From: Oscillospiraceae bacterium
GTDB lineage: Bacteria > Bacillota > Clostridia > Oscillospirales > Oscillospiraceae
Direction of reading: 5' to 3'
DNA: 64,000 nucleotides
NCBI GenBank assembly: GCA_902787755.1
Contig: CADAHL010000003.1
Coordinates: 61,991 to 125,990 of the forward strand
How positions within the stretch are numbered: the stretch's first letter is position 1; each line of letters begins with the position of its first letter. The notes beneath the pieces are model-generated. The model ran no database searches. It was not told the origin of the DNA and saw only the letters and a list, made by a program, of their open reading frames with translations. The position numbers and the translations under genes are program-made. Shown here in pieces: positions 1-64,000 of this stretch.

Positions 1-545
1 AAACAGCGCTTCAGTCTCAGCGGCAGATCGCGCAGGCGATGATGGCGCTGCTGCGGGTAAAACCCTATGCGCAGATCACCATCAGTGAGCTGTGCAAGGA
101 AGCCGGTATTTCGAGGCAGACTTTCTATACTCTGTTCACCAGCCGTGAGAACGTGATGGTCTTTACCCTGCAGGCCGGTGAGTGTGAGACGCCGGAGATC
201 TCCCTGCCCGAGCCCGAGCCCTCCCGGCAGGCGGCTCTGGGCTGGCTGTGCCGGGGTTACAGCGAATATATTCTCCAGAACCGGGATCTGATCAAGCTGC
301 TGGTGGACAATCGCATCGACTACCTTCTGTACGACAGTTTTTTTGAGGCTATGTATGACTGCGAGTGTTTTCTGTCCGGAGCGGAGCCCTGCCTGCGCAG
401 TTACGCCGCCAGCTTCTACGCCGGCGGCATAGCCTGCGTGGCGCGGCGCTACGCCCAGGAGGGCTGCACCACTACGATCGACGGTCTTAAGGCCATGCTG
501 TTGACCCTGCTGTCCGGGGAACTGTTCTGTGAACCCGACCGGTAA
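1..545 (+). CDS. TetR-family transcriptional regulator (5' end outside window)
   Basis: This is the C-terminal part of a TetR/AcrR-type DNA-binding repressor. The reading frame is open from base 3, and the ATG codons at 39 and 42 fall inside the first helix of the DNA-binding domain, so the real start lies upstream of the window. The helix-turn-helix reads ISELCKEAGISRQTFYTLF, the usual TetR recognition segment. About 120 residues follow that would form the all-helical ligand and dimer domain, with no recognisable ligand motif. The gene ends with TAA at 543-545. Its target cannot be told because its upstream neighbours are not visible. Confidence 0.85.
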   Translation, partial: TALQSQRQIAQAMMALLRVKPYAQITISELCKEAGISRQTFYTLFTSRENVMVFTLQAGECETPEISLPEPEPSRQAALGWLCRGYSEYILQNRDLIKLLVDNRIDYLLYDSFFEAMYDCECFLSGAEPCLRSYAASFYAGGIACVARRYAQEGCTTTIDGLKAMLLTLLSGELFCEPDR

Positions 546-764
546 GAGCACCTCGTCATCAGGTCTCCCAGTTAAGCTTGAGGATTGATCGCCCCTTCAA
601 AGGGCTGTTCATCATGTTCTATTTTTCCTGCGATTAACATGTTGTTCCCGTGAGTAAACCGTGAGGTATTCGTGAGTAAAATCGGTTCTCAGAGTTTACG
701 CTTTTCTCCCAAAGGCTTAACCTCACGCTCAGATTTGGACGCCGGTTTTCCCCGAAATCACGGC

Positions 765-816
765 AAAAAAAAGAAGAAAACCGCGAGCCTGCAACAGGTT
801 CACGGTTTTCTTCTTT
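765..816 (-). terminator. Intrinsic terminator of tRNA-Arg
   Basis: Read on the minus strand, just after the tRNA-Arg CCA end, there is a long hairpin with arms AAGAAGAAAACCG and CGGTTTTCTTCTT followed by a run of T. It is placed to end the tRNA transcript. The 546-764 stretch beyond it holds no gene or motif I can support. Confidence 0.8.
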
Positions 817-817
817 T

Positions 818-894
818 TGGTACGGCCGACGGGATTCGAACCCACGACCTCCAGAGTCGGAGTCTGGCACTCTATCCAGCTGAGCTACGGCCGC
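818..894 (-). tRNA. tRNA-Arg(CCG)
   Basis: The minus strand folds as a complete cloverleaf. The acceptor stem is GCGGCCG with CGGCCGT, the D arm carries AGCTGGATA, the anticodon stem is CCAGA/TCTGG with loop CTCCGAC, and the T loop is TTCGAAT. The anticodon CCG reads CGG arginine codons. The 3' CCA is encoded at 818-820. A hairpin terminator follows at 765-816. Confidence 0.95.
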
Positions 895-916
895 ATATGC
901 ACTTGCGAACAGGAAC

Positions 917-945
917 TTTACATTATAAAAAGAATTTGCTATAAT
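917..945 (+). promoter_or_regulatory. Promoter for the aldo/keto reductase-apbE-recG run
   Basis: TTTACA and TATAAT are separated by 17 bases, a near-consensus vegetative promoter, about 90 bases before the GTG start at 1038. It overlaps an oppositely directed promoter for tRNA-Arg. Confidence 0.7.
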
Positions 946-950
946 GTCCC
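922..950 (-). promoter_or_regulatory. Probable tRNA-Arg promoter
   Basis: On the minus strand GGGACA (-35-like, four of six) and TATAAT are separated by 17 bases, and the -10 lies about 28 bases before the tRNA 5' end. The -10 of each promoter in this pair lies on the -35 of the other. Confidence 0.5.
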
Positions 951-1037
951 TGTCCCTCATGAGCAAGGGGTATTATACCAAAAGGATCCGAAAAAGGCAA
1001 GTCTTATTTTCAATATTTTCCGAAGGAGGAGTTTCCT

Positions 1038-2066
1038 GTGAAAAGCATCCCCCTGGGGCGGACCGGCCTGATGGTCACCAAGACCTCCATGGGCTGCCTT
1101 CCCGTTCAGCGCTGCGGCCTGGATGAGGCTGTGGAGCTTCTGCGGGCCGCCTATGACGGCGGTATCCGCTATTTTGACACCGCCAATCTCTACACCGACA
1201 GCGAGAAGAAAATCGGGCTGGCCCTGAGCGATGTACGCGATCAGATCGTGCTCTCCACCAAGAGCACCGCCAAGGACCGGGACGGCGTCCTGGCACATAT
1301 CGAGAACAGTCTGAAAATGATGCGCACCGACCATATCGATCTGTTCCAATTCCACCAGGTGGCCGAGGTCCCCGATCCGGAGGATCCCAACGGCGCTTAC
1401 GCCGGAGCCCTGGAGGCCAAACGCCGGGGATGGATCGATCACATCGGCGTCACCTCCCACCGGGTCAATATCGCCGAGGACTGCATCGCCTCTGGCAATT
1501 TCGAGACCCTGCAGTTCCCCTTCAGCTACATCTCCAGTCCCCGGGATCTGGATCTGGCCGCCAAATGCAAGGCCGCGGGCATGGGCTTTATCGCCATGAA
1601 GGGTCTGGCCGGCGGCATGCTCACCAATGTCCGGGCCTGCCACGCCTTCATGAAGCAGTACGACAACGTGGTGCCCATCTGGGGCATCCAGTCCATGGAG
1701 GAACTGCGGCAGTGGCTGGAGGTGGACCGGGAAGACCCGGACATGGACGACGAGCTGCGGTCCTTCATCGACAAGGAGCGCCGGGAGTTGTCCGGCTCCT
1801 TCTGCCGCAGCTGCGGCTACTGCATGCCCTGTCCCGTGGGGATCGAGATCCGCAACTGCGCCCGGATGGACCGGCTGCTGCGCCGCTCCCCCTGGCAGCA
1901 GTACATGACCGACGAGTGGCGGGCCAAGATGGAAAAGATCGAGGACTGTCTGGAATGCCATCGCTGCTCCAGCCGCTGTCCCTACCAGCTGGATACGCCC
2001 AGCCTGCTCAAATATCAGTTAAAGGATTACAGAGAGTTCTATGAAGCACACAAAGATCTGCTATAA
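1038..2066 (+). CDS. Aldo/keto reductase with C-terminal 4Fe-4S ferredoxin domain
   Basis: This 342-residue oxidoreductase belongs to the clostridial aldo/keto reductases that carry a ferredoxin tail. The first 230 residues form the TIM-barrel, with the catalytic tetrad visible as Asp47 (YFDTAN), Tyr52, Lys75 and His106 (FQFHQV). The tail has Cys256, 259, 262, 265 and Cys304, 307, 310, 314, enough for two iron-sulfur clusters. The GTG start is preceded by a GGAGGA ribosome site. The last 26 bases overlap the apbE start, so the two are translationally coupled. The substrate is not known; a cytosolic flavin- or Fe-S-linked carbonyl reduction is likely. Confidence 0.9.
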   Translation: MKSIPLGRTGLMVTKTSMGCLPVQRCGLDEAVELLRAAYDGGIRYFDTANLYTDSEKKIGLALSDVRDQIVLSTKSTAKDRDGVLAHIENSLKMMRTDHIDLFQFHQVAEVPDPEDPNGAYAGALEAKRRGWIDHIGVTSHRVNIAEDCIASGNFETLQFPFSYISSPRDLDLAAKCKAAGMGFIAMKGLAGGMLTNVRACHAFMKQYDNVVPIWGIQSMEELRQWLEVDREDPDMDDELRSFIDKERRELSGSFCRSCGYCMPCPVGIEIRNCARMDRLLRRSPWQQYMTDEWRAKMEKIEDCLECHRCSSRCPYQLDTPSLLKYQLKDYREFYEAHKDLL

Positions 2067-3087
2067 ATTCATCTGCCTGCTGCTGTGTCTCGGAATGGCC
2101 CTGTCCCTGGCCGCCTGCGGGGAGACCCGCATGGTCCAGAGCGAGGTTTTCGCCATGGACACGGTGATGACCCTGACCGCCTATGGCAAGAACGCCGAGG
2201 CAGGGCTGCGGGCCGCCGAGGGCGTGATCCAGTCCATGAACGACATGCTGGATCCGGATCTGCCCACCAGCACGGTCTATGCCATCAACCACGCCATGGG
2301 CCGGGACGTGGTCGTCTCCGCCCAGGTGGCCAAGATGCTCAGCTGCGCCAAGACAGTGTACGATCAGAGCGGCGGCGCCCTGGATCTGACCACCTATCCC
2401 CTGTCGGTGCTGTGGGGCTTCGTGGATCAGAAGTATTACAAGCCGACCCCGGAGGAGATCTCGGAAGCGCTGTCGCGGCTCTGCTTTGACCAGCTGGTGC
2501 TGACCAGCTATCCCAGCTCCGGCTCCTATTCCGTGTCCCTGCCCATGTACGGGGAACTGAGCTTTGCCGCCACGGCCAAGGGCTGCGCCTCGGACAGCGC
2601 GGTGGACGCCATGCGGCAGGCCGGCGTCACCAGCGGTATCGTCTCTCTGGGCGGCAACGTCCAGACCCTGGGCCTGAAGCCCGACGGGAGCCAGTGGCGG
2701 GTGGGGATCGAGGATCCCAATCACTCCGGCACCTGGCTGGGCGTGGTCAACGTGGGTGAGACCGCCGTGGTCACCAGCGGCTCCTATCAGCGCTACTTCC
2801 CCAGCGGCAAGACCACCTATCACCACATCATCAACCCCAGCACCGGCTATCCCACCACCAACAATCTGCTGTCCGTGACCGTCATCTGCGAGGACGGCAC
2901 CATGGCCGACTGCCTGTCCACCGCCATGTTCGTTCTGGGCGAGAGCAAGGCTCTGAACTACTGGCGCACCTACGGCGGCTTTGATATGATCCTGGTCACC
3001 GGGGACGACCGGGTGGTCTGCACCAAGGGGCTTATTGAGGAGTTTACCCTGTCCAATGACGGCTACACCCTGAGGTTCTCTGAGTAA
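2041..3087 (+). CDS. apbE: FAD:protein FMN transferase, ApbE-family lipoprotein
   Basis: ApbE proteins attach FMN to a threonine of target flavoproteins, using FAD and Mg2+, on the outer face of the membrane. This 348-residue protein has a lipoprotein signal ending SLAACG, so Cys26 would be lipidated. The family start FAMDTVMTLTAYG follows at about residues 37-49, and the C-terminal half has a GGNVQTLG segment and HHIINPSTGYP, the conserved Mg/FAD-binding stretch. It overlaps the upstream reductase by 26 bases and ends in TAATG, sharing one base with recG. Its flavinylation target is not evident here; no RnfD/G or NqrC homologue lies nearby. Confidence 0.92.
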   Translation: MKHTKICYKFICLLLCLGMALSLAACGETRMVQSEVFAMDTVMTLTAYGKNAEAGLRAAEGVIQSMNDMLDPDLPTSTVYAINHAMGRDVVVSAQVAKMLSCAKTVYDQSGGALDLTTYPLSVLWGFVDQKYYKPTPEEISEALSRLCFDQLVLTSYPSSGSYSVSLPMYGELSFAATAKGCASDSAVDAMRQAGVTSGIVSLGGNVQTLGLKPDGSQWRVGIEDPNHSGTWLGVVNVGETAVVTSGSYQRYFPSGKTTYHHIINPSTGYPTTNNLLSVTVICEDGTMADCLSTAMFVLGESKALNYWRTYGGFDMILVTGDDRVVCTKGLIEEFTLSNDGYTLRFSE

Positions 3088-5141
3088 TGGCTGATCTGAA
3101 TACCGACGTTCGATACATCAAGGGCATAGGAGAGAAAAAGGCACTGGCGCTGAATAAGCTCGGTGTCTTTACTCTCTATGACCTGATTTCTTTTTTCCCC
3201 CGAAAATATGAGGATCGCTCCCGGTTCGTCCCCATCGCCCTGGCCGCTGACGGCGAGAGCGTATGTATCCGCGCCCTGGTGGCCGATACGCCCCGGCTGA
3301 CCCGGGTCCGACGGGGCCTGGATCTTGTCCGCTTCCGGGCGGTGGATGACAGTGGAATGGTTGACATAACTTATTTTAATCAAAGTTATGTCAAGGACAA
3401 CATACAGCGCGGCGAGAGCTACGTGTTCTACGGGAAGATGGAGGTCAAGGGCAGCAAACGGGCCATGACCAATCCCGTGTACGAAAAGGAGGACGCGGAG
3501 GGCGGCGTCACGGGCCGGATCGTTCCGGTGTACCGCATGACGGCGGGTCTGAATCAGAAAACGCTGATGCAGGCGGTGCGGCGGGGTCTGGACCTGTGCG
3601 GCGGGGAACTGCCGGAGATCCTGCCCGAGCCGGTCCGCCGCCGCTGTCAGCTGGCCTCCGCCCACTACGCCTATGAGAACATCCACTTCCCCCGGGACTT
3701 TGAGGGTCTGGAGCTGGCCCGGAACCGGCTGATCTTCGAGGAGCTGTTCGTGCTGGCCTGCGCGCTGGGAAAGATCCGGGGCGAGCGGGTGCGGGAGGGC
3801 GGCATCCCCATCCCCGGCAGGGACCCGGAGGAGTTCTGGCAGAGTCTGCCCTTCTCCCCTACCGGAGCCCAGCGGCGGGCAGTCCGGCAGGCGCTGGAGG
3901 ACATGAGCTCCGGCGCGGTGATGAACCGGCTGGTCCAGGGCGACGTAGGCAGCGGCAAGACCCTGGTGGCCGCCGCTCTCATCTGGGCCGTGTGGAAACA
4001 GGGCCTGGGCAGCGCCATGATGGCGCCCACCGAGATCCTGGCCGAACAGCATTTTGAGACGCTTTCCGGCTTCCTCGCCCCCTTCGGGATCCGGGTGGGC
4101 AAGCTGACCGGCTCCATGGGCGCCAAGGCCAAGCGGGAGGTCAAGGCCGCTCTGAAAAACGGGGAGCTGGACCTGCTCATCGGCACCCACGCCCTGTTCA
4201 GCGAGGACGTGGACTATCCCCGGCTGGGCCTGGTGGTCACGGATGAGCAGCACCGCTTCGGCGTGCGCCAGCGTTCTGCCCTGATCGGCAAGGCGGGCAA
4301 GCCCCACGTGCTGGTCATGTCCGCCACCCCCATCCCCCGTACCCTGGCCCTGATCATCTACGGGGACCTGGACGTGTCCATCATCGACGAGATGCCTCCC
4401 GGCCGCCAGAAGGTGGACACCTTTGCTGTGGACGAGAGCTACCGGACCCGGCTCAACGGCTTCATCCGCAAGCTGGTGACCGAGGGGCGGCAGGTCTTTG
4501 TGGTCTGCCCTATGGTGGAGGAGAACGAGGATCTGCCCGTGGCCCTGAAATCCGCGGAGGAGCATGCCAAAGAGCTGGCCGCCGTCTTCCCGGATCTGCG
4601 CGTGGCCTGTGTCCACGGAAAGATGAAGCCGAAGGACAAGGACGCGGTGATGGCGGCCTTTGTCCGGGGAGAAGCGGATATCCTGGTGTCCACCACGGTG
4701 ATCGAGGTGGGCGTGGACGTGCCCAACGCGGCGCTGATGATCGTGGAAAACGCGGACCGCTTCGGCCTGAGCCAGCTCCATCAGCTCCGGGGCCGGGTCG
4801 GCCGGGGCAAGCACAAGAGCTGGTGCATCCTGGTCTCCGACAACGACAGCGAGGAGGCCAAGGCCCGGCTCTCCATCCTGTGCAAGACCTCCGACGGCTT
4901 CAAGATCTCCGAGGAGGACCTGCGGCTGCGCGGCCCCGGCGACTTCTTCGGCTCCCGGCAGCACGGCCTGCCCGCCACCCATCTGGCGGATCTGGGCGGC
5001 AACGCCCAGGTGCTGCAGCAGGCCCAGCAGGAGGCCACGCTTCTGCTGCGTGAAGATCCGGACCTGAACGCCCCGGAGAACCGGGCCCTGCGGGATCGGG
5101 TGGAGCTGCTGTTCCGGCAGAACGCCGACAGCTTCAACTGA
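3087..5141 (+). CDS. recG: ATP-dependent DNA helicase RecG
   Basis: RecG is a monomeric double-strand translocase that reverses stalled forks and processes Holliday junctions. At 684 residues it has full length: an N-terminal wedge/OB domain, then the helicase core with Walker A GDVGSGKT (about residue 284), the DEQH box (about 386), SATPIPRTLA, and the QLRGRVGRG motif VI. The C-terminal RecG segment is present. The start ATG overlaps the apbE stop as TAATG. The gene ends in a convergent overlap of 8 bases with the minus-strand P-loop gene. Confidence 0.97.
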   Translation: MADLNTDVRYIKGIGEKKALALNKLGVFTLYDLISFFPRKYEDRSRFVPIALAADGESVCIRALVADTPRLTRVRRGLDLVRFRAVDDSGMVDITYFNQSYVKDNIQRGESYVFYGKMEVKGSKRAMTNPVYEKEDAEGGVTGRIVPVYRMTAGLNQKTLMQAVRRGLDLCGGELPEILPEPVRRRCQLASAHYAYENIHFPRDFEGLELARNRLIFEELFVLACALGKIRGERVREGGIPIPGRDPEEFWQSLPFSPTGAQRRAVRQALEDMSSGAVMNRLVQGDVGSGKTLVAAALIWAVWKQGLGSAMMAPTEILAEQHFETLSGFLAPFGIRVGKLTGSMGAKAKREVKAALKNGELDLLIGTHALFSEDVDYPRLGLVVTDEQHRFGVRQRSALIGKAGKPHVLVMSATPIPRTLALIIYGDLDVSIIDEMPPGRQKVDTFAVDESYRTRLNGFIRKLVTEGRQVFVVCPMVEENEDLPVALKSAEEHAKELAAVFPDLRVACVHGKMKPKDKDAVMAAFVRGEADILVSTTVIEVGVDVPNAALMIVENADRFGLSQLHQLRGRVGRGKHKSWCILVSDNDSEEAKARLSILCKTSDGFKISEEDLRLRGPGDFFGSRQHGLPATHLADLGGNAQVLQQAQQEATLLLREDPDLNAPENRALRDRVELLFRQNADSFN

Positions 5142-5676
5142 TTTCTTCCGGGAAGAGCCTTGCGATCTCCGCGTCTGTGAATCTGCTCAGGGCGTCGAAG
5201 TCCATATAAGGCCGATACACCGCTTCCAGCTGGTCATGCAGCTCCTTGGCCTGCCGGAGATTTTCATACGCCTCGGCATACAGCGCCCGATACCGCCTGG
5301 TCAGTTCCCGGATCTTCTCCCGGTCCGCCGCCTCCAGCGGCTGGCGGCAGAAGGCTCCGAGGTTTACATAATCCCCATCCGCGCCGAAATGCCTCGGCTC
5401 GGTCACGTGGGGCGCGGTGCCGTCCACCCAAGCTGCGTGCAGCGCCGGGATATACACTCCGTCCAGGGAGTCCGGGTCTCCGGAGCAGAGAACGTAGTGT
5501 ACCTCCAGGCCCCGTTCCTCCGCGGCCGCGCCGATCCGGCGCATGAAGCCGGATTTGCCTCCGCCGGGACAGCCCTTGATCACATGAAGAAAGGCCCCCT
5601 CCTCCGGAGGAAAGCCCTCGTACAGCGACAGGAAACCCTTGCAGGTGTTCCCGCCCAGAAAACAGCGTTGAACCAT
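5134..5676 (-). CDS. Half-length P-loop ATPase-like protein
   Basis: This 180-residue protein has a Walker A motif KGCPGGGKS at about residues 34-42 after a short N-terminal strand (MVQRCFLGGNTCKGF). It resembles the N-terminal half of the clostridial/bacillar ATPases of the PRK06851 type, which as I recall are about 360 residues with two P-loop halves. Only the first half is present, ending in a normal TGA that overlaps the end of recG. The start ATG at 5676 has a GGGGAG site. It could be a true one-domain member or a truncation. Its function is not known. Confidence 0.7.
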   Translation of the reverse strand: MVQRCFLGGNTCKGFLSLYEGFPPEEGAFLHVIKGCPGGGKSGFMRRIGAAAEERGLEVHYVLCSGDPDSLDGVYIPALHAAWVDGTAPHVTEPRHFGADGDYVNLGAFCRQPLEAADREKIRELTRRYRALYAEAYENLRQAKELHDQLEAVYRPYMDFDALSRFTDAEIARLFPEEIS

Positions 5677-5732
5677 GGCATTCTCCCCTTTCCCTTCATT
5701 CCCCCCTATTTTATGATGGCAGGTGCCGCTTT

Positions 5733-6386
5733 ATGACGATCAAAACCGTACTCTTCGATTTCGACGGTACTCTCTTCGACACCGTGGAGGGGATCACCCG
5801 CTCGGTGCGCTATGCCCTGAACAAGATCGGCCTGGACGCCCCGCTGGAGGCTCTGCGCTGCTTTGCCGGGCCTCCCCTGCTGGATATGTTCATGGAGAAG
5901 TTCGGTCTCACGGAGGAGCAGGCCGAGCAGGCGGTCCGGGACTATCGGGAACGCTACAAGCCCATCGGGATCTATGAGTCCCGGCCCTTTCCCGGCATGG
6001 CGGAGCTTCTCCGGGATCTGCGCCGGGCCGGACTGCGTCTGGGGGTGGCTACCTCCAAGCCCCAGAACATGGCCGAGCAGCTGCTGGAGCAGGAGCACAT
6101 GACGGATCTGCTGGACGGCATTTTCGGCGCCGATCCCATGGGCGGCGGCAACGCCAAGTGGCAGGTCATCCAACGGGCCATGGAGGCTCTGGGGGCGGAG
6201 GCCGACAGCACCGTTCTGGTGGGCGACACCAAATACGACGTCTTTGGCGCACAGCGCTGCGGCATTCCCTGCATCGGAGTCCGTTTCGGCTACGCCGCCG
6301 AGGGGGAACTGGAGGCCGCCGGGGCCGCCGCCATCGCGGAGGATCCGGCGGCGTTGAAAGCGCTCCTGTGCGGGGAACTGTCATAA
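5733..6386 (+). CDS. HAD-family hydrolase, phosphoglycolate phosphatase-like
   Basis: This 217-residue haloacid-dehalogenase superfamily phosphatase has motif I DFDGTLFDT (residues 9-17), a helical cap of the Gph/PpaX type, motif II around ATSKPQ, a lysine in the NAKWQV stretch, and motif IV GDTKYD. Such enzymes hydrolyse small phosphoesters such as phosphoglycolate, or pyrophosphate; the sequence does not decide which. The ribosome site before ATG 5733 is weak. A two-way terminator follows it. Confidence 0.88.
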   Translation: MTIKTVLFDFDGTLFDTVEGITRSVRYALNKIGLDAPLEALRCFAGPPLLDMFMEKFGLTEEQAEQAVRDYRERYKPIGIYESRPFPGMAELLRDLRRAGLRLGVATSKPQNMAEQLLEQEHMTDLLDGIFGADPMGGGNAKWQVIQRAMEALGAEADSTVLVGDTKYDVFGAQRCGIPCIGVRFGYAAEGELEAAGAAAIAEDPAALKALLCGELS

Positions 6387-6404
6387 GCAAGCGAATAAAA
6401 AATC

Positions 6405-6450
6405 GGGGCAGCTTCAACATCCGCGAAGCTGTCCCTTACTTTTTCCCTTT
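6405..6450. terminator. Bidirectional terminator between convergent genes
   Basis: The hairpin arms GGGGCAGCTTC and GAAGCTGTCCC are followed by T-rich sequence on the plus strand, and preceded by AATAAAAAAT, which gives a U-run on the minus strand. It serves the HAD gene on the left and the SLOG gene on the right. Confidence 0.8.
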
Positions 6451-6954
6451 TTACTCAACGTCCACCAGCACGCACTTCAGGCCCTGGCGTTTTGCGTAAA
6501 GGATGGTATTCATGGTGCCGCCGGGGTGCCCGCTGTAGCAGGCCAGCAGCACCGAGGCGTGGTCCACCATGTACTGGTTGCGCCGCTGCATACAGTCGGG
6601 GGTATAATGGATCTGCAGCACCGTCACCTGGTCGCAGGCGTCCAGGATCTGATTGTAGCGCCGGCGCTGGGCTTTCGTCCAGCGGCTGGGCTGATCCCCG
6701 CAGGGGATGGCGGCCTCCAGGCTTACGTCCGGATACAGCTTCCGCATGGCCAGCACCGCCTCGGCAAACATGATATCGCAGCCGATGGCCATCCCGCAGA
6801 GAAAGTGCCGGTAGCCGGCGGCGTACAATCCCTCCAGCCGGGCGGCCAGCTCCTCCTTCATTTTCAGACAGCGGGGATCCTCCTCCCGGTTCCCCCAGGG
6901 CAGCCCGGAAGGCCGGTGCCCGGTGAAGCAGCAGCTCAGTTCTTTCGGATACAC
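6451..6954 (-). CDS. SLOG-domain protein, DUF1273 (YpsA-like)
   Basis: This 167-residue protein begins with KELSCCFTGHRPSGLPWG, the typical start of the DUF1273/YpsA branch of the SLOG (Rossmann-like nucleotide-binding) superfamily. It continues with a GMAIGCDIMFAE segment and a C-terminal GHPGGTMNTILYA strand-loop that would bind a nucleotide-like ligand. SLOG proteins sense or process nucleotide derivatives. YpsA of Bacillus is linked to cell division and stress, but the ligand here is unknown. It is a single gene ending at the shared terminator. Confidence 0.85.
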   Translation of the reverse strand: MYPKELSCCFTGHRPSGLPWGNREEDPRCLKMKEELAARLEGLYAAGYRHFLCGMAIGCDIMFAEAVLAMRKLYPDVSLEAAIPCGDQPSRWTKAQRRRYNQILDACDQVTVLQIHYTPDCMQRRNQYMVDHASVLLACYSGHPGGTMNTILYAKRQGLKCVLVDVE

Positions 6955-7005
6955 GCTCAGCCCTCCCTGCTTTTGATGCGCCTATTGTACTGCATCAGAA
7001 ACCAC

Positions 7006-7034
7006 TTGTCAAAGCAAAGCGGCGGTGCTATAAT
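7006..7034 (+). promoter_or_regulatory. Promoter of the FMN riboswitch-ribU transcript
   Basis: TTGTCA and TATAAT with a 17-base spacer form a near-perfect vegetative promoter. The expected start, at about 7041, is exactly the first strand of riboswitch stem P1 (GTCTTC), which supports both calls. Confidence 0.9.
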
Positions 7035-7058
7035 GACGCCGTCTTCAGGGCAGGGTGA

Positions 7059-7223
7059 CATACGAAATCCCGGCGAAAGTCCCGGATTCGCAGCGGCCTG
7101 CTTTCCACCATGCTTCGTTACCCGTGACGGGAAATACACAAAGTATTCCTCCGCCCCGGCTGCCTCGCCTGGTGAAAAGCATTCTCGTTGCTCGGTCCGA
7201 TCCTTTCACCAGGCTTCCGTATC
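7059..7223 (+). other. Structured insert in loop L2 of the FMN riboswitch
   Basis: About 165 nt sits inside the P2 hairpin, between TGA and ATT of the normal UGAAAUU loop. It is closed by its own stem, ATACG.AA (7060-7067) with TTCCGTAT (7215-7222). Inside are GCGAA/TTCGC, CCCG/CGGG, AATAC/GTATT, and a perfect 10-bp stem CCTGGTGAAA (7168-7177) with TTTCACCAGG (7204-7213). No reading frame or mobile-element signature is evident. Confidence 0.75.
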
Positions 7224-7291
7224 ATTCCCGACCGGCGGTACAGTCCGCGAGCCTTTTGGCTGACCCGGTGCGATTCCGGGACCGACAGTGA

Positions 7292-7452
7292 AGGCGGTGC
7301 CGCAACGTTCGGCGAGAGCAGATTCCGAGGAAATTTGGGTTCTGATAAAGGTGCTTTTTCGCAGATGCACTTCGTGTACCTCAGGAAAAAGCGACGAGAT
7401 CAGGGCACAAATTTGCCGGAAGATGCCGAAGGCGAATGCTGTGGTAGCGCCT
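7292..7452 (+). other. Structured insert in loop L6 of the FMN riboswitch
   Basis: About 160 nt lies in the P6 loop after AGTGA. The closing stem is AGGCG (7292-7296) with CGCCT (7448-7452). Inside are GCCG/CGGC (7299-7313), a long stem with AAATTTG/CAAATTT and CTGAT/ATCAG, and an apical GCTTTTT/AAAAAGC stem. An open frame crosses it but has no ribosome site or recognisable protein. Confidence 0.75.
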
Positions 7453-7508
7453 GTAGTCTGGATGGAAGAAGATAGGCAATACCTATATTCCGTCCTGCCA
7501 TGATTTTG

Positions 7509-7540
7509 CCCGGAGACTTCGGTCTTCGGGACATTTTTTT
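7509..7540 (+). terminator. Riboswitch-controlled terminator before ribU
   Basis: CCCGGAGAC and GTCTTCGGG form a hairpin with a TTCG loop, followed by ACATTTTTTT. It lies between the end of the aptamer and the ribU ribosome site (GGAGGAG), as expected for FMN-induced premature termination. Confidence 0.9.
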
Positions 7541-7553
7541 GGAGGAGATCCCC

Positions 7554-8216
7554 ATGAAAAAACAGCAGCTTTCCACCCGTTACCTGGCCGTCGCGGCCAT
7601 GTTCACCGCTCTGTCCTTCGTGATGGTGCTGGTGAGCAAGGTGATCCCCAATGTGGCCGGCTTCCTGAGCTACGAGCCCAAGGACGCCATCATCGTCATC
7701 GCCGGCTTCATTTTCGGGCCCATGACCTGCCTGATCATCTCCCTGCTCTGCTCCTTTATCGAGATGATCAGCATCAGCTCCACCGGCATCTACGGCTTTC
7801 TCATGAATGTGGTGTCCACCTGCGCCTTCACCGTTCCCGCCGCCTGGTTCTACTCCCGGCACCGCACCCAGAAGGGCGCTGTGATCGGGCTGGGCATCGG
7901 CGTGGCGGTGCTGACTTTGTGCATGGTGCTGTGGAACTACATCATCACCCCCTTCTACATGGGCGTGGACCGCTCCGTGGTGGCGGGGATGCTGATGAGC
8001 GTGTTCCTGCCCTTCAATCTCATCAAGGGCGGCATCAACGCGGGTCTGGCTCTGCTGCTGTATAAGCCTTTGGTGACCGCGCTGCGGAAGGCCCACCTGG
8101 TGGAGGAATCCTCCAGCGGGAAGAAGGGCAAATTCAGTCTGGGCTTTACCCTGTTTGCTCTGGCCGTGCTGGTGACCTTCGTGCTGCTCCTGCTGGTGAT
8201 GCTGGGAGTGCTGTAA
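7554..8216 (+). CDS. ribU: Riboflavin ECF transporter S component RibU
   Basis: RibU is the membrane substrate-binding subunit that works with the shared EcfAA'T module to import riboflavin. The 220-residue protein has about six hydrophobic segments and the family features YLAVAAMFTALSFVMVL and a SYEPKDAIIVIAGF segment, with a charged C-terminal tail KKGKFS before a last membrane helix. I chose ATG 7554 because GGAGGAG lies 7 bases before it and the terminator hairpin occupies the in-frame sequence upstream. The FMN riboswitch supports the substrate. Its last 71 bases overlap the convergent flippase gene. The ECF ATPases are not in the window. Confidence 0.93.
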   Translation: MKKQQLSTRYLAVAAMFTALSFVMVLVSKVIPNVAGFLSYEPKDAIIVIAGFIFGPMTCLIISLLCSFIEMISISSTGIYGFLMNVVSTCAFTVPAAWFYSRHRTQKGAVIGLGIGVAVLTLCMVLWNYIITPFYMGVDRSVVAGMLMSVFLPFNLIKGGINAGLALLLYKPLVTALRKAHLVEESSSGKKGKFSLGFTLFALAVLVTFVLLLLVMLGVL

Positions 8217-9501
8217 AAAGGCATCCCAGGCTCAGCGCAAGATTGCTCAGTTCGGTCAGATAAAAGCCGCCCACGTAGGCCCTCAGGCCGTACCGGGGCA
8301 GCAGCCAAACGCACAGCCCCAGGCCAAGCAGACCGTCCAGGACGTTAATCCCCATGCTCTCCCGCTGCCTGCCCAGGCCCTTCAGGCAGCCGTCCACCGC
8401 GGTGTCCAGATACATCACCGGCACCAGCGGGACCAGGAGTCGGATCCATCGCGCCAGTTCCGGCCTGTGAAAGAGGCGCTCCGCCAGAGGGCCGGACAGA
8501 AAAAACAAAACTGCAGAAACCGCCAGGGAATAGGCCAGGCTTCGCCGGGTCAGGGCCCCGGCGGTTTTTTGTATTGCCTCTTTCTCACCCCGGACCTGGG
8601 CCCCGGTCAGCACGGGAACCGCAAGCTCCGCCGCCGCGCCCGGGATCATCGCTGGAAACAGCAGCAGCGGCAGGATCATGCCCTGGATACTTCCATAGCC
8701 CGCCAGAGCCTGACGCGCGCTGTCTCCCGCAGCTTCCAGGCCCCTGGGCGTCAGAAGCTGCCGGGCGGTGCTGAGTCCGCTGCGGGCATAAGCAGCCAGT
8801 GCCAGAGGCAGACTGATCCCCAGCAGTCGCTCATCCAGGTCCGGCGCCGCCGAAGGATCGGGCGGATACCGGCGGCTATCCTGCCAAAAGGCCAGCAGCA
8901 TCAGGCCGAGGGAGAGCAGATCCGCCTCCGCCCGGCCCCGGCTCACCGCGGCGCAGCATAGGCCCGGCTCAACGCCGCGATACGCGCTGAGATGGGCCAT
9001 CACCAGGCCGACGCCGGCCAGCTGCTCGATCAGATGGACGAGGGCGGGTTTTCCCAGGCGTCCGACAGCGGTAAAGTATCCGGACAGCGCCGAGGACAGG
9101 GCGATACAGGGCATGGAGACAGCGGAGAAGCGCAGCGCCCGGGCACAAGCCGCTTCGCCGATCCACCGGGTTGCGGTCAGATCCGCCAGCAGCCACAGCC
9201 CCAGCCCGGCGGTCAGGCCGAAGAGGCTTGCATAGCCCAGGCAGCGGCCCACCGCGGCGGTCACCTGTCCCGTCCGCCCCAGGCCCAGTTCCTCCGCTAC
9301 CAGGCGGGTAGTCCCGAAGCGAAGACCCGAAATGGCAAGGGTAGCCGCCAGCCCCTCCACGGATAGGCACAGCTGCACAAGTCCCAGGCCGTCTGCTCCG
9401 ATCCTTCCGGCCAGCCAGGATCGGAGTCCCAGACCGATCAGCTCCGTCAGCAGCGCCGATGCCGTGAGCAGCAGAATGTTCCGCCTGCCCTCTCTGTCCA
9501 T
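8146..9501 (-). CDS. SpoVB-like lipid flippase / polysaccharide biosynthesis membrane protein (MOP superfamily)
   Basis: This 451-residue protein has 12 or more hydrophobic segments and the N-terminal pattern of the SpoVB/MurJ-like branch of the MOP exporters (NILLLTASALLTELIGLGLR). Such proteins flip lipid-linked sugars, and SpoVB acts in spore cortex formation. The start at 9501 is supported by GGGGGAGGG nine bases upstream; the frame is open much further but crosses the opposite gene's promoter. The C-terminus is a basic tail that overlaps the end of ribU by 71 bases with no clear terminator between them. The substrate is inferred only from the family. Confidence 0.8.
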   Translation of the reverse strand: MDREGRRNILLLTASALLTELIGLGLRSWLAGRIGADGLGLVQLCLSVEGLAATLAISGLRFGTTRLVAEELGLGRTGQVTAAVGRCLGYASLFGLTAGLGLWLLADLTATRWIGEAACARALRFSAVSMPCIALSSALSGYFTAVGRLGKPALVHLIEQLAGVGLVMAHLSAYRGVEPGLCCAAVSRGRAEADLLSLGLMLLAFWQDSRRYPPDPSAAPDLDERLLGISLPLALAAYARSGLSTARQLLTPRGLEAAGDSARQALAGYGSIQGMILPLLLFPAMIPGAAAELAVPVLTGAQVRGEKEAIQKTAGALTRRSLAYSLAVSAVLFFLSGPLAERLFHRPELARWIRLLVPLVPVMYLDTAVDGCLKGLGRQRESMGINVLDGLLGLGLCVWLLPRYGLRAYVGGFYLTELSNLALSLGCLFTALPASPAGAARRSPARPEQTG

Positions 9502-9560
9502 GGCCGTCCCTCCCCCGGGACAGCCTATGCCCCGCAGGGCCGAAAAATGTATTCCCGCGC

Positions 9561-9589
9561 TTGCACTTTGGGAAAAATCTGTGTAAAAT
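9561..9589 (+). promoter_or_regulatory. Promoter for the cytidylate-kinase-like gene
   Basis: TTGCAC and TAAAAT with a 17-base spacer, about 27 bases before the GTG start. Confidence 0.8.
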
Positions 9590-9615
9590 AGGATCAAAGC
9601 CAAAGAGGGGAGCAT

Positions 9616-10263
9616 GTGAATATGGTCATCACCATCGGAAGACAGCATGGAAGCAACGGGCATTTGATCGCCCGCGCCCTTGCCGAGCGCCTGGGCTACG
9701 CCTGCTATGACAAAGAGATCGTGGACCGGGCGGCGGAGGATTCGCCCTTCAGCAAGGAGGTCGTGGACTCCTTTGATGAGAAGCGCGTCTCCCCCTACTT
9801 TGCCCCCAATCCCCATATTCTGGGCGGCGGGGAAGGTTTTCAGCTGAACATGCAGGTGGCTGCCGCCCAGTTCGACGCCATCCGCAAGCTGGCCGAAGGC
9901 GGCAACTGCATTTTCGTCGGGCGCTGCGCCGACTATATTCTGCGCAACCGGCCGGATCTGCTGCGGGTCTTTATCCTGGCGGACATGGATCTTCGGGTCA
10001 AAACCATGATGGAGCGCCGGGGCATGACCGAGGAGCGCGCCCGCAAGCTGGTGCGCCAGGTGGACAAGGACCGGAGCAGCTATTACAAATACTACACCGA
10101 TCAGGTCTGGGGCGACGCCGCCAACTTTGATCTCTGTGTCAACGCCGGGAAGCTGGGGGTGGAGAATACCGCCCGACTGATCGCCGAGCTGGTGCTGAGC
10201 ATCGAGCCGGCGGGGATCCCGGAGCATCCGCCCGAGCTGCTGCCCGTCAAAGAAGAGACATAA
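9616..10263 (+). CDS. Cytidylate kinase-like family protein
   Basis: This 215-residue protein belongs to the AAA/P-loop cytidylate-kinase-like family (Pfam Cytidylate_kin2). It starts MVITIGRQHGSNGHLIA, a P-loop variant with G-R-x-x-G-S-x-G, followed by ACYDKEIVDRAAED and a FVGRCADYILRN strand. The lid has RRGMTEERARKLVRQVDKDR. True cytidylate kinase Cmk is distinct; this family is common in anaerobes and its substrate is not established. GTG at 9616 is 5 bases after AGAGGGG, and ATG at 9622 in the same frame is an alternative start. A strong terminator follows the stop. Confidence 0.82.
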   Translation: MNMVITIGRQHGSNGHLIARALAERLGYACYDKEIVDRAAEDSPFSKEVVDSFDEKRVSPYFAPNPHILGGGEGFQLNMQVAAAQFDAIRKLAEGGNCIFVGRCADYILRNRPDLLRVFILADMDLRVKTMMERRGMTEERARKLVRQVDKDRSSYYKYYTDQVWGDAANFDLCVNAGKLGVENTARLIAELVLSIEPAGIPEHPPELLPVKEET

Positions 10264-10309
10264 AAAAATCATGGAGAGCCGACCGGCCGGTCGGCTCTCC
10301 ATGATTTTT
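10263..10309. terminator. Bidirectional terminator between convergent genes
   Basis: A near-perfect stem of about 17 bp (ATCATGGAGAGCCGACC with its complement) is flanked by A-run and T-run, so it can end both the kinase-like gene and the minus-strand gene at 10323. Confidence 0.9.
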
Positions 10310-10322
10310 CTCCGTTCTGTCC

Positions 10323-10697
10323 TTACCCGAAGGGAAACATTTTTTTCAGACCCTCCAGCAGCTGATTTACGTCCTCCACAGACTGCTGCCAGGCTCTCAG
10401 GCTCTCTTCTCCCAGGCCGCCGAAAAACTGCTGAACCTGCGCGCTCGCCTGGCGCATCTCGTCGGCCGCCTCGTTCATCCTTGACGCCGCCTGATCCAGC
10501 CGGTCCATCACCGCCTGAAACTGCCGGACGGTCTGCGCGATCCGCGGTACATAGATGACACAAAGCACCACGATCACCGCCAGCACCGCCAGAGCGACGG
10601 CGGTTTTCACCGCCCGCTCCCGATCTGCCCGGCGCTTCTCCCGCACCAGTTCCACCAGAAGCTCGTGATCGCTCATGGTCTCGACAGGTTTTGGCAT
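10323..10697 (-). CDS. Small membrane protein with a coiled-coil C-terminal region
   Basis: This 124-residue protein has a charged N-terminus, one hydrophobic segment (AVALAVLAVIVVLCVIYV, about residues 33-50), then a heptad-rich region (VRQFQAVMDRLDQAASRM and onward) suggesting a coiled coil. I chose ATG 10697 because GGAGG lies just upstream; the frame continues further 5' without a ribosome site. I do not recognise a family. It is the last gene of the group running from 12618 down to 10323 on the minus strand. Confidence 0.65.
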   Translation of the reverse strand: MPKPVETMSDHELLVELVREKRRADRERAVKTAVALAVLAVIVVLCVIYVPRIAQTVRQFQAVMDRLDQAASRMNEAADEMRQASAQVQQFFGGLGEESLRAWQQSVEDVNQLLEGLKKMFPFG

Positions 10698-10741
10698 GAT
10701 CCTCCGCTCCTCTCTGTCTTCGCCGAATCGTGCCCGCCGAC

Positions 10742-11383
10742 TCAGCAGCACAGGATCCGCCCGCCGCACAGGGTGTTCAGGCAGATATTGGCCGCGCACA
10801 GAGTCAGACACATCCGGTTGGCACTGATGCCGCCGGTATAGTTTTCGGTGTAGCGCTCATAGAAATCCCCGCCGGACTGCAGCTGTGCCAGCAGATGCCG
10901 GTACTCCATGTTGTCCGGCTCGAACTGGACCGCCCGCTCCGCATCCTCCATGGCCGCCACCTTATTGCCCAGGTACATGTTGGCCACGCCGCTGAGGTAG
11001 TACCAGCGGCCGTCCCGCTCGCTGACGGGAACTCCGGACAGGGCGGTCAATGCCTCCCGGTACATGCCGTTCCGGATATAGCTTCTGGCCGCGGTCACCT
11101 CGCCCCGCTCGGTGGGGCCGGTCTGCGCCTGCTGCCAGCCGCTCCAGCCGGTCCAGTCATACTGCTGCTGGGCCGCTCCCGGCCCGAAGGGCGACTGCTG
11201 GGCGGCGCCGCTTTTGATCTGGTCGTAAGCGGCGTTGATGTCGTTCATCTTCTCCGCGGCCTGGGCGTCTCCCGGATTCAGATCCGGGTGATATTTTTTT
11301 GTCAGCTCCCGATAGGCCTTCTTGACCTCTTCATCGCTGGCGTCGGGCGCCACGCCAAGTACTTTATAGGGATCCTGGACCAC
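10742..11383 (-). CDS. DnaJ-domain protein with TPR-like region
   Basis: This 213-residue protein starts with a J domain (residues about 4-65) containing the HPD triad in [11 protein letters not shown], which would stimulate a DnaK ATPase. A Gln/Pro-rich linker follows, then helical repeats around [15 protein letters not shown] and [20 protein letters not shown] that look like two TPR units, and a Cys-containing hydrophobic C-terminus. It is not DnaJ itself, which has a Gly/Phe region and zinc fingers. The GTG start at 11383 follows AAGGGGGG and overlaps the upstream DUF5685 gene by 20 bases, so the two are probably coupled. Confidence 0.85.
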
Positions 11384-12212
11384 TCTCGGGTCCCCCCTTC
11401 TCGGAGTATTTCTGTTCAAATCGGGCCCAGAGGCCGGCGCACAGCACATTCTGCAGGATCCCAACATCCCGCACCATCGGCAGGCGATCAAAGGCGATCA
11501 GGCAGTCAGAGAGGATGGGCTTGAGAAAGCTGCGAAACCTCGGTCCGTTGTCCTGCCGGCCGTAATAACGCCGGAAGGGGTTAAAATGATTGAGCGCGGC
11601 GTCCTTGTCCAGATCCACGCAGGCGTCCACCAGGTAGATAAACTGCCCCAGCGCAAAGCCGAACTGCCGAAGGGTGTCGCTCCAGCGATCCTCCTCAAGC
11701 ACAAAGATCTCCGCCATCATCCTGCCAAAGCAGGCGGCGGCCCCGTCCGGATCTTCGATCCGCTCAGTCTCCAGCCGATCCAGCGCTTCCAGGCTTTCCC
11801 GGATCGCCCGGCACTGCCTTGGCCAGCGATCCTCCGCCTTCTTCCAGCCTCTTTTCAAGCTCCCCGCGGCCGCCAGAGCGGCGGGGTTGCCGTCGTCCCG
11901 CCAATCATCCAAACATTTCTGATAGGCCAGAGCCATATTCATGTCCGCGGCGTACTCGGTGATCCTGTCCCGCCGCCAGGGATGGGGCTCCCGCGGATGG
12001 ATCAGGCAGGTCTCCTCCCCTTCCCGCTCCTCCGGTTCGTACAGGGAACCCAGCAGCAGGATCAGGAAGGTCATATCATAATTGAGGGTCAGGCGCGCCG
12101 CCTGCCCGTAGTTTTCCTGCAGGCAGCGGCACAGGCCGCAATAGCTGCCCCGGTACCGGCGATACTGCTCCTCGGTCAGATCCCCGGTATTCGCCGTCAG
12201 GTATCCGAACAT
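11364..12212 (-). CDS. DUF5685 family protein
   Basis: This 282-residue protein begins [20 protein letters not shown] followed by a CGLCRCL cluster, the recognisable start of DUF5685. The rest is helical, with Asp-rich segments ([19 protein letters not shown]) that recall isoprenoid-synthase-type metal-binding helices, though I cannot claim catalysis. It lies between a zinc-ribbon membrane protein and the J-domain protein, and the three are packed with 1-base to overlapping junctions. Function unknown. Confidence 0.8.
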
Positions 12213-12213
12213 C

Positions 12214-12618
12214 TCAGGACTTCCCGGTAAAGCTGCTTCCGCACTTGCGGCAGACGATGCGCAGCTTGCCCCGGCCTCTGGGGACCCGCAGGACCGCCTT
12301 GCACTCCGGGCAGGTGAAGAACTTATAATTCTTGCGCTGGGTCCAGCGCTCCTTCAGCAGGCGGAAGCGGGAGGCCAGCTTGTCCTTCAGCTGCAGGTAA
12401 CGGGCATTCTCCCGGCTTCTGCGGTAGACGTCCCGGGACAGCATCCGAAAATAGCTGTACCCCAGCACCGCCAGCACCAGGGGATACAGATAGCTCCCGA
12501 AGCCCCTGGAGAAGATGGTGGAGATCACCAGAAGCACCAGCGACACCGCCAGCAGAAACATATTCAGCGGATCGTTGCCGTTGCGCCCGCTCATAAACCG
12601 GATGAATCGTTCCCTCAT
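12214..12618 (-). CDS. Membrane protein with C-terminal zinc ribbon
   Basis: This 134-residue protein has two hydrophobic segments (MFLLAVSLVLLVISTIF and LYPLVLAVLGYSYF) then a basic stretch, then a zinc ribbon with CPEC and CRKC pairs about 20 residues apart near the C-terminus. The ribbon should lie in the cytoplasm. It heads a compact minus-strand group with DUF5685 and the J-domain protein; only one base separates its stop from the next start. Function unknown, and the grouping suggests a protein-quality or membrane-associated role. Confidence 0.75.
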   Translation of the reverse strand: MRERFIRFMSGRNGNDPLNMFLLAVSLVLLVISTIFSRGFGSYLYPLVLAVLGYSYFRMLSRDVYRRSRENARYLQLKDKLASRFRLLKERWTQRKNYKFFTCPECKAVLRVPRGRGKLRIVCRKCGSSFTGKS

Positions 12619-12726
12619 ACCCTCACCTGTTTCTTTCGAAATCCGAAGCCGGGTTTTCTCTCAGAAATCCCAAGCCAAAAGGTATTTTATCACAATCGGG
12701 CACCAATACATCACCAATTTGTGAAC

Positions 12727-13788
12727 TTAGCGCTCTCTGGCTTTCATGGACAGCTCCACGATCCTCTGGCACAGCTCGGGATACTCGATCCCCGCCTCCC
12801 GGGCCGCCTTGGGGATCAGGCTGCTGGGGGTGAGCCCCGGCAGGGTGTTGACCTCCAGGCACCAGGCCCGGCCCTCGCTGTCCAGAATAAAGTCGGACCG
12901 GGAATACACCGCCAGGCCCAGGGCCCTGTGGAAACGAAGCGCCGCCTCGGAGAGCTTCGCCCGCTCCTCCGGGGTGATCGGCGCCGGGCACAGCTCCCGG
13001 GCGCCCTCATCGCCGGGCTGGTACTTGGCCACATAGTCGAAGGTCATGCCCTCCGGCGGCACGATCTCGATGGGGCACAGCGCCCGGTCTCCCAGGACGG
13101 GCACGGTCAGCTCCCGGCCCCGGATCTTCTCCTCCACCACGACCCGATTGCCGTACCGCAGGATCTGGTGCAGCGCGTCCTCCAGCTCCTCCCGGGTCTC
13201 GGGCAGGCACACGCCGATGGATGAGCCGCCGCCCACCACCTTCACCGCACAGGGTAAGGGCATAGTCTGAACAAGCTCCGGGATCTGCTCCTCCGTATAG
13301 GTCATCTCCGTCCACTTGGGCGTCAGGACCCCGGCGGACTCCATGATGCGCTTGGCAACGGCCTTGTCCATGGCCATGGCGCTTCCCAGCGGGCCGGAGC
13401 CGGTATAGGGGACCCCCAGCAGCTCCAGGGCGGCCTGGATCTTTCCGTCCTCCCCGTCGGCCCCGTGCAGGCCCAGGAACACACAATCGGCCAGCCTGCA
13501 GACCTCCAGCACGTTCTTTCCGATGCGGCTGGGGCTCTGATCCCGGCGGGAGGCACGGACCGCCTCCAGGTCCGGCGCTTCGTGTCCGATGGCCACGCTG
13601 CCGCAGCGCCCGTCCGGCGTGTCAAAGATGGCCTCCAGGTCTCCCTCATAGTCCTCCAGGCCCAGGAACAGGTCCACAAACACTGCTTGATGGCCCAGGC
13701 CTCTCAGCGCCTTGCAGACGGAGGTGGCCGTCACCAGGGAGACGTGGCGCTCGGTGCTCAGACCGCCGCCCAAAACAACGATTTTCAT
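12727..13788 (-). CDS. ddl: D-alanine--D-alanine ligase family protein
   Basis: Ddl joins two D-Ala with ATP to make the dipeptide of peptidoglycan. The 353-residue protein has the Ddl start MKIVVLGGGLSTERHVSLV, the ATP-grasp motifs SGPLGSAMAMDKAVAK and VKVVGGGSSIGV, and the C-terminal CLEVNTLPGLTPSSLIPKA, which holds Mg ligands and the omega loop. I chose ATG 13788 (AGAAGG upstream) rather than a start 10 codons earlier. It has its own promoter. A second ddl copy elsewhere is common, so the D-Ala or D-Lac preference is not decided. Confidence 0.9.
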   Translation of the reverse strand: MKIVVLGGGLSTERHVSLVTATSVCKALRGLGHQAVFVDLFLGLEDYEGDLEAIFDTPDGRCGSVAIGHEAPDLEAVRASRRDQSPSRIGKNVLEVCRLADCVFLGLHGADGEDGKIQAALELLGVPYTGSGPLGSAMAMDKAVAKRIMESAGVLTPKWTEMTYTEEQIPELVQTMPLPCAVKVVGGGSSIGVCLPETREELEDALHQILRYGNRVVVEEKIRGRELTVPVLGDRALCPIEIVPPEGMTFDYVAKYQPGDEGARELCPAPITPEERAKLSEAALRFHRALGLAVYSRSDFILDSEGRAWCLEVNTLPGLTPSSLIPKAAREAGIEYPELCQRIVELSMKARER

Positions 13789-13818
13789 AGAATAACCTTC
13801 TTTCCGCACTATGCCCAC

Positions 13819-13846
13819 AGGATACCACCCCCGGCCCCAAAGTACA
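13819..13846 (-). promoter_or_regulatory. Promoter of ddl
   Basis: On the minus strand TTGTAC and TATCCT are 17 bases apart, about 30 bases before the ddl start. The -35 abuts the terminator of the HMA gene. Confidence 0.65.
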
Positions 13847-13847
13847 A

Positions 13848-13895
13848 GAAAAAAATGGAGCCGCAGAAGAACGGCATGTTCTCTGCAGCTCCATT
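13848..13895 (-). terminator. Terminator of the HMA-domain gene
   Basis: Read on the minus strand, AATGGAGC...TCTGC pairs with GCAGA...GCTCCATT around a short loop, followed by TTTTTTT. Confidence 0.8.
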
Positions 13896-13913
13896 CTGTT
13901 TCTCCGTCCCCGC

Positions 13914-14168
13914 TCAGCCGAACAGACCGAGAAACCCTTTTTTCCGGTACGGGGCCGACTGGATCTCTCCCGCCGTGTAGCCGGTGGCGTCGATCACCCG
14001 CCGGAGTTTGTCTTCCTCGATGGGCTCTTCGGTCAGGATCAGCGTCTCCCCCTTGCTGTGGGAGGAGCTGACCTTCTTCACGGGAAAGGCCCGCCGCACC
14101 GCGTCGTTGATATGGGTCTCACACATGGAGCACATCATTCCATCCACCTGCACCTTGATCTCTGTCAT
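13914..14168 (-). CDS. Heavy-metal-associated (HMA) domain protein, CopZ-like
   Basis: This 84-residue protein is a single ferredoxin-like HMA domain with the metal site MMCSMCET (Cys13 and Cys16) in the first loop, as in copper chaperones and the N-terminal domains of metal ATPases. The C-terminal 15 residues are basic and aromatic (YRKKGFLGLFG). It is a single gene with its own consensus promoter, a 23-bp dyad at the transcription start and a terminator. No copper ATPase lies next to it. Cu(I) is the usual ligand of such proteins, but the metal cannot be read from the sequence. Confidence 0.85.
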   Translation of the reverse strand: MTEIKVQVDGMMCSMCETHINDAVRRAFPVKKVSSSHSKGETLILTEEPIEEDKLRRVIDATGYTAGEIQSAPYRKKGFLGLFG

Positions 14169-14190
14169 ATTCTCCGCTCCTTTGAAGTAA

Positions 14191-14213
14191 GAAGTTAGCT
14201 TTGTCTAACCTTC
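14191..14213. promoter_or_regulatory. Candidate operator at the start of the HMA gene
   Basis: The inverted repeat GAAGTTAG-N6-CTAACCTTC lies over the expected transcription start of the HMA gene. GTTAG/CTAAC half sites recall DtxR-type boxes, but the regulator is unknown. Confidence 0.55.
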
Positions 14214-14217
14214 GTAC

Positions 14218-14246
14218 AGTTTACTCTTCCGCCCGCATTCTGTCAA
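14218..14246 (-). promoter_or_regulatory. Promoter of the HMA-domain gene
   Basis: On the minus strand TTGACA and TAAACT are separated by 17 bases; the predicted start falls inside the neighbouring dyad. Confidence 0.8.
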
Positions 14247-14261
14247 GGCTTCGCTCCAGAC

Positions 14262-14296
14262 AAAAAAAGACGGCAGGACTGCTCCTGCCATCTCTT
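14262..14296 (-). terminator. Terminator of the BlaI-family gene
   Basis: On the minus strand GATGGCAGGA pairs with TCCTGCCGTC and is followed by TTTTTTTG. Confidence 0.85.
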
Positions 14297-14311
14297 GCGC
14301 GTTCCAGATAT

Positions 14312-14692
14312 TCAGCTCTGTTTTGCCGCCAGGGCCTTGTCGATCGCTGCCTGCAATGCCCGCAGTACCTCCTCGTCCGGGTCGGCGGCGGCCAGATAGG
14401 CCTGCAGAAGCGCCACGGCGTCGGGCCTTGCCTTGGTGGAATCCAGCGTGCTCACGTAGTATTCCTCACAGCTCACCGCCGCGGCGTACACGCGGCCGCA
14501 GGTCTTCCCGCATTTGACGAAGCCGGCCTCCCGGATCGCACCCTTGCGCAGCATGCTGTTGAGAAGAATATGAACCGAGCTGTCCATCCAGGTCTTGTCC
14601 TCCGACAAGCTCAGGATCTCGCCCCGGGCCAGAGCCCGGTCCTCCCTCCACAGCACATCCATGATCTCCAGTTCGTTCTTTGTCAGGTACAT
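14312..14692 (-). CDS. BlaI/MecI/CopY-family transcriptional repressor
   Basis: This 126-residue protein has the winged-helix BlaI fold: YLTKNELEIMDVLWRED (residues 2-18), a recognition helix region with TWMDSSVHILLNSMLRKG, and a wing AGFVKCGKTCGRVYAA. BlaI repressors bind as dimers and are cut by BlaR1-type sensors, while CopY members sense copper through a C-terminal Cys cluster. No such C-terminal Cys cluster is present, only Cys60 and Cys64 in the wing region. No BlaR1-like peptidase lies nearby. A strong promoter with a dyad over its -10 suggests autoregulation. Confidence 0.85.
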   Translation of the reverse strand: MYLTKNELEIMDVLWREDRALARGEILSLSEDKTWMDSSVHILLNSMLRKGAIREAGFVKCGKTCGRVYAAAVSCEEYYVSTLDSTKARPDAVALLQAYLAAADPDEEVLRALQAAIDKALAAKQS

Positions 14693-14721
14693 TGCCAGCC
14701 CCCCTGATGTTTCGCAATTTA

Positions 14722-14745
14722 ATAGTATCCAATTGGCGTTACTAT
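14722..14745. promoter_or_regulatory. Candidate BlaI-type operator
   Basis: ATAGTA and TACTAT are separated by 12 bases that include the palindrome CCAATTGG. The element runs from the -10 to about +13 of the repressor gene's promoter, where a bound repressor would block transcription. Confidence 0.5.
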
Positions 14746-14770
14746 ATCACAACCTACTTTCTTACTGCAA
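14741..14770 (-). promoter_or_regulatory. Promoter of the BlaI-family gene
   Basis: On the minus strand TTGCAG and TATAGT are 18 bases apart, about 45 bases before the start codon. Confidence 0.6.
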
Positions 14771-14851
14771 TATGTAAAAGTAACTAATTTTTTCGGCAAA
14801 AAACGATCATTTTGTAAAGTCTGCCTACGCCTGGAAAACCACTGGAAATGC

Positions 14852-14879
14852 TTGATTTTTATCACAGTAATGGTATAAT
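14852..14879 (+). promoter_or_regulatory. Promoter of the DUF1858 gene
   Basis: TTGATT and TATAAT with a 16-base spacer lie 35 bases before ATG 14914. Confidence 0.75.
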
Positions 14880-14913
14880 GGGCGGGAACAAAACGAAAGA
14901 AAGGAACCCTCTT

Positions 14914-15117
14914 ATGGAAATCACAAAACAGACCACCATGGGTCAGATGCTTGAGTACGACATGGGCATCGCCTATATTCTGATGCAGGCCGGTATGCAT
15001 TGCGTCGGCTGCCCCTCCTCCATCGGGGAATCTCTTGAAGAAGCCTGCGCTGTCCACGGCTTGGATGCGGACGAGGTCATGGCCGCCATCCAGGAGTATC
15101 TGGCCAGCAGAGTCTGA
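14914..15117 (+). CDS. DUF1858 domain-containing protein
   Basis: This 67-residue protein is a complete DUF1858 domain, with the signature GMHCVGCPSSIGESLEEAC at about residues 28-46 that carries a C-x2-C pair. DUF1858 proteins are small, helical and widespread in anaerobes, and are related to the N-terminal domain of iron-sulfur repair proteins of the ScdA/RIC type; their role is unsettled. ATG 14914 follows GAAAGGA at good spacing and a TATAAT promoter. A terminator follows it, so it is probably transcribed alone. Confidence 0.9.
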   Translation: MEITKQTTMGQMLEYDMGIAYILMQAGMHCVGCPSSIGESLEEACAVHGLDADEVMAAIQEYLASRV

Positions 15118-15127
15118 GGACCTGCGC

Positions 15128-15165
15128 AAGGGGCCGTGACGAGGTCATGGCCCCTTCTTCTTTTA
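15128..15165 (+). terminator. Terminator after the DUF1858 gene
   Basis: AAGGGGCC and GGCCCCTT pair around GTGACGAGGTCAT, followed by CTTCTTTT. It separates the DUF1858 gene from the two-component pair, though no promoter was seen after it. Confidence 0.75.
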
Positions 15166-15187
15166 TCCTGAGGAAGGGAGACAGCCT

Positions 15188-15865
15188 GTGAAGCTGCTGT
15201 ATGCGGAAGATGAACCGGCCATGAGCGAGGCCGTAGTGGACATTCTGGAATACCACAACTACAGCGTGGACGCCGTCTACGACGGGGCCGACGCCCTGGC
15301 TTACGCCAGGAGTGAGGATTACGACGGCATCATTCTGGACGTGATGATGCCCAGGCTCTCCGGCCTGGAGGTGCTGCGCACCCTCCGAAGCGAGGGCTGT
15401 CGGACGCCGGTGCTGCTGCTGACAGCCAAGGCCGAGGTAGAGGACCGGATCCAGGGGCTGGACCTGGGGGCGGACGACTACCTGCCCAAGCCCTTCGCCA
15501 TGGGCGAGCTGCTGGCCCGGGTTCGGGCCATGCTGCGGCGGCGGGAGGAATTCACGCCCAATCTGCTCTCCTGCGGAGACCTCCGGCTGAACCAGCAGAC
15601 CGCGGAGCTGAGCTGCGGGAGCGCCAGCCTTGTCCTGCCCAAGCTGGAATACAAGCTCATGGAGCTGCTGATGCTCAACCAGGGCCGCTGTCTCAGCACA
15701 GAGGATATGCTGGTGAAGGTCTGGGGCTATGAGACGGAGGCGGACGTGGGCGTGGTGTGGGTGTATCTGAGCTATCTGCGCAAGCGCCTGAGCGCTTTGG
15801 GCTCCCGGGTGGAGATCCGGGCCCGCCGGGGCGTAGGCTACATGCTGGAGGCGCCTCATGATTAA
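15188..15865 (+). CDS. OmpR-family response regulator
   Basis: This 225-residue DNA-binding regulator has a receiver domain with acidic pair Glu7/Asp8, phospho-acceptor Asp51 (GIILDVMMPRLSG), Thr78 and a conserved Lys near 101 (DDYLPKPF), followed by an OmpR/PhoB winged helix (about 128-225, ending RRGVGYMLE). The GTG start is preceded by AAGGGAG. It overlaps the kinase gene by 8 bases, so the two form a two-component operon. The signal and target genes cannot be told. Confidence 0.93.
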   Translation: MKLLYAEDEPAMSEAVVDILEYHNYSVDAVYDGADALAYARSEDYDGIILDVMMPRLSGLEVLRTLRSEGCRTPVLLLTAKAEVEDRIQGLDLGADDYLPKPFAMGELLARVRAMLRRREEFTPNLLSCGDLRLNQQTAELSCGSASLVLPKLEYKLMELLMLNQGRCLSTEDMLVKVWGYETEADVGVVWVYLSYLRKRLSALGSRVEIRARRGVGYMLEAPHD

Positions 15866-17096
15866 GACGCTGCAGAGGAAATTCATCGTCACCGCCATGA
15901 TCGCGGTCAGCGTGCTGCTGCTGGCGCTGCTGGGCGCCATCAACGTCTTCAGCGCCGTCTCCTCCGCCGCCGATTCCCAGCGGCTGCTGGGCCAACTGGC
16001 CTCCTTCGAGGATTTTGGCCCGGCGATCCGCCCGGAGCTTCGCGAAGATCAGGAAAAAGGTGTGTTTCGCCGCAGCCCGGATGAAAATGACCGGATGAGC
16101 GCCCTGACCTTCTCTGTCTGTTTCGACGGAGAGGATCAATTGCGCAGCCTTTCCCTGGATCGCATCGCCACGGTGGACGAGACTCAGGCCGAGGCGCTGG
16201 GACGGCAGGCACTGGAGAGCGGTCGGAACGAGGGCCGCCTGGAGAACTACCGCTATCGGATCGTCCAGCCCGCCCCGGATTCCCGTACCGTGGTCTTTCT
16301 GGACGTGAGCGGCCAGCAGCGCTCGCTTCTGCGCCTGGCGGTGCTGTCCCTGTTGGGTGGAGTCCTGGCCTGGCTGGCCATGCTGCTTCTGGTGTCCCTG
16401 CTCTCCCGCCGGGCCATCCGGCCCATTGCTGAAAACATGCAGCGGCAGCGGCAGTTCGTCACCGACGCCGGACACGAGTTGAAAACGCCCCTGGCCATTA
16501 TCCTGGCCAATACCGAGGCCCTGGAGCTGCGCCAGGGAGAGAGCAAATACAGCCAAAATATCCGGGCCCAGGTTCAGCGGCTCACGGGCCTGACCCAGAA
16601 TCTGCTGACCCTGGCCCGGGCTGACGAGGCCTCGGCCCCGTCCTCGGACAGCATCGTGGATCTGAGCGGGCTCTGTTCCGATCAGCTGGAGATGTTCCGG
16701 GCCCCGGCAGAGCTGCGGGGTCTGGGTCTGGAGGCACAGATCGCGCCGGAGGTATCCGTCCGCGGTGACGGTGGCCAGCTGGGTCAGCTGCTGAGCATTC
16801 TGCTGGATAACGCAGTCAAATACTGCTCCGAGGGCGGCGGGATCGCTCTGGAGCTCTCCGGCGGGGATCGGCCCCTGCTGCGTCTCTCCAACAGCGTCAG
16901 CGGCGAGGAGATCGACACCGAGCGCATCTTCGACCGCTTTTACCGCCGGGATGAATCCCGCTCACGCCAGACCGGCGGCTTCGGCATCGGTCTTTCCGCA
17001 GCCCGGGCCATCGCCCGCGCCTACGGCGCCGAGCTGACCGCGGAGTGCGCGGAGGGCCGGATCTGTTTCTCACTGCGCTTTCCCATCCGGAAATAA
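15858..17096 (+). CDS. Membrane sensor histidine kinase
   Basis: This 412-residue kinase is the partner of the adjacent response regulator. It has a first membrane helix (about residues 12-34), an extracytoplasmic domain of about 120 residues, a second helix (about 155-178), the H box TDAGHELKTPLAIILA with the phospho-acceptor His near residue 205, then N (LLDNAVKYC), F (IFDRFYRRD) and G2 (GGFGIGLSAARA) boxes. There is no HAMP or PAS domain. The start overlaps the regulator's stop by 8 bases. The sensed signal is unknown. Confidence 0.93.
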   Translation: MIKTLQRKFIVTAMIAVSVLLLALLGAINVFSAVSSAADSQRLLGQLASFEDFGPAIRPELREDQEKGVFRRSPDENDRMSALTFSVCFDGEDQLRSLSLDRIATVDETQAEALGRQALESGRNEGRLENYRYRIVQPAPDSRTVVFLDVSGQQRSLLRLAVLSLLGGVLAWLAMLLLVSLLSRRAIRPIAENMQRQRQFVTDAGHELKTPLAIILANTEALELRQGESKYSQNIRAQVQRLTGLTQNLLTLARADEASAPSSDSIVDLSGLCSDQLEMFRAPAELRGLGLEAQIAPEVSVRGDGGQLGQLLSILLDNAVKYCSEGGGIALELSGGDRPLLRLSNSVSGEEIDTERIFDRFYRRDESRSRQTGGFGIGLSAARAIARAYGAELTAECAEGRICFSLRFPIRK

Positions 17097-17129
17097 GCTG
17101 GAATCAAAGATCTGACAGGAGGTCAAAAC

Positions 17130-18248
17130 ATGGTAAACAACAGATTTTTCCCCGAGATCCACGGCAACTTTGGCTTTGGCTGCATGCGTCTGCCCCTCAT
17201 CGGCGAGGAGGTGGATCTGCCCCAGTTCACGCAGATGGTGGACCGCTTCCTGGAGCAGGGCTTCAACTACTTCGACACGGCCCACGGCTATCTGGGAGGC
17301 CGCAGCGAAACGGCCCTGCGCTCCTGCCTGACCAGCCGCTACCCGAGAGAAAAGTTTCTGCTCACCGACAAGCTCACCGGCAACTACTTCGAGAAGGAGG
17401 AGGATATCCGGCCCTTCTTCCAGTCCCAGCTGGAGGCCTGCGGGGTGGAATACTTCGACTTCTACCTGATGCACGCCCAGAACCTGAGGATCTTCCAGCA
17501 CTTCAAAGCCTGCCGGGCCTATGAGACGGCCTTCGAGCTGAAGAAGGAGGGGAAGATCCGCCACGTGGGCATCTCCTTCCACGACTCTCCGGAGGCGCTG
17601 GAGCAGATCCTCAGCGAGTACCCCGAGATCGAGGTGGTCCAGATCCAGTTCAACTATCTGGACTACGAGAATCCCAACGTCCAGAGCCGGGCCGTGTATG
17701 AGGTTCTGGCCCGGCACAACAAGCCGGTGCTCATTATGGAGCCGGTGAAGGGCGGCACCCTGGTGAATCTGCCCGATTCGGCCAAAGCCCTGCTGGATCC
17801 CCTGGGCGGCAGCTATGCCAGCTTTGCCGTGCGCTTTGCCGCCAGCTTCCCCCAGGTCTGCGTGGTGCTCTCCGGCATGAGCACTCTGGATCAGATGGAG
17901 GACAACACCGGTTTTATGAAGGACTTCCGCCCCCTGGATGAAAACGAGCAGGCGGCGGTGGCCAAGGTCCGGGAGCTGCTGGTCAGGGAGAATCGGATCC
18001 CATGCACCGCCTGCCGCTACTGCGTGGAGGGATGTCCCATGCAGATCCCCATTCCGGATCTGTTCCACTGCATGAACATGAAGAAGGTCTTCCACAACTG
18101 GGGCCAGGAGTCCCGGTATCAGGCTCTGACCCAGGATCGGGGCAAGGCCTCCGACTGTGTGCGCTGCGGCCAGTGCGAGAGCGTCTGTCCTCAGCAGCTG
18201 GAGATCCGGGAGCTGCTGGTTAAGGTGGCGGAGGAGTTCGAGAAATAA
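17130..18248 (+). CDS. Aldo/keto reductase with C-terminal 4Fe-4S ferredoxin domain
   Basis: This 372-residue protein has the same plan as the reductase at 1038: a TIM-barrel with Asp49 (YFDTAHGY), Tyr54, Lys81 and His115 (YLMHAQN), then two Cys clusters, CTACRYCVEGCP (about 292-303) and CVRCGQCESVCP (about 345-356), for two 4Fe-4S clusters. It is only moderately similar to the first copy, so the two are old paralogues. A good AGGAGG site precedes ATG 17130. It lies 33 bases after the kinase and may be read with it. Substrate unknown. Confidence 0.9.
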   Translation: MVNNRFFPEIHGNFGFGCMRLPLIGEEVDLPQFTQMVDRFLEQGFNYFDTAHGYLGGRSETALRSCLTSRYPREKFLLTDKLTGNYFEKEEDIRPFFQSQLEACGVEYFDFYLMHAQNLRIFQHFKACRAYETAFELKKEGKIRHVGISFHDSPEALEQILSEYPEIEVVQIQFNYLDYENPNVQSRAVYEVLARHNKPVLIMEPVKGGTLVNLPDSAKALLDPLGGSYASFAVRFAASFPQVCVVLSGMSTLDQMEDNTGFMKDFRPLDENEQAAVAKVRELLVRENRIPCTACRYCVEGCPMQIPIPDLFHCMNMKKVFHNWGQESRYQALTQDRGKASDCVRCGQCESVCPQQLEIRELLVKVAEEFEK

Positions 18249-18256
18249 GCGAATAC

Positions 18257-18285
18257 TTGAAAACCATGGGGCGGAGTGTTATACT
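18257..18285 (+). promoter_or_regulatory. Promoter of the LRR lipoprotein gene
   Basis: TTGAAA and TATACT with a 17-base spacer, about 64 bases before ATG 18349. Confidence 0.8.
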
Positions 18286-18348
18286 GAGAGTCGCAATTTT
18301 GTGATCTCAGGGGACTCCGTCCCTTCATTTTCGTTCTGGAGGCGTCTC

Positions 18349-19752
18349 ATGCGTAAATTCTGTCTGCTGCTGTCGGTGCTGCTGGCCCTGGTGCTGTGCG
18401 CCTGCGGCCAGTCCTCCCCCGCCGCCGAGCCCACACCGGTGCCGGTGATCGAGTCCGCGCCCACTCCCACCCCCGAGCCGGTGACCAGCCTGGATCTCTC
18501 CGAGGAGCCGCCCGAGGCCGCGGAGGGCATCCAGTGGACCGAGGATCTGCGCTTTGTGGACCTGGGAGAAGACAGCTACAAGGCCTGGGAAGTGGAGAAA
18601 ATGTGCAGGGAGCACCCGGAGGTGGAGATCGCCTATGCCTTCCATCTGGACTCCGAGCGCTTCACCCTGGCCGACACCAGCGTGGATCTGTCCCAGCGTC
18701 AGGATCTGGCTGGCGCTCTTCTGGAGTGGCTGCCCATGATGAAGAACCTTACCGAGGTGGAGCTGGGCAGCGGCGATTACCGGCAGCGCAACGGGCTGGA
18801 GGACAGCCCACTGGACTTCCGCACCATCCGCGCCATGGAGGACGCCGCCCCCCAGGCCCATTTCAGCTACGCCTTCACCTTCTACGGCAAGGACTTCACG
18901 CTGGACAGCACCTTCATGGATATGAACCACATCGCCATGGACGATGAGGGCGAGCTGGTCCAGGCCATTGCCCTGTGCATGCCTGAGCTGAGCTATCTGG
19001 ACATGGACTTCTGCGAGGTCTCTGACGAGCGCATGGCCGAGATCCGGGATTCCCTGCCCAACGCCGATGTGGTCTGGCGCATCTGGTTCGGCAAGGGCCG
19101 GGAGGGTGGCTACACCGCCCGGACCGATGTGGAGAAGATCCTGGCCTCCAACCCGGACAAGTGCGGAGAGCTGAACAAGGCCACCACCGAAGCGCTCAAA
19201 TACTGCACCAAGGTCAAGTATCTGGATCTGGGCCACAACGACCAGCTGGACGACATCTCCTTCTGCGCCTACATGCCGGATCTGGAGGTGCTGGTGCTGG
19301 CCATGGGCGGCTTCCACGACCTCAGTCCCCTGGCCAACTGCCCCAAGCTGGAGTATCTAGAGATCCAGACCTCCGGTGTCAGCGATCTGCGGCCTCTGTC
19401 CGGGCTGAAGAATCTGCGGCACCTGAACATCTGCTACAACTTCACGCTGATGGACATTACCCCTTTGTACGAGCTGACGGAGCTGGAACGGCTCTACATC
19501 GGCATCTACGACCCGGTACCCCCGGAGCAGATTGAGGAGATGCAGCGCCGGGCCCCCCAGTGCAAGATCGTCACCGACATCGAGGATCCGGTGGACGGCG
19601 GCTGGCGTTACGTGGCCTACGACGCTCTGGGCGGCGGTATCGCCGATCCCCGCTACGCCCTGCTGCGGGAGCAGTTCGGCTACGGCTCCGCCCCCTACTG
19701 CTATGCCTACATTGAAAACGATCCCCTGTACTATCCCCACGGGCAGAATTGA
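18349..19752 (+). CDS. Leucine-rich-repeat lipoprotein
   Basis: This 467-residue surface protein has a lipoprotein signal (LLLSVLLALVLCACGQ, lipidated Cys about 21), a Pro/Thr-rich stretch, a middle domain with two similar EIAYAFHLD/HFSYAFTFYG units, and leucine-rich repeats around residues 285-390 (VKYLDLGHNDQLDDISF, LEVLVLAMGGFHDLSPL, LEYLEIQTSGVSDLRPL, LRHLNICYNFTLMDITPL). ATG 18349 has GGAGG; the frame is open upstream into the reductase but lacks a site there. It is a single gene with its own promoter and terminator. It probably acts in binding at the cell surface; the ligand is not known. Confidence 0.85.
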   Translation: MRKFCLLLSVLLALVLCACGQSSPAAEPTPVPVIESAPTPTPEPVTSLDLSEEPPEAAEGIQWTEDLRFVDLGEDSYKAWEVEKMCREHPEVEIAYAFHLDSERFTLADTSVDLSQRQDLAGALLEWLPMMKNLTEVELGSGDYRQRNGLEDSPLDFRTIRAMEDAAPQAHFSYAFTFYGKDFTLDSTFMDMNHIAMDDEGELVQAIALCMPELSYLDMDFCEVSDERMAEIRDSLPNADVVWRIWFGKGREGGYTARTDVEKILASNPDKCGELNKATTEALKYCTKVKYLDLGHNDQLDDISFCAYMPDLEVLVLAMGGFHDLSPLANCPKLEYLEIQTSGVSDLRPLSGLKNLRHLNICYNFTLMDITPLYELTELERLYIGIYDPVPPEQIEEMQRRAPQCKIVTDIEDPVDGGWRYVAYDALGGGIADPRYALLREQFGYGSAPYCYAYIENDPLYYPHGQN

Positions 19753-19761
19753 GACAGACAG

Positions 19762-19797
19762 CAAGCCTCCGAAACCACGGTTTCGGGGGCTTTTTTG
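19762..19797 (+). terminator. Terminator of the LRR lipoprotein gene
   Basis: GCCTCCGAAACC and GGTTTCGGGGGC form the stem, followed by TTTTTT. Confidence 0.9.
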
Positions 19798-19807
19798 CGC
19801 ACAGGGT

Positions 19808-19846
19808 GAAAAACGAGGCTGTGACGATCATCACAGCCTCGTTTTC
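19808..19846 (-). terminator. Terminator of the Fe-S flavoprotein gene
   Basis: On the minus strand AACGAGGCTGTGA pairs with TCACAGCCTCGTT, followed by TTTC. The stem is a 13-bp near-perfect palindrome and could also act in the other direction. Confidence 0.8.
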
Positions 19847-19861
19847 TGTCTTTTGTACGAT

Positions 19862-22603
19862 TTACTTCTTCTTGTTCTTCAGGATGCGGATCTCACGCTT
19901 GAGGGCGTAGGGTCCGATAGCCTTCAGCTTGTCCTCGGCCCGGTACATGGTGCTGGCCTCCGGGTGATCGCGGAGCAGGTGGATGGCGTCGAACTCGCAC
20001 TTGGTGGTGCACAGACCGCAGCCGATGCACTGGTTCTCGTCCACCTCGGTGGCGCCGCAGCCCAGGCAGCGGGCAGCCTCCCGCTTGACCTGCTCCTCGG
20101 TGAAGGGCAGACGGTCCTTCTCGAAGGTCTTGGCCTTGGCGGCGTCGTAGCTGGGCACCTGGCGCTGAGCGTGATCGTAGTCGTAGGGGATCATGATGTC
20201 GGTCTTGTCCAGCTCGATGAAGTGGCGCAGGTTGCGGTTGATGAGCAGATCCTGGCCGGGCTGCACGAAGCGGTGCAGGCTGATGGCGCCCTCGCGGCCG
20301 GCGGCAATGGCGTCGATGGCGAACTTGGGTCCGGTCAGGCAGTCGCCGCCCACGAAGATATCGGGCTCGGCGGTCTGGAAGGTCTGGGCGTCAGCCTCGG
20401 CGTTGCCCTTCTGGCCGATCTTGACGCTGCCGAGATCCAGCTTGCCCCAGTCGATGCGCTGGCCGATGGAGCCGATGACGGAGTCTACCTCGATGGTCTC
20501 GAACCGGCCGGTGCCAACGGGCTTGCGGCGTCCCTTCTCGTCGGGCTCGCCCAGCTCCATGATCTCCACCTTCAGGCCGCAGACCTTGCCGTCCTTGCCC
20601 AGGATCTCCACAGGAGCGTTCAGGAAGCGGAACTGCACGCCTTCGGCCTTGGCCTCCTCCACCTCTTCCCGGTCGGCGGGCATCTCAGCCTCGGACCGGC
20701 GGTAGATGATATAGGTCTCCTCCGCGCCCAGACGGACCGCGGTGCGGCACACGTCCATGGCCACGTTGCCCGCGCCGATGACGGCGCAGCGCTTGCCCAG
20801 CCGGGGCTTCTCGCCCAGGTTCACCTGACGCATGAAGCCCACGCCGCCGAATACGCCCTCCAGGTCCTCGCCGGGAATGCCGATGGGAGAGGATTTCTGG
20901 GCGCCGATGGCCAGATAGAAGCCCTTGTAGCCCTGCTCGCGCAGCTGGGCGATGGTGATATCCTTGCCGATCTCCACGCCCATCTCAAACTTCACGCCCA
21001 TCTCGCGCAGCACGTCGATCTCGGCGTTGATGACCTCACGGCTCAGCCGGAAGGAGGGGATGCCCAGGGTGAGCATGCCGCCGGGGACCGGGTTGCGGTC
21101 AAAGACGGTGACGTTCTCGTAGCCCATATTGGCCAGGTAGAAGGCGCAGCTCAGGCCGGCGGGGCCGGCGCCGATGATGGCGATCTTCTGGGGGTAGCGG
21201 AAGTTGGGATCGGGGTTAAAGTTCTTCACCGGCGGGACATAGCGGGTCTCGGCCTTCAGCTCCAGCTCGGAGACGAAGCGCTTGATCTCGTCGATGGCCA
21301 CGGGCCGGTCGATGGTGCCGCGGGTGCAGGCCTCCTCGCAGCGGCGGTTGCAGACGCTGCCGCAGACGGCGGGGAAGGGATTGTCCTGCTTGATGAGCTT
21401 CAGGGCGTCCAGATAACGGCCCTGAGCGGCCATCTTGATGTAGCCCTGAACGGCGATGTGGGCCGGGCAGGCGGTCTTGCAGGGAGAGGTGCCGGTGTCG
21501 TAGCAGTTGAGCTGGTTGAGGGCCTTGTAGTCCGGGGACCACTTCTCCGGGCCCCACTTGGTGGCGTCGGGCAGTTCGTGCTTGGGATAGCTGACGGGGC
21601 CCTGCTTGGTGCAGAGCTTCTGGCCCAGGCGGGCGGCGCCGGCAGGACAGACCTCCACGCACTTGCCGCAGGCCACGCACTTGTCCTTGTCCACATGAGC
21701 CACGTAGGCGCTGCGGGACATGTTGGGGGTATTGAACAGCTGAGAGGTCCGCAGAGCATAGCACACGCCGGGGGCGCAGTTGCACATACCGAAGATCTTG
21801 TTCTCGCCGTCGATGTTGGTGACCTGGTGCACGTAGCCCAGATCCTCAGCCCGCTGGAAGATGCGCAGAGCCTCCTCCTTGTCGATGCGGCGGCCCTTGC
21901 CGGTCTCCACCAGGTAGTCGGCAAACTCGCCTACGCCGACGCACCAGTCGGACTTGATATCGCCGGAGCCGCGGCCCTGGACGGTCTCAGCCCGACGGCA
22001 GGAGCAGACGCCCACGCCGATATGGCCGTCGTACTTCTCCAGCCAGTGGGAGATATGCTCGATGCTCAGGGACTGCTGGTGGGCGGGGATGGCCTTTTCC
22101 ACGGGAATCACGTGCATACCGATGCCGGCGCCTCCGGGAGGCACCATGGCGGTGACCTTCTCCAGGGGCAGGAAGGTCATGCGCTCGAAGAAGCGGGTGA
22201 CCTCGGGATGCTCCTCGGCCAGAGTGGGATGCATGTTCAGCATCTCGGCGGAGCCGGGGACGTACATGGACAGGTAGTACAGGCGGTTCTCCCGGGTGTG
22301 GGGGATGTCCTGGTCATACTTCTCGCCGTAGTCGTACTCCAGCAGGCCGATGACGGACATCTCCTGGAGCTTCTCGTACAGATGCTCCTCTTCCTTGCCG
22401 GTCATCTGCACCAGCTGCTTGAGGCTGTAGCGGACGCGCTTGTCCATGGTCAGCGCGATCTCCACCATCTCGTCGTCAAGCACGTCTTTGAAGCCCCAGT
22501 ATTCGGGACATTCCTCGTCGATGGGCTTCAGGCCCAGCTTGTAAGGGATCCGGTCCGTGATCTTCTTACCAAGCTTGAACAGATTCTCTTTGTTTGTTAC
22601 CAT
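19862..22603 (-). CDS. Multidomain Fe-S flavoprotein with GltD-like NAD(P)/FAD module
   Basis: This 913-residue cytosolic protein looks like an electron-transfer oxidoreductase. Residues 1-300 form an N-terminal domain with Cys clusters (GVCSCRR near 200, CNCAPGVC near 273). A ferredoxin motif CVACGKCVEVCP follows at about 307-318. A GltD-like region then has Cys motifs (CPAHIAVQGYI, CGSVCNRRCEEAC), an FAD Rossmann GAGPAGLSCAF near 475 and an NAD(P) Rossmann GAGNVAMDVC near 607. The C-terminus has CLGCGATEVDENQCIGCGLC (about 848-872). GltD and NfnB share the central module. It is a single gene; the electron partner is not visible. Confidence 0.85.
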   Translation of the reverse strand: MVTNKENLFKLGKKITDRIPYKLGLKPIDEECPEYWGFKDVLDDEMVEIALTMDKRVRYSLKQLVQMTGKEEEHLYEKLQEMSVIGLLEYDYGEKYDQDIPHTRENRLYYLSMYVPGSAEMLNMHPTLAEEHPEVTRFFERMTFLPLEKVTAMVPPGGAGIGMHVIPVEKAIPAHQQSLSIEHISHWLEKYDGHIGVGVCSCRRAETVQGRGSGDIKSDWCVGVGEFADYLVETGKGRRIDKEEALRIFQRAEDLGYVHQVTNIDGENKIFGMCNCAPGVCYALRTSQLFNTPNMSRSAYVAHVDKDKCVACGKCVEVCPAGAARLGQKLCTKQGPVSYPKHELPDATKWGPEKWSPDYKALNQLNCYDTGTSPCKTACPAHIAVQGYIKMAAQGRYLDALKLIKQDNPFPAVCGSVCNRRCEEACTRGTIDRPVAIDEIKRFVSELELKAETRYVPPVKNFNPDPNFRYPQKIAIIGAGPAGLSCAFYLANMGYENVTVFDRNPVPGGMLTLGIPSFRLSREVINAEIDVLREMGVKFEMGVEIGKDITIAQLREQGYKGFYLAIGAQKSSPIGIPGEDLEGVFGGVGFMRQVNLGEKPRLGKRCAVIGAGNVAMDVCRTAVRLGAEETYIIYRRSEAEMPADREEVEEAKAEGVQFRFLNAPVEILGKDGKVCGLKVEIMELGEPDEKGRRKPVGTGRFETIEVDSVIGSIGQRIDWGKLDLGSVKIGQKGNAEADAQTFQTAEPDIFVGGDCLTGPKFAIDAIAAGREGAISLHRFVQPGQDLLINRNLRHFIELDKTDIMIPYDYDHAQRQVPSYDAAKAKTFEKDRLPFTEEQVKREAARCLGCGATEVDENQCIGCGLCTTKCEFDAIHLLRDHPEASTMYRAEDKLKAIGPYALKREIRILKNKKK

Positions 22604-22712
22604 TGTTCGCTCCCTCTCCTGTGTATTTATCTAAAATGTCGACACGCTCGGATTATATTATAGAGCATATCATATCGGTCCCGTTTTGTCACGAATTTTC
22701 TTGCTTCCTGAG

Positions 22713-22757
22713 GAAACAGAGAGCCGGGCCCAAGTCGGGTCCGACTCTCTGTTTTGA
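22713..22757 (-). terminator. Probable terminator after ricT
   Basis: AACAGAGAG and CTCTCTGTT are the outer arms, with a GC-rich inner stem. The hairpin lies just past the ricT stop on the minus strand; the following T-run is short. Confidence 0.65.
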
Positions 22758-22783
22758 TTGGATGGATAGGAATCTCTCGGCCT

Positions 22784-24121
22784 TCAGGCTTTGGGAGATT
22801 CGCCCTTGGATTTGGGTTTGCGGTGGTGATAATTCCTCCGGCGGCGGGCTTCGTCTTTTGCCTTGCCCTCTTCCCCGCCGGTCTTTCCGCCATCGGCCTT
22901 GTCCGCAGCCTTGACCTTCTCTCCGCCGGAAACGGCGTGGGCCTCCACCTTCACGGTCCTGGCGCCCCGGCTGCGATTTCTCCGGTTCTTGCCTTCCTCG
23001 GTCTTTTCCGGCTTCTCGGTCTTTTCGGCCTTCTTCGCGTCGCCGTCCTTCCGGGCGTCGCTCCCGCTGTGCGCCTTTCCGGACTCGCCGGGCTTCTGCT
23101 TCTCCGGGTCGGTGCGGCTTTCGCTCCTGCGGTTCCGTTTTCTCCGGGACCGCTTCTCCCCTTCGCCGCTTTCCTCTCTCCCGAGGGTCTCCGCCTCAGG
23201 AACCACCAGCACCGGCACGGACCAGTTGTCCTCCGGCTCTTCCTCCGGCTCCGGCTCCTCGGGCACATACTCGAGCACATGAGGCGGCTCCATTCCGTCC
23301 TTCGGACGGCCGCCGGGCACCTGGGCCAGCTCCCTGGCCTTATACAGATGCAGGCTGTCCTCGCTCTCGCCGTCCAGGCGGACCTTCACGTTCTGGCGCA
23401 GGAGATTGACCTGCACAGCGGTACCGTAGCCGTCGATGGTCTCCACAAAGGAGCCCTGCTTGGGCACCCGCTTGAGCAGATCCTCATAGGCCTCCTGTTC
23501 ATACCGCAGGCAGCACATCAGCCGCCCGCAGCTGCCGGAGATCTTGGTGGGGTTCAGAGACAGGGACTGGACCTTGGCCATCTTGGTGGATACCGGCTGG
23601 AAGTCCTCCAGGAACTGATGGCAGCAGTAGGGCCGGCCGCAGATACCGATCCCGCCGATCATCTTGGCCTCGTCCCGGACGCCGATCTGCCGCAGCTCGA
23701 TCCGGTTGCGGAACACCCCCGCCAGGTCCTTCACCAGTTCCCGGAAATCCACCCGGCCGTCGGCGGTGAAGAAGAAAGTGGTCTTGGTGCCCTCAAAGTT
23801 GCACTCCGCGTCCACCAGCTTCATCTCCAGGCCGTGTTCGGCGATCTTCCGGCGGCAGATGACCATGGCCTCCTGCTCTCTCTTTTTGTTGAGCTCCGCC
23901 ACCCGCAGATCATCGGTGGTGGCCATGCGCACCACCGGGCGCAGGGGCTGGATCACGGCGGTGTCCTCCACCATGTGGTTGCCCTGACTGGCCTCGGCGA
24001 TCTCCAGGCCCTTGGCCGTCTCCACGATCACCTTGTCGCCGGAGCGGACCTGCAGGCCGTTGGGGGCGAAATAATAGCTCTTGCCCCGGTTTTTAAAACG
24101 AATACTGACGATTTCAATCAA
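22784..24121 (-). CDS. ricT: PSP1-domain protein RicT (YaaT-like) with long charged tail
   Basis: RicT (YaaT) is part of the RicAFT complex that binds Fe-S clusters and affects RNase Y-dependent mRNA maturation and sporulation in Bacillus. The PSP1 region covers about residues 1-260, with Cys motifs GICGRPYCC and GSCGRLMCCLRYE as expected. The last 150 residues are a Lys/Arg/Glu-rich, low-complexity tail with a basic end, much longer than the Bacillus protein. I chose TTG at 24121: it overlaps the holB stop as TTGA and has GAGGA upstream. The order holB-ricT matches Bacillus. Confidence 0.88.
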   Translation of the reverse strand: MIEIVSIRFKNRGKSYYFAPNGLQVRSGDKVIVETAKGLEIAEASQGNHMVEDTAVIQPLRPVVRMATTDDLRVAELNKKREQEAMVICRRKIAEHGLEMKLVDAECNFEGTKTTFFFTADGRVDFRELVKDLAGVFRNRIELRQIGVRDEAKMIGGIGICGRPYCCHQFLEDFQPVSTKMAKVQSLSLNPTKISGSCGRLMCCLRYEQEAYEDLLKRVPKQGSFVETIDGYGTAVQVNLLRQNVKVRLDGESEDSLHLYKARELAQVPGGRPKDGMEPPHVLEYVPEEPEPEEEPEDNWSVPVLVVPEAETLGREESGEGEKRSRRKRNRRSESRTDPEKQKPGESGKAHSGSDARKDGDAKKAEKTEKPEKTEEGKNRRNRSRGARTVKVEAHAVSGGEKVKAADKADGGKTGGEEGKAKDEARRRRNYHHRKPKSKGESPKA

Positions 24122-24936
24122 TGGTTTTTCCTCTGTTTCCCGTCCCCAGCGATGGCCTCCACCGCCAGCAGGGCGAATATCTGTTTGCAGCTTACGTTGA
24201 CCCGAAGGTATTTCATACATTTCTGACACAGTTCGGTGACCATGATCAGGGCTTCCCGATCCAGACCGGGCTCCCGATCCCTGCCGCAGAGCAGATCCGC
24301 GGCCCGGGACTGCAGCTGGGCAAAGAAATCCGGCGCCAGGCGGTTGTCCATGGTCTCGTTGGCCGAGCACCAGCTCATCAGCTCCAGCGCATCCCCCTTG
24401 GCCAGGGCCCGGAGGAACTCATCCGCTTTTTTCCGCAGCTCCGGATCCTCCTGATCGCCGCTGTTTCGGGAGAACACGGCGCAGCGGGACCGGACGGTGG
24501 GCAGCAGTGAGCCGGGATTGGGCGTGCAGAGGAGAAAGTAGACCCCTCTCGGCGGCTCCTCCAGCAGCTTCAGCGCCGCGTTCTGAGCGCTGAAATTCAT
24601 CTTCTCCGCTTCGTCCACGATATAGACCTTTCTGGGGCTCTCGTTGGGCAGCACGTAGGCGTCGGCGGCCATGGCGCGGATCTGGTCCACGCTGATCTCC
24701 GTCTTCTTCCGGCCGTCCCGGGAGGTATCCCGGCGGATGGTGATCACATCCGGGTGGATCTGTTCCCGGACCTTCCGGCAGGCGGCGCAGACGCCGCAGG
24801 GCACCGGCCCGTCAGACGAGCACACCAGCGCGGCAGCCAGCTCCCGGGCCAGCTCCAGGCATTTCTCCCCGTCCGGTTCAGAGACGATATAGGCGTGATG
24901 CAGCCGCTCTGCGTCCGCAAATTGCATCTGTGCCAT
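24118..24936 (-). CDS. holB: DNA polymerase III delta' subunit (clamp loader)
   Basis: The 272-residue protein is the delta' part of the clamp loader. It has [19 protein letters not shown] (a degenerate P-loop region), a zinc module ([10 protein letters not shown]), the sensor and helicase-like region [21 protein letters not shown], and the SRC motif in [10 protein letters not shown]. At 272 residues it is shorter than the usual 320-340, mainly at the C-terminal collar. Its stop overlaps the ricT TTG start. A TTGACT-17-TAAAAT promoter precedes it. Confidence 0.93.
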
Positions 24937-24973
24937 AAGCGCCTCCTGTCAAGAAATCATAACAAATCAATGT

Positions 24974-25002
24974 ATTTTACATCCGCAGTCCCCTGTAGTC
25001 AA
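24974..25002 (-). promoter_or_regulatory. Promoter of holB-ricT
   Basis: On the minus strand TTGACT and TAAAAT are 17 bases apart, about 38 bases before the holB start. Confidence 0.8.
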
Positions 25003-25021
25003 TGGTTTTTTCTCCCTTCCG

Positions 25022-25066
25022 AAAACAGCAGCACCCGCAGAGCCCAGGCCCTGCGGGTGCTGCTGT
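25022..25066 (-). terminator. Terminator of rpmE
   Basis: CAGCAGCACCCGCAG pairs with CTGCGGGTGCTGCTG, a 15-bp perfect stem, followed on the minus strand by TTTTC. Confidence 0.85.
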
Positions 25067-25087
25067 CGGATCAGCAAAAAGAACCGA

Positions 25088-25288
25088 TCACTTGATGCCG
25101 TACTTGCGGTTGAACTTATCCACGCGGCCGCTGGTGTCGACCAGCTTCTGCTTGCCGGTGTAGAAGGGGTGGCACTTGGAGCAGATCTCAACGGTGATGT
25201 TCTGCTTGGTGGACCCGGTCTCGATCACGGCGCCGCAGGCGCAGCGGATGGTGGTCGGCTTATAGTTGGGATGGATACCTGCCTTCAT
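25088..25288 (-). CDS. rpmE: 50S ribosomal protein L31, zinc type
   Basis: The 66-residue protein is L31 of the zinc-binding (C+) type: [19 protein letters not shown] at the start and [14 protein letters not shown] with the second Cys pair. Such L31 can act as a zinc store that is replaced by a zinc-free copy under zinc limitation; none is in the window. ATG 25288 has GAGGAG upstream. It is a single gene with a strong promoter and a perfect terminator stem. Confidence 0.97.
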
Positions 25289-25361
25289 AGGTGTTACGCT
25301 CCTCGTCCAAGGCTGCCATGATTGTGCCCGCAACAGGGCATAGTTACATGGCGCAAGGGGG

Positions 25362-25390
25362 ATTGTATCACAGCTCTCCGGTAAATGCAA
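25362..25390 (-). promoter_or_regulatory. Promoter of rpmE
   Basis: On the minus strand TTGCAT and TACAAT with a 17-base spacer, about 75 bases before the start codon, leaving a 60-70 nt leader. Confidence 0.75.
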
Positions 25391-25494
25391 GAGAAATTCC
25401 AGCATTTTTTGCCTCTTTCGCGATTTTGGATTGTGCCCCCGCGGTTTCTGTGATACACTGGCAAGGCCATCTGAAAGAAAGGCAGGTACCTGAA

Positions 25495-26505
25495 ATGAAA
25501 GCGCTTCGGCTTTTTGTTCCGATCCTTCTCCTGGCGCTGTTGCTCTGCGCCTGCGGCTCCCCTGCCGCTCCCGCTCAGCCGGTCGAGGCGGCCACGCCGG
25601 AACCGCTTGCCACACCGGAGCCCACCCCGGAGATTCTCTCCACCATCACGCTGAAGAACGACGGGCTGCCCGAGGGCTATCAGCTGACGGACTATACCCT
25701 GGCCCGCAACTCCACCGCCTACACCGAAACCTACATCGACACCGGGGTCTTCCCCACCAACCAGACCGGCTTCTGGGTGGATTTCGAATGCGTGGAGGGA
25801 TACCACAACGTGGAATCCTGGTTCTTCGGCTGCTTTGAGCGAAAGTGCGAGCTGTTCATGGAGGTGGGCTACCACCTGGGGCAGAACAACGAGGCCCATT
25901 TCTACACCGCCACCGGCACCCAGTATTCCCAGCTTGAGGACCCCTCCGCCCGGACTGTGGCCTGGCTCCATCCGGAGGATTACTTCTATCCCAACGTGAC
26001 GGTAGGCATGACCTTCTATGACTTCACCGAGCCGGTGAGCCGGAGCTTCTACCTGTTCTCCCGGGACAACGGAGACCGTAACGGCATGGCCGGAGACGTG
26101 GAATATCTTGGCGACTACGCGCTGCGGGTCTACGGCTGTAAGATCTGGGACGAGCAGGAGCCGGTCCGCGACTACCTGCCCTGCGTCCGCCTCAGCGACG
26201 GCACGGCGGGCATGTATGATCTTGTTGAGGGGCGCTTCTGTTCAAGTGACGGCGACGGCCAGTTTGAGGCCGGGCCCGAGCTTCTGAGCGAGACCCAGGT
26301 CCCGGCCGTCAACGGCATGGTGACGGAAACCCTCCCGGTGGCAGAGCGGCCCGGCTTTGTGTTCCGGGGCTGGTACACCGAGCCGGAGGGCGCCGGCCTG
26401 TGCTGCATCGACGCCCAGGGTCAGCCCTGCGGCGACGCCGGCACCGAAGACCGAACGCTCTACGCCTTCTGGGAACGGGACGAGGCTTGGTTTGATCAAT
26501 ATTGA
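25495..26505 (+). CDS. Lipoprotein of unknown function with C-terminal InlB-like repeat
   Basis: This 336-residue protein has a lipoprotein signal ([17 protein letters not shown], lipidated Cys about 19), a Pro/Glu/Ala linker, a central beta-rich domain (residues about 60-250) of the kind that reads Y-I-D-T-G near its start, and a C-terminal [15 protein letters not shown] segment typical of the InlB B-repeat (Listeria-Bacteroides repeat). It is likely attached to the outer membrane face of the cytoplasmic membrane. The start is set by the signal peptide; the ribosome site (AAGGCAGG) is modest. A hairpin follows. Confidence 0.75.
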
Positions 26506-26509
26506 CGTC

Positions 26510-26542
26510 ATAAAGGGCTGCGGCAAAACCGCAGCCCTTTAT
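26510..26542. terminator. Hairpin between convergent genes
   Basis: ATAAAGGGCTGCGG pairs with CCGCAGCCCTTTAT around CAAAA. The stem is strong but there is no long T-run on either side, so it is a probable two-way terminator. Confidence 0.65.
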
Positions 26543-27351
26543 GCGTCCGCCATCCGGATCTCGCTCTTGAAATACCGTTCCTGGAACCAGGTCTTCTCCC
26601 GGATCTCCTCCTCGGACAGGCGCAGATTCAGGGGCGTCACCACCCACTTGTCCTCCGCGTCGTCCAGCCGGTGGATCACCGCGGCCAGTCTGCCGGTGAA
26701 CTCCTCCACCGGCTCCTCCACGCCCAGGAGATAGGCGTCCTGCTCCTCCCCGTCCGGGGCCATCCGTCCGGGCACATAACCATAGTTCACCGGGTAGATC
26801 AGGTCCGGCCATTCCGGGTGGGCGCTGCCCATGGGCCGATCCACCTTTACCGTCACCTTGCAGCCGGGCAGCCATCTCTCGTCTGTGACCAGATGGCGGA
26901 TCTCCTGCCTCGGTTTCTTCAGCTCCGTCCGGAAAAAGCCGGGATACATGGGCCGGGGATCGTCGGCGCTGGCCCAGGTCAGATGCTCCCGGAAGCCATC
27001 CTCGGTGAAGCTGTCGCAGCGAAGCTGCAGGTCCTCGGGCGTCTTCATGTAGAAGAGGAAGGACAGCTCGTAGATCACCTTCCCCAGCTTGGAGGGAGAA
27101 TCGCCGATAAAGTAGTTCTCATGGACAAAGCCCAGCCGGTCGATCTCCAGCGCCAGTCCGGTCTCCTCCCGGACCTCCCGGACCACGGCCTGCTCCGCCG
27201 TCTCGCCGAACTGGATCCTCCCGCCCACGGTATACAGATAGGGGGAGTCCTCGTTCCCCACCATGAGGAATCTGTCTCCCTTTTGGATGATGGCTCCCAC
27301 TCGCAGGTTCAGGTAGCCCTCCCCGCAGGGGACGGTCATATCCGCCGCCAT
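26539..27351 (-). CDS. Nudix hydrolase fused to an inorganic-pyrophosphatase-like domain
   Basis: This 270-residue protein has two domains. Residues about 12-140 are a Nudix fold with a full Nudix box at 44-66 (G-x5-E-x7-REVREETG). Residues about 160-260 (KVDRPMGSAHPEWPDLIYP, VNYGYVPGRMAPDGEEQDAY) match the short inorganic-pyrophosphatase-like proteins of Clostridia. One could release pyrophosphate from a nucleotide and the other split it; this is inference. I chose ATG 27351 because GGGAG lies just upstream. The gene has no close partner. Confidence 0.82.
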   Translation of the reverse strand: MAADMTVPCGEGYLNLRVGAIIQKGDRFLMVGNEDSPYLYTVGGRIQFGETAEQAVVREVREETGLALEIDRLGFVHENYFIGDSPSKLGKVIYELSFLFYMKTPEDLQLRCDSFTEDGFREHLTWASADDPRPMYPGFFRTELKKPRQEIRHLVTDERWLPGCKVTVKVDRPMGSAHPEWPDLIYPVNYGYVPGRMAPDGEEQDAYLLGVEEPVEEFTGRLAAVIHRLDDAEDKWVVTPLNLRLSEEEIREKTWFQERYFKSEIRMADA

Positions 27352-27377
27352 TTGCAGTCTCCCTTCGTCTTTGTCCA

Positions 27378-27413
27378 AGAAAAATCTCCCCGGAAAGCTC
27401 CGGGGAGATTTTC
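27378..27413. terminator. Bidirectional terminator
   Basis: AAAATCTCCCCGGA pairs with TCCGGGGAGATTTT around AAGC. It lies after the minus-strand zinc-ribbon gene and before the Nudix gene, so it mainly ends the former. Confidence 0.85.
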
Positions 27414-27427
27414 GATTGTACCGATTC

Positions 27428-28099
27428 TCAGTTGCCGGTGTAGATCGTAACCTTGGTCTCCACGCCGTTGCAGGAGCAGGTCAGGGTCACGCCGCCGGGC
27501 TTGTGGGACACGAACTCACAGGTGCACTCCTTGGTGTCATCGCTGACGGAGATCTTGATCACGCTGTCGTCGCTGATGGTCCACTTGAAGGTCGCGTCGG
27601 GGAAGTTGCCCACAGGGTAGGCCTGGGCAGTCAGCTTGACCGGCTCCCAACCGGCGCGGAGGGTAAACTCCTGGGTCTCCTTCTCGAAGAAGAACACCTT
27701 GACGGAATCCGGCTTGGGGGTAGGCGTGGGCGTGGGCGTAGGCGCGGTCTCGATCACCTGGCTGATCTCAGGTGTGATCTCGGGAGCCGCCGTGGTGGCG
27801 GGCGTCCGGCCGGCGGAACCGCCGGAGGGATTGCCGTCCAGCCCGTTCAGGCTGGTGGAGACCATCACGATCACCGCAAGAACAACGGCCACCACAAGGA
27901 TGAGGCCAAAAATCATCTGCCACTTGGTATTGGACTCCGCCCGCTCAGCAGCCGGAGTTCCCTTGACGGTGCTGGGTGAGGCGGCGGGGACCCGTCCGCT
28001 CTGGTTCACCCTGCGCGTACCGCAATTGGGGCAGGAGCCGCGCAGCGCCGAAAACGTCTGTCCGCAGCGGCGGCATTTCACTTCAGGTAAAACGCTCAT
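27428..28099 (-). CDS. Zinc-ribbon membrane protein with extracytoplasmic Ig-like domain
   Basis: This 223-residue protein begins with a zinc ribbon (CRRCGQTFSALRGSCPNCG, residues 9-27), then a membrane helix (MIFGLILVVAVVLAVIVMV, about 61-79), a Thr/Pro-rich spacer (TAPTPTPTPTPKP), and a C-terminal beta domain with the spacing of bacterial Ig-like (Big2) domains (TLRAGWEPVKLTAQAYP, WTISDDSVIKISV). The ribbon would be cytoplasmic and the Ig domain outside. ATG 28099 has GGAGG and a consensus promoter. Function unknown. Confidence 0.8.
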   Translation of the reverse strand: MSVLPEVKCRRCGQTFSALRGSCPNCGTRRVNQSGRVPAASPSTVKGTPAAERAESNTKWQMIFGLILVVAVVLAVIVMVSTSLNGLDGNPSGGSAGRTPATTAAPEITPEISQVIETAPTPTPTPTPKPDSVKVFFFEKETQEFTLRAGWEPVKLTAQAYPVGNFPDATFKWTISDDSVIKISVSDDTKECTCEFVSHKPGGVTLTCSCNGVETKVTIYTGN

Positions 28100-28144
28100 A
28101 TTTGATCCTCCAATCATCAAGGAATCGGGTAGGGTACTGATAGC

Positions 28145-28173
28145 ATAATACAACTTTATTGGGATTTCGTCAA
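28145..28173 (-). promoter_or_regulatory. Promoter of the zinc-ribbon/Ig-like gene
   Basis: On the minus strand TTGACG and TATTAT are 17 bases apart, about 46 bases before ATG 28099. Confidence 0.85.
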
Positions 28174-28180
28174 GAGTAAG

Positions 28181-28202
28181 CCGCCCCAAAGGCGGTTTTT
28201 TT
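28181..28202 (+). terminator. Plus-strand terminator without a plus-strand gene
   Basis: CCGCC and GGCGG pair around CCAAA and are followed by seven T. All genes around it run on the minus strand, where no T-run follows the stem. Confidence 0.6.
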
Positions 28203-28269
28203 GCGTGTTTTTCGGGCAAAATCCCCCACTTTAGCGTCGAAATTAAGGAAATTTAATAAACAATTCGGC

Positions 28270-29223
28270 TCAATCCCGCTCCCAGGTCCGCTCGCTGATG
28301 ATATAACGGGGACGGGCCTTGGTCTCCATATAGATCTTCCCGATATACTCCCCGATGATGCCCAGGCAGATCAGCTGCACCCCGCTGACAAAACAGACGA
28401 TGCAGGTCATGCTGGCCCAGCCGGTCACGGCTTTCCCGCACAGGGCGGTGATCAGGGCCCAGAGTACGCCGATGAAGCTGATGAGCGCCACCACCAGGCC
28501 GAAGCCGGTGATGAGCCGCAGGGGCTTTACCGACAGGCTGGTGATACCGTCCACCGCCAGGCCGATCATTTTCTTCAGAGGATAGTGGCTCTCGCCGGCG
28601 ATGCGTTCGGCCCGGGAATAGCTGACCGTGGTGCTCTTGAAGCCCACCAGGGGGATCAGACCCCGGAGGAACAGATTGACCTCCTTGAAGTTGGCAAACT
28701 CCTGCAGGACCCGGCTGCTGATGAGCCGGTAGTCGGCGTGGTTATAGACGACCTCGGCGCCCATGGCCGCCAGGAACTTGTAAAAGCTCTGGGCGGTGAA
28801 GCGCTTGAAGAAGGTGTCGGTCCGGCGGCTGGAGCGCACGCCGTAGACCACGTCGCAGCCCTTGAGATACTCGTCCACCATCTGATCCATGGCGTCGATG
28901 TCGTCCTGACCGTCGCAATCGATGGAGATAGTGATGTCGCAGCGGTCCTTGGCCTCCATGAGGCCCGCGAGGACGGCGTTCTGATGGCCCCGGTTCCGGC
29001 TCTGGCAGATGCCGATGTAGTGGGGATCCTGCCGGGAGAGCTCCTTGATGATCTCCCAGGTCCGGTCCTTGCTGCCGTCGTTGACGAACAGGACCCGGCT
29101 CTCGTCGCTGATCTTGCCAACCGCGGCCAGATTCCGGATCTTCTCCAGGAACATGGGCGCCGTGATGGGCAGAACCTCCTGTTCGTTGTAGCAGGGGATC
29201 ACGATGTACAGTACTGGCGTCAT
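28270..29223 (-). CDS. Family 2 glycosyltransferase, GtrB/DPM1-like
   Basis: This 317-residue enzyme would transfer a sugar from a nucleotide to polyprenyl phosphate at the inner membrane face. The GT-A domain (residues 1-225) starts LYIVIPCYNEQEVLP, has FVNDGSKDRTWE, SRNRGHQNAVLAG and the metal motif SIDCDGQDD. Two membrane helices lie at about 230-257 and 267-290. The two genes upstream on the same strand encode large membrane proteins that could use its lipid-linked product. It is the last gene of the group beginning at 32778. Confidence 0.9.
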   Translation of the reverse strand: MTPVLYIVIPCYNEQEVLPITAPMFLEKIRNLAAVGKISDESRVLFVNDGSKDRTWEIIKELSRQDPHYIGICQSRNRGHQNAVLAGLMEAKDRCDITISIDCDGQDDIDAMDQMVDEYLKGCDVVYGVRSSRRTDTFFKRFTAQSFYKFLAAMGAEVVYNHADYRLISSRVLQEFANFKEVNLFLRGLIPLVGFKSTTVSYSRAERIAGESHYPLKKMIGLAVDGITSLSVKPLRLITGFGLVVALISFIGVLWALITALCGKAVTGWASMTCIVCFVSGVQLICLGIIGEYIGKIYMETKARPRYIISERTWERD

Positions 29224-29235
29224 GGTCTTCCTCCT

Positions 29236-30663
29236 TTAGCTTTCCGAAGTTATTTCTGTTTTTCTGCCGGCGCAGGCGGCCAGCAGGACGAATACAGGGA
29301 TGATGGAATAGTGGTAGCGGGCGGCGACCTCCACCAGCATCTGGCTCAGGATCAGGCCGATGGCATAGAGGGGGGCCAGCAGGAAGGTCCCCTGCTCCCG
29401 CCGCTTCCACAGTCGGAAGGCGCCCAGCAGAGCAAGCCCCGCCAGGAAATAGTAATACACATTGCTGATCATGCAGGCCAGGCGATAGGCGGTATCGCCC
29501 AGGGCCGGCGCGTCATAGTAGGCTCCCGCCTCGTCGTTGCCCAGCAGCGTGGCCAGCTTTCTCGGCAGCAGCCGTCCCAGATCCGCCTGCCGCACCCGCT
29601 CCGCCGCCTGGTCCAGCATCTGCTGCTGGGCCTGCTCGGCGCTGAGCGTGTCCCAGTAGATCCCATGGAGCCGGGCGATATCCTCCTCGCTGTAGGAGCC
29701 CATGGTGTCCATATTGAAGCCCACGCAGATGCTGTAGCCGGGGACCGAGGCCGTCTCCTGCCCGATCCTGTCCTCCAGGTACCCGTTCCAAAGGCCGCCC
29801 AGAGGCAGATACACCGCCAGCACCAGGGCCAGATAAGCGCCCCAGCGCAGCCAGCCGGACGGCTCCTTCGCTTTCTTTCCCCGCAGCAGCAGGATCCAGA
29901 TCCCCAGGGCGATCATAGGGATCACGCCGATGGGCCGGGCGGTGTTCATCAGCCGCAGGGCCAGTCCGCCCAGAGCCCCCATCCCGAGCATCAGCGGGAG
30001 CCGGACCCGGTCGGCATAGGCCGTCAGGGTCAGAAACAGCAGCAGCAGGCAGGTATAGTACGCGTCGGCATAGACTCCCTCGCAGAACAGCAGCCGGGAG
30101 GGGCAGCAGATCCAGAACAGGCAGCCGAGAGCGGCGGTCCTCAGATCCCGCCATCGCAGCAGCAGGCAGAAGATGCAGAGGCCGCTGAGGCAGCCCAGCA
30201 CGGCGTTGGCTGCCGCCGGCACCGCCAGGCTCTCCCCGAACAGGCGCAGCAGCGGCGCCAGGAAGGCGGCGTAGCCCATGATGTGGGGAAACATCGCCAC
30301 GAACTCCGGGTTGGGAATCGGCTCGCCCCGGCTCAGGGCCAAGGCGGTGATCCAATAGGTATAGGCGTCCACTTCCGGCTCCAGACGCAGGGGCAGGGCC
30401 GCCGCCAGACTCAGCACCAGACACAGCGCCGTCAGGGCAAGGCAGGTCTTCCCCGCTCCCACACGCTCCGCAAGAGAGGGCACTGCGGGCTTCCTCTTTC
30501 CCAACAGCAGCCACAGGCCCAGTGGGAGCGCGGACAGGACCAGCGCCGCCAAATAGGACTTATGCGCAAGATTTCCCACGGTGCCCAGCAGGATCGCCAG
30601 GCCCGTCAGCAGCGCGAAAATTGCCAGCATCAGACCGGTCAGGCTCCGGGACAGCTTCTCCAT
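29236..30663 (-). CDS. Polytopic membrane protein, glycosyltransferase GT-C-like (copy 2)
   Basis: This 475-residue protein has about 11-12 hydrophobic segments and an acidic loop after the first helices (LEPEVDAYTYW), like the D-x-Y/E loops of GT-C enzymes that use polyprenyl-phosphate sugars. Its start MEKLSRSLTGLMLAIFALL, the HIMGYAAFLAPLLRLFGE stretch and the GYSICVGFNMDTMGSYSEED loop match the next gene upstream, so the two arose by tandem duplication. Only 2 bases separate them. A GtrB-like enzyme follows. The acceptor (teichoic acid, polysaccharide or protein) is not known. Confidence 0.8.
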   Translation of the reverse strand: MEKLSRSLTGLMLAIFALLTGLAILLGTVGNLAHKSYLAALVLSALPLGLWLLLGKRKPAVPSLAERVGAGKTCLALTALCLVLSLAAALPLRLEPEVDAYTYWITALALSRGEPIPNPEFVAMFPHIMGYAAFLAPLLRLFGESLAVPAAANAVLGCLSGLCIFCLLLRWRDLRTAALGCLFWICCPSRLLFCEGVYADAYYTCLLLLFLTLTAYADRVRLPLMLGMGALGGLALRLMNTARPIGVIPMIALGIWILLLRGKKAKEPSGWLRWGAYLALVLAVYLPLGGLWNGYLEDRIGQETASVPGYSICVGFNMDTMGSYSEEDIARLHGIYWDTLSAEQAQQQMLDQAAERVRQADLGRLLPRKLATLLGNDEAGAYYDAPALGDTAYRLACMISNVYYYFLAGLALLGAFRLWKRREQGTFLLAPLYAIGLILSQMLVEVAARYHYSIIPVFVLLAACAGRKTEITSES

Positions 30664-30665
30664 CC

Positions 30666-32114
30666 TCAGCCCTCCCCCGTCTCAGATCTGAGCTCCGCTC
30701 CGCCGGCACAGGCGGCCAGGAGCACCAGCATGGGAAGTGCGGAATAGTGGTAGCGTCCGGAGACCTCCACCAGCATCTGGGCCAGACTCAGGCCCAGAAC
30801 GAACAGCGGCGCGGTCAGAACCGTCCCCTGCTCCCGTCTCCGCCAGAGGCGCCAGGCCCCGGCCAGCGCCAGCAGGATCACGGTATAGTACCAGGTATTG
30901 CAGATCAGATTTCCAAGGCCCCGCAGGCCCTCGGGGATGGAACTTCCGTAATAGAACACAGCGGCCTGATCGTCGGCCAGGAACACCTTCCATTTGCTCA
31001 GAAGCAGCCGCGGGAGCCTGCTGCCCAGGGAGCGGATTCTCTCCGCAGCCAGAGCGAACATGGCCTGCTGGCCCGCCTTGGGCTGGCCGCCGGCCTCTTC
31101 GTTCAGGACCCGGCCGAAGGTCTCCATATCCTCCTCCGAGTACATGCCCCGGGTGTCCTCATTGAAGCCCACGTAGAAATTGTAACCCGGGATCCCGGCG
31201 GGCTCATAGCCGGTGACCTGCTGCACATGGGCGTCCCAAAGCGTTCCTGTGGGCCGGTAAACCGCCAGCAGCAGCACCAGAAACAGCCCCCAGCGCAGCC
31301 AGTCCCGGCCCTTTTTCAGATCCCGGCCCCGGAGGAACAGGATCCAGATCCCCAGGGCGATCAGGCACACGGCGGCGATGGGCCGGGCTACATTCACGCC
31401 CCGCAGGATCAGGCCGGCCAGTGCGCCCAGCAGCGCCATGGCCCAGAGTCGGTCCACCCTCTCGCTGAAGCCGAGCAGCAGCGTGTAGGCCAGCAGCAGG
31501 CAGGTGTACAGCGGCTCGGACAAAACCAGGGCGTTGTAGAGCGTCTTGGAGGGGCACAGGGTCCACAGCAGGAAGGCGGCGCAGGCGGCCCGCAGGCCGA
31601 AGAGCCGCAGGCAGACGCCGTACAGGGCCAGGCCGATCCCCAGACTCAGCAAGAGGTTGGCCCACTCGGCCACCGCTACCTGCTCTCCGAACAGCCGCAG
31701 CAGCAGACCCAGGAAGCTGGCGTAGCCCAGGATATGGGGATAGAGGGCGTCGTACAGGGCGGCGTCCCCCTCCAGGCGTCCGAACCGGGACAGGCTCACC
31801 GCGTCGCTCCAGAAGCGGCCGTAGTCCCCCTCCGGCAATAGATCGAAGCAGAGCAGCCAGGCCCCGTTCAGGGCCAGAAAAACAAGGCTCAGAACCAGGG
31901 CGGTCTTTCCCGGCCCCAGGCGCTCCGCCAATTCGGAGCCCGGCCTGCGGCGAAGAAACAGGATGAGCGCCGTCAGGCAGCCCGCCGCCAGCAGCGCACC
32001 GATCAACCCATGTCGGCTCAATCCCTCCTGGGCGGCCAGGGCCAGGGTCAGAGCAAGAGCCAGAGCAAACAGAGCCAGCATCAGGCCGGTCAGCGCTCTT
32101 GACAGTTTCTCCAT
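30666..32114 (-). CDS. Polytopic membrane protein, glycosyltransferase GT-C-like (copy 1)
   Basis: This 482-residue protein is the paralogue of the next gene downstream: it shares MEKLSRALTGLMLALFALAL, HILGYASFLGLLLRLFGE, GYNFYVGFNEDTRGMYSEED and a RREQGTVLTAPLFVLG end. It has about 11-12 membrane helices with an acidic early loop (LLPEGDYGRFW) in place of the other copy's VDAY motif, so the presumed catalytic residues differ between the copies. It follows a HAD phosphatase by 13 bases. Activity as a GT-C enzyme is inferred from topology and neighbourhood. Confidence 0.8.
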   Translation of the reverse strand: MEKLSRALTGLMLALFALALALTLALAAQEGLSRHGLIGALLAAGCLTALILFLRRRPGSELAERLGPGKTALVLSLVFLALNGAWLLCFDLLPEGDYGRFWSDAVSLSRFGRLEGDAALYDALYPHILGYASFLGLLLRLFGEQVAVAEWANLLLSLGIGLALYGVCLRLFGLRAACAAFLLWTLCPSKTLYNALVLSEPLYTCLLLAYTLLLGFSERVDRLWAMALLGALAGLILRGVNVARPIAAVCLIALGIWILFLRGRDLKKGRDWLRWGLFLVLLLAVYRPTGTLWDAHVQQVTGYEPAGIPGYNFYVGFNEDTRGMYSEEDMETFGRVLNEEAGGQPKAGQQAMFALAAERIRSLGSRLPRLLLSKWKVFLADDQAAVFYYGSSIPEGLRGLGNLICNTWYYTVILLALAGAWRLWRRREQGTVLTAPLFVLGLSLAQMLVEVSGRYHYSALPMLVLLAACAGGAELRSETGEG

Positions 32115-32127
32115 GCTCTTCCTCCCC

Positions 32128-32778
32128 TCAGGCCAGATAATCGGCCAGTTCTCCCACGGTCTTGAAATACAGGCCGCAGTTGCGGCGCATGAAAGCCTCG
32201 ATCTGAGGGATATCGTTGGACCAACCCACAGCGGCGAAATCCACGCCGCAGCGCAGGGCCATGTCGTAGCCGGGCTTCAGATCGTCGATCATCAGCAGAT
32301 CCGAGGGCTGCAGGCCGTAGGTCCGCATGATCTCCTCCAGCGGCCAGGGCTCCGGCTTCCGGCGCTCCAGCGGCTGCTCCCAGCCGAAGACCAGATCCGG
32401 CTCCGGCAGGCCGTTATGACGGTAATCCCGGCGAATATTGTCTTCAAAGGAATGGGAGACCACGCACACAAGCCCGCCCTGGGCCTTCTGCCGCTCCATG
32501 ATCTCCCGGATGCCGGGATAGGCCGCGGGGATGCGGGTGCGCACGTAACTGCGCCAGAATTGTCCCTCCACCTCCAGGTCGGCGTCGGTCATGCCGTAGT
32601 CCTGGCGGCACATCTCCACGAAACCCGGGGTGAAGTTCTTCCAGAAATACTCCTCAAGAGAGCAACTGCGCCCGGGATAATACAGGCGCAGATACTCCTC
32701 AAAACAGGGGTGATGAATGGTGGCGGTGCTGTTGACCACCGTATCGTCGTGGTCAAAGACAAGGCATTTGTATTTCAT
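32128..32778 (-). CDS. HAD-family phosphatase
   Basis: This 216-residue HAD superfamily hydrolase has motif I FDHDDTVVNST (residues 8-18), where His replaces the usual Phe between the two Asp; a helical cap; motif II VVSHSFE; a Lys in RRKPEPWP; and motif IV MIDDLKPGYDMA. It heads the group with the two GT-C-like genes and the GtrB-like gene, so it may act on a sugar phosphate used there, but this is inference. No clear ribosome site precedes its ATG. Confidence 0.85.
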   Translation of the reverse strand: MKYKCLVFDHDDTVVNSTATIHHPCFEEYLRLYYPGRSCSLEEYFWKNFTPGFVEMCRQDYGMTDADLEVEGQFWRSYVRTRIPAAYPGIREIMERQKAQGGLVCVVSHSFEDNIRRDYRHNGLPEPDLVFGWEQPLERRKPEPWPLEEIMRTYGLQPSDLLMIDDLKPGYDMALRCGVDFAAVGWSNDIPQIEAFMRRNCGLYFKTVGELADYLA

Positions 32779-32785
32779 AGGGTAC

Positions 32786-32862
32786 CAGGTGCGTCATGGC
32801 GCGCCGCGTCAAACCCTTGCGAAGCGACGCCATAACGATTCACGATTCCGTTTTTACGATTC
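32786..32862. repeat. Intergenic element related to the repeat at 60393
   Basis: Between the HAD gene and the CobW-like gene lies ATGGCG...CGCCAT followed by ACGATTCACGATTC and ACGATTCACTC. The CGATTCAC units resemble the right arm of the palindromic element in the ribosomal block (ACGATTCACTATTCACTC). It may be a degenerate copy of the same family. Confidence 0.4.
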
Positions 32863-32864
32863 AC

Positions 32865-33818
32865 TCAATAGAAGGTCGCCACGTCCTGCTTGGGGGCCTC
32901 ACAGGGCTCAGAGTCGATGTAGCTGAGCACCGGGCCCTTCTTGCCGTAGGCGCGGTTGAACTTGAAGTGGATGGTGGCGGTCAGGATCATCCAGCTGTCG
33001 TCCCGGACGGTCTCCGCCTTCTCCCACTGGCACACCATGCCGGCGAACTGGATATCCTCCACGCAGCAGGTCATCACGTGGCGGCCCACCACAAAGGTCT
33101 GGTTGGGCAGCTTCCGGCGCACCAGGGCCCGGCACTTGAAGCGCACGGTCTTGCCCTCGTACTTCTTGGGTTCCTCGGACATATCCCGGTACCACAGAGC
33201 GTAGTCCTCGTCGCCGATCTGGACGATGGGGGCCTCCAGGTCGAAGGGCAGGGGGTCCTGAATGTCGTCATACTCCACCTTGCCGCCGGGATACTCGTAG
33301 GCGATATCCGCCCGGCGGGAGGCGCCGCGGACGATCTTGTGGAACTCCATCTTGTCCATGGAGCTCTGGAAGCGGTTGAACACCACCAGCTCCGCGCTCT
33401 TGAGCTTGTCGTAGACCAGCTGGCGCATATTGGCGTTGTAGCTCAGGAAGCTGCCCGCGTCGGCGAACATGAATTCCTGGTACACCACCCAGTTTTCCGG
33501 CATGGCCTGGTACAGCGTATCCAGCAGCCACATGCCGTTATACTCGATGACCACCCGCTCGGCCCGGCAGTTATGAACGATGGCCTTCAGGTTCTCCTCG
33601 TTCAGCTCGCTCTGGTCCCGGATGGTGGAGAAAAACACGTTGGGATCGGCGAACTGATCCGGCTCGTACTCCTCCTCGCCCTCCTCGCAGATGAGCAGCA
33701 GGGTCCGCTCTCCGTTGCAGAAGCGCTTGTCCTCCAGGGTCTCCTGGATGAATTTGGTCTTTCCCGCCTCCAGGAAACCGGTAAACAGGTAGACAGGCAG
33801 ATCTCTATTCTCAGGCAA
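32865..33818 (-). CDS. CobW-like P-loop protein fused to a DUF1980/TIGR03943-type domain
   Basis: This 317-residue protein has an N-terminal GTPase-like domain with P-loop YLFTGFLEAGKTKF (residues 9-22) but no CxCC metal motif. Its C-terminal 120 residues contain KTVRFKCRALVRRKLPNQTF and VGRHVMTCCVEDIQFAGMVC, the signature of the TIGR03943/DUF1980 proteins that accompany CobW-type permease systems. It overlaps the upstream His-rich CobW gene by 8 bases, so the two are co-translated. A metal-trafficking role is inferred. The usual permease partner is not in the window. Confidence 0.82.
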   Translation of the reverse strand: MPENRDLPVYLFTGFLEAGKTKFIQETLEDKRFCNGERTLLLICEEGEEEYEPDQFADPNVFFSTIRDQSELNEENLKAIVHNCRAERVVIEYNGMWLLDTLYQAMPENWVVYQEFMFADAGSFLSYNANMRQLVYDKLKSAELVVFNRFQSSMDKMEFHKIVRGASRRADIAYEYPGGKVEYDDIQDPLPFDLEAPIVQIGDEDYALWYRDMSEEPKKYEGKTVRFKCRALVRRKLPNQTFVVGRHVMTCCVEDIQFAGMVCQWEKAETVRDDSWMILTATIHFKFNRAYGKKGPVLSYIDSEPCEAPKQDVATFY

Positions 33819-35019
33819 TGTTAAACAGCTCCTTCAAAGCGTCCTCACGGATGTGGGAACCGATCACGCAGAAGCGGCCGGTGACAGCGGGGCTGCCGCG
33901 GCGGATCTGGATCTCGCCGGGCACGTAGTCGAAGTACAGCCACTGGCCGTCTTTGGCGTCCAGGATGCCCTTGGCCCGCAGGATGATGCCGAACTGCACG
34001 GCGTCGCCCAGCTGCTCCAGGATCTGGCGCAGCTCGTCCTCGGTGTACTTGCGCGGGGTCTCCATGCCCCAGCTGGCAAAGACCTCGTCGGCGTGGTGGT
34101 GATGATGGTGATGGTGCTCCCCGTCCTCGTCGTGGTCGTGGTGATGATGGCACTCGCACTCGGGGTCGTCGCACTCCTCGCCGTCGTGGTGATGATGGTG
34201 ATGCTCGTGCTCCTCGTCCTCGTCGTGGTCGTGGTGATGATGGCACTCGCACTCGGGATCGTCGCACTCCTCGCCGTCGTGGTGATGATGGTGATGCTCG
34301 TGCTCCTCGTCCTCGTCGTGATCGTGGTGATGGTGGCACTCGCACTCGGGATCGTCGCACTCCTCGTCATCGTGGTGATGATGGTGATGCTCGTGCTGCT
34401 CGCGCTCCAGGCGCTCCATCTCCGCCTTCAGCCCGTTCTCGTCCATGGCCTGGCGGATCAGCTCGCCGTTCAGCTCGGCCCAGGGGGTGGTGATGAGACC
34501 CGCGTGGTCGTTCAGACTCTTGAGCAGCTCGGCCGCAGTCTGGATCTTGCTCTCGGAAGCGGTATCGGTACGGCTGAGAACGATCAGATCGGCGTTGGCC
34601 ACCTGGTCGTTGAAGAACTCGCCGAAGTTGCGCATATACATCTTGGCCTTGCCCGCGTCCACCACGGTGACCTTGGCGCCGATGTGGGCGCCCTCCACCC
34701 GTTCCACGGCGGCAGCCACGTCGCTGAGCTTGCCCACGCCGGAGGGCTCGATGAGGATCCGGTCAGGGGCGAAATCATCCATGACCTTCTTCAGAGCCTT
34801 CGTGAAGTCACCTACCAGGGTGCAGCAGATGCAGCCGGAATTCATCTCGGTGATCTGCACGCCGGCGTCCTTCAGAAAGCCGCCGTCGATGGCGATCTCA
34901 CCGAACTCGTTCTCAATGAGCACCAGCTTCTCGCCTTTATAGCCCTCGGCGATCAGCTTGCGGATCAGCGTCGTCTTCCCCGCGCCCAGAAAGCCGGAGA
35001 AAATATCGATTTTAGTCAT
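33811..35019 (-). CDS. CobW/COG0523 GTPase with long His-rich repeat, probable zinc chaperone
   Basis: COG0523 GTPases insert or deliver metals, often zinc. This 402-residue protein has P-loop SGFLGAGKTT (8-17), the GCICC motif (62-66) that binds the metal, LSRTD (148-152) as the base-recognition loop, and the usual C-terminal CobW_C domain (about 310-402). Between them, residues 209-309 hold three near-identical 31-residue units made of His runs, ECDDPECEC and HDHDEDE, unusually long for the family. The gene has a TTGTAA-17-TATAAT promoter with a palindrome on the -10. Confidence 0.93.
   Translation of the reverse strand: MTKIDIFSGFLGAGKTTLIRKLIAEGYKGEKLVLIENEFGEIAIDGGFLKDAGVQITEMNSGCICCTLVGDFTKALKKVMDDFAPDRILIEPSGVGKLSDVAAAVERVEGAHIGAKVTVVDAGKAKMYMRNFGEFFNDQVANADLIVLSRTDTASESKIQTAAELLKSLNDHAGLITTPWAELNGELIRQAMDENGLKAEMERLEREQHEHHHHHHDDEECDDPECECHHHHDHDEDEEHEHHHHHHDGEECDDPECECHHHHDHDEDEEHEHHHHHHDGEECDDPECECHHHHDHDEDGEHHHHHHHHADEVFASWGMETPRKYTEDELRQILEQLGDAVQFGIILRAKGILDAKDGQWLYFDYVPGEIQIRRGSPAVTGRFCVIGSHIREDALKELFNIA
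34093..34395. repeat. Tandem 93-bp repeat encoding His/Asp/Cys-rich units
   Basis: Three almost identical 93-bp units inside the CobW gene encode 31-residue blocks, each with a run of six His, DD/GEECDDPECEC and HHHHDHDEDE. A partial unit with eight His ends the array. The copies differ by very few bases, so the array is young or kept uniform and may vary in number between strains. Confidence 0.9.
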
Positions 35020-35056
35020 AAAACAGCCTCCAAATTGATGATTTATCCAACAAGTG

Positions 35057-35085
35057 ATTATATCACGCTTTTTCCTATCTTACAA
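35057..35085 (-). promoter_or_regulatory. Promoter of the CobW pair, with palindrome over the -10
   Basis: On the minus strand TTGTAA and TATAAT are 17 bases apart, ahead of the His-rich CobW gene. The -10 sits inside the 13-bp palindrome GTGATATAATCAC (35055-35067), a possible repressor site. Confidence 0.7.
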
Positions 35086-35092
35086 GTGGGCA

Positions 35093-35131
35093 AAAAGGCC
35101 CGCCCCGCCGGCCGGCAGGGCAAGCCTTTTT
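35093..35131 (-). terminator. Terminator of metG
   Basis: On the minus strand AGGC-TT-GCCCTGCCGG pairs with CCGGCGGGGC-GG-GCCT, followed by TTTTTG. Confidence 0.75.
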
Positions 35132-35137
35132 TTGATC

Positions 35138-37090
35138 TCAGCAGAGCCGGGAGCCGGCGGGAACAGAATCGTCCAGCATCAGCAGATGCAGCTCCTCCTT
35201 GCCGTCCACCTCGCGCACGGCGGACAGCAGCATGCCGCAGGATTCCAGGCCCATCATCTTCCGGGGCGGCAGATTCAGGATCGCCACCACGGTCTTGCCC
35301 AAAAGCTCGTCGGGCTCATAAAACTCATGGATACCCGAGAGGATCTGGCGGGTGACGCCGCTGCCATCGTCCAGCTCAAAGCGCAGCAGCTTCTTGGACT
35401 TCTTCACAGCCTCACACTTGAGGACCTTGCACACCCGCATATCGCATTTGGCGAACTCGTCGATCGTCACATCGGGCAGCACGGGCTCCACTTTAACTTG
35501 GGGGCCTCTGGCCTTCTTCTCGGCCTCCTCCAGCTCCTGGAGCATCTTGGCCGCGTCGACGCGGGGGAACAGGGTCTCGCCCTTGCGGACGGTGACGGTC
35601 TCGGGCAGCACGCCATAGGCGCAGGCGCTCTCCCAGGTCCGGGCGCTCTCGTCGGCGCCGATCTGCTCGAAGGCCTTCTCGCAGGTCTGAGGGATGAAGG
35701 GCGTGAGCAGCGTGAGTGCCACCCGCAGGGCCTCCAGCAGATTGTACATGACGCTGGCCAGCCGGGGTTTGTTGGTCTCATCCTTGGCCAGGACCCAGGG
35801 CGCGGTCTCGTCGATGTATTTGTTGGCCCGCTGGATCAGCCGGAAGGTCTCCTCCAGAGCCAGGTGCAGCTGGAACTTGTCCATCTGGGCGGCATAGCGC
35901 TCGGGGGTCTGGCGGATCAGGGAAATGAGCTCCTCGTCCACAGGCTCCTCCCGGCGCTCCGGGATCAGGCTGCCGCCGAAGTACTTCTCCACCATGGCGG
36001 TGATGCGGGAAACCAGATTGCCCAGATCGTTGGCCAGGTCGGTATTGATGGTGGAGATCAGCAGTTCGTTGGAGAAGTTGCCGTCAGAGCCGAAGGGGAA
36101 GGTGCGCAGCAGGAAGAAGCGCAGGGCGTCTACCCCGAATTTCTCCGCCAGCACATAGGGATCCACCACGTTGCCCTTGGACTTGGACATCTTGCCGCCG
36201 TCGATCACCAGCCAGCCGTGGCCGTAGACCTTCTTGGGCAGAGGCAGCCCCATGCTCATGAGCATGGCCGGCCAGATGATGGAGTGGAAACGGACGATCT
36301 CCTTGCCCACGATATGCACGTCGGCGGGCCAGAACTTGTCAAAATCGTCGTAGCGGTCATTGAGAAGGCCCAGAGCGGTGCAATAGTTGAACAGGGCGTC
36401 CACCCAGACGTAGACCACATGGCCCGGGTCGAAGTCCACCGGAATACCCCAGGTAAAGCTGGTGCGGCTGACACACAGATCCTCCAGGCCGGGCTTGATG
36501 AAATTGTTGATCATCTCATTGACCCGGGATGCGGGCTCCAGGAAGGTGCCGGTCTCCAGCAGCTCCTGCACGGGCTTGGCGTACTTGCTCAGCCGGAAGA
36601 AATAGGCCTCCTCCTCGGCGTCGTGGACCTCCCGGCCGCAGTCGGGGCACTTGCCGTCCTTCAGCTGGCTCTCGGTCCAGAAGCTCTCGCAGGGCGTGCA
36701 GTACTTGCCCTTGTAAGCGCCCTTGTAGATATCGCCCTTCTCATACATCTTCTTGAAGATGCGCTGGATGGCGGCCACATGGTAGTCGTCGGTGGTGCGG
36801 ATGAAGCGGTCGTTGGAGATGTTCATCAGCTTCCACAGATCCAGGATGCCGTTGGGGCCGGCCACGATCTTGTCCACAAACTGCTGGGGGGTGACGCCGG
36901 CGGCCTTGGCCTTCTCCTCGATCTTCTGGCCGTGCTCGTCGGTGCCGGTGAGGAACATGACCTCATAGCCCCGCAGCCGTTTGTACCGGGCGATGGCGTC
37001 GGTGGCCACAGTGCAGTAGGTGTGGCCGATGTGCAGCTTGTCAGAGGGGTAGTAGATCGGGGTGGTGATATAAAAACGCTTCGTATCCAT
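35138..37090 (-). CDS. metG: Methionyl-tRNA synthetase
   Basis: MetG charges tRNA-Met. The 650-residue protein has the HIGH signature LHIGHTYC (about 19-26), a zinc knuckle with CTPC and CPDC pairs, the KMSKSKGN loop near residue 297, the helical anticodon domain, and a C-terminal EMAP/Trbp111-like tRNA-binding domain (about 545-650, FAKCDMRVCKVLKCE). This is the dimeric form usual for Bacillota. It is followed by a hairpin terminator and preceded by the vanW gene 40 bases upstream on the same strand. Confidence 0.97.
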   Translation of the reverse strand: MDTKRFYITTPIYYPSDKLHIGHTYCTVATDAIARYKRLRGYEVMFLTGTDEHGQKIEEKAKAAGVTPQQFVDKIVAGPNGILDLWKLMNISNDRFIRTTDDYHVAAIQRIFKKMYEKGDIYKGAYKGKYCTPCESFWTESQLKDGKCPDCGREVHDAEEEAYFFRLSKYAKPVQELLETGTFLEPASRVNEMINNFIKPGLEDLCVSRTSFTWGIPVDFDPGHVVYVWVDALFNYCTALGLLNDRYDDFDKFWPADVHIVGKEIVRFHSIIWPAMLMSMGLPLPKKVYGHGWLVIDGGKMSKSKGNVVDPYVLAEKFGVDALRFFLLRTFPFGSDGNFSNELLISTINTDLANDLGNLVSRITAMVEKYFGGSLIPERREEPVDEELISLIRQTPERYAAQMDKFQLHLALEETFRLIQRANKYIDETAPWVLAKDETNKPRLASVMYNLLEALRVALTLLTPFIPQTCEKAFEQIGADESARTWESACAYGVLPETVTVRKGETLFPRVDAAKMLQELEEAEKKARGPQVKVEPVLPDVTIDEFAKCDMRVCKVLKCEAVKKSKKLLRFELDDGSGVTRQILSGIHEFYEPDELLGKTVVAILNLPPRKMMGLESCGMLLSAVREVDGKEELHLLMLDDSVPAGSRLC

Positions 37091-37130
37091 TCTCTTTTCT
37101 CCTGTTATCCATTCTTAAACGCGCCGGGGA

Positions 37131-38966
37131 TCAGGGATCTTCGCCGATGATCACGGCCTCTTCGCCGCCGCCTTCACCGCCGCCTTCGCCGCCTTCACCG
37201 CCGCCCTCGGGGGGCTTCTCCGGCCACTCGATCTCGTAGTCGTGCTTGAAGTAGGTGCTGGCGGGCAGCTCATAGGTGCGCAGGTAGTTGCCGTCGGCGT
37301 CGTAGACATTGGCCCAGGAATACACGTTCCAGCCGATGACCACGCCGGTATAGGTGCTGTCGCTGACGGAATAGCGTTCGTAGGTTATCTCCACGTAGGT
37401 GCCGTCCACGTCGGTGCCCCAGATCTCCACCGTCAGGGCCCGCTCGTTGTTATCGCAGTAGGCCACAATCTTGATGGGATAGTCCCGGGTGTTCTTGAAC
37501 TTGAAGTCCGGCTCTGGCCAGCTGACTGTGGCGTCCATGCCCCAGTCCAGATAGGTCACCCGGAAGTAGTGGGAATCCCGGCTCACCAGACCAAGCTGCG
37601 CATACAGGGTGGCGCAGTACAGGGTGGAGGACACCTGGCAGATACCGCCGCCGATCTCCTGGACCACCTCGCCGTTGAGGTAGGCGCCGGCTTCCTGGAA
37701 CCCGGCCTCTGTGGTACGCTGACCCACCGTCTGGTTATAGGAGAAAATTTCTCCGGGCATCAGGACCACGTCGTTGATGCGGGAAACCGCCAGATTGATG
37801 TTGTTGACACGGGCTTCGGTGGAGCCGCCGAAATAGGTGGTCTGCGCGCCCAGGCAGTCCCGGAACAGGACGCTTCGCAGGCTCTCTGCAGTAACCTCCG
37901 GCTCCAAAACGGTAATCGGCACAGAGACCATTTCGCCGGGTTTTCCTTTCTCCCAGAGCTTTTTGGCCTCTTCCACGTCAAAGGTGCAGCCGACCACCTC
38001 TTCCACGATATCGAAGCTGTCCTCTTTCCAGTGGGCGTCCACCGGCTCCACGGCCAGCTCCTCCAGGATCGCGTCAAAATCGGGCATGGTCAGCTCGTTG
38101 TCGATGTGCTTGTGATCCACCAGGGTCTGATGGGCGGCGAAGGCCTCCTCGATCTCCCGGCAGAGAGCGTCCAGATCGATTTTCATCTCACCGGCGCCCT
38201 TGATGATCTCCAGGGCGTTCTTCTCCCGATCCACCACAAAGGGCTCTTCGGTTTTGAGGGCGGTCTTCTGCTCGAAGCTCTGCACCGCCTTCTGGGCTTC
38301 GGCCCGGATATACTCCCGGTCCAGGGTCAGATTTCCCTGCCCCAGATCCGTGGGCATGATATGGCCCCGGAGATAGCAGAACAGATCCTCGAACCAGTTA
38401 TCGGTGTGACCGTAGCCAAAGGCGATCTGAGCCGCCTGCTCCTTGGTCAGCATGGCGCCGGCCTGGACCCGATCCAATTCAAAGGAAACATTTTCCGGCA
38501 GTTCCACCTTGATTTTGGTGCCGGCTTCCTTGTCCCAGCCCTCGTCGCTGAGGCGCTGCAAGGTCTCTTCCATGGTCAGTCCGCCCACCGGAATGCCCTC
38601 CATATACACGTTGGGCAGGTTGGTGCTGCTGTTGCTGACCCGGTACCCGGCATAGGTGGCGCCGCCGATGATCACGGCGGCCAGGATCACGATGACCAGC
38701 AGGGCCACCCGGATGGATCGCCACGCCTTTCTGCGGCGGGCGGCGGCCTTCTGGGCCCGGCGGCGCTTTTCCTCCGCCCTGGCCAGCTTTTCTTCCTCGG
38801 CCCGTTGGGCGGCGGCCCGCTTTTCTTCCTCAGCCCGCTCCCTGGCGGCCTGCTTTTCGGCGATGGCCCGTTCCTTGGCCTCCTGCCGGTCTCTTCTCTC
38901 TTTTGCTCTTGCGTCGTGGGCGGAGCGGTCCACATGAGCCCCGCCGCGGCTGTTATTGATCGCCAC
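37131..38966 (-). CDS. VanW-family cell-envelope protein
   Basis: This 611-residue protein has a cytoplasmic N-terminus that is an alanine/lysine/glutamate-rich helix (residues about 12-80), one membrane helix (VALLVIVILAAVIIGGATYAG), two peptidoglycan-binding-like PG_binding_4 regions, and a C-terminal VanW domain with LMPGEIFSYNQTVGQRT and GGGICQVSSTLY. The last 35 residues are Gly/Glu-rich. VanW proteins occur in vancomycin clusters but are mostly of unknown function. The GTG start follows GAGGAG and overlaps hemW by 14 bases. Confidence 0.9.
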   Translation of the reverse strand: MAINNSRGGAHVDRSAHDARAKERRDRQEAKERAIAEKQAARERAEEEKRAAAQRAEEEKLARAEEKRRRAQKAAARRRKAWRSIRVALLVIVILAAVIIGGATYAGYRVSNSSTNLPNVYMEGIPVGGLTMEETLQRLSDEGWDKEAGTKIKVELPENVSFELDRVQAGAMLTKEQAAQIAFGYGHTDNWFEDLFCYLRGHIMPTDLGQGNLTLDREYIRAEAQKAVQSFEQKTALKTEEPFVVDREKNALEIIKGAGEMKIDLDALCREIEEAFAAHQTLVDHKHIDNELTMPDFDAILEELAVEPVDAHWKEDSFDIVEEVVGCTFDVEEAKKLWEKGKPGEMVSVPITVLEPEVTAESLRSVLFRDCLGAQTTYFGGSTEARVNNINLAVSRINDVVLMPGEIFSYNQTVGQRTTEAGFQEAGAYLNGEVVQEIGGGICQVSSTLYCATLYAQLGLVSRDSHYFRVTYLDWGMDATVSWPEPDFKFKNTRDYPIKIVAYCDNNERALTVEIWGTDVDGTYVEITYERYSVSDSTYTGVVIGWNVYSWANVYDADGNYLRTYELPASTYFKHDYEIEWPEKPPEGGGEGGEGGGEGGGEEAVIIGEDP

Positions 38967-40242
38967 TATTCTCCTCTACTTTCTCTCTTGTCCCTCGAAT
39001 CATTTCCACAAACAGCTCATCCTGCCCCTTGGGCAGCTTCAGTTCCTTCTCAGGCCGGTCTTTCTCCGCATCCCAGGGTCTGCCCTCGGTGCGGCTCTCG
39101 GCCTGGACCTCCAGCAGGATCCCGATCAGGGTGTTGGAGATCAGGAAACCCGGCACCGTGAAGTGCCACCTTCCCTCGGTCTGCTCGGCCCAGCCCTTCT
39201 CGGCAAAGGCCCGCAGCACCCGGCTGATGGGCTTCCAGTCGCACTGGCAGCGGGTCCGGTAATCATACTCGGAGATGCCCCTGCTGGTGCGCATGCCCAG
39301 CATCAGGTACTCCACCGCCCGCTCCAGCGTGTCGATCTGCTCGTATTCATCCACCAGGCTGGCGTTGCGCTTGACCCCGGAGATGTATTTTTTCAGATCC
39401 TTGATAAAGCTGTAGCGCAGGTTGCCCACACAGGAGTGAGCGCCCGGGCCAAAGCCCATATAGTCGTCCAGATTCCAGTATTTCAGGTTGTGCTTCGATT
39501 CAAAGCCCGGAGCCGCGAAATTGGAGATCTCGTACTGCCGATAGCCGAAGCGCTCCAGCATGGCGGCGGCGTAGGCGTACATATCCGCCTGTTCGTCCTC
39601 GTCCGGCAGGATGGGGGACCCAAAGTACTCCTTGTACATGGGCGTCCCCTCCTCCAGCTTCAGGCCGTAGCAGGAGATGTGCTCCGGATGCAGCTCCACC
39701 ACCCGGGCCAGGCTCTCGGCCCAGTCGCCCTTGGTCTGGCTGGGCAGACCGTACATCAGATCCACGCTCAGGTTGTCGAATCCGGCCTTCCGGGCGTCCT
39801 CAAAGGCCCGTTTGGCCTGCTGCCAGTTGTGCCGGCGGCCGATGATCTTCAGCAGATCGTTGTTGGTGGCCTGGATGCCCATGGACAGGCGGGTCACTCC
39901 CTCTTTCCGCAGCAGCTTCAGATCGGCCAGGTTCATGGAATCCGGGTTGCACTCCACGGTTACCTCCGCGTCCAGGCGCAGGTTTCCGTTGAGCTTGAGC
40001 ACGTCCAGCAGCTCCACGATCCGCTTGGCGCCGTAGAAGCTGGGGGTGCCGCCGCCGAAGTACACCGTGTCCACCTCGTAGTTCTCGATGGCGGAGGCGG
40101 ATTCCTCCATGTGCGCGATCAGCGCTTGATGGTAGTCGGGCATCAGATGGCTGCAGCCGGCCAGGGAGTAGAAATCACAATAGCTGCACTTGCTGGCGCA
40201 GAAGGGTATATGAATGTAAATACCAAGGCGTGGTCTGGCCAT
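38953..40242 (-). CDS. hemW: Radical SAM protein HemW (heme chaperone-like)
   Basis: HemW-like proteins are radical SAM relatives of HemN that bind heme rather than oxidise coproporphyrinogen. The 429-residue protein has the 4Fe-4S motif HIPFCASKCSYCDF (Cys15, 19, 22), GGGTPS, and the HemN_C region. I chose ATG 40242, which has GGAGAG upstream; the frame is open for 28 more codons into a palindromic repeat with no ribosome site. It overlaps vanW by 14 bases. No heme synthesis genes are nearby. Confidence 0.93.
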   Translation of the reverse strand: MARPRLGIYIHIPFCASKCSYCDFYSLAGCSHLMPDYHQALIAHMEESASAIENYEVDTVYFGGGTPSFYGAKRIVELLDVLKLNGNLRLDAEVTVECNPDSMNLADLKLLRKEGVTRLSMGIQATNNDLLKIIGRRHNWQQAKRAFEDARKAGFDNLSVDLMYGLPSQTKGDWAESLARVVELHPEHISCYGLKLEEGTPMYKEYFGSPILPDEDEQADMYAYAAAMLERFGYRQYEISNFAAPGFESKHNLKYWNLDDYMGFGPGAHSCVGNLRYSFIKDLKKYISGVKRNASLVDEYEQIDTLERAVEYLMLGMRTSRGISEYDYRTRCQCDWKPISRVLRAFAEKGWAEQTEGRWHFTVPGFLISNTLIGILLEVQAESRTEGRPWDAEKDRPEKELKLPKGQDELFVEMIRGTREKVEENSGDQ

Positions 40243-40264
40243 AGTCTCTCTCCAAATCAGTCTT

Positions 40265-40341
40265 GTCGGGGCGACCCTCGCGGTCGCCCGCCCGGCTTGC
40301 TTGATTTTTCCGAACCGGGCGACCACAAGGGTCGCCCCTAC
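40265..40341. repeat. Palindromic intergenic repeat
   Basis: The left arm (40265-40295) is an imperfect inverted copy of the right arm (40315-40341), based on GGGGCGACC and GGTCGCCC. Each arm is itself a hairpin, GGGCGACC with GGTCGCCC. It lies between htpG and hemW and could fold strongly in RNA. Elements with this core are, to my recollection, common between genes in related gut Clostridia. Confidence 0.75.
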
Positions 40342-40349
40342 AGGGTAAC

Positions 40350-42260
40350 TTAAAACAGCTCCGCGACCAGGCCGGCGAACTCCGCGGGATCGTCCACATC
40401 CACACCGGCGGTCATTTCCGCCAGGGTCAGCAGGATCCGGGAGAGCTTGGCGGCCTTGTCCTTGTCGTTGGCAAAGGCGTCCTTCAGGACCGCAAAGGCG
40501 TGATGTTCGGCATTGAGCTCCAGGACACGATTGGCCCGGATCTTCCGCATCTCCTCGCTGGGGCCGTGGCGGAAGTAACGCTCCATCTCCAGAGTGACGC
40601 CGCCCTCGGTGGTCAGGCAGCAGGGCTGGGTAGAGAGCTTGCGGCTCAAACGCACCGCAGTGAGGCTGTCGCCGGTGGACTCTTTCACGAAGTCCAGCAG
40701 CTCCTTGTTCTCGATATCCCGCTCCTCGGCGGCCTTTTTCTCCTCGTCGGTGTCGAAGCCCAGGTCCTGGGTGACCACATTGCAGAAGGTCTTGCCGTCC
40801 TGCTCCCGCAGGTTGTCCAGCACCACCTCGTCCAGAGGCCCGGTGAGATAGATGAGCTCATAGCCCCGGCGGCGGACCTCCTCGCACTGGGGCAGGGCGA
40901 CCGCCTGCTTCACGGTGGGGGCGGAGGCGTAGTAAATGAACTTCTGGCTCTCGGGCATGTTCTCCACATATTCCTTGAGGGTGATCTGACGGTCCTCGGA
41001 GGTGTAGAAGATCAGCAGATCCCGCAGAAAGTCCTTGTAGCGGCCGTACTCGTCGCAGATGCCGGCCTTCAGATGGACGCCGAAGTTGCGGAAAAACTCC
41101 TCGTACTTGGGCCGATCGTCCCGCATGAGCTTCTCCAGCTCGCCCTTGATGCGCTTCTCCAGGTTCTGGCCGATCACGCGCAGCTGCCGGTCGTGCTGCA
41201 GGATCTCCCGGGAGATGTTCAGGCTCAGGTCGGGGGAATCCACCACGCCCTTGACAAACTCGAAGTACTCGTGCACCAGCTTGTCACATTTTTCCATGAT
41301 CATCACGCCGTTGGAGTACAGAGTGATGCCGCCTTTATTGTCGCCGGTGAAGGCGTTTTCATTCTCCTCCCCGGGGATGAAGAGCATAGCCTTGTAGCTG
41401 ACCAGACCCTCGGCGCTGACCCGGATCAGCGCGCAGGGATCCTTCCGGTCCCGATGCTTCTCCTTGTACCAGGCGATGCAGTCGTCGTCCGTGACCTCGC
41501 TCTTGGAGCGCTGCCAGATGGGAACCATGCTGTTGATGATCTCATTCTCAGTGACCATGCGGTAGGCGTACTTGGGGCTGCCGTCGTCGTTCTGCTCGCC
41601 GGTCTCATAGCGCTCCTGATGGTCCACGTCCATGTGGATGGGCCAGCGGACATAATCCGAGTACTTCTTCACCAGGGCCTTCAGCTTCCAGACCTCCAGA
41701 TAGGAGCCGTAGACTTCCTCCTCAGAGTCGGCCTTCAGGTGCATGATGACATCGGTACCCACGGTCTCCTTCTCGGCCGGGGTGACGGTATATCCGTCAG
41801 CTCCCTTGCTCTGCCACATGACGCCCTGTTCCTCGCCGTACTTTCTGGTGAGGACGGTGACCTCGTCAGCCACCATGAACGCAGAGTAGAAGCCCACACC
41901 GAACTGACCGATGATGCTCAGATCCTCAGCCTTTTCGGAATCCATCTCGCCCTTGAACTGGCGGGAGCCGGACTTGGCGATCACGCCCAGGTTGTTCTCG
42001 GCCTCCTCGGCGCTCATGCCGATGCCGTTATCCCGCACGGTGATGGTCCGGGCCTCTTTGTCCACGATGATATCAATGCGGTAATCCTCCCGGTTGAGTC
42101 CCACCTTCTCATCCGTCAGCGACAGATAGCACAGCTTGTCGATGGCGTCGGACGCGTTGGAGATGATCTCACGCAGGAAGATCTCCTTGTTGGTGTAGAT
42201 GGAATTGATCATCAGGTCAAGCAGACGCTTGGACTCTGCCTTAAACTGTTTCTTTCCCAT
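40350..42260 (-). CDS. htpG: Chaperone HtpG (Hsp90)
   Basis: HtpG is the bacterial Hsp90, an ATP-driven dimeric chaperone. The 636-residue protein has EIFLREIISNASDAIDKL and DNGIGM in the N-terminal ATP site (GHKL fold), GQFGVGFYSAF at the lid, and middle and C-terminal dimer domains of normal size. The start at 42260 gives the usual MGKKQFKAESKRLL; GGAGG is 14 bases upstream, rather far. An in-frame ATG at 42281 lacks a site. A TTGAAA-16-TATACT promoter precedes it, with no CIRCE repeat seen. Confidence 0.96.
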   Translation of the reverse strand: MGKKQFKAESKRLLDLMINSIYTNKEIFLREIISNASDAIDKLCYLSLTDEKVGLNREDYRIDIIVDKEARTITVRDNGIGMSAEEAENNLGVIAKSGSRQFKGEMDSEKAEDLSIIGQFGVGFYSAFMVADEVTVLTRKYGEEQGVMWQSKGADGYTVTPAEKETVGTDVIMHLKADSEEEVYGSYLEVWKLKALVKKYSDYVRWPIHMDVDHQERYETGEQNDDGSPKYAYRMVTENEIINSMVPIWQRSKSEVTDDDCIAWYKEKHRDRKDPCALIRVSAEGLVSYKAMLFIPGEENENAFTGDNKGGITLYSNGVMIMEKCDKLVHEYFEFVKGVVDSPDLSLNISREILQHDRQLRVIGQNLEKRIKGELEKLMRDDRPKYEEFFRNFGVHLKAGICDEYGRYKDFLRDLLIFYTSEDRQITLKEYVENMPESQKFIYYASAPTVKQAVALPQCEEVRRRGYELIYLTGPLDEVVLDNLREQDGKTFCNVVTQDLGFDTDEEKKAAEERDIENKELLDFVKESTGDSLTAVRLSRKLSTQPCCLTTEGGVTLEMERYFRHGPSEEMRKIRANRVLELNAEHHAFAVLKDAFANDKDKAAKLSRILLTLAEMTAGVDVDDPAEFAGLVAELF

Positions 42261-42315
42261 AGTGTTTCCGAAAACCTCCATATATAAATAAGAAAAGACT
42301 CTGACACGAACATAC

Positions 42316-42343
42316 AGTATAACACAATTCTGGCAAATTTCAA
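42316..42343 (-). promoter_or_regulatory. Promoter of htpG
   Basis: On the minus strand TTGAAA and TATACT are 16 bases apart. No CIRCE or CtsR heat-shock site was seen next to it. Confidence 0.7.
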
Positions 42344-42413
42344 CTGACAGAAGGCCGCTTAAGAAAGTTTCACAATTTGTTTTCAGACCGCGCCTCCGCC
42401 CCGGTCGAAGCCG

Positions 42414-42442
42414 TTGACTTGATCGCTTTCGGGTGCTAAACT
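42414..42442 (+). promoter_or_regulatory. Promoter of the aconitase X genes
   Basis: TTGACT and TAAACT with a 17-base spacer lie 33 bases before ATG 42475. Confidence 0.85.
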
Positions 42443-42474
42443 GAAAGCATCAAAGAAAAAAGGAAGTGGTTTCT

Positions 42475-43749
42475 ATGATCCTCACTCCTGAGCAGCAGGC
42501 CCTTCTGGACGGCAGCGAAGGCGAGATCATGGCAAAGATCGTCAAGACCCTGGTCATGTACGGCGACGCCTTCGGCGCCGAGCGAATGGCCAAGGTCACC
42601 AGCAAGTACGGACACACGGTCATCTCCTTCGGTCTGGAGGTCATGAAGCCGGTGTACGACCTGTACGACACCATCATCGCGGCGGGTCTGCCCGAGGGGC
42701 AGAAATTCACCGCCGACCCCAAGCCCCTGGACCCCAAGGTCCCCTCTTCCCTTCTGGACGACCTGGTGTTCAAGAAGATCATGTACACCCAGCAGAAGCG
42801 CTACGAGGAGCAGATGCGCAAGCTGGGCGTGACCAACGACGAGGACTACACCTGCGCCTGTTACCTGGATCAGGTGGGCAACGTCCCCCAGAAGGGCGAC
42901 GTGCTCAGCTGGGCCGAATCCTCCGCCGTGGTCTACGCCAATTCTGTTCTTGGAGCCCGCTGCAACCGCAACTCTGGCATGCTGGAGCTGATGGGCTCCA
43001 TCGCGGGCTTCGTGCCCGAGTTCGGCCTGCTCACCGACGACGGGAGAAAGGCCGACTGGGTCGTGGAGGTCCGCTGTGAGAAGAAGCCGGAGGCCCAGCT
43101 TCTGGGCTCGGCCATCGGCATGAAGGTCATGGAGCAGGTGCCCTATGTGAAGGGCATGGAGAAATGGCTGGGCACGGAACTGAACGACGAGGCCAAGGCC
43201 TATCTGAAGGATTTCGGCGCGGCCACCGCTTCCAACGGCGCGGTGGGCCTGTACCACATCGCGGGCCTGACTCCGGAGGCCGTGGAGCAGGGCGAGAGTC
43301 TGATCCGGGAGGGCGCCCAGGTCTATGTGATCGACGACGCGGAGCTCCAGCGGGTGAAGGACAGCTACCCTGTCATCTGGAAGAAGCCCGAAGCCAAGCC
43401 CGAGCTGTGCTTTGTGGGCTGCCCCCACATGAGTCTGCAGCAGTTGAAGGACTGGACCCGGGACGTGACCGAGGGGCTCCGGAAGAACGGCCGCCAGAAG
43501 GTGGCAGTGCCCACGGTGTTCACCGCTCCCGTGCCGGTCATCAAGGAGTTCGAGCAGACCATGGACGCCTATTATCTCAAGCAGAGCGGCGTGGTGCTCA
43601 GCTACATCTGTCCTCTGATGTACATGAACAATCCCCTGTGCAAGAAGAAAAACGTCATCACCTCCTCCAACAAGCTGCGGACCTATACCAGCGCCCGCTA
43701 CTACACCGAGGCGGAGATCCTGGAGATCATTACGGGAGGTGCCAAATGA
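42475..43749 (+). CDS. Aconitase X large (catalytic) subunit
   Basis: This 424-residue protein is the AcnX catalytic subunit (formerly DUF521), related to aconitase and 3-isopropylmalate dehydratase. It shows EQQALLDGSEGE at the start and SSAVVYANSVLGARCNRNSG, which carries one of the cluster-ligand Cys, and ends with PLMYMNNPLCKKKNVITSSN. Characterised AcnX enzymes are cis-3-hydroxyproline dehydratase in bacteria and phosphomevalonate dehydratase in archaea; neither pathway shows nearby. AAGGAAG precedes ATG 42475. The stop overlaps the small subunit as ATGA. Confidence 0.92.
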   Translation: MILTPEQQALLDGSEGEIMAKIVKTLVMYGDAFGAERMAKVTSKYGHTVISFGLEVMKPVYDLYDTIIAAGLPEGQKFTADPKPLDPKVPSSLLDDLVFKKIMYTQQKRYEEQMRKLGVTNDEDYTCACYLDQVGNVPQKGDVLSWAESSAVVYANSVLGARCNRNSGMLELMGSIAGFVPEFGLLTDDGRKADWVVEVRCEKKPEAQLLGSAIGMKVMEQVPYVKGMEKWLGTELNDEAKAYLKDFGAATASNGAVGLYHIAGLTPEAVEQGESLIREGAQVYVIDDAELQRVKDSYPVIWKKPEAKPELCFVGCPHMSLQQLKDWTRDVTEGLRKNGRQKVAVPTVFTAPVPVIKEFEQTMDAYYLKQSGVVLSYICPLMYMNNPLCKKKNVITSSNKLRTYTSARYYTEAEILEIITGGAK

Positions 43750-44186
43750 AGCAGTTCAAAGGCCGGGTCGTGGTGCCCGGGACCTGTCAGGCCCAGGCTC
43801 TGGTGAGCCACGGCGGTTTCAATACCCTGGCCAGTTATCAGATGGCCCTGATGTTCGGCGACAAGGAGGTCAAGTGCGGGGACCAGAACAACGCCGATCT
43901 GTACAAGAAGTCCCTGCTGGGCAAAGCCCTGTGCCTGCCCCAGACCATCGGCTCCACCACCGGAGGCATGGTGCTGTTTACCGTCTGCTCCTATAACAAG
44001 CAGCCGGCCTGCATGCTTTTCTCCAAGCCCATCGACTCTCTGGCCGCCTCCGGCGCCATTCTGGCGGACGTGTGGACCGAGGCCAAGATGCCCGTGGTGG
44101 ACAATCTGGGTCAGGAATTCCTGGACTATGTGAAGGACGGCATGAGCATTTCTGTCGGCGAGGACGGTCTGGTCACGGTGGACTGA
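43746..44186 (+). CDS. Aconitase X small (swivel) subunit
   Basis: The 146-residue protein is the AcnX swivelling domain (formerly DUF126): KGRVVVPGTCQAQALVS at the start, QTIGSTTGGMVLFTVC in the middle, and a short Val-rich end. It joins the large subunit to close the active site. The ATG overlaps the large-subunit stop (ATGA), so the two are made in step. In some bacteria the two parts are fused; here they are separate. A hairpin terminator follows. Confidence 0.92.
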   Translation: MKQFKGRVVVPGTCQAQALVSHGGFNTLASYQMALMFGDKEVKCGDQNNADLYKKSLLGKALCLPQTIGSTTGGMVLFTVCSYNKQPACMLFSKPIDSLAASGAILADVWTEAKMPVVDNLGQEFLDYVKDGMSISVGEDGLVTVD

Positions 44187-44212
44187 CCCGCGCTCTGTGG
44201 ATCAGCAAATGA

Positions 44213-44253
44213 TTTCGGGGATGTGAGGGGAACTCCTTCACATCCCCGATTTT
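44213..44253 (+). terminator. Terminator of the aconitase X genes
   Basis: TCGGGGATGTGA pairs with TCACATCCCCGA around a short loop, followed by TTTTTT. Confidence 0.9.
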
Positions 44254-44607
44254 TTACCGTCTCCGGGGATTCTCGGCACTCACCCGCACACCCCGGATCC
44301 AGACGGTGCCCTGGCGCACCGACAGGTAGATCCAGGCCTCTCCGCCGGGCAGCGCCAGCGCCTTTGCGCTGGTATGGATTCGGCGGCGGAGGGGCTTGGC
44401 CTCCCGTCCGGAGCTCTTCCCCAGCCGGACCGCCTCGCCGATGAGCCGGTCCCGCAGCCGGGGCATGTGCCGGATCAGCCGGCAGGCCGCGTAGGCCGCG
44501 GTCTCGGCGTCGTAGCCGCTTGGCGCCGCGCTGCGATACCAGCTGTCCTTGTCATAGCCCATGCGGCAGCCCATCCGATTCTCGCTGTTTCTGATTTTGA
44601 TCTGCAT
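44254..44607 (-). CDS. Small basic protein of unknown function
   Basis: This 117-residue protein is Arg-rich (about 19 Arg) with no membrane helix or signal. The middle is helical (AETAAYAACRLIRHMPRLRD) and the C-terminus looks beta (GEAWIYLSVRQGTVWIRGV). AAGGAGG lies at good distance from ATG 44607, which supports it being a true gene. It is a single gene facing the aconitase X pair and using the other face of the same terminator. I do not recognise a family. Confidence 0.6.
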   Translation of the reverse strand: MQIKIRNSENRMGCRMGYDKDSWYRSAAPSGYDAETAAYAACRLIRHMPRLRDRLIGEAVRLGKSSGREAKPLRRRIHTSAKALALPGGEAWIYLSVRQGTVWIRGVRVSAENPRRR

Positions 44608-44879
44608 ACGAAAGCCTCCTTATGAAATTTGAAGATCTCATCCGGCGCCGCGCCCTGAAAAAAGGCGCAAAAAAACACCGAACTCTTGTGTCTGTCAACG
44701 GGCGCACTCCGCCTATGGACAGTGCATTCACAAGATTCGATGGAATCTTCCTATTTCATTGGACGCTCTCACTGCGAGCTTGCACAGGATACCACAGGCA
44801 CGGTCCTCTGTCAAGACTTTTTCCGCTGTTTTCTCCCGGTTTTATCCGGGTTGCCCCTTTTTTTTCCGCCCGGCCGGGC
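44608..44879. other. Intergenic stretch before tRNA-Leu
   Basis: I see no supported gene here. A frame beginning at 44622 runs across the promoter and the tRNA and is rejected. CCCGG-N6-CCGGG at about 44837-44852 followed by a T-run could be a weak plus-strand terminator. Confidence 0.4.
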
Positions 44880-44908
44880 TTGACACCCTTCCCCCGCCGT
44901 GATATTGT
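44880..44908 (+). promoter_or_regulatory. Promoter of tRNA-Leu
   Basis: TTGACA and TATTGT with a 17-base spacer lie 11 bases before the tRNA 5' end. Confidence 0.9.
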
Positions 44909-44919
44909 GTTAGAGCCGT

Positions 44920-45002
44920 GCCGGTGTGGTGGAATGGTAGACACCAGGGACTTAAAATCCCTTGCGGGCAACCGCGTACCGGTTCGAGTCCGGTCACCGG
45001 CA
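44920..45002 (+). tRNA. tRNA-Leu(UAA)
   Basis: The acceptor stem is GCCGGTG with CACCGGC, the anticodon loop is CTTAAAA between AGGGA and TCCCT (anticodon TAA), there is a long variable arm (TGCGGGCAACCGCGT), and the T loop is TTCGAGT. This is a class II tRNA, as leucine tRNAs are. CCA is not encoded. Confidence 0.95.
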
Positions 45003-45005
45003 CTG

Positions 45006-45037
45006 AAGACAGCACCCCCACCCGGGGGTGCTGTTTT
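45006..45037 (+). terminator. Terminator of tRNA-Leu
   Basis: GACAGCACCCCC pairs with GGGGGTGCTGT, followed by TTTTC. Confidence 0.85.
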
Positions 45038-45190
45038 CAGTCCTGCGATCCCAACCTCAAACCGGCCCCCGGCGACGGGAGCGCAGCGACCTTGGGCAAG
45101 TCCGGTCCCCGAAGGGGATTCGAGTCCGCTCGCTTCCCCGGCTGGGATGCGCTGGTTTATCTATTTCCGCTGCCTTAATAATAATGCTGT

Positions 45191-45219
45191 TTGATTATCG
45201 AACCAACATGTGATAAGAT
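45191..45219 (+). promoter_or_regulatory. Promoter of the EF-hand-like gene
   Basis: TTGATT and TAAGAT with a 17-base spacer lie about 50 bases before the GTG start at 45271; a TATAAT follows directly and may act instead with a longer spacer. Confidence 0.6.
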
Positions 45220-45270
45220 ATAATTAGATATCGTGAAAACCATTACCACTCTTTGATTGAGGTGATTACC

Positions 45271-46275
45271 GTGGAAAAGAAAAAGCTTGATCTCGGAAAC
45301 GCTGCTGCCGCAGCCGGAAAAGCCGCTTCAGGACTGTTTTCCAGAGCTAAAGAAGCTGTCGTCAGCGCCGTTGACCAAAATGGGGATGGAAAGCTGGGAA
45401 TCGACGACGTTTCCATCGTGACCGACACCATGAAGGCGGCCATCAAAGACAGCGGTGAGAAATGGAACGAACGGCAAATTCAAATCAAGCGCGACAAGGA
45501 ACTAAAAGCTCTCCGTCCTATATTTGAGGCAGATATTGAGAACCCCGACTTTTCCCTTCCGAAGCTCATTCGAATCGCCAAGATAGATGAAAAACACGCC
45601 CAAAGCGAAGTCTGCACAGGTTCTATCGGATTTGTCTTTTCTGGGAAAGAGCTTGATGTTATCACGATTTATCCGGAGCAGATCGGCTATTTTGATCTGC
45701 GGTTTTATCCCGATATGGACAGTGAGATGTATTACGTAGATCCCGCTGATCGCGATTTCTATATCGCGCTGGACAATTACTTTAGCTATTTGAAAGTTGC
45801 CCGCATCAGCGAACTGCAGAAGATTGCTCAGGATCTTGGTGCCAAGCATTTCCGTGTCACATATAAAGAGCAGCAAAAAACCATGGTTGCCAAAGATGTC
45901 TCCGGGAAAGCCCGAATTCCCGGAAAAGTTGGCGGGAGCATGGAAGCAGAACACCATAATCGGGAAACCGATTTTTCCAAGATCGAGATTGCAGCGGAGA
46001 TGGAATGCCTCGGCCATAAGCCTGTAGAGCCTACCCTTGTCTACTTCAGAAGGGACCCTCAAATTCAAAGCTTAGTATCCCTGCGGATGTCTGATAACGC
46101 AATGACCCATCAGGTTTATACTCTGGATCTCAGCAATTCTTCCGGTATCAAGGTAAAAGATGCTCTCAAGATTGACGCTGCGCTGAGTTCTATGAAGATT
46201 GCCGGAAATGCTTCTGTTACCAGCGAAGCCCAGAGCGAGACACGAAGGATCTTCGAATACGAGATTGACTTTTGA
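45271..46275 (+). CDS. Unknown protein with an EF-hand-like calcium loop
   Basis: This 334-residue protein has an N-terminal amphipathic helix region rich in Ala, then DQNGDGKLGIDD (about residues 37-48), which fits the 12-residue EF-hand loop. The rest is charged and mixed alpha/beta (IGFVFSGKELDVITIYPE, FDLRFYPDMDSEMYYVD) without a family I recognise. There is no signal peptide. I chose GTG 45271, with GAGGTG just upstream, over TTG 45253. Base composition is clearly more AT-rich than neighbours and it lies behind tRNA-Leu, so it may have been acquired. A terminator follows. Confidence 0.7.
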   Translation: MEKKKLDLGNAAAAAGKAASGLFSRAKEAVVSAVDQNGDGKLGIDDVSIVTDTMKAAIKDSGEKWNERQIQIKRDKELKALRPIFEADIENPDFSLPKLIRIAKIDEKHAQSEVCTGSIGFVFSGKELDVITIYPEQIGYFDLRFYPDMDSEMYYVDPADRDFYIALDNYFSYLKVARISELQKIAQDLGAKHFRVTYKEQQKTMVAKDVSGKARIPGKVGGSMEAEHHNRETDFSKIEIAAEMECLGHKPVEPTLVYFRRDPQIQSLVSLRMSDNAMTHQVYTLDLSNSSGIKVKDALKIDAALSSMKIAGNASVTSEAQSETRRIFEYEIDF

Positions 46276-46375
46276 TCTCCGACATACCAGTCCTTCTGTA
46301 TTGTTTTTTTGCTGTCATCCCAATGAAGATACACTCGCTCCGGCAAATCCACACAGAACCACACCGGAATACACC

Positions 46376-46416
46376 CCAGGCGTGACCGCAGATCACAGCG
46401 GTCACGCCTGGTTTTG
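46376..46416 (+). terminator. Terminator of the EF-hand-like gene
   Basis: CCAGGCGTGACCGC pairs with GCGGTCACGCCTGG, a perfect 14-bp stem, followed by TTTTG. The stretch from here to 46560 holds no gene I can support. Confidence 0.9.
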
Positions 46417-46560
46417 TTCCCGCTCTCAGATCCGTCTCCCGCTGTGTCGGCGGGCGCCTTTATTTCGCAGCAGGGTCACATGATTCGGGTCGGGCGAACG
46501 GGCCACAGAGTGTCAGGAGATTGGGTGAAGCGGAAAATCAAAAATATTTTCCCGATCTCA

Positions 46561-46589
46561 TTGACAGCAACACATGAGCGTGTTATCAT
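46561..46589 (+). promoter_or_regulatory. Promoter of the ArsR-HMA-ATPase operon
   Basis: TTGACA and TATCAT with a 17-base spacer, about 33 bases before ATG 46622. Confidence 0.88.
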
Positions 46590-46608
46590 ATGAGCGTAGA
46601 AGCATATG
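46570..46608. promoter_or_regulatory. Candidate ArsR-family operator
   Basis: Two dyads lie in and after the promoter: ACAC-N6-GTGT (46570-46583) in the spacer and CATATG-N10-CATATG (46587-46608) over the start. ATGAGCGT occurs twice, 16 bases apart. The place fits metal-released repression by the ArsR protein encoded next. Confidence 0.55.
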
Positions 46609-46621
46609 AAAGGAGGCGCAT

Positions 46622-46990
46622 ATGATGGCAGAGCACAATCACGACGCCATTTTGGAGAAGGTGCGCAAGGATCTGCCCACGGATGAGCTGCTGTGCGATC
46701 TGGCGGATCTGTTCAAGCTCTTCGGGGACACCACCCGCATCAAGATCCTCTACGCCCTGCTGGAATCGGAGATGTGCGTGTGCGCCATCGCGGACCTGCT
46801 GGGCATGACTCAGTCGGCCATCTCCCATCAGCTGCGCATCCTGAAGGACGCCAATCTGGTGGGCAACCGCCGGGAGGGCAAGACCATCTACTATTTCCTG
46901 TCGGACGACCACGTGCGCACTATCATCGCCCAGGGCTTCGATCATCTGATCGAAGAACACCTGGAGCAGAACGAAGAAAAGGAGAGCTAA
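46622..46990 (+). CDS. ArsR/SmtB-family metal-sensing repressor
   Basis: This 122-residue winged-helix repressor has DLADLFKLFGDTTRIKIL (helices 1-2), MCVCAIADLLGMTQSAISHQ with the CVC pair in the recognition region typical of CadC/SmtB types, and a C-terminal helix LSDDHVRTIIAQGFDHLIEE that carries the Asp-x-His-x10-His part of the alpha-5 zinc site. It should leave DNA when Zn, Cd or Pb binds. ATG 46622 and the next codon ATG 46625 are both usable after AGGAGG. It is first in an operon with an HMA protein and a P1B ATPase. Confidence 0.92.
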   Translation: MMAEHNHDAILEKVRKDLPTDELLCDLADLFKLFGDTTRIKILYALLESEMCVCAIADLLGMTQSAISHQLRILKDANLVGNRREGKTIYYFLSDDHVRTIIAQGFDHLIEEHLEQNEEKES

Positions 46991-46993
46991 GCC

Positions 46994-47212
46994 ATGAAGA
47001 AGACCTTTAAGCTGGAGGACCTGGATTGCGCCAACTGCGCGGCGAAGATGGAGGCCGCCATCAAAAAGCTGGACGGCGTGCAGAACGCTACCGTGAGCTT
47101 CATGACCCAGAAGATGACCATTGAGGCCGACGAGGCCGTGTTCGACCAGGTGGTCAAGGCCGCGGTGAAGTGCATCGCCAAGGTGGAGCCCGACTGCCGG
47201 GTGATCCTCTAA
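46994..47212 (+). CDS. HMA metal-binding protein (separate domain of the ATPase system)
   Basis: The 72-residue protein is one HMA domain with LEDLDCANCAAKMEAAIKKL; Cys12 and Cys15 bind the metal, and the Asp before Cys (DCANC) is typical of zinc/cadmium HMA domains. It lies 3 bases after the repressor and 4 bases before the ATPase, which itself has no N-terminal HMA domain. In ZntA/CadA this domain is usually fused, so here it is a free-standing partner. Confidence 0.9.
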   Translation: MKKTFKLEDLDCANCAAKMEAAIKKLDGVQNATVSFMTQKMTIEADEAVFDQVVKAAVKCIAKVEPDCRVIL

Positions 47213-47216
47213 GGCC

Positions 47217-49055
47217 ATGACCCGGCGGCAGAAGAAAACCCTCTGGAGGATCGTCGCGGCGGCGCTGCTCACCCTGGTGGCGGCGCTGCTGCCTTTGGAG
47301 GGGATTGGGAAAGCCCTGGCCTTCGCGGTGCCCTATCTGGTCATCGGTTACGACGTGCTGTGGAGCGCGGCCCGGAACATCGCCCACGGCCAGGTCTTTG
47401 ACGAAAAATTCCTGATGGCGCTGGCCACCCTGGGCGCCTTCGGCACCGGGGAGTACCCGGAGGCCGCGGCGGTCATGCTCTTCTACCAGATCGGCGAGTG
47501 GTTCCAGTCCATCGCCGTGGGCAGAAGCCGCAAGTCCATTGCCGCACTGATGGACATTCGCCCCGAATTCGCCACCGTCCTCCGGGACGGCGAGGAGTCT
47601 GAGGTGGATCCGGAGGAGGTGGCCCTGGGCGAGACCATCCTGATCCGTCCCGGCGAGCGGGTGCCTCTGGACGGCACCGTGTTGGAGGGCAGCAGCTCCC
47701 TGGACACCGCCGCCCTCACCGGCGAAAGCCTGCCGGTGGACGTGACGGAGGGGGCCCGGGTCATCAGCGGCTCCATCAATCTGACCGGGCTTCTCCGGGT
47801 CCGCACCGAGAGCGTCTATCAGGACAGCACGGTGGCCCGGATCCTGGAGCTGGTGGAAAACTCCGCCGAGAAAAAGGCCCGGGTGGAGAACTACATCACC
47901 CGCTTTGCCCGCTGGTACACCCCCTGTGTGGTCATCGGCGCGGTTCTGCTGGCCCTGATCCCGCCCCTGTTTGACGGCAACTGGGCCATGTGGATTAACC
48001 GGGCGCTGATCTTCCTGGTGGTCTCCTGCCCCTGCGCGCTGGTGGTTTCGGTGCCGCTGAGCTTCTTCGGCGGGATCGGGGCAGCCTCCCGGGAGGGTAT
48101 CCTGGTGAAGGGCGCCAACTATCTGGAGGCCCTGGCCACTGTGGACACCGTGGCCTTTGACAAGACCGGCACCCTGACCCAGGGTGAGTTCGCCGTGGAC
48201 GCCATCCATCCCCGGGAGATCCCGGAGGATGAGCTGCTGGATATCGCCGCTGTGGCCGAAAGCCACTCCAGCCACCCGGTGGCGGAGTCCATCGTGGCGG
48301 CCCACAAGGGGCACATTGACAAGAGCCGGGTCTCCAAAGTGGAGGAGCTGGCCGGCCGCGGTATCCGTGCCGTGGTAGACGGTCAGACCTTCTACGTGGG
48401 CAACGGCAAGCTGATGGAGGAGGTCGGTGCAGACTATCACGACTGCCACCTGAGCGGCACCGTGATCCATGTAGCCAAAGAGGCGGAATACCTGGGCCAC
48501 ATCGTCATCAACGATCAGCTCAAGCCCGACGCCAAAGAGAGCATCGCGGCCCTCAAGGCCCTGGGCGTGAAGCAGACGGTCATGCTCACCGGCGACCGCC
48601 AGCAGGTGGCGGAGAACGCCGCCCGGGCCCTGGGTGTGGATCGGGTTTACGCCCAGCTTCTGCCCGCCGAGAAGGTGGAAAAAGTGGAGCAGATGCTCCG
48701 GGACGGCGCCAGGCTGGCCTTTGTGGGCGACGGCATCAACGACGCGCCGGTGCTTTCTCGGGCGGACGTGGGCGTTGCCATGGGCGCCATGGGCAGCGAC
48801 GCGGCCATCGAGTCGGCGGATATCGTGCTGATGGACGACAAGCCCTCCCGGCTGCCGCTGGCGGTGAAGCTGGCCCGGAAAACCATGCGGATCGTCCGGG
48901 AGAATATCGTCTTCGCCCTGGGAGTGAAGCTGCTGATCCTGGCCCTTGGCGCGCTGGGCTTTGCCAATATGTGGTGGGCCGTGTTCGGCGACGTGGGCGT
49001 GCTGATCCTGGCGATCCTCAACGCCATGCGCTGCATGCTCCCCATCCGGAATTGA
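47217..49055 (+). CDS. P1B-type metal ATPase, Zn/Cd/Pb exporting type
   Basis: This 612-residue pump exports heavy metals with ATP. It has the CPC metal site in VVSCPCALVVSVPLSFFGG, the phosphorylation motif DKTGTLTQGEF, the TGES loop (AALTGESLP), SSHPVAESIV as the HP motif, and GDGINDAPVLSRADVG. The Asp in VFGDVGVLILAILNAMR near the end matches the ZntA-type site (P1B-2), favouring Zn, Cd or Pb over copper. It starts directly at the first membrane helix; the HMA domain is the separate upstream protein. A terminator follows. Confidence 0.93.
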   Translation: MTRRQKKTLWRIVAAALLTLVAALLPLEGIGKALAFAVPYLVIGYDVLWSAARNIAHGQVFDEKFLMALATLGAFGTGEYPEAAAVMLFYQIGEWFQSIAVGRSRKSIAALMDIRPEFATVLRDGEESEVDPEEVALGETILIRPGERVPLDGTVLEGSSSLDTAALTGESLPVDVTEGARVISGSINLTGLLRVRTESVYQDSTVARILELVENSAEKKARVENYITRFARWYTPCVVIGAVLLALIPPLFDGNWAMWINRALIFLVVSCPCALVVSVPLSFFGGIGAASREGILVKGANYLEALATVDTVAFDKTGTLTQGEFAVDAIHPREIPEDELLDIAAVAESHSSHPVAESIVAAHKGHIDKSRVSKVEELAGRGIRAVVDGQTFYVGNGKLMEEVGADYHDCHLSGTVIHVAKEAEYLGHIVINDQLKPDAKESIAALKALGVKQTVMLTGDRQQVAENAARALGVDRVYAQLLPAEKVEKVEQMLRDGARLAFVGDGINDAPVLSRADVGVAMGAMGSDAAIESADIVLMDDKPSRLPLAVKLARKTMRIVRENIVFALGVKLLILALGALGFANMWWAVFGDVGVLILAILNAMRCMLPIRN

Positions 49056-49073
49056 GAAAAACATCCCTCACAC

Positions 49074-49110
49074 AGACAGAGGAGGTCGCTCGCCTCCTCT
49101 GTCTTTTCTT
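49074..49110 (+). terminator. Terminator of the metal efflux operon
   Basis: AGACAGAGGAGG pairs with CCTCCTCTGTCT around TCGCTCG, followed by TTTTCTT. Confidence 0.9.
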
Positions 49111-49163
49111 GCCTGATTCCCGGGAAAGCGGCGCGTCTCTCCGCTAATTTGTGTTCGGAGGGC

Positions 49164-49192
49164 TTGTTTTCCCTGTTCAATGAAGGTATAAT
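49164..49192 (+). promoter_or_regulatory. Promoter of ilvE
   Basis: TTGTTT and TATAAT with a 17-base spacer lie 50 bases before ATG 49243. The leader is too short for a T-box. Confidence 0.8.
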
Positions 49193-49242
49193 AAACTTAC
49201 CGAATCAAAAATACTCGCTGATATCATACAGGAGGTTTCATC

Positions 49243-50310
49243 ATGGAGATTAAAATCACCCGTACTACTCACCCCAAGGCCAAACCGTCCATGGACGGCA
49301 TCCCCTTCGGTACCTACTTCTCCGACCATATGTTCCTCATGAACTATGATCCGGAGCATGGTTGGCATGACGCCAGGATCGTCCCCTATGGTCCCCTGGA
49401 GCTGGAGCCCTCCTGCATGACCCTGCATTATGCCCAAGAGGTCTTCGAGGGCATGAAGGCCTACCGCCGGGCCGACGGTCATATCCAGATGTTCCGCCCC
49501 CTGGAGAACATCCGCCGGATGAACAACTCCTCTGTGAAGCTTTGCATCCCCCATATTCCCGAGGAGGACTTTCTGCAGGCTCTGAAGGCCCTGGTGGAGG
49601 TGGACCAGGATTGGGTCCCCTCTGAGCCGGACACCAGCCTGTACATCCGCCCCTTCGCCATCGCTTTGGACGCTCATCTGGGCGTACATGTGGCCCACAC
49701 CTATCTGTTCTGCATCATCACCTGCCCGGTGGGCTGCTACTACCCCGAGGGTCTGAACCCGGTGAAGATCGCTGTGGAGCCCCGTGAGGTCCGCGCCGTC
49801 CGGGGCGGCACCGGCTTTGCCAAATGTGGCGGCAACTACGCCGCTTCCCTCCACGCCAGCGATAAGGCTCTGAAGAAGGGCTTCAGTCAGGTCCTGTGGC
49901 TGGATGGCGTGGAGCAGAAGTACATCGAAGAAGTCGGCTCCATGAACGTCATGTTCAAGATTGCCGGCAAGATCGTCACTCCCTCCCTGGAGAAGGGCTC
50001 CGTGCTGCCCGGCGTAACCCGCCGCTCCGCTCTGGAGATCCTGCGCAACTGGGGCTATGAGATCGAGGAGCGGGATCTGTCCATCGACGAGCTGATCGCC
50101 GCCGCCAAGGACGGCACGCTGGAGGAAGCCTGGGGCACCGGCACCGCCGCCGTCATCTCCCCCATCGGCGAGATCTCCTTCGAGGGTGAGGACTACATTA
50201 TCGGCGGCTTCCAGATCGGCGAGCTGACCCAGAAGCTGTACGACGCCATCACCGAGATCCAGTGGGGCAAGGTCGAGGATCCCTACGGCTGGATCACTCC
50301 CGTCTGCTGA
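49243..50310 (+). CDS. ilvE: Branched-chain amino-acid aminotransferase
   Basis: IlvE is a PLP enzyme that moves amino groups between Glu and Val, Leu or Ile. The 355-residue protein matches the type II branch: MEIKITRTTHPKAKP, LHYAQEVFEGMKAYR, RPFAIALDAHLGVHV, ALKKGFSQVLWLDGVEQKYI with the PLP lysine region upstream (GNYAASLHASDKALK), and the C-terminal EEAWGTGTAAVISPIGEI. AGGAGG precedes ATG 49243. It has its own promoter and a long-stem terminator, so it is a single-gene unit. Confidence 0.96.
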   Translation: MEIKITRTTHPKAKPSMDGIPFGTYFSDHMFLMNYDPEHGWHDARIVPYGPLELEPSCMTLHYAQEVFEGMKAYRRADGHIQMFRPLENIRRMNNSSVKLCIPHIPEEDFLQALKALVEVDQDWVPSEPDTSLYIRPFAIALDAHLGVHVAHTYLFCIITCPVGCYYPEGLNPVKIAVEPREVRAVRGGTGFAKCGGNYAASLHASDKALKKGFSQVLWLDGVEQKYIEEVGSMNVMFKIAGKIVTPSLEKGSVLPGVTRRSALEILRNWGYEIEERDLSIDELIAAAKDGTLEEAWGTGTAAVISPIGEISFEGEDYIIGGFQIGELTQKLYDAITEIQWGKVEDPYGWITPVC

Positions 50311-50365
50311 GAGATAGAGCGTTTTCTGTTAGCTTGCATAGTTATGGGTATATGCTCATAAATAA

Positions 50366-50418
50366 CCCCTGGCGAAATCGCGTAATGCCACGAGTTCGCC
50401 AGGGGCTTTCCTTTTTTA
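50366..50418 (+). terminator. Terminator of ilvE
   Basis: CCCCTGGCGAA pairs with TTCGCCAGGGG, followed by CTTTCCTTTTTT. Confidence 0.85.
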
Positions 50419-50526
50419 ATCTGCAACGCCTGAACTGCCAGGATTTCTGTATTGTACTGTTGGAGCCGATACAAGTCCAGCAATTTATAATAGAAGCGTT
50501 TTCTACTAGAGTATTATTCGATTACC

Positions 50527-51033
50527 TTAAACATATCGCCAGTATAGGATGAAGAAAGCGAGCAATGCAAAAAAGATGACTCCAAAGAAGATAAGCAGTG
50601 CACGATGTGAGTTTGTATCTTTCTGCTCATGAATTTGAGGAGAGAATTCTATTTTATCGGGCTTCTGAGGAGGAAAATGTTCTTCTTTGATTTTATCTGC
50701 CTTTCTGCTTACACTGCCAGCCTTTCTCAGCAAAGATAGTGGATCCTGGCCGGAGAGTATGCGATCGTAAAAATCCTGGATGAATGACAGATCTGATATT
50801 TCACTTGTTGGCCCGTTTTCCAATTCATGTGCTATCCGATTTCTGACCCAACGTACATGCTTAAGCATTCTGAAATCAGACTCCCAAGAAGGAATTCGAA
50901 TTATACCATAGGCGGCTTTGCTCTCCATATCTGCTATGTATTGGCTGACCCCATTTGGGCAGGAATAGATATCGGAACAGAGCCTGTCCAGTCGCTTGTA
51001 TTCCTCAAAAAATAGATTGTCGTTCGATATCAA
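50527..51033 (-). CDS. AT-rich gene for a small C-terminally anchored protein, HEPN-like region
   Basis: This 168-residue protein has a helical N-terminal region with FRMLKHVRWVRNRIAHELE, where RNRIAHE recalls the R-x4-6-H motif of HEPN domains, a charged linker, and one membrane helix at the very end (LLIFFGVIFFALLAFFILYW). Its composition is far more AT-rich than its neighbours, suggesting transfer. The start is TTG at 51033 with GAGAGGGG upstream. It faces ilvE. I cannot assign a family with confidence. Confidence 0.6.
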   Translation of the reverse strand: MISNDNLFFEEYKRLDRLCSDIYSCPNGVSQYIADMESKAAYGIIRIPSWESDFRMLKHVRWVRNRIAHELENGPTSEISDLSFIQDFYDRILSGQDPLSLLRKAGSVSRKADKIKEEHFPPQKPDKIEFSPQIHEQKDTNSHRALLIFFGVIFFALLAFFILYWRYV

Positions 51034-51089
51034 AGGAATCCCCTCTCAGCAAATATTCCTGTCCCGTAACAACTATCAATCTAAAAAAA

Positions 51090-51425
51090 CTACATCATTT
51101 CCATATCACGGGCAGCGCCTTCGTAGTCATAGGTCCAGCCCTTGTCCAGCAGCCAGTAGCTGGCGGGATCCTCCTCGATGGGCTCGTCCTCGTCCATTTC
51201 CTTGTCCGGTCTGGCGTTTTTCAGCTTCTGCCGGGTCTCATAGGCCCGCAGATCCGCCAGAGTAAAGGGCAGGCCCAGCTCCGCCGCCACCGGCAGCAGC
51301 ACGTCCTCCACCACAGCCTCCCGGATCTCCAGACTGCCGGGATAACTGGCCTCGGCATCCAGCAGCCGCTGACGCAGGGCCGCGTCGCCAGCGTACAGAG
51401 CAAAGAATTTCTCCACGTTTTCCAT
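51090..51425 (-). CDS. Small acidic protein, possibly Nif11-like
   Basis: This 111-residue protein starts MENVEKFFALYAGDAALRQR and later has AAELGLPFTLADLRAYE, a layout that weakly resembles Nif11-type leader domains (E-x-F-x5-D-x-L...GxxFT), but with a longer middle. The C-terminal part is acidic (DKEMDEDEPIEEDP). There is no Gly-Gly cleavage site and no modification enzyme near, so a peptide-precursor role is not supported. ATG 51425 has GAGGAGG. It is a single gene between the AT-rich gene and rplQ. Confidence 0.6.
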   Translation of the reverse strand: MENVEKFFALYAGDAALRQRLLDAEASYPGSLEIREAVVEDVLLPVAAELGLPFTLADLRAYETRQKLKNARPDKEMDEDEPIEEDPASYWLLDKGWTYDYEGAARDMEMM

Positions 51426-51510
51426 ATGAGCGCCTCCTCGGTGATTCAATCGTGTATATTATATCCGATCCCTCGCCTGTTTGCAACGAGCAGGGACGTC
51501 TCCGGCATAT

Positions 51511-51545
51511 AAAAAACTCCCGAGAAAAGATCCCGGGAGTTTTTC
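51511..51545 (-). terminator. Terminator of the ribosomal block
   Basis: On the minus strand AAAAACTCCCG pairs with CGGGAGTTTTT, followed by further T. It ends the rpsM-to-rplQ transcript. Confidence 0.9.
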
Positions 51546-51557
51546 GTTTCAGTTGGA

Positions 51558-51899
51558 TCAGACCAGCTCGATGACGGCCATCTCGGCGGCGTCGCCGCGA
51601 CGGGTACCGATGCGGGTGATACGGGTGTAACCACCGCTGCGGTCGGCGTACTTGGGAGCGATCTCGTCCTTGATCTTCTTGGCCACATCTTCACGAGTGA
51701 TGAAGCTGAGCATCTGACGGTAAGAAGCCAGATCCGCAGCCTTGCCAAGGGTGATCATCTTCTCAGCCATGGGGCCGATCTCTTTGGCGCGGGACAGAGT
51801 GGTCTCCATCCGGCCTTTATCCAGCAGATCGGTGGTCTGCTGACGCAGCATGGCCATACGCGCGGCAGTATCCTTGCCGAGCTTTCTAGTACCAGGCAT
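51558..51899 (-). CDS. rplQ: 50S ribosomal protein L17
   Basis: L17 lies near the exit tunnel of the large subunit. The 113-residue protein is the short bacterial form: [20 protein letters not shown], a middle [15 protein letters not shown], and the end [20 protein letters not shown]. It is last in the rpsM-rpsK-rpsD-rpoA-rplQ run, 17 bases after rpoA, and is followed by the terminator. Confidence 0.97.
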
Positions 51900-51916
51900 A
51901 GTGCAATTTCCTCCTA

Positions 51917-52867
51917 TTACTGATTATCCTCGCTGGCCAGAGACAGGCCCAGCATCTGGAGCTTCTGCTCCACTTCTTCCAGAGACTTGCGTCCCAGGTT
52001 CCGGACCTTGATCATCTCGTCCTGCGTCTTGCTGACCAAATCCTCAACCGTGTTGATGTTGGCCCGCTTCAGGCAGTTGAAGCTTCTGACGGAGAGATCC
52101 AGCTCCTCGATAGTCATCTTGAGAACGGTGTTCGGCTCCTTCTCGACCTTCTCCACCACGACGCTGTTGGCGCCGATGGTCTCGGACAGATCGGTGAAGA
52201 GCGTGAAGTGGTCGCAGAGTATCTTTGCGCCCAGGCTCAGCGCATCCCGCGCAGACATGGTCTTGTCGGTCCAAACCTCGATGGTCAGCTTGTCAAAGTC
52301 GGTCTGATTGCCCACGCGGGTATTCTCGACCGTATAATTGACCTTGAGCACGGGGGTGTAGATGGAGTCGACGGGGATGGTGCCGATGGGGGTCTGGGGC
52401 GTCTTGTTCTTGTCGGCGGAAACGTAGCCTCTGCCGTGGTCCAGGACCAGCTCCATGTTCAGAGCGCCGTCGGGGCCCAGGGTGGCGATCGGCTGTTCGG
52501 GATTCAGAATTTCCACCTCGGCGTCGGCTTTGATGTCGCCGGCGGTGACAACGCCCTCGCCGGAGGCCTCAATGTAAACGGTCTTGGGACCGGTGGAATG
52601 GAGACGGGCGATGATGCTCTTGACATTCAGAACGATCTCGGTCACGTCTTCCTTGACGCCGGGGATGGTAGAAAACTCATGCTGAACGCCTGCGATCTTG
52701 ATGGAGGTGCAGGCCGTGCCGGGAAGAGAAGAAAGGAGTACCCTGCGAAGAGAGTTACCAAGTGTAGTGCCATAGCCGCGCTCCAGGGGCTCCACGACGT
52801 ATCTGCCATAGGAGCTGTCGCCCGGGGTTTCGATGCACTCGATACGCGGCTTTTTAATTTCGATCAT
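51917..52867 (-). CDS. rpoA: RNA polymerase alpha subunit
   Basis: RpoA starts core polymerase assembly and its C-terminal domain contacts UP elements and activators. The 316-residue protein has the alpha-NTD ([32 protein letters not shown]) and the alpha-CTD ([32 protein letters not shown]) joined by a short linker. It lies between rpsD and rplQ, the standard order. Confidence 0.98.
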
Positions 52868-52951
52868 ATAGTTATATAACCCTCCTTGTTCATTATGCGC
52901 TGCTTATCGCGCCTTGCGGTGTTTCAGCTTACCAATTTGAGGGTGTCTTTA

Positions 52952-53551
52952 TTACTTGGAGTACAACTCGACGATGAGGCGCTCTTCCACGGGGAAGTCG
53001 ATATCCTCTCTCACAGGAGCAGCAACGACCTTGCCGATCATGTTGGCAGAGTCAAACTCCAGCCACTTGGGGACCACATGGTAAGCGTTGGCTTCCAGAT
53101 TGGTCTTGAAGCGCTCGATCCCGCGGCTGGACTCCTTGATGGCGATGACCATGCCGGGCTTGACCTGGTAGCTGGGGATGTTGACCTTCTTGCCGTTGAC
53201 GGTGAAGTGGCCGTGGTTGACCATCTGACGAGCCTCGCGCCGGGTGGCGGCGTAGCCCAGACGGAAGATCACGTTGTCCAGACGGCTCTCCAGCTGGATC
53301 AGCAGGTTGTCGCCGGTCTTGCCGGACATACGCTCGGCCTTCTCATAGTAGCCGCGGAACTGCTTCTCCAGAACGCCATAGATGAACTTGACCTTCTGCT
53401 TCTCCTGCAGCTGAGTGGCATACTCGGACTTCTTCTTGCGGGACTGGTTGTTGCTGTTGCGGGTGGTTTCCTTCTTGTAGTAGCCCATAGCAGCCGGGCT
53501 GATGCCCAGAGACTTGGCATGCTTGGCAATGGGCTGTCTGTTCTTAGCCAT
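52952..53551 (-). CDS. rpsD: 30S ribosomal protein S4
   Basis: S4 starts 30S assembly by binding 16S rRNA and in many bacteria controls its own operon. The 199-residue protein has the S4 RNA-binding region ([40 protein letters not shown]). The N-terminus [18 protein letters not shown] has no zinc Cys, so it is the C-minus type. Being inside the rpsM operon, it could be the regulator of the long rpsM leader. Confidence 0.97.
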
Positions 53552-53569
53552 TACGATGTCCTCCTTTCC

Positions 53570-53971
53570 TTAGACACGACGACGTTTCGGAGGACGGCAG
53601 CCATTGTGAGGAATGGGGGTAACGTCCTTGATCATCGTCACTTCGAGACCCGCGGTCTGCAGAGCACGGATCGCAGCCTCACGGCCGGAACCGGGACCCT
53701 TGACAAAGACCTCGACGGTCTTCAGGCCGTGCTCCATGGCTGCCTTGGCGGCAGTCTCAGCGGCGGTCTGAGCGGCAAAGGGGGTGGACTTTTTGCTTCC
53801 GCGGAAGCCCAGGCCACCGGCGGAGGCCCAGGAAATGGCGTTGCCCTGGGTATCGGTAATGGTGACCATAGTATTGTTGAAGGAAGAGCTGATATGAACC
53901 TGGCCCTTTTCAATGTTCTTGCGCTCTCTTCTGCGGGTCCTGACGACCTTCTTCTTAGCGTTCGCTGCCAT
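53570..53971 (-). CDS. rpsK: 30S ribosomal protein S11
   Basis: S11 forms part of the 30S platform near the mRNA exit. The 133-residue protein has [40 protein letters not shown] and the C-terminal [16 protein letters not shown]. It sits between rpsM and rpsD with 16-18 base gaps. Confidence 0.98.
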
Positions 53972-53987
53972 AATTCATATCCCTCCC

Positions 53988-54356
53988 TTACTTCTTCTTG
54001 TTCGCGATGGTGCGTTTCGGACCCTTGCGGGTACGAGCGTTGGTCTTGCTTCTCTGGCCGCGCACGGGCAGGCCACGACGATGGCGCAGACCACGGTAGC
54101 AGCCGATCTCGGTCAGGCGCTTGATGTCCAGCGCAGTCTGGCGGCGCAGATCGCCCTCAACGATGTAGTTGTGGTCGATGCACTCACGCAGCTTGGCCTC
54201 GTCCTCGTCGGAGAGGTCTTTCACTCTGGTGTCGGGATTGACACCGGTCATTTCCAGGATCTTTTTTGCGCTGGTTCTGCCAATACCGTAGACGTAGGTG
54301 AGACCGATCTCAATTCTCTTGTCTTTGGGCAGGTCAACGCCGGCTATACGTGCCAT
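53988..54356 (-). CDS. rpsM: 30S ribosomal protein S13
   Basis: S13 contacts the P-site tRNA and the L5 bridge. The 122-residue protein reads [33 protein letters not shown] and ends [16 protein letters not shown] chose ATG 54356, with AAGGA about 10 bases upstream, rather than a TTG three codons before. It is the first gene of the transcript that starts at the promoter 54590-54619. Confidence 0.97.
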
Positions 54357-54583
54357 ACTTTTCAATCATCCTTTCGATAATTTTTCCGCATTTTGCGGTG
54401 ACAAAGGCTTATTCCCGCCGGAGGGAGCCTTTGCCCCATGCGGGATATTTATATTTGGACAGGGCCCGAAGGCCCGGATCCACAGTTTCAGAGTGCTGCG
54501 TTCTCCACGCAAAACTCCTCTAAGAACACGCAAGGAGCCGATCAATTCCGGAGGAGCGCAGAGAAATTTAACTGCCGCAGCGA
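54357..54583 (-). promoter_or_regulatory. Structured 5' leader of the rpsM operon
   Basis: About 227 nt between the rpsM promoter and start has no gene. On the minus strand it holds, in order, a stem with GTTCT/AGAAC, the hairpin GGGCC-TTCG-GGCCC, a long hairpin with AAAGGC/GCCTTT and inner TCCC/GGGA, and CCGCA-AAA-TGCGG just before AAAAATT and the ribosome site. It may be a site where a ribosomal protein, such as S4, controls the operon. Confidence 0.6.
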
Positions 54584-54589
54584 AGAATT

Positions 54590-54619
54590 ATTTTACCAGA
54601 CAGAACCCAGCTCTGTCAA
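54590..54619 (-). promoter_or_regulatory. Promoter of the rpsM-rplQ operon
   Basis: On the minus strand TTGACA and TAAAAT are 18 bases apart. No terminator was seen between rpmJ and this promoter, so transcripts from upstream may also read through. Confidence 0.85.
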
Positions 54620-54690
54620 GCTTTTCTTCTGACTTTTCAGCGGTTTTTTCTCTGTTTTCTCCCGGCTGACCGACCCTTTGCGGATCTTTA

Positions 54691-54804
54691 TCAACCCTGG
54701 CGCTGTTTGTGCTTCGGGTTCTCGCAGATAACCATGACTTTGCCCTTGCGCTTGATGATCTTGCACTTCTCGCACATGGGCTTCACGGAAGGTCTAACTT
54801 TCAT
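54691..54804 (-). CDS. rpmJ: 50S ribosomal protein L36
   Basis: The 37-residue protein is L36 of the zinc type: [18 protein letters not shown], then [15 protein letters not shown], with the C-C-C-H set. It follows infA by 11 bases in the standard order infA-rpmJ-rpsM. Confidence 0.97.
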
Positions 54805-54815
54805 TTGTATTCCTC

Positions 54816-55034
54816 CTACTTGCTTCTCCAGGTGATGCGGCCGCGGGTCAGATCATAGGGAGACATCTGCACCGTTACCTTGTCGCCGGGAAGGATCCTG
54901 ATAAAGTTCATCCGGAGTTTGCCGGAAATGTGCGCCAGGATGATATGGCCGTTGCCGATATCTACCTGGAACATGGTGTTGGGCAGAGACTCTACCACAG
55001 TACCCTCGAGTTCGATTACGTCGTCTTTCGCCAA
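54816..55034 (-). CDS. infA: Translation initiation factor IF-1
   Basis: IF-1 is an OB-fold protein that blocks the A site during initiation. The 72-residue protein [19 protein letters not shown] ... [20 protein letters not shown] has the normal length and order, between map and rpmJ. Confidence 0.98.
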
Positions 55035-55052
55035 AGCTCTATTCCTCCCGTC

Positions 55053-55826
55053 TTAGATGTCCTCAGCCATTGTGAGGATCTCCGCTTCGCCGTCGGTGAT
55101 CAGAATGGTATTTTCATAATGCGCAGCCAGGGAATGGTCTGCCGTGACCACGGTCCATCCGTCTCTCAGGACTTTCACCTTGTAGTCGCCGGCGCAGACC
55201 ATCGGCTCGATGCAGATGGTCATGCCCTTCACCAGCCTTGGGTTTGGCATATAGCCCCGCTGGGGCCGGTAGTTGGGGACCTCCGGCGCCTCATGCATTC
55301 CCCGGCCGATCCCGTGACCCACATAGTCACGGACCACGGAGAACCCGTGAGACTCCACGTAGTCCTGCACCGCTTCGCCGATATCATGTACACGATATCC
55401 GACTTTTGCAAACTTGATGCCTTCGAAAAATGCCTGTCGAGTGACCTCGATCAGTTTCTTCGCTTCCTCGCTGACCTCCCCTACCGGGTAGGTTCCCGCA
55501 CAGTCGCCCACGAAACCGTGGATATCGGAGCACAGGTCGATGGAAACGATATCACCGCTGCGAACGATTCTCTTTCCGGGTATGCCGTGAATGACCTCAT
55601 CGTTGACGGACACACAGGTGGCCGCCGGGAAGCCCTCATACCCCAGGCAACTGGGATGGGCTCCGGACTTGACGATGAACTCATGCACCGCTCTGTCGAT
55701 CTGCCGGGTGGTCATGCCGTCCTTCACGGCCTGACGCCCGATGGATCTGGCTGCCGCTGTGATCTTACAGGTCTCGCGCATCCGTTCAATCTCCCGGGGA
55801 GATTTAATGGTAATGCTTTCGGACAT
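55053..55826 (-). CDS. map: Methionine aminopeptidase, type I
   Basis: Map removes the first Met from new proteins with a two-metal site. The 257-residue protein begins SITIKSPREIERMRETCKI and has HGIPGKRIVRSGDIVSIDLC (first Asp ligand), GYVGHGIGRGMHEAPEVPNY-type His region (VGHGIGRGMHEAPEVPNY), GMTICIEPMV and HSLAAHYENTILIT. There is no N-terminal zinc finger or SH3 motif, so it is type Ia. It lies between adk and infA; 2 bases separate it from adk. Confidence 0.97.
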   Translation of the reverse strand: MSESITIKSPREIERMRETCKITAAARSIGRQAVKDGMTTRQIDRAVHEFIVKSGAHPSCLGYEGFPAATCVSVNDEVIHGIPGKRIVRSGDIVSIDLCSDIHGFVGDCAGTYPVGEVSEEAKKLIEVTRQAFFEGIKFAKVGYRVHDIGEAVQDYVESHGFSVVRDYVGHGIGRGMHEAPEVPNYRPQRGYMPNPRLVKGMTICIEPMVCAGDYKVKVLRDGWTVVTADHSLAAHYENTILITDGEAEILTMAEDI

Positions 55827-55828
55827 GA

Positions 55829-56461
55829 TCAGATCTCCAGAGCCTTGCGGATCTCGGCGGTAGTCGCCTCGATGCTGGGCTGATTGTCAACGGTCCTCAG
55901 CTTGCCACGCTCAGCGTAGAAAGCCTTCAGAGGCTCCGTATCTCTGTGATAGGTGACGAGCCTGGCCTTCACGGTCTCCGGAGCGTCATCCTTGCGGATG
56001 GTCAGCTCTCCGCCGCAGAAGTCGCAGATGCCCTCCTGCTTGGGCGGGTTGAAGACGATGTGGAAGGTGCTGCTGCAGTCTTTGCAGGTCCTGCGGCCGC
56101 TCATGCGGTCCACAATGACCTGGTCCTCCACCTCGATGGACAGGGCGTAATCCACACCGATGCCCATATCCTCCATGGCCTGAGCCTGGGGAATGGTCCG
56201 GGGTACGCCGTCCAGGATATAGCCCTTGGCGCAGTCGGGCTCGGCCAGGCGCTCCCGGATGATGCCGATGATGACTTCATCAGGGACCAGCTTGCCGGCC
56301 TCGACATAGGCCTTGGCCTCCAGGCCCACCTTCGTGCCGTTTTTCATGGCGGCACGAAGGATGTTGCCGGTGGAGATGGTGGGGATATTCAGCTCACGAC
56401 TCAGGATCTCAGCCTGAGTGCCTTTCCCGGCGCCGGGGGCGCCCAAAAGGATAAGCTTCAT
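55829..56461 (-). CDS. adk: Adenylate kinase
   Basis: Adk interconverts ATP, ADP and AMP. The 210-residue protein has P-loop GAPGAGKGTQ, the AMP site STGNILRAA, DGVPRT and the LID with a zinc set CKDC and CDFC, as in Gram-positive long Adk. I chose ATG 56461, with GGAGG seven bases upstream; the open frame extends further 5' into secY. Order secY-adk-map is standard. Confidence 0.97.
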   Translation of the reverse strand: MKLILLGAPGAGKGTQAEILSRELNIPTISTGNILRAAMKNGTKVGLEAKAYVEAGKLVPDEVIIGIIRERLAEPDCAKGYILDGVPRTIPQAQAMEDMGIGVDYALSIEVEDQVIVDRMSGRRTCKDCSSTFHIVFNPPKQEGICDFCGGELTIRKDDAPETVKARLVTYHRDTEPLKAFYAERGKLRTVDNQPSIEATTAEIRKALEI

Positions 56462-56477
56462 ATTCTCAACCTCCGTT

Positions 56478-57767
56478 TCAGGACAGGAAGCCCTTATAGT
56501 TGCGCATGAGCATCTGAGCCTCAAGGGCACGGATGGTCTCAAGCGCCACGCCAACTGCGATCATGATGGAGGTGCCGCCGATGCTCAGACCGGTCAGAGC
56601 AGCCGTGTTGCTGAAGTGAGCGATCAGGATCGGGACGATGGCGATCACGCCAAGGTACAGAGCACCGAACAGAGTGATCTTGTTCAGAACCTTCTGAATG
56701 AAGGCGCTGGTGGGCTTGCCGGGACGGAAGCCGGGGATATATCCGCCGTTCTTCTTCAGGTTATTGGCCACTTCCACGGGGTTGAACTGGATGGTGGAGT
56801 AGAAGTAAGCAAAGAAGATGATCAGCAGGAAGTAGACGATCGCGTAGGGGATGGAGTTGTTGCCGAACCAGGTGTTCACCCAGCTGTCCTGGCTGGCGCC
56901 GGCAAGACCGGCGATCGTGGCAGGCAGGGTGGCAATGGAGGAGGCGAAGATGATGGGCATAACGCCGGACATATTCACCTTCATCGGCAGGAAGGTGCTC
57001 TGGCCGCCGTACATCTTGTTGCCGACCACGCGCTTGGCGTACTGCACCGGGATCCGGCGCTCGGCGTCGTTGACGTACACGATCAGAACGATGATGGCCA
57101 GGGCGCCCAGGTACATGAGCACGGCCACCCACCAGGGCAGGGACCCGGAGGCCACGTTGCCGATGGTCTGGATGATGCTGTTGGGCAGGCGGGACACGAT
57201 GCTGGCAAACAGGATGATGGAGATACCATTTCCGATGCCGTGCTCGGTGATCTGCTCGCCCAGCCACATGATCAGAGCGGAGCCGGAGGTGAAGGTCAGG
57301 ATGATGACGATCGCCGCCAGGATGTTGCCCTGAGCCTCGGTCTGCAGCAGACCGTAGTTGCGCATCAGCATGTAGTAGGCAAAGCCCATCAGCAGGCCGA
57401 TGCCGACAGTGGCGTAACGGGTGATGGAAGCGATTTTCTTCCGGCCCTCTTCGCCCTCGTCCTTGCTCAGCCGCTCCAGAGCCGGGATGGCAATGCACAG
57501 CAGCTGAATAATGATGGAGGCGTTGATGTAGGGCTGGATGGACAGAGCAAAGATCGTTGCCTGAGAGAAGGCGCCACCGGACATGACGTTGTACAGGCCC
57601 AGGACGGTGTTCGCCATGCTCTGGAAGTAGTTCTGCAGCAGCTCTACGTTGACGTAGGGCACGGGGATGGCGTTGCCGATCCGGTACAGCAGAATAATGA
57701 CCAGGGTGAAGAGGATCTTGCGACGCAGCTCTTCAATCTTCCAGGCGTTGCGCAGAGTCTGGATCAC
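56478..57767 (-). CDS. secY: Preprotein translocase subunit SecY
   Basis: SecY is the channel of the general secretion system, working with SecE, SecG and SecA. The 429-residue protein has ten membrane helices and the conserved plug and loops, for example GNAIPVPYVN, GIGNGISIILFASI and QNIGGYIPG-type motif as NLKKNGGYIPGFRPGKPT. It begins directly after rplO (its start follows the rplO stop by no more than one base). Confidence 0.98.
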   Translation of the reverse strand: MIQTLRNAWKIEELRRKILFTLVIILLYRIGNAIPVPYVNVELLQNYFQSMANTVLGLYNVMSGGAFSQATIFALSIQPYINASIIIQLLCIAIPALERLSKDEGEEGRKKIASITRYATVGIGLLMGFAYYMLMRNYGLLQTEAQGNILAAIVIILTFTSGSALIMWLGEQITEHGIGNGISIILFASIVSRLPNSIIQTIGNVASGSLPWWVAVLMYLGALAIIVLIVYVNDAERRIPVQYAKRVVGNKMYGGQSTFLPMKVNMSGVMPIIFASSIATLPATIAGLAGASQDSWVNTWFGNNSIPYAIVYFLLIIFFAYFYSTIQFNPVEVANNLKKNGGYIPGFRPGKPTSAFIQKVLNKITLFGALYLGVIAIVPILIAHFSNTAALTGLSIGGTSIMIAVGVALETIRALEAQMLMRNYKGFLS

Positions 57768-58208
57768 TTAGATCACCTCTGCCTTTCCGCCAGCCGCCTC
57801 GATCTTCTGTTTTGCGGTCTCGGAGAAAGCAGAAGCCTTGACAGTCAGCTTCTTGGTAACCTCGCCGTTACCAAGGAACTTTACGCCATATCTGCACTTG
57901 GAGATGATGCCGGCGCACAGCAGGGCCTGGGCATCGACCTCAGCACCATCTTCGAACTTGTTCAGCTCGGAGACACTTACAGCCTCCAGGGGCTTGGCAA
58001 AGATGTTGTTGAAGCCTCTCTTGGGGATGCGGCGAGCCAGAGGCATCTGGCCGCCTTCGAAGCCGATACGGACACCGCCGCCGCTGCGGGCCTTCTGGCC
58101 CTTGTGACCACGGCCGGCAGTCTTGCCGTTGCCGGTGGCATGGCCGCGGCCTTTTCTCTTGTCCACATGAGTGGAGCCGGCTACGGGAGACAGTTCGTGA
58201 ATAAACAT
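57768..58208 (-). CDS. rplO: 50S ribosomal protein L15
   Basis: The 146-residue protein has the L15 core [40 protein letters not shown], and [14 protein letters not shown]. Its stop abuts the secY start, and rpmD is 15 bases upstream. Confidence 0.97.
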
Positions 58209-58223
58209 ATTCTCTTGCCCTCC

Positions 58224-58403
58224 TTATTCTTCGGTCACCTGCAGCAGATAGCCGATCTTGGCGATCTTGCCGCGGGTCTGGGGATTGTCGGGCTGTACGG
58301 TCTCGTTGCCGATCTTGTGCAGGCCGAGGGACTGAGCAGTCGCAATGTGATTGTCCAGTCTGCCGTTAAGGCTCTTGACGAGCTTGATTCTCAGTTTAGC
58401 CAT
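58224..58403 (-). CDS. rpmD: 50S ribosomal protein L30
   Basis: The 59-residue protein reads MAKLRIKLVKSLNGRLDN, ATAQSLGLHKIGNETVQP, and ends KIGYLLQVTEE; this is bacterial L30 at full length, 10 bases after rpsE. GGAGGG precedes its ATG. Confidence 0.96.
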   Translation of the reverse strand: MAKLRIKLVKSLNGRLDNHIATAQSLGLHKIGNETVQPDNPQTRGKIAKIGYLLQVTEE

Positions 58404-58413
58404 GTTGCCCTCC

Positions 58414-58938
58414 TTAACCCTGAATCTCTTCAGCAGTCTTGCCCCGGACAGCGGCGACCTGAGAGGCGTCGCGCAGGGACTTCAGGCCTTCCATCGTAGC
58501 GGCAACCACGTTGGCGGGATTGTTGGTACGCAGGCACTTGGTACGGATATTGGAGATACCCGCGGCCTCAACCACGGCACGCACAGCGCCGCCGGCGATC
58601 ACGCCGGTGCCTTCGGGAGCGGGCTTGAGCAGCACGCGGCCGGCACCGAAGCAGCCGATCACTTCGTGGGGAATGGTGGTCCCACTCAGGGTCACGGTAA
58701 CGATGTTCTTCTTGGCGTCTTCCAGGCCCTTGCGGATGGCCTCGGAGACTTCGTTGGCCTTGCCCATGCCGAAACCGACGCGGCCCTTGCCGTCGCCGAC
58801 AACGCACAGAGCGGAGAACTTGGCCACGCGGCCGCCCTTAACGGTCTTGCTGACGCGGTTGAGGGAAACGACCTTCTCGATGAATTCGGAGGGAGCCTCT
58901 TCTCTGCGGCGATCCCGTCTGTCATTATTATAAGCCAT
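58414..58938 (-). CDS. rpsE: 30S ribosomal protein S5
   Basis: S5 affects decoding accuracy and lies at the mRNA entry. The 174-residue protein has the N-terminal double-strand RNA-binding fold ([20 protein letters not shown]) and [17 protein letters not shown]. It is preceded by rplR with a 19-base gap. Confidence 0.97.
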
Positions 58939-58957
58939 GATTCGTTTTCCCCCTTCC

Positions 58958-59317
58958 TTAGAACTTCAGGCCGCCCTCGCGGGCGCCTTCGGCCAGAGCC
59001 TTGACACGGCCGTGATAGATATAACCGCCACGGTCGAACACGACGTTCTCAATGCCCTTCTGCAGAGCACGCTCGGCGATGGTAGCGCCGATCTTCTTGG
59101 CAGCGTCGCAGTTGCCGCCGTTGCCCTCAAAGCCCTTCTCCACAGTGGAGGCGGACACGAGAGTGGTGCCGGCAACGTCGTCAATGATCTGGGCATAGAT
59201 GTTGGATTCGCTGCGGAAAACGCTCAGGCGGGGTCTCTCGGCGGTGCCGGAGATCTTGCCGCGAACGCGGTTGTGGCGCTTGATGCGCTGTCCTCTGGTA
59301 TCAGGTCTCTTAATCAT
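58958..59317 (-). CDS. rplR: 50S ribosomal protein L18
   Basis: L18 binds 5S rRNA with L5. The 119-residue protein has [40 protein letters not shown] and [20 protein letters not shown]. It lies between rplF and rpsE in standard order. Confidence 0.97.
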
Positions 59318-59333
59318 TCAGGCACACCTCCGT

Positions 59334-59876
59334 TTACTTAGCGCCGGTCTTGCCTTCTTTGCGGCGGATGACTTCGTAGTCGTACTTGATGCCCTTGCCC
59401 TTGTAAGGCTCGGGAGGACGCTTGCCACGAACTTCTGCTGCAAACTGGCCGACCTTCTGCTTGTCGATACCCTTAACAACGATGTGGTTGGCATCGGGGA
59501 CGTCGATCTGGATGTCCTCGGTCTCGGGCATGATCACCTGATGGGAGTAACCCAGGTTCATGACCAGGTTCTTGCCCTCTTTGGCGGCACGGTAGCCGAC
59601 GCCGTTGATCTCCAGCTTCTTCTCGAAGCCACGGGTCACGCCGATCACCATGTTGTCCACCAGAGTTCTGGTCAGACCATGCAGGGAGCGGCATTCCTTG
59701 CTGTCGTTGGGACGGGTAACATGGACGATGCCATTGTCAACGGAGACCTTGATCTGGGGGACCAGATCACGCTCCAGGGTGCCCTTGGGCCCCTTGACGG
59801 TGATGTGATTGCCCTCGGTGACGTTGATCTCAACGCCGGCGGGGATGGTGATGGGAGCTCTACCGATTCTAGACAT
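59334..59876 (-). CDS. rplF: 50S ribosomal protein L6
   Basis: L6 lies near the sarcin-ricin loop. The 180-residue protein starts [17 protein letters not shown] and has the C-terminal [14 protein letters not shown] signature. It follows the damaged rpsH with a 12-base gap. Confidence 0.97.
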
Positions 59877-59888
59877 TCTGCAGCCTCC

Positions 59889-60247
59889 TTACCAAACAAA
59901 TGCGAGCACTTCGCCGCCAACATGCTCTTTGCGAGCCTGCTTGTCGGTCATGATGCCCTTGGAAGTGGAGATGATGGCGATGCCCAGGCCCTTCAGGACG
60001 TAGGGGAGCTCGTCAGCACCGGCGTACACCCGGAGACCGGGCTTGCTGACACGGCGAAGACCCTGGATGGCCTTCTCCTTGCCGGGGAGGTACTTGAGGG
60101 TTAGTTCTTGATGTAACCTTCGGTGAGCAGGATCTCGGCGATCGCCTTCTTCATCTTGGAGGCGGGGACATCGACGCTTTCATGCTTGGCGCTTCCGGCG
60201 TTGCGGACGCGGGTCAGCATATCAGCAATGGGGTCAGTGATCTGCAT
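59889..60247 (-). pseudogene. rpsH: 30S ribosomal protein S8, frame broken by a ~40-base internal loss
   Basis: S8 is an essential early 30S assembly protein. Translation from ATG 60247 (GGAGG upstream) gives 48 residues, [18 protein letters not shown] ... LLTEGYIKN, then TAA at 60103-60101. The rest of S8 continues in another frame from ACC at 60101: [17 protein letters not shown] ... GGEVLAFVW with TAA at 59889. About 14 residues normally found here (the E-F-x-E-D-x-K-Q-G-I-I segment) are missing. The region is 359 nt, whereas a full gene for 132 residues would be 399, so 40 bases are lost. It is either an assembly error or a real lesion. Confidence 0.9.
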
Positions 60248-60634
60248 TGAGTATTCCTCCTAAATTAGAGTTACCGCCGGCTTTGCCGGTCGGTTTCAGT
60301 GACGAGGTCCCATGCCAATGCATGATTGGCCATGGCCTTTCGCCATCTGTATCTTTATTCGCCCGGGCGATCATCCCCCGGCGGATAAATACGAGTGAAA
60401 AGTGAAAAATGAAAAGTGAAAAATTATGGTACTTTCCTTCGGAAAATGAATTGGAATCCGTCGCCGAAGGCGACACCGAAACGATTCACTATTCACTCTT
60501 CACTATTCTCTTTCCGATCTCGCTGCGCGAGATCAGACGCTGGCGCCGGCGCGCTGATTTTTCGTCAGGCAATCTCGAGGAGGCGACGCTGTACCAAGGT
60601 ACTGCGAGCCGACGAGAGGCCGCATGGCGGAAAA
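60248..60634. other. 387-nt spacer between rpsN and rpsH
   Basis: Genes of this block are normally 10-30 bases apart. This spacer holds several hairpins on the minus strand: CCGGC-AAA-GCCGG next to the rpsH ribosome site, GCCAAT/ATTGGC, the palindromic element 60393-60510, and GATCTCGC-TGC-GCGAGATC after it. No protein is supported in it. Confidence 0.7.
60393..60510. repeat. Palindromic MITE-like element inside the ribosomal block
   Basis: The left end is made of repeated GTGAAAAGT/GTGAAAAAT units and the right end of the complementary ATTCACTATTCACT and TTCACTATTCTC units, giving imperfect inverted ends of about 28-30 bases. The middle contains CGCCGAAGGCG. The pattern looks like a small non-coding mobile repeat. 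The intergenic stretch 32786-32862 has related CGATTCAC units. Confidence 0.6.
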
Positions 60635-60820
60635 TCAGAAGCTGGCCTTGCGGACTCCGGGGATCTGGCCCTTATAAGCCAGCTCACGGAAGCAGATACG
60701 GCAGATGCCGTAGTTGCGCAGGTAGGCGTGGGGACGGCCGCAGAGCTTGCAGCGGTTGTACTTGCGAGTGGAGAACTTCGCAGGAGCCTGCTGCTTGAGA
60801 ATCATGGATTTCTTAGCCAT
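60635..60820 (-). CDS. rpsN: 30S ribosomal protein S14, zinc type
   Basis: The 61-residue protein is the short S14 (RpsZ form) with zinc Cys24, 27, 40 and 43 in [12 protein letters not shown] and [12 protein letters not shown]. It ends [11 protein letters not shown]. It is 13 bases after rplE and is followed by the long spacer. Confidence 0.97.
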
Positions 60821-60833
60821 TTTGTCGTCCTCC

Positions 60834-61373
60834 TTAGTTCATGAAGGGAGCGCCCATGAGCCGCAGGAGCTCGCGAGCCTCTTCATCGGTCTGAGCGGTG
60901 GTGGTGATGGCGATGTTCATACCGCGCAGCTTCTCGATCTTATCGTACTCGATCTCGGGGAAGATGATCTGCTCCTTCAGGCCCAGGCTGTAGTTGCCGC
61001 GGCCGTCAAAGGCGTCAGCGCTGATGCCGCGGAAGTCGCGGACACGGGGCAGAGCCACGTTGAACAGACGATCCATGAACTCCCACATACGGTCCTGGCG
61101 CAGGGTGACCTTCACGCCGACCTTCATGCCCTCACGGAGCTTGAAGTTAGCAACGGACTTCTTGGCCACGGTAGCAACGGCGTGCTGACCGGTGATGGCG
61201 CTGATGTCCTTGATGACGGCCTCGAGAGCCTTGGCGTTGTCCTTGCAGTCGCCGCAGCCGACAGACACAACGATCTTGTCGATCTTGGGGATCTGCATGG
61301 GGGACTTGTACTGGAACTTCTCCATCAGAGCAGGAGCAACTTCCTTCAGGTACTTTTCCTTCATACGAGTCAT
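60834..61373 (-). CDS. rplE: 50S ribosomal protein L5
   Basis: L5 binds 5S rRNA and touches the P-site tRNA. The 179-residue protein has [19 protein letters not shown], the [20 protein letters not shown] signature and the end MGAPFMN. Start ATG 61373 follows a [10 protein letters not shown] opening that is usual for the family. Confidence 0.97.
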
Positions 61374-61400
61374 AAGTCAGTTATCTCCTTTCTCTCAGAT

Positions 61401-61706
61401 TCAGATTTCAGCGCCGCACTTCTTGCAGACGCGGGTCTTCTTGCCGTCGGCGATCTTGTGGCCAACGCGGGTGTTCTTGCCGCACTTGGGGCAGACCAGC
61501 TGAACCTTGCTGGCATAGATCGGAGTCTCGACCTTGATGATGCCGCCCTCCTGACCCTGCTGACGGGCCTTCTGGTGCTTGGTAGCCACGTTCACGCCTT
61601 CGACGATGACCTTGCCGGCCTTGGGATTGACAACCAGGACCTTGCCCTGCTTGCCCTTGTCCTTGCCGGACAGAACAACGACTTTGTCGTCTTTCTTAAT
61701 GTTCAT
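61401..61706 (-). CDS. rplX: 50S ribosomal protein L24
   Basis: The 101-residue protein has the KOW motif region [20 protein letters not shown] and a C-terminal zinc-ribbon-like Cys set ([22 protein letters not shown]). ATG 61706 has GGAGGG upstream; an upstream in-frame start lacks a site. Confidence 0.96.
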
Positions 61707-61720
61707 TCTGTTGCCCTCCA

Positions 61721-62092
61721 TCAAATCACTTCGGGAGCCAGGGACAGGATCTTCATGTATTCCTTGTCGCGGAGCTCACGGGCGACGGGCCCAAAGATAC
61801 GGGTGCCGCGGGGGTTCTTATCGCCGGTGTTGATAAGCACGGCAGCGTTCTCATCGAAGCGGACATAGGTGCCGTCGGCGCGGCGGACGGGCTTGACAGT
61901 GCGGACCACAACGGCCTTCACGACGTCACCCTTCTTGACGGAACCGCCGGGAGCCGCCTTGCGGACGGAGCAGACGATCACGTCGCCGATGCTGGCGTAC
62001 TTGCGCTTGGAGCCGCCAAGCACGCGGATGCACTTGAGTTCTTTCGCGCCGGTATTGTCGGCGACCTTCAGATAAGTTTCCTGCTGAATCAT
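61721..62092 (-). CDS. rplN: 50S ribosomal protein L14
   Basis: The 123-residue protein starts [20 protein letters not shown] and has the family signature in [15 protein letters not shown] and [20 protein letters not shown]. It lies between rpsQ and rplX. Confidence 0.98.
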
Positions 62093-62104
62093 AATGTCGC
62101 CTCC

Positions 62105-62368
62105 TTACTTGGCCTTCTCAACGATCTCGACCACGCGCCAGCGCTTGTCCTTGGACAGGGGGCGGGTCTCCATCACGCGGACGATATCGCCCACACCGCA
62201 CTCGTTGTTCTCATCGTGGGCCTTCAGACGATAGGTGCGTCCGATGATCTTCTTATAGGTCTTGTGGGCAACCCGGTCCTCAACGATGACGACCACGGTC
62301 TTGTCCATCTTGTCGGAAACGACCTTACCCACGCGGACCTTACGGGAAGTAGTTCTCTCAGTATTCAT
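62105..62368 (-). CDS. rpsQ: 30S ribosomal protein S17
   Basis: The 87-residue OB-fold protein has [20 protein letters not shown] and [20 protein letters not shown]. It follows rpmC by 14 bases. Confidence 0.97.
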
Positions 62369-62382
62369 TCCTTAAACCCTCC

Positions 62383-62571
62383 TCAGTTCTGCTTCTCACG
62401 AAGCACGGTCTTGACGCGAGCAATGTCACGACGGGCCTCAGAGATCTTGGTGGGGTTGTCAAGATGATTGGTGGCATGCTGCATGCGGAGCATGAACAGA
62501 TCCTTCTTCAGGTCAACCAGCTTCGCTTCCAGCTCGCTGACGCTCATGTTGCGAATTTCACTTGCCTTCAT
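62383..62571 (-). CDS. rpmC: 50S ribosomal protein L29
   Basis: The 62-residue helical protein reads [18 protein letters not shown] ... [20 protein letters not shown]. The ATG at 62571 lies one base past the rplP stop (TAAGATG), so the two are coupled. Confidence 0.96.
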
Positions 62572-62572
62572 C

Positions 62573-63004
62573 TTATTCACCACCGTTCTCAGACTCATCG
62601 CCCTTCGCAACGACCTTGGTCTTGATGGGCAGTTTGTGGCTGGCCAGACGCAGAGCCTCGCGGGCGACATCCTCGGGGACGCCGGCGATCTCAAACATCA
62701 CGCGGCCGGGCTTGACGACAGCAACCCAGTACTCGGGAGCGCCTTTACCGGAACCCATACGGGTCTCGGCGGGCTTGGCGGTGACGGGCTTGTCGGGGAA
62801 GATCTTGATCCAGACCTGACCACCACGCTTGGTGTAACGGGTCATGGCGATACGAGCAGCCTCGATCTGGTTGGAGGTGATCCAACCGGGCTCCTGCGCG
62901 GCCAGACCGAACTCACCGTAGCTGACAGTGTTGCCGCGGAGGGCTTTGCCCTTCATACGGCCGCGCTGCACTCTGCGGTACTTCACTCTCTTAGGCATTA
63001 ACAT
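62573..63004 (-). CDS. rplP: 50S ribosomal protein L16
   Basis: L16 helps set the A site. The 143-residue protein begins [19 protein letters not shown] and has [23 protein letters not shown] 63004 overlaps the rpsC stop as TAATG; a second ATG lies two codons later. Confidence 0.97.
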
Positions 63005-63897
63005 TAGTTGTTGCCTCCTTCCTTCGCGGGGGCAGCGGGACGGGGTCCGCGGTTGTAGCCGCCCTGGCCCTGGGGTCTGCTGCCGTAACCGCCCTGACGG
63101 TTGTCGCGGTTGTCGCGATTGTAGCCGCCCTGACGATTGTCACGGTTGTCACGGTTGTCACGGTTGAAACCGCCCTGACGGCGATCACCGCCGCGACGGT
63201 CGTCTCTGCGCCGACGCTCGCCGGCGGGCTTGGAGGTATCCATCACCCGGGGAGTGGTGCGCAGGGTCTGGGAAAGGACCTCGCCTTTGTAGATCCACAC
63301 CTTCACGCCGATGCGGCCGTAGGTGGTGTTGGCTTCGGCAAAGCCGTAGTCGATGTCGGCACGAATGGTCTGCAGGGGGATGGTACCCTCGTGGTAGCAC
63401 TCGCTCCGGGCGATCTCAGCGCCGCCCAGACGGCCGCCGCACTTGACCTTGATGCCCCGGGCGCCCATTCTCATGGCGCGGCCCATGGCGTTCTTCATGG
63501 CGCGACGGAAGCCGATGCGCTTCTCCAGCTGCTGAGCGATGTTCTCAGCCACCAGCTGAGCGTTGGTGTCGGGGGTGCGGACCTCGATGATGGACAGAGC
63601 CACGGGCTTGCCGATCATCTTGGAGACCTCGCCCTGGAGGCGCTCGATCTCAGCGCCGCCCTTGCCGATGACCACGCCGGGTCTGGCGCAGTGGATATAA
63701 ATGCGAACCTTGGCGGAATCCCGCTCGATCTCGATGGTGGGAACACCGGCGGAATACAGGGTCTTCTTCAGAAACTCACGGATCTTGTGATCCTCAACGA
63801 TCAGGTCGCCGACTTTGTCCTCACGGGCATACCAACGGGAATCCCAATCCTTGATAACGCCTACACGCAGGCCATGGGGATTAACTTTCTGTCCCAT
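63004..63897 (-). CDS. rpsC: 30S ribosomal protein S3 with long RGG/DNR-rich tail
   Basis: S3 lies at the mRNA entry and has helicase activity with S4 and S5. The KH domain ([18 protein letters not shown], about 75-92) and the C-terminal domain through IYKGEVLSQ (about 202-210) are normal. The protein is 297 residues, where 210-230 is usual. The extra part, from about residue 227, is low-complexity: [51 protein letters not shown]. It looks like an RNA-binding disordered tail. Confidence 0.97.
63064..63195. repeat. Short tandem repeats encoding the S3 tail
   Basis: The DNA carries 9-base repeats (CGGTTGTCA and CGGTTGTCG types, encoding D-N-R on the minus strand) broken by GCCGCCCTGACG blocks encoding R-Q-G-G. 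The repeats could change in number by slippage. Confidence 0.85.
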
Positions 63898-63914
63898 AAT
63901 TCTGCCTCCTTCCC

Positions 63915-64000
63915 TTAGTCTCTCTCAGCCACAGCGATCATGATGTGGCTGGTGCGCTTGTTGATGCGGTACATACGGCCCTGAGCTCTGGGCATGCCCC
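63915..64000 (-). CDS. rplV: 50S ribosomal protein L22 (partial, C-terminus only)
   Basis: The minus strand from the window end reads [19 protein letters not shown] then MIAVAERD and TAA at 63917-63915. This is the C-terminal end of L22, with the tunnel-lining loop just before it outside the window. It lies 17 bases before the rpsC start, the standard order rplV-rpsC. Confidence 0.95.

Follow-up and report, generated by a model that had tools for sequence, protein, structure and literature searches.

A 2007 study, reportedly by Barrick and Breaker, describes variable insertions in riboswitches as long hairpins at specific loop sites that leave the core undisturbed, and finds the GNR triloops of L2, L3 and L5 in the FMN riboswitch to be sometimes interrupted by helices (PMC2258182, 2007). 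In the published structure of the FMN riboswitch, L2 and L6 dock on each other; L2 forms a T-loop into which A90 of L6 inserts, between the fourth and fifth L2 bases (PMC3764141). In pneumococci, a BOX element lies between two T boxes upstream of trp, and the leader seems still to be regulatory (PMC3049150, 2011). A review considers riboswitch formation by MITEs conceivable (PMC10969869), and a large survey of insertion sequences (IS) compared IS positions with riboswitch motifs (PMC9208149). Narrow literature queries on repeats and insertions in riboswitches, mostly excluding subscription papers and partly limited to excerpts, returned no MITE inside an aptamer loop, and a query on MITEs in rumen Oscillospiraceae returned nothing.

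The riboswitch described here lies in a 64,000-nt stretch of an Oscillospiraceae bacterium genome (GCA_902787755.1, contig CADAHL010000003.1, positions 61,991 to 125,990 of the forward strand), hereafter the window. It shares with the FMN riboswitch family RF00050 the six helices in order, the near-invariant bases, a promoter, a terminator-like hairpin and a riboflavin-transporter-like gene, but its docking loops are enlarged by mobile repeats, of about 165 nt in L2 and 160 nt in L6. We conclude that this is probably an ordinary FMN riboswitch that was hit by two MITE-like repeats, which are tolerated as passengers while function is retained. Unlike the variable insertions of PMC2258182, for which the available text names no origin, those in the window are identified mobile repeats, and L6 is used as well. 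The pneumococcal BOX is likewise a MITE-like repeat built into a compound riboswitch leader, but it lies between two riboswitches, whereas the window repeats lie inside one (PMC3049150).

The locus and its aptamer core

We identified a complete FMN (RFN) aptamer core in a 441-nt leader (7037-7477), with all segments in order (Table 1). The aptamer is split twice, the non-canonical stretches running from about 7059 to 7223 in L2 and from about 7292 to 7454 in L6. The original prediction was accurate in these respects: the core bases are present in order, the two loops are expanded by about 165 and 160 nt, loop bases are kept on either side of each insert, and in the whole-leader fold each insert is closed by its own stem. 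It had also placed the start at P1, and the promoter-like site (TTGTCA-17-TATAAT) ends at 7034, just before P1. The RF00050 covariance model recognises the core only partially. A match at 7201-7320 (49.3 bits, E 3.4e-10) aligns P3 to P5; the gathering score of 66.2 was not reached, and both ends are misaligned across the inserts. At the gathering threshold, an Rfam scan of the whole window returned two tRNAs only.

The riboswitch is placed 5' of a riboflavin-transporter-like gene, a genomic setting expected of an FMN riboswitch; in NCBIfam this gene has matches below the cut-off only. Hairpins resembling the terminator-like one of the window were also seen by eye in relatives. The divergent neighbour gene (6454-6954, minus strand) belongs to the YpsA SLOG family (PF06908), and sequence similar to a YpsA-type neighbour was noticed by eye upstream of the leader in some relatives.

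Table 1. Features of the FMN riboswitch leader and its downstream gene, in window coordinates.
Feature	Position	Strand	Basis
Sigma-70-like promoter, TTGTCA-17-TATAAT	7006-7034	+	11/12 matches, consensus scan only; start expected at P1
P1 5' strand	7038-7046	+	pairs within 7468-7477; probabilities 0.81-1.0 (whole-leader partition function)
P2 5' strand, GGG	7053-7055	+	pairs with 7227-7229 CCC; probability 0.97-0.98
Insert 1, left target duplication, ACA	7058-7060	+	family rule TNA, from 59 copies
Insert 1 in L2, family-1 palindromic repeat, TAC..GTA	7061-7221	- (reverse orientation)	model R1 and full-length copies elsewhere
Insert 1, right target duplication, TCA	7222-7224	+	family rule TNA, from 59 copies
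P2 3' strand, CCC	7227-7229	+	pair probabilities, whole-leader partition function
P3 with L3	7235-7248	+	RF00050 alignment; pairs 0.99-1.0
P4, variable hairpin	7250-7261	+	RF00050 alignment and pair probabilities
P5 with L5	7264-7280	+	RF00050 alignment and pair probabilities
P6 5' strand, CAG	7286-7288	+	pairs with 7458-7460 CTG; probability 0.86-0.87
Insert 2, left target duplication, TGAA	7289-7292	+	family copies have 4-bp duplications, that of L061 being TGAA
Insert 2 in L6, family-2 palindromic repeat, 159 bp, IS5-type ends	7293-7451	+	identity to dispersed copies, alignment A3, ends common to L286 IS
Insert 2, right target duplication, TGTA	7452-7455	+	one difference from TGAA
L6 end, P6 3' strand and P1 3' strand, GTCTGGATGGAAGAAGATAGGC	7456-7477	+	core comparison, pair probabilities
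Terminator-like hairpin and T run	7509-7540 (stem 7509-7530)	+	consensus scan only; putative expression platform
ECF transporter S component, riboflavin type (ribU-like)	7554-8216	+	PF12822 63.6 bits; PF07155 30.6 bits, cut-off 26.7

Core conservation and predicted folding

The window core was compared at the 66 positions whose base is shared by at least 95% of 69 insert-free cores (a count that left out inserts, P4 and the variable L3), and it has one deviation. The insert-free cores have a mean of 0.26 in a leave-one-out count. Other insert carriers have no deviation (G060, G115 and G116), two (G128) or three (G107), and two of the three in G107 look like a paired change in P5. In the docking loops of the window, the fourth L2 T-loop base, usually a purine, is C, and the conserved A at the second position of L6 is replaced by G.

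In the minimum-energy fold of 7037-7477, P1 to P6 are formed and the inserts are closed hairpin arms on P2 and P6. The partition function of the whole leader gives core pairs with probability above 0.5 a range of 0.68-1.0. The summed expectation is 0.15 pairs of insert with core and 0.0 pairs of one insert with the other. The stretches 7062-7222 and 7294-7449, one to three bases short of the inserts, beat 200 of 200 dinucleotide shuffles in folding (z of -3.7 and -7.0). With each insert closed into a single long arm that extends P2 or P6, the ligand core should fold normally despite the inserts, a prediction supported by both the folding and the conservation of the core.

Insert 1 and repeat family 1

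With the leader as DNA query against 99 genomes, the L2 insert (insert 1) matches two other places, and the L6 insert (insert 2) has many dispersed matches in genomes of the same genus. Among 15 chosen genomes, insert 1 was matched in eight and at full length in three, its own genome included. The two full-length copies elsewhere are 80% and 76% identical to it and sit at unrelated places, with flanks unlike the riboswitch. DNA comparison found one copy each of inserts 1 and 2, and no other close copy of either, in the window's own genome, where the family-1 model (R1) has five matches.

We picked 48 candidate family-1 repeats by their ends, core motif and length, and aligned 34 of them (alignment A1) after excluding 14 as chance, overlapping, shortened or near-duplicate cases. 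The aligned copies form a 56-pair hairpin of about 163 nt with compensatory changes in 45 pairs. In the alignment 95.2% of cells pair, whereas shuffles reach 74.2% and slid versions no more than 41%; the outermost pairs are favoured because picking required at least 10 of 11 outermost positions to be paired, and the inner helices were not so selected. This covariation result concerns family 1 only. Internal loops (GACGAGGC opposite AACGAAG) and the tip are also conserved in the alignment, the hairpin otherwise covarying freely; these loops and the tip are possibly a site for a protein or an RNase. No Rfam family matched the family-1 copies scanned. One family-1 repeat precedes a T-box leader by about 50 nt (L258 1501-1927).

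Of 102 genomes of the genus, in each of which no more than 28 candidates were scored, 74 have a match to model R1, a number that may include second-family variants, since R1 also matches L012, L019 and L014 of that family (57, 54 and 37 bits); the two families thus look related. Insert 1, itself a member of the training set, scores 129.7 bits at 7060-7222 on the minus strand, and the L6 insert did not reach E 1.

The target duplication of family 1 was read from 59 flanked copies. T occupies left position 2 in 49 and A right position 2 in 54, and the bases between that T and A are equal in 44 of the 59 (12-22 in shifted controls). Perfect TNA duplications surround TAC..GTA in 36 of the 59; the A and T next to the ends are fixed by the picking rule. 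A duplication of zero or one base, considered earlier, was replaced by TNA once these copies had been tabulated. The window copy has ACA and TCA, with one mismatch.

The IS1031 group of the IS5 family has a TNA target and a 3-bp repeat (PMC12016507). From this likeness in their duplications, family-1 repeats may be moved by IS5-type transposases. Family 1 differs from described IS5-family IS and their MITEs in its conserved hairpin core and covarying arms, and no autonomous partner was found: none of four DDE_Tnp_1 loci from nine genomes held an IS with family-1 ends.

Insert 2 and repeat family 2

In four chosen genomes, insert 2 has at least 41 matches in G060 (where 40 of 66 candidates were scored), 22 in G053, 21 in G027 and one in its own genome. 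It is short and has terminal inverted repeats. Its identity to dispersed copies is 84% over 155 bases and 87% over 134 bases, and A3 is the oriented alignment of the family. The family-2 end pattern occurs 107 times in G060, where a control pattern has no match. An exact 4-bp duplication flanks 24 of 36 listed end pairs, with one mismatch in four more; of the other eight, four are chance-like and four are like copies with changed flanks. Around insert 2 the duplication is TGAA/TGTA, matching at three of four bases, and the family copy at L061 is flanked by TGAA, identical to the left duplication of the window.

A sequence in another genome (L286 1-1177, G038:C128) begins with a family-2 end, contains an open transposase frame and closes with the inverted end. 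With 310.7 bits the frame is well above the cut-off of 140 for NF033581 (IS5 family), and it also matches DDE_Tnp_1. The right end is present twice in tandem as a 38-bp repeat, followed by CTAA, and the left flank is cut by the contig end. This IS is likely the autonomous partner of family 2, or close to it. Family 2 has ends and a 4-bp duplication in common with this IS5-family IS, and the shared ends strongly indicate that it is moved by IS5-type transposases.

Probable insertion into an ordinary element

Empty sites were compared in loci taken from ribU-like genes. The 53 loci included one without a match and ten duplicates, leaving 42 distinct cores, in which L2 is 7 nt in 40 and L6 is 6 nt in 38. 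When one duplication is left per insert, the window has an L2 of 7 nt and an L6 of 6 nt, as expected for insertion into an ordinary element. With one TNA left, L6 of G115 would be 5 nt instead of 6, and G060 and G128 conform poorly to the duplication rule. Insert 2 diverges by about 13-16%, and insert 1 by 20%, from the closest near-full-length copies known. This divergence, with no close copy in the genome, suggests but does not prove that the inserts are old. Misassembly appears unlikely for the same lack of close copies elsewhere in the genome.

FMN riboswitches across the genus

The RF00050 survey returned 98 rows in 92 of 102 genomes, corresponding to 97 riboswitches (that of G060 is split into two rows), all of which were examined. 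They were viewed in 100 loci: 95 for survey rows, L078 and L079 for the remaining two, L117 as a duplicate, and L170 and L171, which contain ribU-like genes without an FMN match. A pattern matched 86 of the 100; the other 14, L170 and L171 among them, were read by eye, and L174, L213 and L221, where the pattern match started too far upstream, were re-read by eye. Nearly all named relatives are metagenome assemblies, and the genomes are mostly incomplete.

Ninety-one of the 97 riboswitches are without such repeats, and six carry eight insertions, all in L2, L3, P4 or L6. In addition to the window (family 1 in L2, family 2 in L6), R1 identified family-1 repeats in L6 of G115, in L3 and L6 of G128 and in P4 of G060, the L6 copy of G128 and the G060 copy being outside the training set. 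G107 has a 37-nt L6 with family-2-like ends only, as judged by eye. P4 of G116 holds a different palindromic repeat, similar pieces of which occur at other loci; this insert had no match in a comparison with phage. A plasmid search gave, among the matches listed (five of seven records), only matches to the P3-P5 core. In G115 (L164, G115:C10) there is a second long palindromic insert, between the terminator and the start codon of the ribU-like gene.

Short hairpins occur in L2 of G100, G037, G054, G017, G025 and G031 and in L6 of G044 and G050 (also in L129, outside the survey set); the eight riboswitches within the survey set keep recognisable cores. The 3' AGU is kept in seven L6 cases (four repeats and three short hairpins). 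No long insert in L5, junctions or stems was seen among the 97 riboswitches; insertions that disrupt the core could escape an Rfam search. L2, L3, P4 and L6 make up 30% of aptamer length (68 leaders) and hold all eight insertions (p 7e-5), and they hold 51% of TNA sites and five of five family-1 insertions (p 0.034), both p values flattering a restriction to loops because the loop set was defined after seeing the data.

In a quick protein tree of 56 rows, which lacks G128, has low support at 21 of 53 inner branches and includes some very long branches, the carriers G000, G060, G107, G115 and G116 fall in different places, and G107 and G044 are sisters. Nine ribU-like places have no FMN match alongside: the element is lost in G001, a contig end truncates G024, the start of G118 is on another contig together with the match, and six are weaker second matches. 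Eight genomes have neither an FMN nor a ribU-like match. Natural loss of the riboswitch was seen twice, each time 5' of a ribU-like gene: G129 (L162, G129:C109) lacks the 3' half and G001 (L171, G001:C77) the whole element.

How the inserts may affect the riboswitch

The evidence is best accommodated by two palindromic repeats of two families having jumped in, one into L2 and one into L6. The inserts landed in loops and so would be passengers tolerated by selection. In L2, U-G-A and the closing A-U-U lie on opposite sides of the insert; in L6, AGU is retained on the 3' side. The L2 T-loop would then function in split form. In relatives, the short L2 hairpins interrupt the loop almost exactly where the insert does (TGA on one side, AATT on the other), so the likeliest picture is that the split T-loop still docks with L6. 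Most likely, the window riboswitch remains able to bind FMN and regulates transcription by way of the downstream terminator.

Alternatively, the inserts may have broken the riboswitch, abolishing L2-L6 docking, leaving little or no FMN binding and freeing the transporter from FMN control, with a core that has yet to decay. The docking of these loops in the published structure (PMC3764141) and the losses in G129 and G001 are in keeping with this reading. We nevertheless consider it unlikely: the inserts have diverged from their nearest copies, which suggested age, yet 65 of the 66 near-invariant positions are kept, and eight other riboswitches of the genus have short L2 or L6 hairpins and recognisable cores.

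The original prediction read the inserts as a coordinated extra domain, one that might supply a second input or let the expanded loops make a new contact. In its favour, exactly the two partner loops are expanded, G128 also has two inserts (L3 and L6), and the opposite orientations of the inserts give them tips of nearly complementary sequence, for which an uncontrolled calculation puts the free duplex (50 nt from each) at -21.3 kcal/mol. However, the energy gained by cofolding the tips is -4.3 kcal/mol, where 200 shuffles average -5.9 and 67% of them equal or exceed the natural gain, and pairing of the tips was rejected as no stronger than in shuffles. The folded leader is expected to contain 0.0 insert-insert pairs. 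The inserts belong to two dispersed repeat families and have target duplications, and 91 of the 97 riboswitches are without them; the prediction had named beforehand an absence from relatives as counting against it, and this is largely what was found. A coordinated domain is thus very unlikely. Known RNAs were also sought within the inserts, and apart from FMN, Rfam gave weak matches below gathering scores only.

Finally, the repeats might aim at hairpin loops, the riboswitch loops being true targets rather than tolerated landing places. Insertions were seen in six of 97 FMN riboswitches and in none of 114 TPP matches (p about 0.009); none of the latter is of insert-bearing length, and insert-bearing TPP riboswitches may evade the search. 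Against unmatched controls, family-1 sites are more often in predicted hairpin loops with 30-nt flanks (24 of 59 vs 27%) and 40-nt flanks (20 of 59 vs 22%), but not with 20-nt flanks (25 of 59 vs 43%). Controls placed at TNA sites leave little excess (54% vs 52% for 20 nt, 44% vs 37% for 30 nt and 34% vs 25% for 40 nt), and at 60 element-bearing loci scanned no element was found inside another Rfam RNA, although a split RNA could be missed. Both targeting of hairpin loops and insertion into other structured RNAs were set aside, and we regard the former as extremely improbable. Some TPP matches form pairs about 45 nt apart, in tandem on one strand (G037:C89:2599-2862, G054:C72:11796-12057 and G115:C2:145623-145885).

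Implications

It is conceivable, if rather doubtful, that MITEs landing in FMN aptamer loops are a recurrent source of new peripheral riboswitch arms, that they are trimmed to short hairpins, and that some arms within the genus, perhaps those in both docking loops here, have been co-opted for folding, docking or ligand tuning. G107, with its family-2-like ends only, and its sister G044, with a short L6 hairpin, are a candidate example of such trimming.

Covariance searches can lose insert-bearing riboswitches, and that of the window falls below the Rfam threshold. The need of closed loops for L2-L6 docking becomes testable. The insertions amount to a natural insertion scan of the aptamer, in which L2, L3, P4 and L6 were each seen to take up a repeat of about 160 nt. 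Similar repeat insertions are present in FMN riboswitches of several related gut bacteria, and mobile hairpin repeats are a concrete source for some riboswitch variable insertions.
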